From NCBI GenBank assembly GCA_001803565.1, contig MHDQ01000216.1, positions 1 through 6,702 of the forward strand: a DNA stretch of 6,702 nucleotides, given 5' to 3'. Position numbers and translations under genes: made by a program. Of this stretch, positions 1 through 6,702 are shown one piece after another (the first letter of the stretch is position 1; each line of letters begins with the position of its first letter). The DNA is from Nitrospinae bacterium RIFCSPLOWO2_12_FULL_45_22. Its GTDB lineage: Bacteria > 2-12-FULL-45-22. The notes under the pieces are model-generated. The model had not been told where the DNA came from. It saw only the letters and a program-made list of their open reading frames with translations, and did no database searches.

Positions 1-92
1 TGACCGAAGACCGTCCCCTTTATTCAGATATTGACAGGATATATCAATTGATCAGAAATAACTATCAATTGATTGAAAGCGCCCTATCCTAA
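1..92 (+). CDS. C-terminal end of a probable aromatic amino acid (histidine-type) ammonia-lyase (5' partial)
   Basis: Reading from base 3 gives an open frame of 29 residues, beginning T-E-D-R-P-L-Y-S-D-I, that ends at TAA (90-92). The E-D-R-P-L-x-x-D-I string followed by an amphipathic helix resembles the extreme C-terminus of the histidine/phenylalanine ammonia-lyase (HAL/PAL) family, enzymes that eliminate ammonia from an aromatic amino acid using an MIO cofactor. The catalytic part lies outside the window, so the substrate cannot be judged. The last residues contain a short duplication, YQLIRNN then YQLIESA, encoded by two 11-base copies of tatcaattgat 21 bases apart. This is the only convincing plus-strand gene here and it converges on the minus-strand array. 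The family call rests on a short tail and is moderate. Confidence 0.5.
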   Translation, partial: TEDRPLYSDIDRIYQLIRNNYQLIESALS

Positions 93-280
93 GTTTTCAA
101 GGGACACTCCCCATCTGTACAAGAACTTATTTCTGGTTTATCTTTTTCGTAGATTCCTTACTCCTATAACCCTGCTATTGATGCTATTCAATGATTGGTA
201 TGCCTGAAAGTACTCTATGATTTGTGTGCTCGAAGGCCCCCTTCGCTCGGGGTTAACGGTGAGCCTACGCTACGACGCTA
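93..280. other. intergenic flank at the 3' end of the cassette array
   Basis: No supported gene on either strand. The stretch holds a C/G-rich hairpin-like run (cccc ttcgct cgggg, about 236-252) and a short cluster of the word acgctac next to the attC core (about 265-285). Neither resembles a complete attC site. It is the junction between the ammonia-lyase gene and the last cassette. Confidence 0.4.
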
Positions 281-338
281 CGCTAACGACCTAAATCAGC
301 GGTGGCTATTAGCCATCCGCTGGATTTTCTTGTTAGCC
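281..338 (-). other. attC recombination site of the RelE-like toxin cassette
   Basis: On the minus strand the site runs from GGCTAAC (338-332) to GTTAGCG (287-281). Between them aaatc-c-agcgg-a-tggct pairs with agccaccgctgattt around an aat loop. The left arm has two extra bases (c and a), like the extrahelical bases that orient single-stranded attC recombination. The TAA stop of the toxin lies inside the first box. This site marks the low-coordinate end of the visible array. Confidence 0.82.
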
Positions 339-593
339 CATCTCTTTAATCATTCTTTCATATTCATCATGAGTGCCAATCCATACCCAAATGAAGTCAT
401 TACCATCTTCAACTGCGAGTGCTCTGTGATTCATTCCAGCTCGCACTGACCAAAACTTACCGACTTTTTTAAAATGAAGGGATGGATGTGAAGGATTAAT
501 TTTAAGTAGCTCGAAGTTCTTTTTCGATATCTTTTGGACAGGTTCTGGTAGGTTCTCAAAGCATTTCCAGAAACGGGCTGTTGTCCGATGCAT
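333..593 (-). CDS. RelE/ParE-superfamily (HigB-like) toxin of a type II TA module
   Basis: This 86-residue protein has the compact basic fold signature of RelE-superfamily mRNA interferases. A basic N-terminal helical half (RTTARFWKCFENLPEPVQ) is followed by the strand set F-K-K-V-G-K-F-W-S-V-R and A-L-A-V-E-D-G-N-D-F-I-W-V-W-I-G-T-H-D-E-Y. The final H-D-E-Y-E-R motif is typical of the subgroup. Family members cleave mRNA at the ribosome and are silenced by the partner antitoxin. The ATG directly abuts the antitoxin stop (TAAATG), so translation is coupled. The stop TAA is embedded in the first box of the downstream attC, a hallmark of a tightly packed cassette. No truncation is visible. The family is clear. 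Ribosome-dependent cleavage is inferred from the family. Confidence 0.85.
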   Translation of the reverse strand: MHRTTARFWKCFENLPEPVQKISKKNFELLKINPSHPSLHFKKVGKFWSVRAGMNHRALAVEDGNDFIWVWIGTHDEYERMIKEMG

Positions 594-794
594 TTAAAGT
601 TCCTTGAGCTTTCCCTTCGCTTTTTCATCAAGGGCTTCCCTGATCAGAAAATCCAGTTTTCCTGCCTCTGAATCGGCTTCAATCTGCCTATCCCATTTTT
701 CCCAATCCTTTTCAGAAAACCACTTTCTAAGGCGAATATATTCCTCTTCTGAGAGGGATTCAATTGCGGACTCGATTTCCTCTGCTTTTGACAT
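594..794 (-). CDS. antitoxin of the RelE-like module
   Basis: A 66-residue acidic, helix-rich protein (MSKAEEIESAIESLSEEEY...) without a classical ribbon-helix-helix or Xre motif. It resembles the small uncharacterised antitoxins found immediately upstream of this RelE subgroup. The L-S-x-E-E-Y-x-x-L-R-x-W-F segment probably forms a helical region, and the C-terminal D-F-L-I-x-E-A-L-x-E-K-A-K-G-K-L-K stretch probably wraps the toxin (inference from family behaviour). The start ATG at 794 is preceded by gaaagggggt about ten bases upstream, nearly identical to the ribosome binding site of the VapB-type gene at 2163. Only 18 bases separate it from the stop of the flavodoxin fragment. No strong own promoter was seen, so it may depend on read-through or on a promoter inside that fragment. 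Confidence 0.78.
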   Translation of the reverse strand: MSKAEEIESAIESLSEEEYIRLRKWFSEKDWEKWDRQIEADSEAGKLDFLIREALDEKAKGKLKEL

Positions 795-812
795 ATCTAA
801 TCTACCCCCTTT

Positions 813-1207
813 CTATAAAGCCTTTAAATTCAGTCCAATATCGTAAGCTTGTTTTAGATATTCTGGTTGTTTTAATACCGATCCTTTCTCCATTATATCA
901 CTAAAGGAAAACATATTTAATATTTTAACACCAAGACAACCCAGAAGGCGATTATAAAATTCCACTAATATTTTAGATTCATCATCCACTTTTTTTTGAT
1001 TCATAGGCGTTATAATAATAGCCTTCTTCCCTGCGGTCAATTCCCTGTTCTGTAAATGATAGTAAAAGAAAAGTCTGTCAAGAAATGTTTTCATCAATCC
1101 CGTAACCCCGCACCAGTAAAGAGGAGAAGCAAGTATCATTAATTCTACAGCGTTGATTTGATTACGGACTTCAGTCATAGCATCTTGAAAATTACATTCG
1201 GATTTTC
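813..1207 (-). pseudogene. flavodoxin-family NAD(P)H/FMN reductase, 5' end lost to an IS insertion
   Basis: The open frame encodes about 130 residues matching the C-terminal two thirds of NADPH-dependent FMN reductase / iron-sulfur flavoprotein-like proteins. It shows C-R-K-S-E-C-N-F-Q-D-A-M (the Cys-containing loop), then L-A-S-P-L-Y-W-C-G-V-T-G-L-M-K-T-F-L-D-R-L (flavin-binding strand and the conserved K-x-F-x-D-R helix), then G-K-K-A-I-I-I-T-P. Full-length members are roughly 180-210 residues and start with a G-S-P-R flavin-phosphate loop, which is absent. The lost 5' end coincides with the end of an IS-like sequence (from 1208). That sequence itself encodes the apparent leading residues L-V-K-N-E-G-C from a TTG codon, with a TAA just upstream. 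It is almost certainly non-functional. Confidence 0.8.
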
Positions 1208-1304
1208 GGCATCCTTCATTTTTGACCAAAAGTAGTTAACAGTTTTAAAGAGCAAAGTATTTTTTATGATATTTGGGTGAAAAAATCAATAGTTCAAAGA
1301 ACTT

Positions 1305-1482
1305 TTAAGAGGGTTGATCTACTAAGAGATCAACCCAATGTTGCTTCAATTTTTTACCAGTAAATATCTCAATGGGGGCCTTACCCTTTCTTTTGCCATC
1401 AACGAATCTTCTATGATTATGATAGAACATGATCAGGTTTAGGGCTTCCTGGGTTATATTGCCTTTGCAGGAGTTGAGGTAA
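1305..1482 (-). pseudogene. transposase, C-terminal fragment
   Basis: About 58 residues are transposase-like: Y-L-N-S-C-K-G-N-I-T-Q-E-A-L-N-L-I-M-F-Y-H-N-H-R-R-F, then G-K-R-K-G-K-A-P-I-E-I-F-T-G-K-K, then W-V-D-L-L. The Y-H-N-x-R and G-K-R-x-G-x-x-P-x-E strings are typical of the tail of DDE-type IS transposases, but I cannot name the IS family. The reading frame stays open upstream to an ATG at 1544. Those extra residues (MYIRLTTASSRPRTAADEAG) are translated attC sequence and not native protein. The catalytic DDE core is lost. The stop at 1305 overlaps a perfect hairpin (1311-1336). Confidence 0.65.
1311..1336. other. perfect 10-bp inverted repeat at the transposase 3' end
   Basis: gggttgatct (1311-1320) and agatcaaccc (1327-1336) are exact reverse complements around a 6-base loop. 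On the minus strand the hairpin spans the last codons of the transposase fragment and is not followed by a T-run. It is therefore more likely a folding or end structure of the IS, or a barrier to impinging transcription, than a classical intrinsic terminator. Confidence 0.5.
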
Positions 1483-1534
1483 CGCCCCGCTTCATCCGCC
1501 GCGGTACGCGGTCGGCTGGAAGCGGTTGTTAGGC
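1477..1534 (-). other. attC recombination site of the VapBC cassette
   Basis: On the minus strand it runs from GCCTAAC (1534-1528) to GTTACCT (1483-1477). The arms ccgcttc-c-agccg-a-ccgcg and cgcggcggatgaagcgg pair around a tac loop, leaving unpaired bases on the left arm. The toxin stop is 18 bases upstream. The trailing box departs from GTTRRRY and its continuation is transposase coding sequence. Confidence 0.82.
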
Positions 1535-1552
1535 GGATATACATTACTTAAT

Positions 1553-1939
1553 TTACCACAGCCGATCAACAGGATAGGCATCAAAGGAAGGATCTGCACT
1601 CAGAACAGGAAGCCGCTCAAACATGGACTGCCCGACCAGCAGCCGATCAAATGGATCACGATGGTGAAAAGGCAGCGTGGACACAACAGTAATATGGCCC
1701 ATCTTGATGTCCAGCAATCCAATGCCGTTAATGCTAAGCTGCTGCGGAATAAGCACATCGAAAGGTTGAGCCAAGCTGAGTTTGCCGAGGCTGAGCTTAA
1801 TGGCCATCTCCCAAAGGCTGGCTATGCTGAATAGCTTCTCGTTACTCCTATCTTCGATCAGCGCCCGCGCCTTCTCACTAAGTTTCGGGCTGCCCATGAT
1901 AAACCAAAGGAAGCTATATGTGTCCAGCAAAAGCTTCAT
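1553..1939 (-). CDS. vapC: VapC-type PIN-domain ribonuclease toxin
   Basis: A 128-residue protein of normal length for the VapC family, whose Mg-dependent PIN nucleases cut tRNA or rRNA. The acidic active-site positions are all visible: D6 in M-K-L-L-L-D-T, E44 in S-L-W-E-M-A-I-K, D95 in H-H-R-D-P-F-D-R-L-L (with D98), and D116 in S-A-D. The L-D-T-Y-S-F-L-W opening and the D-P-F-D-R motif place it in the subgroup paired with Phd/YefM antitoxins. Its ATG overlaps the antitoxin stop by four bases (ATGA), giving translational coupling. It appears intact and potentially active. It is followed 18 bases later by its attC site. The specific RNA target cannot be inferred. Confidence 0.92.
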   Translation of the reverse strand: MKLLLDTYSFLWFIMGSPKLSEKARALIEDRSNEKLFSIASLWEMAIKLSLGKLSLAQPFDVLIPQQLSINGIGLLDIKMGHITVVSTLPFHHRDPFDRLLVGQSMFERLPVLSADPSFDAYPVDRLW

Positions 1940-2163
1940 TTCATGTACTCGTTGAAATCCTCGAGCGGATCATCGAAGTCATCGGACATAGTGACTAACC
2001 CTCTCGCGCTCCCAAACTGGGGGCGCGGCTTGGTCTGCGAAAGCGGCGACAATTTAACGACGGGTCGATCGTCTTTCGTAATGACGACTTCTACCCCACT
2101 CATCGCCTCCTCAATCAAATCAGGCAGATGCATCTTTGCCTCATCGATATTTACTTGATGCAT
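1936..2163 (-). CDS. Phd/YefM-family antitoxin (VapB partner)
   Basis: This 75-residue protein begins M-H-Q-V-N-I-D-E-A-K-M-H-L-P-D-L-I-E-E-A, continues with G-V-E-V-V-I-T-K-D-D-R-P-V-V-K-L, and ends in the acidic tail M-S-D-D-F-D-D-P-L-E-D-F. These are the standard Phd/YefM parts: an N-terminal dimeric DNA-binding fold and a disordered C-terminus that occludes the PIN active site, including the recurrent F-D-D-P-L motif. The family normally represses its own operon. The start at 2163 is supported by gaaagggggtt about nine bases upstream, and an extended -10 like sequence lies at 2208-2213. The four-base overlap with the toxin confirms a two-gene unit. Confidence 0.92.
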   Translation of the reverse strand: MHQVNIDEAKMHLPDLIEEAMSGVEVVITKDDRPVVKLSPLSQTKPRPQFGSARGLVTMSDDFDDPLEDFNEYMK

Positions 2164-2207
2164 GATTTACAACCCCCTTTCTCCTACCTCAAGGATGCTA
2201 CTTCACA

Positions 2208-2216
2208 AGTATAACA
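2208..2216 (-). promoter_or_regulatory. extended -10 promoter candidate for the Phd/VapC cassette
   Basis: On the minus strand, TGT-TATACT provides a TGN-extended -10 about 45 bases before the antitoxin start. No good -35 was found at 17 bases. It lies just inside the cassette after the attC core, consistent with a cassette carrying its own promoter. Confidence 0.45.
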
Positions 2217-2250
2217 CACCAAAAGGAAAGGCACTTCAGCGAATAGTTAG

Positions 2251-2311
2251 GCTAAACCACCTCACGCATCAGCGGCGAGCGAAGCGATTCCGCTGGATGC
2301 GGTTGTTAGGC
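2251..2311 (-). other. attC recombination site of the ParE-like cassette
   Basis: The minus-strand site runs from GCCTAAC (2311-2305) to GTTTAGC (2257-2251). The main stem is gcatc-c-agcgg with ccgctgatgc, with one extra c on the left arm, around a longer variable terminal segment (aatcgcttcgctcg). The TGA stop of the toxin frame directly precedes the first box. A second GTTAGGC on the plus strand (2246-2252) overlaps the far end. Confidence 0.8.
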
Positions 2312-2614
2312 TCACTCATCATCTTGTTCAGGTCTGCCCAGCACATCCATGGCTCCATGGATGACAGCCAGAACGTCAATCTGGTCTGCCTTTATGTGGT
2401 AGATGATACGGAAGGAACCTTCGATCACTTCGCGAATCTGGTCAACATCATATTCGGGGACTCTACGGCCTGAGAAAGGGAATTCGGCAATTTGTTGAGA
2501 TCTTCGGGTAAGCCGATCCACCATGCGCCTGGCATATTCGGGCGAATCCTGAGCAATCTAAGCATAGATGGCGCCAAGATGCCCTTCCGCTGTATCGGTC
2601 CAGTGGACTTTCAT
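2312..2614 (-). pseudogene. ParE/RelE-family toxin interrupted by an amber codon
   Basis: The natural start is ATG at 2614, which overlaps the antitoxin stop as ATGA. The frame reads M-K-V-H-W-T-D-T-A-E-G-H-L-G-A-I-Y-A, then TAG (2558-2560), then I-A-Q-D-S-P-E-Y-A-R-R-M-V-D-R-L and on to the end, 100 codons in all. The family normally has an aromatic or other residue in the A-I-Y-x-Y/F-I position, so a single base change of a TAT, TAC or similar codon to TAG is the simplest explanation. The rest is a good ParE-like toxin: F-P-x-S-G-R-x-V-P-E, I-R-E-V-I-E-G-S-F-R-I-I-Y, I-D-V-L-A-V-I-H-G-A. The first 18 residues form the N-terminal strand and helix start, so re-initiation at ATG 2524 (71 codons) would probably not give an active toxin. 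Its antitoxin is intact. Confidence 0.85.
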
Positions 2615-2799
2615 TCCGGTAAACCGTACTTCGCCCGAACCTCTTTCACGTCTTTGGTCCGACCTGCTTTGCTGTCGGCCAATCCGCGCTCAACCGCCTC
2701 CCGGACGTAAATCTCCCGCATGAGATCATCCCATGTGGCGTTTGGTGGCATCCGATCGATGATCCTGTGGGCTTCTTCCTTTTCCATGATTATTGACAT
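2611..2799 (-). CDS. antitoxin of the ParE-like module
   Basis: I chose the ATG at 2799 (62 residues, M-S-I-I-M-E-K-E-E-A-H) because gaaggaga lies seven bases upstream. An upstream alternative start has no such site. The central segment A-T-W-D-D-L-M-R-E-I-Y-V-R-E-A-V-E-R-G-L-A-D-S and the tail V-K-E-V-R-A-K-Y-G-L-P-E match the short helical antitoxins found with ParE/RelE toxins. It is not a recognisable ribbon-helix-helix protein, and its DNA-binding mode is not evident. The stop overlaps the toxin start. Because the toxin is broken, this may now be an orphan antitoxin. Confidence 0.78.
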   Translation of the reverse strand: MSIIMEKEEAHRIIDRMPPNATWDDLMREIYVREAVERGLADSKAGRTKDVKEVRAKYGLPE

Positions 2800-2825
2800 A
2801 GCATTCTCTCCTTCTTTCTTGTCAT

Positions 2826-2854
2826 AGAATAGCACCAAACTGAGCTGACTTCAA
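2826..2854 (-). promoter_or_regulatory. sigma70-like promoter of the ParE-like cassette
   Basis: On the minus strand, TTGAAG (2854-2849) and TATTCT (2831-2826) are separated by exactly 17 bases. The -10 ends 26 bases before the chosen antitoxin ATG, leaving room for the ribosome binding site. Confidence 0.6.
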
Positions 2855-3105
2855 TTTATCCCAAGCCAGTGGGTAAGAGGGAGGCCGTAGCCACCCCTCC
2901 CCGGAGTATCATTGCCTGGCTCCTTCAACACAGTCCCTCTTCCCCTATATTTGCTGAGCGTTGGGCTACCCTAGCTGCATAGCACTCTGAACGAGAGTTC
3001 GAGCAATGACTTCTGTACAGAGACGAATCCGCACAGGTAGGCTTCGGAGTTATTTCATCACCTCCTCACCGTTTAAAAAACTAAGCGAGAATACCCTGCG
3101 TCTCA
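2855..3105. other. unexplained non-coding leader of the ParE-like cassette
   Basis: About 250 bases between the upstream attC and the promoter hold no supported frame on either strand. It is more G+C-rich than the flanks and contains several short inverted repeats: gggagg with cctccc (2879-2901), ggag with ctcc (about 2904-2924), and actct with agagt around gaacg (about 2986-3000). I could not match it to a known RNA family or to a recognisable IS fragment. Confidence 0.4.
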
Positions 3106-3164
3106 CGGGAACGATTGAGTTCAGCCGCCGCTGTAAAGCGGTCGGCTGGAATGAATTGTTAGGC
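3106..3164 (-). other. attC recombination site of the MazF-like cassette
   Basis: The minus-strand site runs from GCCTAAC (3164-3158) to GTTCCCG (3112-3106). The arm cagccg-a-ccgct pairs with agcggcggctg around a ttac loop, with one unpaired base. An outer paired region, aattcattc with gaactcaatc, flanks it. The opening GCCTAACAATTCATTC closely resembles attC sites of mobile-integron aadA-type cassettes (recalled, not searched). The trailing box does not fit GTTRRRY. Confidence 0.85.
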
Positions 3165-3210
3165 TAATTAGCTATATATATCCTTATATTTCTTACTCTG
3201 TCTGTGGGAG

Positions 3211-3546
3211 TTACGTCTTTGGAGAGAATGTATATAATGTCTGCCATAGATTTGTCAGCATGCTTCTATCATAATCTGTAAGTCGTCCTAAACGACGGGA
3301 AATATCATGCTTCTCCAAGCAGGCAATTTTCGCCAGCCGTACCCACGACTCTTTCAATAGGCCACTCATCGACCAGTCTCTCAACCTGCAGTCACCTTGT
3401 CCAGATCGTTCTATTGTGGTTATGGGAGCCAGAACGACATCTGCATCACCGATGTCTAAAACTACGAGAGCAGGGCGTCTCTTCCTCTGGCTAGTGCCGG
3501 ATTGTGGGAAATCTACCAAAACAATGTCTCCAAACTCATAGTTCAT
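3211..3546 (-). CDS. MazF/PemK-family endoribonuclease toxin
   Basis: The 111-residue product from the ATG at 3546 starts M-N-Y-E-F-G-D-I-V-L-V-D-F-P. It carries K-R-R-P-A-L-V-V-L and V-V-L-A-P-I-T-T, then S-W-V-R-L-A-K-I-A-C-L-E, and ends in L-T-D-Y-D-R-x-M-L. This is the CcdB/PemK barrel, whose R-R-P arginine and following threonine region form the ssRNA-cleaving site in MazF proteins. The frame is open further upstream and an ATG at 3549 is better spaced from AGGA, so the start is uncertain by one codon. It overlaps the antitoxin gene by 11 bases. Length and motifs look intact. The attC begins 46 bases after its stop. Confidence 0.88.
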   Translation of the reverse strand: MNYEFGDIVLVDFPQSGTSQRKRRPALVVLDIGDADVVLAPITTIERSGQGDCRLRDWSMSGLLKESWVRLAKIACLEKHDISRRLGRLTDYDRSMLTNLWQTLYTFSPKT

Positions 3547-3730
3547 CATAGATAGCATCCTGATCATCGTATGCTTCTAAGAAGTGCTTCTTTGCCGCTT
3601 CCCGCCAAATGTGATCTTCTTCTCTCTTATCTGAGATGGAGATCTGAATATATGCTCCCGGTTGAACAGAAATCGGTTGACTCAACTCTAAATGCGTTGG
3701 GTCCAAAATCTTTGCATTGATAATCTTCAT
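3536..3730 (-). CDS. antitoxin of the MazF/PemK module
   Basis: A 64-residue protein: M-K-I-I-N-A-K-I-L-D-P-T-H-L-E-L-S-Q-P-I, a short beta segment ending I-Q-I-S-I-S-D, then an acidic helical tail W-R-E-A-A-K-K-H-F-L-E-A-Y-D-D-Q-D-A-I-Y-D-E-L. The first half resembles the strand-turn-strand of AbrB/MazE-like dimers. The tail resembles the small uncharacterised proteins that precede this MazF subgroup in many bacteria. The start at 3730 is fixed by a strong aaaggaggag ribosome binding site. The antitoxin role is inferred from position and overlap. Confidence 0.78.
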   Translation of the reverse strand: MKIINAKILDPTHLELSQPISVQPGAYIQISISDKREEDHIWREAAKKHFLEAYDDQDAIYDEL

Positions 3731-3781
3731 TGATTACTCCTCCTTTAAAATTCAAGATCCGATCCCACATATATTCTTTTA

Positions 3782-3810
3782 AATCTAGCTTTTTTGTTCT
3801 CCTTTGTCTA
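3782..3810 (-). promoter_or_regulatory. sigma70-like promoter of the MazF-type cassette
   Basis: The minus strand shows TAGACA (3810-3805), a 17-base A-rich spacer and TAGATT (3787-3782). The -10 ends about 51 bases before the antitoxin ATG. Confidence 0.5.
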
Positions 3811-4051
3811 GAAATATGTATATGTAAAGGAATGTTTCAATACTCAAACTGTACGAATTGCCGTTGGCCACATGAACATCCAACTGTAATATACTGATCT
3901 TTAGAACTACCATGTGCAGATTTCTCACTAGCGTATACCCGTTTAAGTGGTTTTTCGGCTTGTGTCTGTTATTATTGGAAAAATAACGGAGAGAGCCAGG
4001 TTAATCAGAGTTAATCAGGGATATTCCCCATAGGTAGCTCCCCATGTGTAC
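3811..4051. other. gene-free junction between the array and the host operon
   Basis: No supported gene. It contains a GTTATT/AATAAC inverted repeat (about 3969-3988) and a tandem pair of gttaatcag words (about 4000-4020). It also has ccccat repeated at about 4026 and 4042, resembling sequence at 104-121 beyond the opposite array end. One minus-strand GTTGGAT (3884-3878) fits the GTTRRRY core, but nothing else there looks like attI. Confidence 0.4.
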
Positions 4052-5023
4052 TTACCAGCGCCAGAGGGCTACACAGAAAACGATACTTAAAGCCAATAAT
4101 AGATTAGAGTAGGCCAGGACTAAGAAAAGTTTCTGATAAGGAAAATTACCCGGCCCGGGAGCCGCTCCCGTTATGCTAGTAAGTACACCTATTATGGGGA
4201 ATTTCTCTAAGGGTTTTTCTCCATGAGGCGATTGAACTAGTGCCTCACCCAGTTCTTTACCGGCTTCATGCCGCTGCATATGGGCTCCAGTTTTCCAGAG
4301 ACGGCTCTGGGACAGGTCATAAACCCTGCCCCACACCGCCACATATATTCCCTTGCCCTCCTTACCAGCAAAAGTTTCCAACTCTTCCAGGGTAAAGATT
4401 TTCTGGACTGGCTGCAGCGGTTGGCCTCCTTTATACCTTTTGAGCCTCGGATTGATAACGAAGGTTACCAGGCTAGCTGAGCATAGCATAAGAAGAAAAA
4501 GGCTACTCTTAACTAACAATATCTCCCCAAAGGTAGTAGAAGTTAATTCCGCTAAAGAATTTAATTTGGCTATGGATAGATAGATACCTGTGCTAACCAG
4601 GATAATAATACAGGCCCAACTGTAGACTATCTCTTTGGTAGGTATACCACCCTCTACCGTACGGGGTGAGAGTATCAGGTGGATAAAAAGGATTGCTCCT
4701 AGCCAGGCTACAGCGGCGGCCAGGTGGAGCCACCCCACTGTCAGTTGGAGGCAACGTTGCCATATATAAGCCCGGGCAGTAGGGATAGGCCAGCGGTGTC
4801 CACGAGTGCGAAATGCCTCACCGGTGCTATTTAATATGCCACCACCGCCTGGGTCTATATGACAGCCCTCACAGGGTTGGTTGGTCTGAATGGCATATTC
4901 AGGATGGCTGGCTGTTTCGACTGGTAGGAATAAAAAAATAGAGGACAGGGTTATTCCAAATATAACCCAGGAACTTCTACGAAAGATTAAACCAACTCCC
5001 TCAATCAATTGTCCTGTACGCAT
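4052..5023 (-). CDS. membrane haem protein: CxxCH motif + CopD-like transmembrane domain + cytochrome b5-like domain
   Basis: The 323-residue protein has a hydrophobic N-terminal segment (about 16-36) that looks like a signal anchor, then C-E-G-C-H at 51-55, a c-type haem motif in a G-G-G-G loop. A CopD/DUF-like helical bundle follows, with G-W-L-H-L-A-A-A-V-A-W-L-G at 97-109 and helices at about 97-119, 131-152 and 166-190. Next comes a soluble cytochrome b5-like haem/steroid-binding domain at about 208-282 (F-T-L-E-E-L, V-Y-D-L-S-Q-S, W-K-T-G-A-H-M-Q-R-H-E-A-G, S-P-H-G). A C-terminal helix lies at about 298-320. Two different haem types on one membrane protein suggest an electron-transfer role at the cytoplasmic membrane, which is an inference. 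The ribosome binding site is weak and two out-of-frame ATGs precede the start, which lies 37 bases from the MITE end. Confidence 0.8.
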   Translation of the reverse strand: MRTGQLIEGVGLIFRRSSWVIFGITLSSIFLFLPVETASHPEYAIQTNQPCEGCHIDPGGGGILNSTGEAFRTRGHRWPIPTARAYIWQRCLQLTVGWLHLAAAVAWLGAILFIHLILSPRTVEGGIPTKEIVYSWACIIILVSTGIYLSIAKLNSLAELTSTTFGEILLVKSSLFLLMLCSASLVTFVINPRLKRYKGGQPLQPVQKIFTLEELETFAGKEGKGIYVAVWGRVYDLSQSRLWKTGAHMQRHEAGKELGEALVQSPHGEKPLEKFPIIGVLTSITGAAPGPGNFPYQKLFLVLAYSNLLLALSIVFCVALWRW

Positions 5024-5060
5024 TCATGCAAATCCAAGCATGAACCTCTCGATAATTATT

Positions 5061-5264
5061 GGCATCCTTCATTTTTCCAATTAACATTTTAACCCATAAG
5101 AGTGTAAGCAAGAGGGGATAAGGAGATAGGAGAGATAATGGAGATAAAGAAAATAGCCTGATATTTCCCTATTCTCATAATCTCCAAATCCCCTTTTCTT
5201 ACACAGGTTAACTACTATGTTCTTCCAAACCGTTAACTACTTTTGGTGAAATATGAAGGATGCC
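5061..5264. mobile_element. 204-bp foldback MITE with terminal inverted repeats
   Basis: The left end ggcatccttcatttttcc and the reverse complement of the right end, ggcatccttcatatttcacc, share their outer 12 bases exactly. Inner arms, gtgtaag with aggggataaggagatag (about 5102-5128), pair imperfectly with the run ending cccctt-ttcttacac (about 5170-5204), so the whole unit can fold back. Possible 3-bp target duplications (att) flank it. It has no coding capacity. Its right end matches the IS remnant at 1208-1240 in 31 of 33 bases. The left half is a polypurine tract with repeated ggagata words. It lies 5 bases from one gene's stop and 37 bases before the next start. Confidence 0.75.
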
Positions 5265-5269
5265 ATTCT

Positions 5270-6391
5270 TTATACTAATTCCAATTGGAGCATCTCTAGA
5301 AAGGCCTCGATGCGGGTACGGAACTGCCCGGCCGGGATAGTAATGTCGAATTCAAGGAAGAGGCTCGGTATGCCTAACTTCTCTTTCAATTCTCGCATTA
5401 TGACCGGGTTATCAAACTCATGGGGGTCACAAAACTTCTGCTGGATAACAATAGCTCCTTGTACCTGGTAATCCTGTGCTAACTGCATTATATGAGGGAG
5501 CCTCAGCCGCGCTGGCCAGTCTTTCTGCGGACAAGGGGGACGTTCCAGGTAGCGGGCAGCAATAGCCCCCAGGCGATCTTCTCCGTTAACCACCTCATTC
5601 CAAAAATAGCGGCTGCCGGTACAATGCTCATCTATCACTACCGTCGAACCAAGCTCTTCAGCCAGTCTTATCATCTCGGTATCATCATCTTCACTGCCTA
5701 TCAGCATCAGCCGGATACCCGGGTCGCGGCTATTATCCCTTTCAGGCAACTCCTGTAAGGTCTCTGCCAGCCACTGGTTATGCTCGGTCTTATCGGCAAA
5801 ATGGCTCGAAAGGACCATCTCCATCGCTTCTACCCCGGAAACAGGAGGTGCTTCCGCCTTGCGCAACTCATAAATCTGCCGCATGAGCCTTCTGTTAGTA
5901 TTGAGCATGTCAATCCCCCGGTCTAAATCTCCTTGAGAGATAGTCTTACCAGTCCACTCTTCCAGAGACTTCATAAAGGCCGCGAACTCCCCTTTAAGAA
6001 AGGGTTTAGCACTGGGTGATTGTACTGTAGCAGGCATAGCTATAAAATAGCTGTAGGATAGCGGGATATGCATTTCCCAGCTTGCAAAAGTCTGCCGGAT
6101 ATGCATACAACTATGCCCTATGGTTATGCCATCTAAATAGTCATAACGGCTCAGGAGGCCCTGGGCTAAACAGTCCCTACAAAAGGGGCAGAACATTGGG
6201 TAGATGTGGGGATCGGTTACATCCTGGGGCTCATGGCTGCCGAGGACCCTTACCGGGAGGATTCCAGCGGCATAAACAATCTCTTCCGGGATATAGGTGC
6301 AGAAATAACCTAATATCTTTCCCCCAGTACGCTCTTTCCATGCCCGGGCATATTGATGTCGGCTCTGTACTACTTCATGAAACTTTTCCAT
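5270..6391 (-). CDS. benzoyl-CoA reductase / 2-hydroxyacyl-CoA dehydratase family subunit (BcrC/HgdC-type)
   Basis: This 373-residue protein is the usual length for the family. It starts A-W-K-E-R-T-G-G-K-I-L-G-Y-F-C-T-Y-I-P-E-E-I-V-Y-A-A-G-I-L-P-V, the diagnostic opening of BcrC/BzdN/HgdC-type subunits that bind a [4Fe-4S] cluster and reduce or dehydrate a CoA thioester using an ATP-driven activator. Candidate cluster cysteines are C68 (with C71 and C74), C95 in H-S-C-M-H, and C321 in Q-Q-K-F-C-D-P-H-E. This C-D-P-H-E-F-D motif and the L-x-x-E-x-D motif near 346-349 are family signatures. The ATG at 6391 follows aggaggtaagct. The partner subunit and activator are not in the window, so the substrate (aromatic or hydroxyacyl-CoA) is undecided. 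The crotonase just upstream supports a CoA-ester pathway. Confidence 0.85.
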   Translation of the reverse strand: MEKFHEVVQSRHQYARAWKERTGGKILGYFCTYIPEEIVYAAGILPVRVLGSHEPQDVTDPHIYPMFCPFCRDCLAQGLLSRYDYLDGITIGHSCMHIRQTFASWEMHIPLSYSYFIAMPATVQSPSAKPFLKGEFAAFMKSLEEWTGKTISQGDLDRGIDMLNTNRRLMRQIYELRKAEAPPVSGVEAMEMVLSSHFADKTEHNQWLAETLQELPERDNSRDPGIRLMLIGSEDDDTEMIRLAEELGSTVVIDEHCTGSRYFWNEVVNGEDRLGAIAARYLERPPCPQKDWPARLRLPHIMQLAQDYQVQGAIVIQQKFCDPHEFDNPVIMRELKEKLGIPSLFLEFDITIPAGQFRTRIEAFLEMLQLELV

Positions 6392-6437
6392 AGCTTACCT
6401 CCTATTATAATTGTTCTGAACTATGATCGAATAGATA

Positions 6438-6702
6438 TTATCTACCTCGGAATACCGGCTTTCGTTTCTCCAGAAAGGCGCTTACCCCTTCTTTCTGGTC
6501 TTCGGTAGCCATAAGGTAGAGCATAACGTCCAGGGAATGTTTATACTCCTCGCCACCCAAAAAGCGATTTACTGAGGCCTTGTAGACCCGCAGGGCAAGG
6601 GGGGCAACGTTCATCAACTTTCCGGCCAATTCCATACAGTTGTCCATCAGTTGTTCATGAGGCACAACTTTATTAATCAGTCCAATCCGTAAAGCCTCCT
6701 GG
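6438..6702 (-). CDS. enoyl-CoA hydratase/crotonase family protein, C-terminal part (5' partial)
   Basis: About 87 residues are visible, running off the window edge: Q-E-A-L-R-I-G-L-I-N-K-V-V-P-H-E-Q-L, then a helical C-terminus ending E-D-Q-K-E-G-V-S-A-F-L-E-K-R-K-P-V-F-R-G-R. The A-L-x-x-G-L-I-N-x-V-V-P segment and the E-K-R-x-P-x-F-x-G tail are standard crotonase features. The enzyme would add water across an enoyl-CoA double bond. The oxyanion-hole and catalytic glutamates lie upstream, out of view, so substrate is unknown. The stop is 46 bases before the next start, on the same strand, consistent with one operon. The GTG at 6665 is internal (native V-V-P) and not a start. Confidence 0.88.
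   Translation of the reverse strand, partial: QEALRIGLINKVVPHEQLMDNCMELAGKLMNVAPLALRVYKASVNRFLGGEEYKHSLDVMLYLMATEDQKEGVSAFLEKRKPVFRGR

Follow-up and report, generated by a model that had tools for sequence, protein, structure and literature searches.

In the IntegronFinder definition a CALIN consists of at least two attC sites with no neighbouring integrase (PMC9024848). CALINs and complete integrons occur in similar numbers, and both are already on record from many phyla, archaeal metagenome bins among them (PMC9024848; PMC9668308). Exogenous integrases are able to use cassettes that reside in CALINs (PMC9668308). Toxin-antitoxin (TA) cassettes are common in integrons, to which they are believed to lend stability (PMC7370490; PMC11023631); their abundance has been published (PMC7370490), and in the Vibrio cholerae superintegron TA genes occupy 19 of 179 cassettes (PMC11023631). 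The locus described here is like the IntegronFinder CALINs (PMC9024848) in having at least two same-facing attC sites, no intI nearby and a lower number of sites than complete integrons typically have, but it is unlike them in that all four cassettes are TA pairs, that intact intI genes are present elsewhere in the genome, and that the host phylum is represented by two genomes only in the collection we used. With the TA cassettes of sedentary chromosomal integrons it shares the arrangement of a type II TA operon followed by attC, which is thought to stabilise arrays, whereas the array itself is short and integrase-less and has short attC sites (58-61 nt). The array adds to a published kind, and its host and TA-only content are mildly interesting.

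The stretch of DNA analysed, referred to below as the window, is the 6,702-nucleotide contig C216 (MHDQ01000216.1) of Nitrospinae bacterium RIFCSPLOWO2_12_FULL_45_22, a bin that is 85% complete and distributed over 321 contigs. Among the named integron-bearing genomes compared, the rpoB gene of the host is nearest to Nitrospirae/Nitrospinia (61-64% identity). We are confident in reading the locus as a CALIN of four type II TA cassettes on the minus strand, located between host genes and most likely constituting a remnant or satellite of the integron system of the host.

For detection of attC sites two covariance models were used. Ten attC sites from plasmid records, the majority of them in resistance integrons, were used to build model R1, which contains no sequence from the window. 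The model was run on the window with filters off, the E values applying within the window, and also over the remaining attC contigs of the host and over integron integrase loci from many other bacteria. Around the intI genes of these bacteria nearly all matches had the strand orientation that an array should have, which served as a positive control. Model R2 was trained on 87 R1 matches, none from the window, and is not fully independent of R1 because R1 picked its training set. The features of the locus are as follows.

1-92, plus strand: left host flank, comprising the final codons of a hutH-like gene with its stop (exact 92-base overlap with one end of contig C151)
281-338, minus strand: attC1, 58 nt (R1 and R2 match, fold)
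333-593, minus strand: ParE-like toxin, 86 aa (PF24732, E 2.9e-4, just under the gathering score)
594-794, minus strand: putative partner antitoxin, 66 aa, abutting the toxin (position only)
813-1475, minus strand: debris separating attC2 from the following cassette (FMN-reductase fragment, short repeat, orphan ORF tail)
1477-1534, minus strand: attC2, 58 nt (R1 and R2 match, fold)
1553-1939, minus strand: VapC-like PIN toxin, 128 aa (PF01850, E 1.2e-7)
1936-2163, minus strand: Phd/VapB antitoxin, 75 aa (PF02604, PF10047; TIGR01552 over the cut-off; NF050009, E 8.6e-14, below the cut-off)
2251-2311, minus strand: attC3, 61 nt, weak or decayed (R1 E 0.05, R2 E 0.004, fold z -1.39)
2312-2614, minus strand: ParE toxin gene, interrupted (translation; PF05016 match to the open part, E 3.4e-9)
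2611-2838, minus strand: RelB/ParD-like antitoxin, 75 aa (weak NF050811 match, E 0.006, below the cut-off; 4-base overlap with ParE)
3106-3164, minus strand: attC4, 59 nt, GCCTAAC ... CGTTCCC, after the MazF gene (R1 and R2 match, fold)
3211-3567, minus strand: MazF/PemK-like toxin, 118 aa (PF02452, 54.6 bits, E 1.4e-14)
3536-3730, minus strand: putative partner antitoxin, 64 aa, overlapping the MazF start (position and overlap only)
4052-5023, minus strand: right host flank, CopD/cytochrome-b5-like gene (PF05425, E 2.4e-10)

Both models matched four attC-like sites, all on the minus strand and each located at or just after the stop codon of a minus-strand gene. For sites 1 to 4, R1 gave 36.2, 20.8, 13.9 and 48.9 bits (E 5.5e-8, 7e-4, 0.05 and 2e-11 within the window) and R2 gave 52.8, 34.0, 19.0 and 54.3 bits (E 5.5e-11, 1.3e-6, 4e-3 and 2e-11 within the window). 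Apart from these sites, their own reverse-strand echoes and a partial match directly adjoining attC3 (14.6-17.1 bits; 17.1 bits with R1), no part of the window scored above 9.5 bits with R1 or 9.0 bits with R2. The sites at 281, 1477 and 3106 kept their significance at the genome-wide scale (E 3e-8, 7e-4 and 1.3e-8, respectively), while attC3 was significant only within the window. In the predicted bottom-strand folds the boxes were paired and an extrahelical base was present in sites 1, 2 and 4, as in known attC sites, with z values of -5.70, -2.85 and -5.55, and the fold of site 3 (z -1.39) was no better than those of many shuffled sequences. It is clear that three of the attC sites are secure and that site 3 is marginal. 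An initial annotation of this DNA had proposed four same-facing attC sites, each directly after a gene, and had named a covariance-model search and bottom-strand folding as checks; the search matched all four sites on one strand and upheld their orientation and order, and the folding bore out sites 1, 2 and 4, but site 3 proved weak by model and fold alike. Comparison of the window sites as a possible host-specific sequence family gave means of 0.60-0.62 within the own genome against 0.57-0.60 in other bacteria and hence no useful signature.

Since a hairpin may be found at the end of any compact operon, and since site 3 alone is unconvincing, the four structures could be thought of as terminators or repeat elements that by chance follow TA genes. 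We regard the probability of this as practically negligible. Three of the sites match a model of resistance-cassette attC at E values of 7e-4 or better, and they display conserved R and L boxes with an extrahelical base, not the plain stem and T-run of a terminator. Furthermore, promoters and terminators predicted in the array were at chance level, the predicted terminators differed from these four sites, and matching integrases are present in the genome. A scan of the window against Rfam gave no relevant family.

Turning to the borders of the attC array, the full hutH-like ORF that is joined to the left flank lies at the right-hand end of contig C151, and its sequence is that of a histidine ammonia-lyase, a name given from the reading of the sequence alone. 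Beyond the CopD side lie genes for a 2-hydroxyacyl-CoA dehydratase subunit and an enoyl-CoA hydratase. A profile search with TIGR02249 (cut-off 265 bits) found no integron integrase in the window, in agreement with the initial annotation, and the right, plus-strand side, where intI is expected, is occupied by host genes without an integrase match. The contig therefore lacks the intI beside the array that, together with attI, defines a complete integron; it holds at least two attC sites within approximately 4 kb of each other, in one orientation, each 3' of a cassette gene and integrase-less, with host genes on both sides, which is a CALIN in the IntegronFinder sense, as had also been suggested. 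It could be argued that the array belongs to a complete integron and looks integrase-less as the result of a broken assembly, given that the genome is in 321 contigs, that many of its attC arrays reach contig ends, and that draft genomes inflate CALIN counts (PMC9024848). This is very improbable here, as the array is closed within the contig by the hutH-like end (1-92, joined to C151) and the CopD-like gene at 4052, and as the expected intI side consists of host genes. Since host genes are found on both sides and no integrase between them, we conclude that the array is a genuine CALIN and not the product of a split contig.

An imperfect 14-base direct repeat, CTCCCCATnTGTAC, immediately flanks the array on either side (107-120 and 4038-4051). 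Equally good repeats were obtained in 18 of 500 shuffles, and the repeat is only a hint of an insertion scar.

All four cassettes carry TA pairs, a feature missed by the initial annotation together with the decay of one toxin gene and one attC site. Read along the minus strand, the array starts with the putative antitoxin gene and the MazF gene (3730-3211) and attC4, followed by the RelB/ParD-like and ParE genes (2838-2312) and attC3, the Phd/VapB and VapC genes (2163-1553) and attC2, the debris (1475-813), and finally a small gene with the ParE-like toxin gene (794-333) and attC1. The 64-aa putative partner of MazF and the 66-aa putative partner of the ParE-like toxin gave no match in Pfam or NCBIfam, and the Phd/VapB protein is the only one of the four antitoxins with a family match above the cut-off. 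Its neighbour, the VapC-like toxin, is approximately 50% identical to annotated plasmid VapC toxins adjoining prevent-host-death family antitoxins. In the ParE gene the reading frame is broken by a stop codon at about 2558-2560, which leaves 2312-2524 as the open part, and attC3 beside this gene has probably decayed; from the stop and the neighbouring weak attC site taken together we conclude that the ParE cassette is decaying. In the debris the FMN-reductase fragment (813-1229) matches PF03358 from profile position 53 only, and the orphan ORF tail runs from about 1475 down to 1305. The last toxin gene has its stop codon within the first box of attC1, a site that is 90% identical over 42 nt to an attC site on contig C261 of the same genome. 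PADLOC found no defence system.

The attC site next to mazF had been noted as strikingly similar to those of mobile-integron cassettes, and this was confirmed: attC4 is 84% identical over 55 nt to the attC site of an aac(6') cassette array, with the boxes and bulge in common with resistance cassettes of the aac(6')/aadA type. Unlike in mobile integrons, the cassette genes here are not resistance genes and no mobile integron platform is present.

The term integrase-less applies to this array locally only, as intact integrases are encoded elsewhere in the genome. The search of the remaining contigs for IntI, which had been proposed along with the annotation, revealed two intact integron integrases, on C243 (467 bits) and C304 (439 bits), as well as partial or broken intI copies on several other contigs. 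Both intact proteins keep the invariant R, H-x-x-R, H and Y residues, as well as the IntI-specific insert that IntI1 also has. Beside the C304 gene lie six attC sites, all on the canonical strand, and beside the C243 gene there is one. Across the genome R2 detected 70 attC sites; the set tabulated by us also comprises 70 sites, on 33 contigs, and consists of the R2 matches plus attC3 minus one match on C320. With two intact intI genes, a six-site array beside one of them and approximately 70 attC sites in the genome, and with integrons and CALINs known in many phyla (PMC9024848; PMC9668308), the suggestion that this would be an unusual location for a CALIN finds no support.

Lone attC sites occur on approximately 16 contigs. 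Together with the intact integrases, and with the listing of attG sites among integrase substrates (PMC12901181), this scatter raises the alternative that the cassettes were inserted singly at non-classical, attG-type genomic sites by an integrase that was never local. We consider this origin, which competes with the decay of a local integron, rather unlikely, bearing in mind that many of the singletons lie near contig ends. Most likely the array is a relic, or else a satellite, of the integron system that belongs to the host, as judged from the integrases and attC sites described above.

How such an array could persist may be pictured as follows. Sites 1 and 4, and probably site 2, are candidates for still folding as bottom-strand hairpins, and it is plausible that the integrase of C243 or that of C304 could recombine them in trans. 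As loss of a TA pair would harm the cell, the pairs would be retained, and the retained pairs may hold the array in place after local integrase function was lost, or where it was never present. Selective retention of TA cassettes would be consistent with published work (PMC11023631; PMC7370490). Elsewhere in the genome approximately 11 TA-like proteins were recognised by Pfam among the small proteins preceding approximately 66 attC sites, and the occurrence of TA pairs in four out of four cassettes would have a chance probability of approximately 0.0015-0.008, a comparison chosen after seeing the data and concerning one array. Relatives of the VapC and MazF genes were looked for in 30 other integron-bearing genomes and none of them adjoins an attC site, showing that these families are not obligate cassettes. 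The small, cleanly bounded all-TA array offers a test case for whether TA cassettes outlast others when an integron decays, and it extends the range of integron hosts by a bacterial lineage that has rarely been sampled.

Both genomes of the host phylum in the collection carry an intact intI gene. From the two intact and several remnant intI genes in a single genome we tentatively suggest that integrases may have been gained, duplicated and lost repeatedly in this phylum and that TA cassettes selectively survive in arrays that have become integrase-less, in which case CALINs could be self-maintaining fossils that can be recombined in trans. If true, scattered chromosomal attC arrays would be the leavings of repeated integrase turnover.

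Some of the intI genes have an unusual structure. The intact IntI at C304:4451-5812 has an N-terminal extension of approximately 140 residues; in Pfam a second stretch of the protein matches the SAM-like core-binding domain PF13495, and two more intI N-terminal fragments follow downstream on C304. An integrase remnant is present in two copies, C136:20148-20653 and C317:8631-9136, with 83% DNA identity over 596 bases; it joins roughly residues 3-127 to residues 271-316 in two frames, and a shorter relative is found at C287:14369-14509. This remnant is a decayed intI that was itself duplicated.

Two types of repeats were observed in the window. A repeat of approximately 160-200 bases follows attC4 (2900-3085, minus strand) and has three further copies in the genome (C99:5921-6080, C260:5230-5320 and C131:10024-10224), of which the C131 copy also adjoins an attC site and the C260 copy is located at a contig end and runs into a gene. 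A group II intron was considered as its source and rejected, as there was no Rfam match and as the repeat lies on the wrong side of attC; attC-targeting introns are known from the other side of the site. The second repeat is short and interspersed, has an inverted end (GGCATCCTTCAT...ATGAAGGATGCC) and is present at more than 12 genomic locations, including 1203-1266 and 5061-5264 of the window. At about 1208 it appears to truncate the FMN-reductase gene, and the copy at 5061-5264 has both ends and is MITE-like.

Follow-up and report, generated by a model that had tools for sequence, protein, structure and literature searches.

The 204-bp element and its copies in the host genome

Two repeated sequences 4 kb apart on one contig raise the question of whether a short foldback at positions 5061–5264 is a MITE, and whether a broken IS nearby represents the autonomous element from which it obtained its ends. 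Both lie in the window analysed here, a stretch of 6,702 bp that makes up a single contig (C216) of a genome bin of 3.67 Mb, 85% complete. The foldback element, which has no assigned strand, is 204 bp long, below the limit of roughly 500 bp expected of MITEs, and contains no transposase reading frame. Its terminal inverted repeats of 17 bases are identical at 16 positions (left GGCATCCTTCATTTTTC; right, as reverse complement, GGCATCCTTCATATTTC). Folded as single-stranded DNA, the element reaches −38 kcal/mol, compared with −17 ± 3.4 kcal/mol for shuffled sequences (z −6.1), through two purine-rich, low-complexity internal arms located approximately at 5102–5149 and 5158–5204 on the plus strand. 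The matched ends and internal pairing arms described in the initial annotation are therefore borne out. The left end occupies 5061–5093 on the plus strand and the right end 5226–5264 on the minus strand, the latter including the subterminal block AAAAGTAGTTAAC. As had also been noted, the outermost part of the right end (5232–5264) matches a second site at 1208–1240 in 31 of 33 bases; no match better than 22/33 arose in 100 first-order Markov shuffles of the window. The similarity between the two sites extends to 55 bp at 85% identity.

A search for copies uncovered a family dispersed through the genome, comprising two near-full copies (C310:6216–6421 and C289:10593–10802, respectively 81% and 79% identical to the window copy in this search), a full but more divergent copy on C143, and many partial or divergent copies. 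The copies on C310 and C289 share 96% identity and, across the whole alignment, each is 77% identical to the window copy, suggesting that the latter is older or belongs to another sub-lineage. We refer to these three as group A; their foldback z scores are about −6 and the internal arms are kept in all of them. Both C310 and C289 are flanked by perfect 8-bp target duplications (AAAAAAAC and CTATTAAA), as are three copies of a related subfamily (C165, CATTTTTA; C25, CGGTTTTT; C213, AAATATTA), and the copy on C232 shows a duplication matching at 7/8 positions. By our own estimate, an 8/8 match between AT-rich flanks would arise by chance in the order of once in 10,000 pairs. The duplication is thus defined as 8 bp, perfect at five paired-end copies and absent at the window copy, where the flanks agree at only 2/8 positions (TAATTATT left versus ATTCTTTA right), matching flanks having been lost, or never having been present.

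There are 21 exact AAAAGTAGTTAAC sites in the 3.67 Mb. A second MITE group, found on more than 10 contigs with some copies ending at contig ends, has the same tips as group A and a different interior (CACCGCAGAG...CTCTGCGGTG palindromes). Among its copies L140–L142 (on C25, C1 and C165) the interiors differ from one another in a way that would fit the capture of other palindromic repeats. Some solo ends occur, as expected of decayed copies, together with solo arm matches that have no ends (C130, C287 and C276). The 33-base repeat is not, overall, a sequence scattered unpaired in unrelated contexts, since paired ends with duplications were found. With its terminal inverted repeats, multiple dispersed copies and 8-bp duplications at five other copies, the element is confirmed as a genuine MITE, ordinary in kind. 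When the MITE and the transposase tail described below were searched for in 98 genomes (its own, one related and a broad sample) and in the phylum, matches were confined to its own genome.

The MITE lies between two minus-strand genes. One (4052–5023) encodes a CopD-like membrane protein that is also weakly cytochrome-b5-like, the other (5270–6391) a 2-hydroxyglutaryl-CoA dehydratase subunit. Its position 5 bp beyond the stop of the dehydratase-like gene, the retention of the arms in 3/3 near-full copies, and the divergence of the window copy with its loss or lack of a duplication could be accommodated if the hairpin were now a domesticated, functional intergenic palindrome, such as a terminator, an RNA-processing signal or a protein-binding site, whose mobility is past. 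We consider this unlikely, because the element contains no terminator-like site, promoter-like matches are at chance level, there is no match in Rfam to a known RNA family, and copies in other contexts carry target duplications.

The IS remnant and its full-length relatives

The second 33-base site was said to lie just past the 3′ end of a transposase gene, and this proved correct. On the minus strand, 1308–1481 encodes a C-terminal transposase fragment of 56 residues (YLNSCKG...LLVDQPS; YLNSCKGNITQEALNLIMFYHNHRRFVDGKRKGKAPIEIFTGKKLKQHWVDLLVDQPS), present as a single copy in its own genome and matching nothing in Pfam, NCBIfam or the plasmids. Beside it, the 55 bp at 1208–1262 (plus strand) constitute the right terminus of the IS, matching the right ends of its relatives. 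The IS end directly adjoins a minus-strand fragment of a flavodoxin/FMN reductase gene (813–1207; matching Pfam FMN_red and Flavodoxin_2 without the start of the profile). Since the IS end abuts this gene, which has no N-terminus, the IS was probably inserted in it. Neither an autonomous copy of the parent nor, by profile search, any other transposase piece, including the N-terminal part, was found in the host genome (85% complete).

A scan of genome contigs identified six loci related to the tail in Thiotrichaceae, Methylococcaceae, Nitrospirae and other metagenome-assembled genomes; 57–69% of the aligned residues are identical. Three of the six lie in open frames of 497–537 residues. The L090 frame lies between GGCTTCCTTCATTTTCCAGTTAACAGTTTGAC (left) and GAACTGTTCACTACTTTTGTACGGAAATGAAGGGAGCC (right), and neither the L090 nor the L089 element has an exact target duplication. 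Both L090 flanks (about 140–176 and 1890–1930) also carry a near-identical repeat of about 35 bp (CAATACTTCGGACAGTTT.TTGAAAAAATAGAGG). An element of this type has at least three left junctions and at least two right ones in a Methylococcaceae bin, all at contig ends, as expected for a collapsed multicopy repeat. When the search was widened to 369 genomes around this bin, it yielded an intact element of 1,813 bp (L134, 968–2780) with a 521-aa open frame and an exact 8-bp duplication, AAGATTTC, on both sides. Judging from the flanks only, it interrupts a candidate MobF-type relaxase gene.

The relatives have an asymmetric pair of ends, GGCNNCCTTCATTTTCCARTTAACAGTTT on the left and GGCNNCCTTCATTTNNNNNAAAAGTAGTNAACAGTTC (reverse complement) on the right. 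When the two ends were aligned separately, the left end of the MITE shared TTTTCC(A/C)(A/G)TTAACA with the left ends of L090, L100, L134 and L089, and its right end shared AAAAGTAGT and AACAGTT with the right ends of L088, L089, L090, L091 and L134. At L092, a more distant element, the tips are different (GGCATGTTTAA). Beyond the common blocks, the IS ends of other taxa differ in sequence, and nothing in the parent elements corresponds to the interior of the MITE. From these alignments, the left end of the MITE corresponds to the left (5′) end in the parent IS family and its right end to the right (3′) end. The parent group can be described as elements of about 1.7–1.8 kb with a DDE transposase of 490–520 aa and 8-bp duplications, bounded by GGC...TTAACAGTTT ends with the AAAAGTAG block on the right only. 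Given the paired-end match and the L134 duplication, the autonomous element and the MITEs have both their ends and their duplication length in common, the shared ends being found with intact elements in other genomes and with a remnant in this one.

These results make it very probable that the element is a non-autonomous MITE whose ends derive from the 1.7–1.8 kb IS and which was moved in trans by a transposase of the 1308–1481 family. The MITE would have retained about 33–40 bp from each IS end and lost the transposase gene, with a purine-rich palindrome in place of that gene giving rise to the foldback. A DDE transposase of this family may then act on it in trans, probably recognizing the terminal GGCATCCTTCA repeat and the subterminal TTAACA(G/C)TTT repeat, and probably making an 8-bp staggered cut at mostly AT-rich targets. 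The suggestion in the initial annotation that the broken IS is the autonomous parent holds for the IS family, on the basis of ends and duplications; for this particular broken copy, membership of the family is what has been established. Likewise, a full-length IS with both ends does exist, as L134 in another genome, and none was located in the 85%-complete host genome.

The MITE might instead have been moved by a different transposase that happens to recognize similar GGC ends and produces 8-bp duplications, such as an ISL3 or IS256 enzyme, the tail at 1308–1481 being a coincidental neighbour. ISL3 and IS256 families also yield duplications of 8 bp or 8–9 bp, and the proposed parent has no autonomous copy in this genome. 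We regard this as improbable, as the similarity reaches beyond the tip, with a separate match for each of the left and right subterminal blocks, and the transposase recurs together with these ends in several unrelated genomes. That the foldback and the 33-bp match reflect chance, or a simple interspersed repeat without transposition, has almost no probability in spite of the low-complexity arms and the solo arm matches, given a match of 31/33 against a chance level of 22/33, and is refuted by the five perfect 8-bp duplications beside paired ends.

Classification of the parent group and the integron boundary

The family of the 1308–1481 transposase was compared with established models. The Pfam model PF01610 (DDE_Tnp_ISL3) scored 20.3 bits on L090, below its cut-off of 23, and gave no match for L089, L092 or L134. 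For the L134 protein, Pfam gave no notable match and the IS256 model only 11.7 bits; the best score with the NCBIfam IS256 model was 15.7 bits against a cut-off of 150. No match to Transposase_mut was found among the close relatives. A distant relative, L135, exceeds the cut-off for both DDE_Tnp_ISL3 (27.3 bits) and Transposase_mut. The alignment retains D-x-FH and E-x-x-N-x-x-(I/L)-R motifs, which we take to be marks of IS256/ISL3/Mutator-type DDE enzymes. An AlphaFold model based on a three-sequence alignment had a mean pLDDT of 51, a quality insufficient for fold comparison. Membership of ISL3 is rejected on the sub-threshold transposase score, though the 8-bp duplication of L134 would fit, and membership of IS256 on a best score far under the cut-off. 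Because the close relatives were compared with both models and passed neither cut-off, the parent should not be filed under either name. Judged by the Pfam and NCBIfam models, no cut-off of which is passed by the close relatives, the IS group appears to be uncatalogued.

Searches of plasmids with the tail alone and of phages with the full-length L090 transposase gave no matches, nor did scans of IMG/VR with the tail, the end pattern and the alignment. With the full-length protein, plasmids returned only Acaryochloris proteins (24–27% identical), these distant relatives being annotated as hypothetical protein on a finished plasmid. Among the matches listed by a literature search for the end sequence, all were unrelated.

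The remnant lies within an integron cassette array that spans 240–3170 of the window. Four minus-strand attC-like sites, starting at about 338, 1534, 2311 and 3164, have CTAACAA and TCCAGC blocks in common, and the cassette genes encode ParE-like, PIN/VapC and PemK/MazF toxin-type proteins with small partner frames (toxin–antitoxin type). No integrase is present on the window contig; elsewhere, the genome encodes two full-length integron integrases that exceed the curated cut-off (C243 and C304). Partial or split integrase matches on C115, C136, C7, C317 and C287 suggest decayed integrons.

The attC-like site at 1481–1534 (minus strand), which aligns with the other three, has a 3′ boundary coincident with the break in the transposase gene: transposase homology starts exactly at the end of the site (1534–1481; G^TTACCTC, window 1475–1485). 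Since the remnant stops exactly at an attC-like site, integron recombination is the likely breaker. Most simply, cassettes would have been joined by an integron integrase to a GTT-type, attG-like site within the transposase gene; attG sites have been named as integrase substrates (PMC12901181). Tentatively, the locus as a whole may combine an unnamed IS group, related to IS256/ISL3 and with its own MITE families, with a local copy whose transposase gene an integron integrase severed at a GTT site when it joined cassettes outside attI.

Comparison with known systems

The pairing of a MITE with an IS is familiar, and what is new here is the IS group together with the integron scar. The locus ties a MITE family of a deeply isolated lineage (two genomes of the phylum compared) to a transposase group that standard models miss, and a profile built from this group would let annotators recognize such elements and their MITEs. 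It also offers a readable example of an IS severed at the edge of an integron attC site, and a MITE with an unusually well-traced parent, of which a remnant lies 4 kb away.

Like other prokaryotic MITEs, for example MITEAba12 (PMC6382973; reviewed in PMC10969869), the element is short and non-coding, with terminal inverted repeats, fixed-length duplications and ends in common with an autonomous IS. It differs in that its parent transposase is missed by Pfam and NCBIfam models, its internal foldback arms are long and its parent persists only as a remnant in the host genome. Members of the ISL3 family (PF01610) have terminal repeats beginning with GG and generate 8-bp duplications. The parent group resembles them in both features and in the sub-threshold match of L090, whereas its close members, including the intact L134, fail the ISL3 model and have their own C-terminal block, GKRKGKAPIEILTG. 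Duplications of 8–9 bp are characteristic of IS256/Mutator (MULE) elements, to which the group is similar in duplication length, the D-x-FH and E-x-x-N-x-x-(I/L)-R motifs, weak IS256 matches and the Transposase_mut match of L135; in contrast to these elements, its close relatives score far under the IS256 cut-off and lack a Transposase_mut match.
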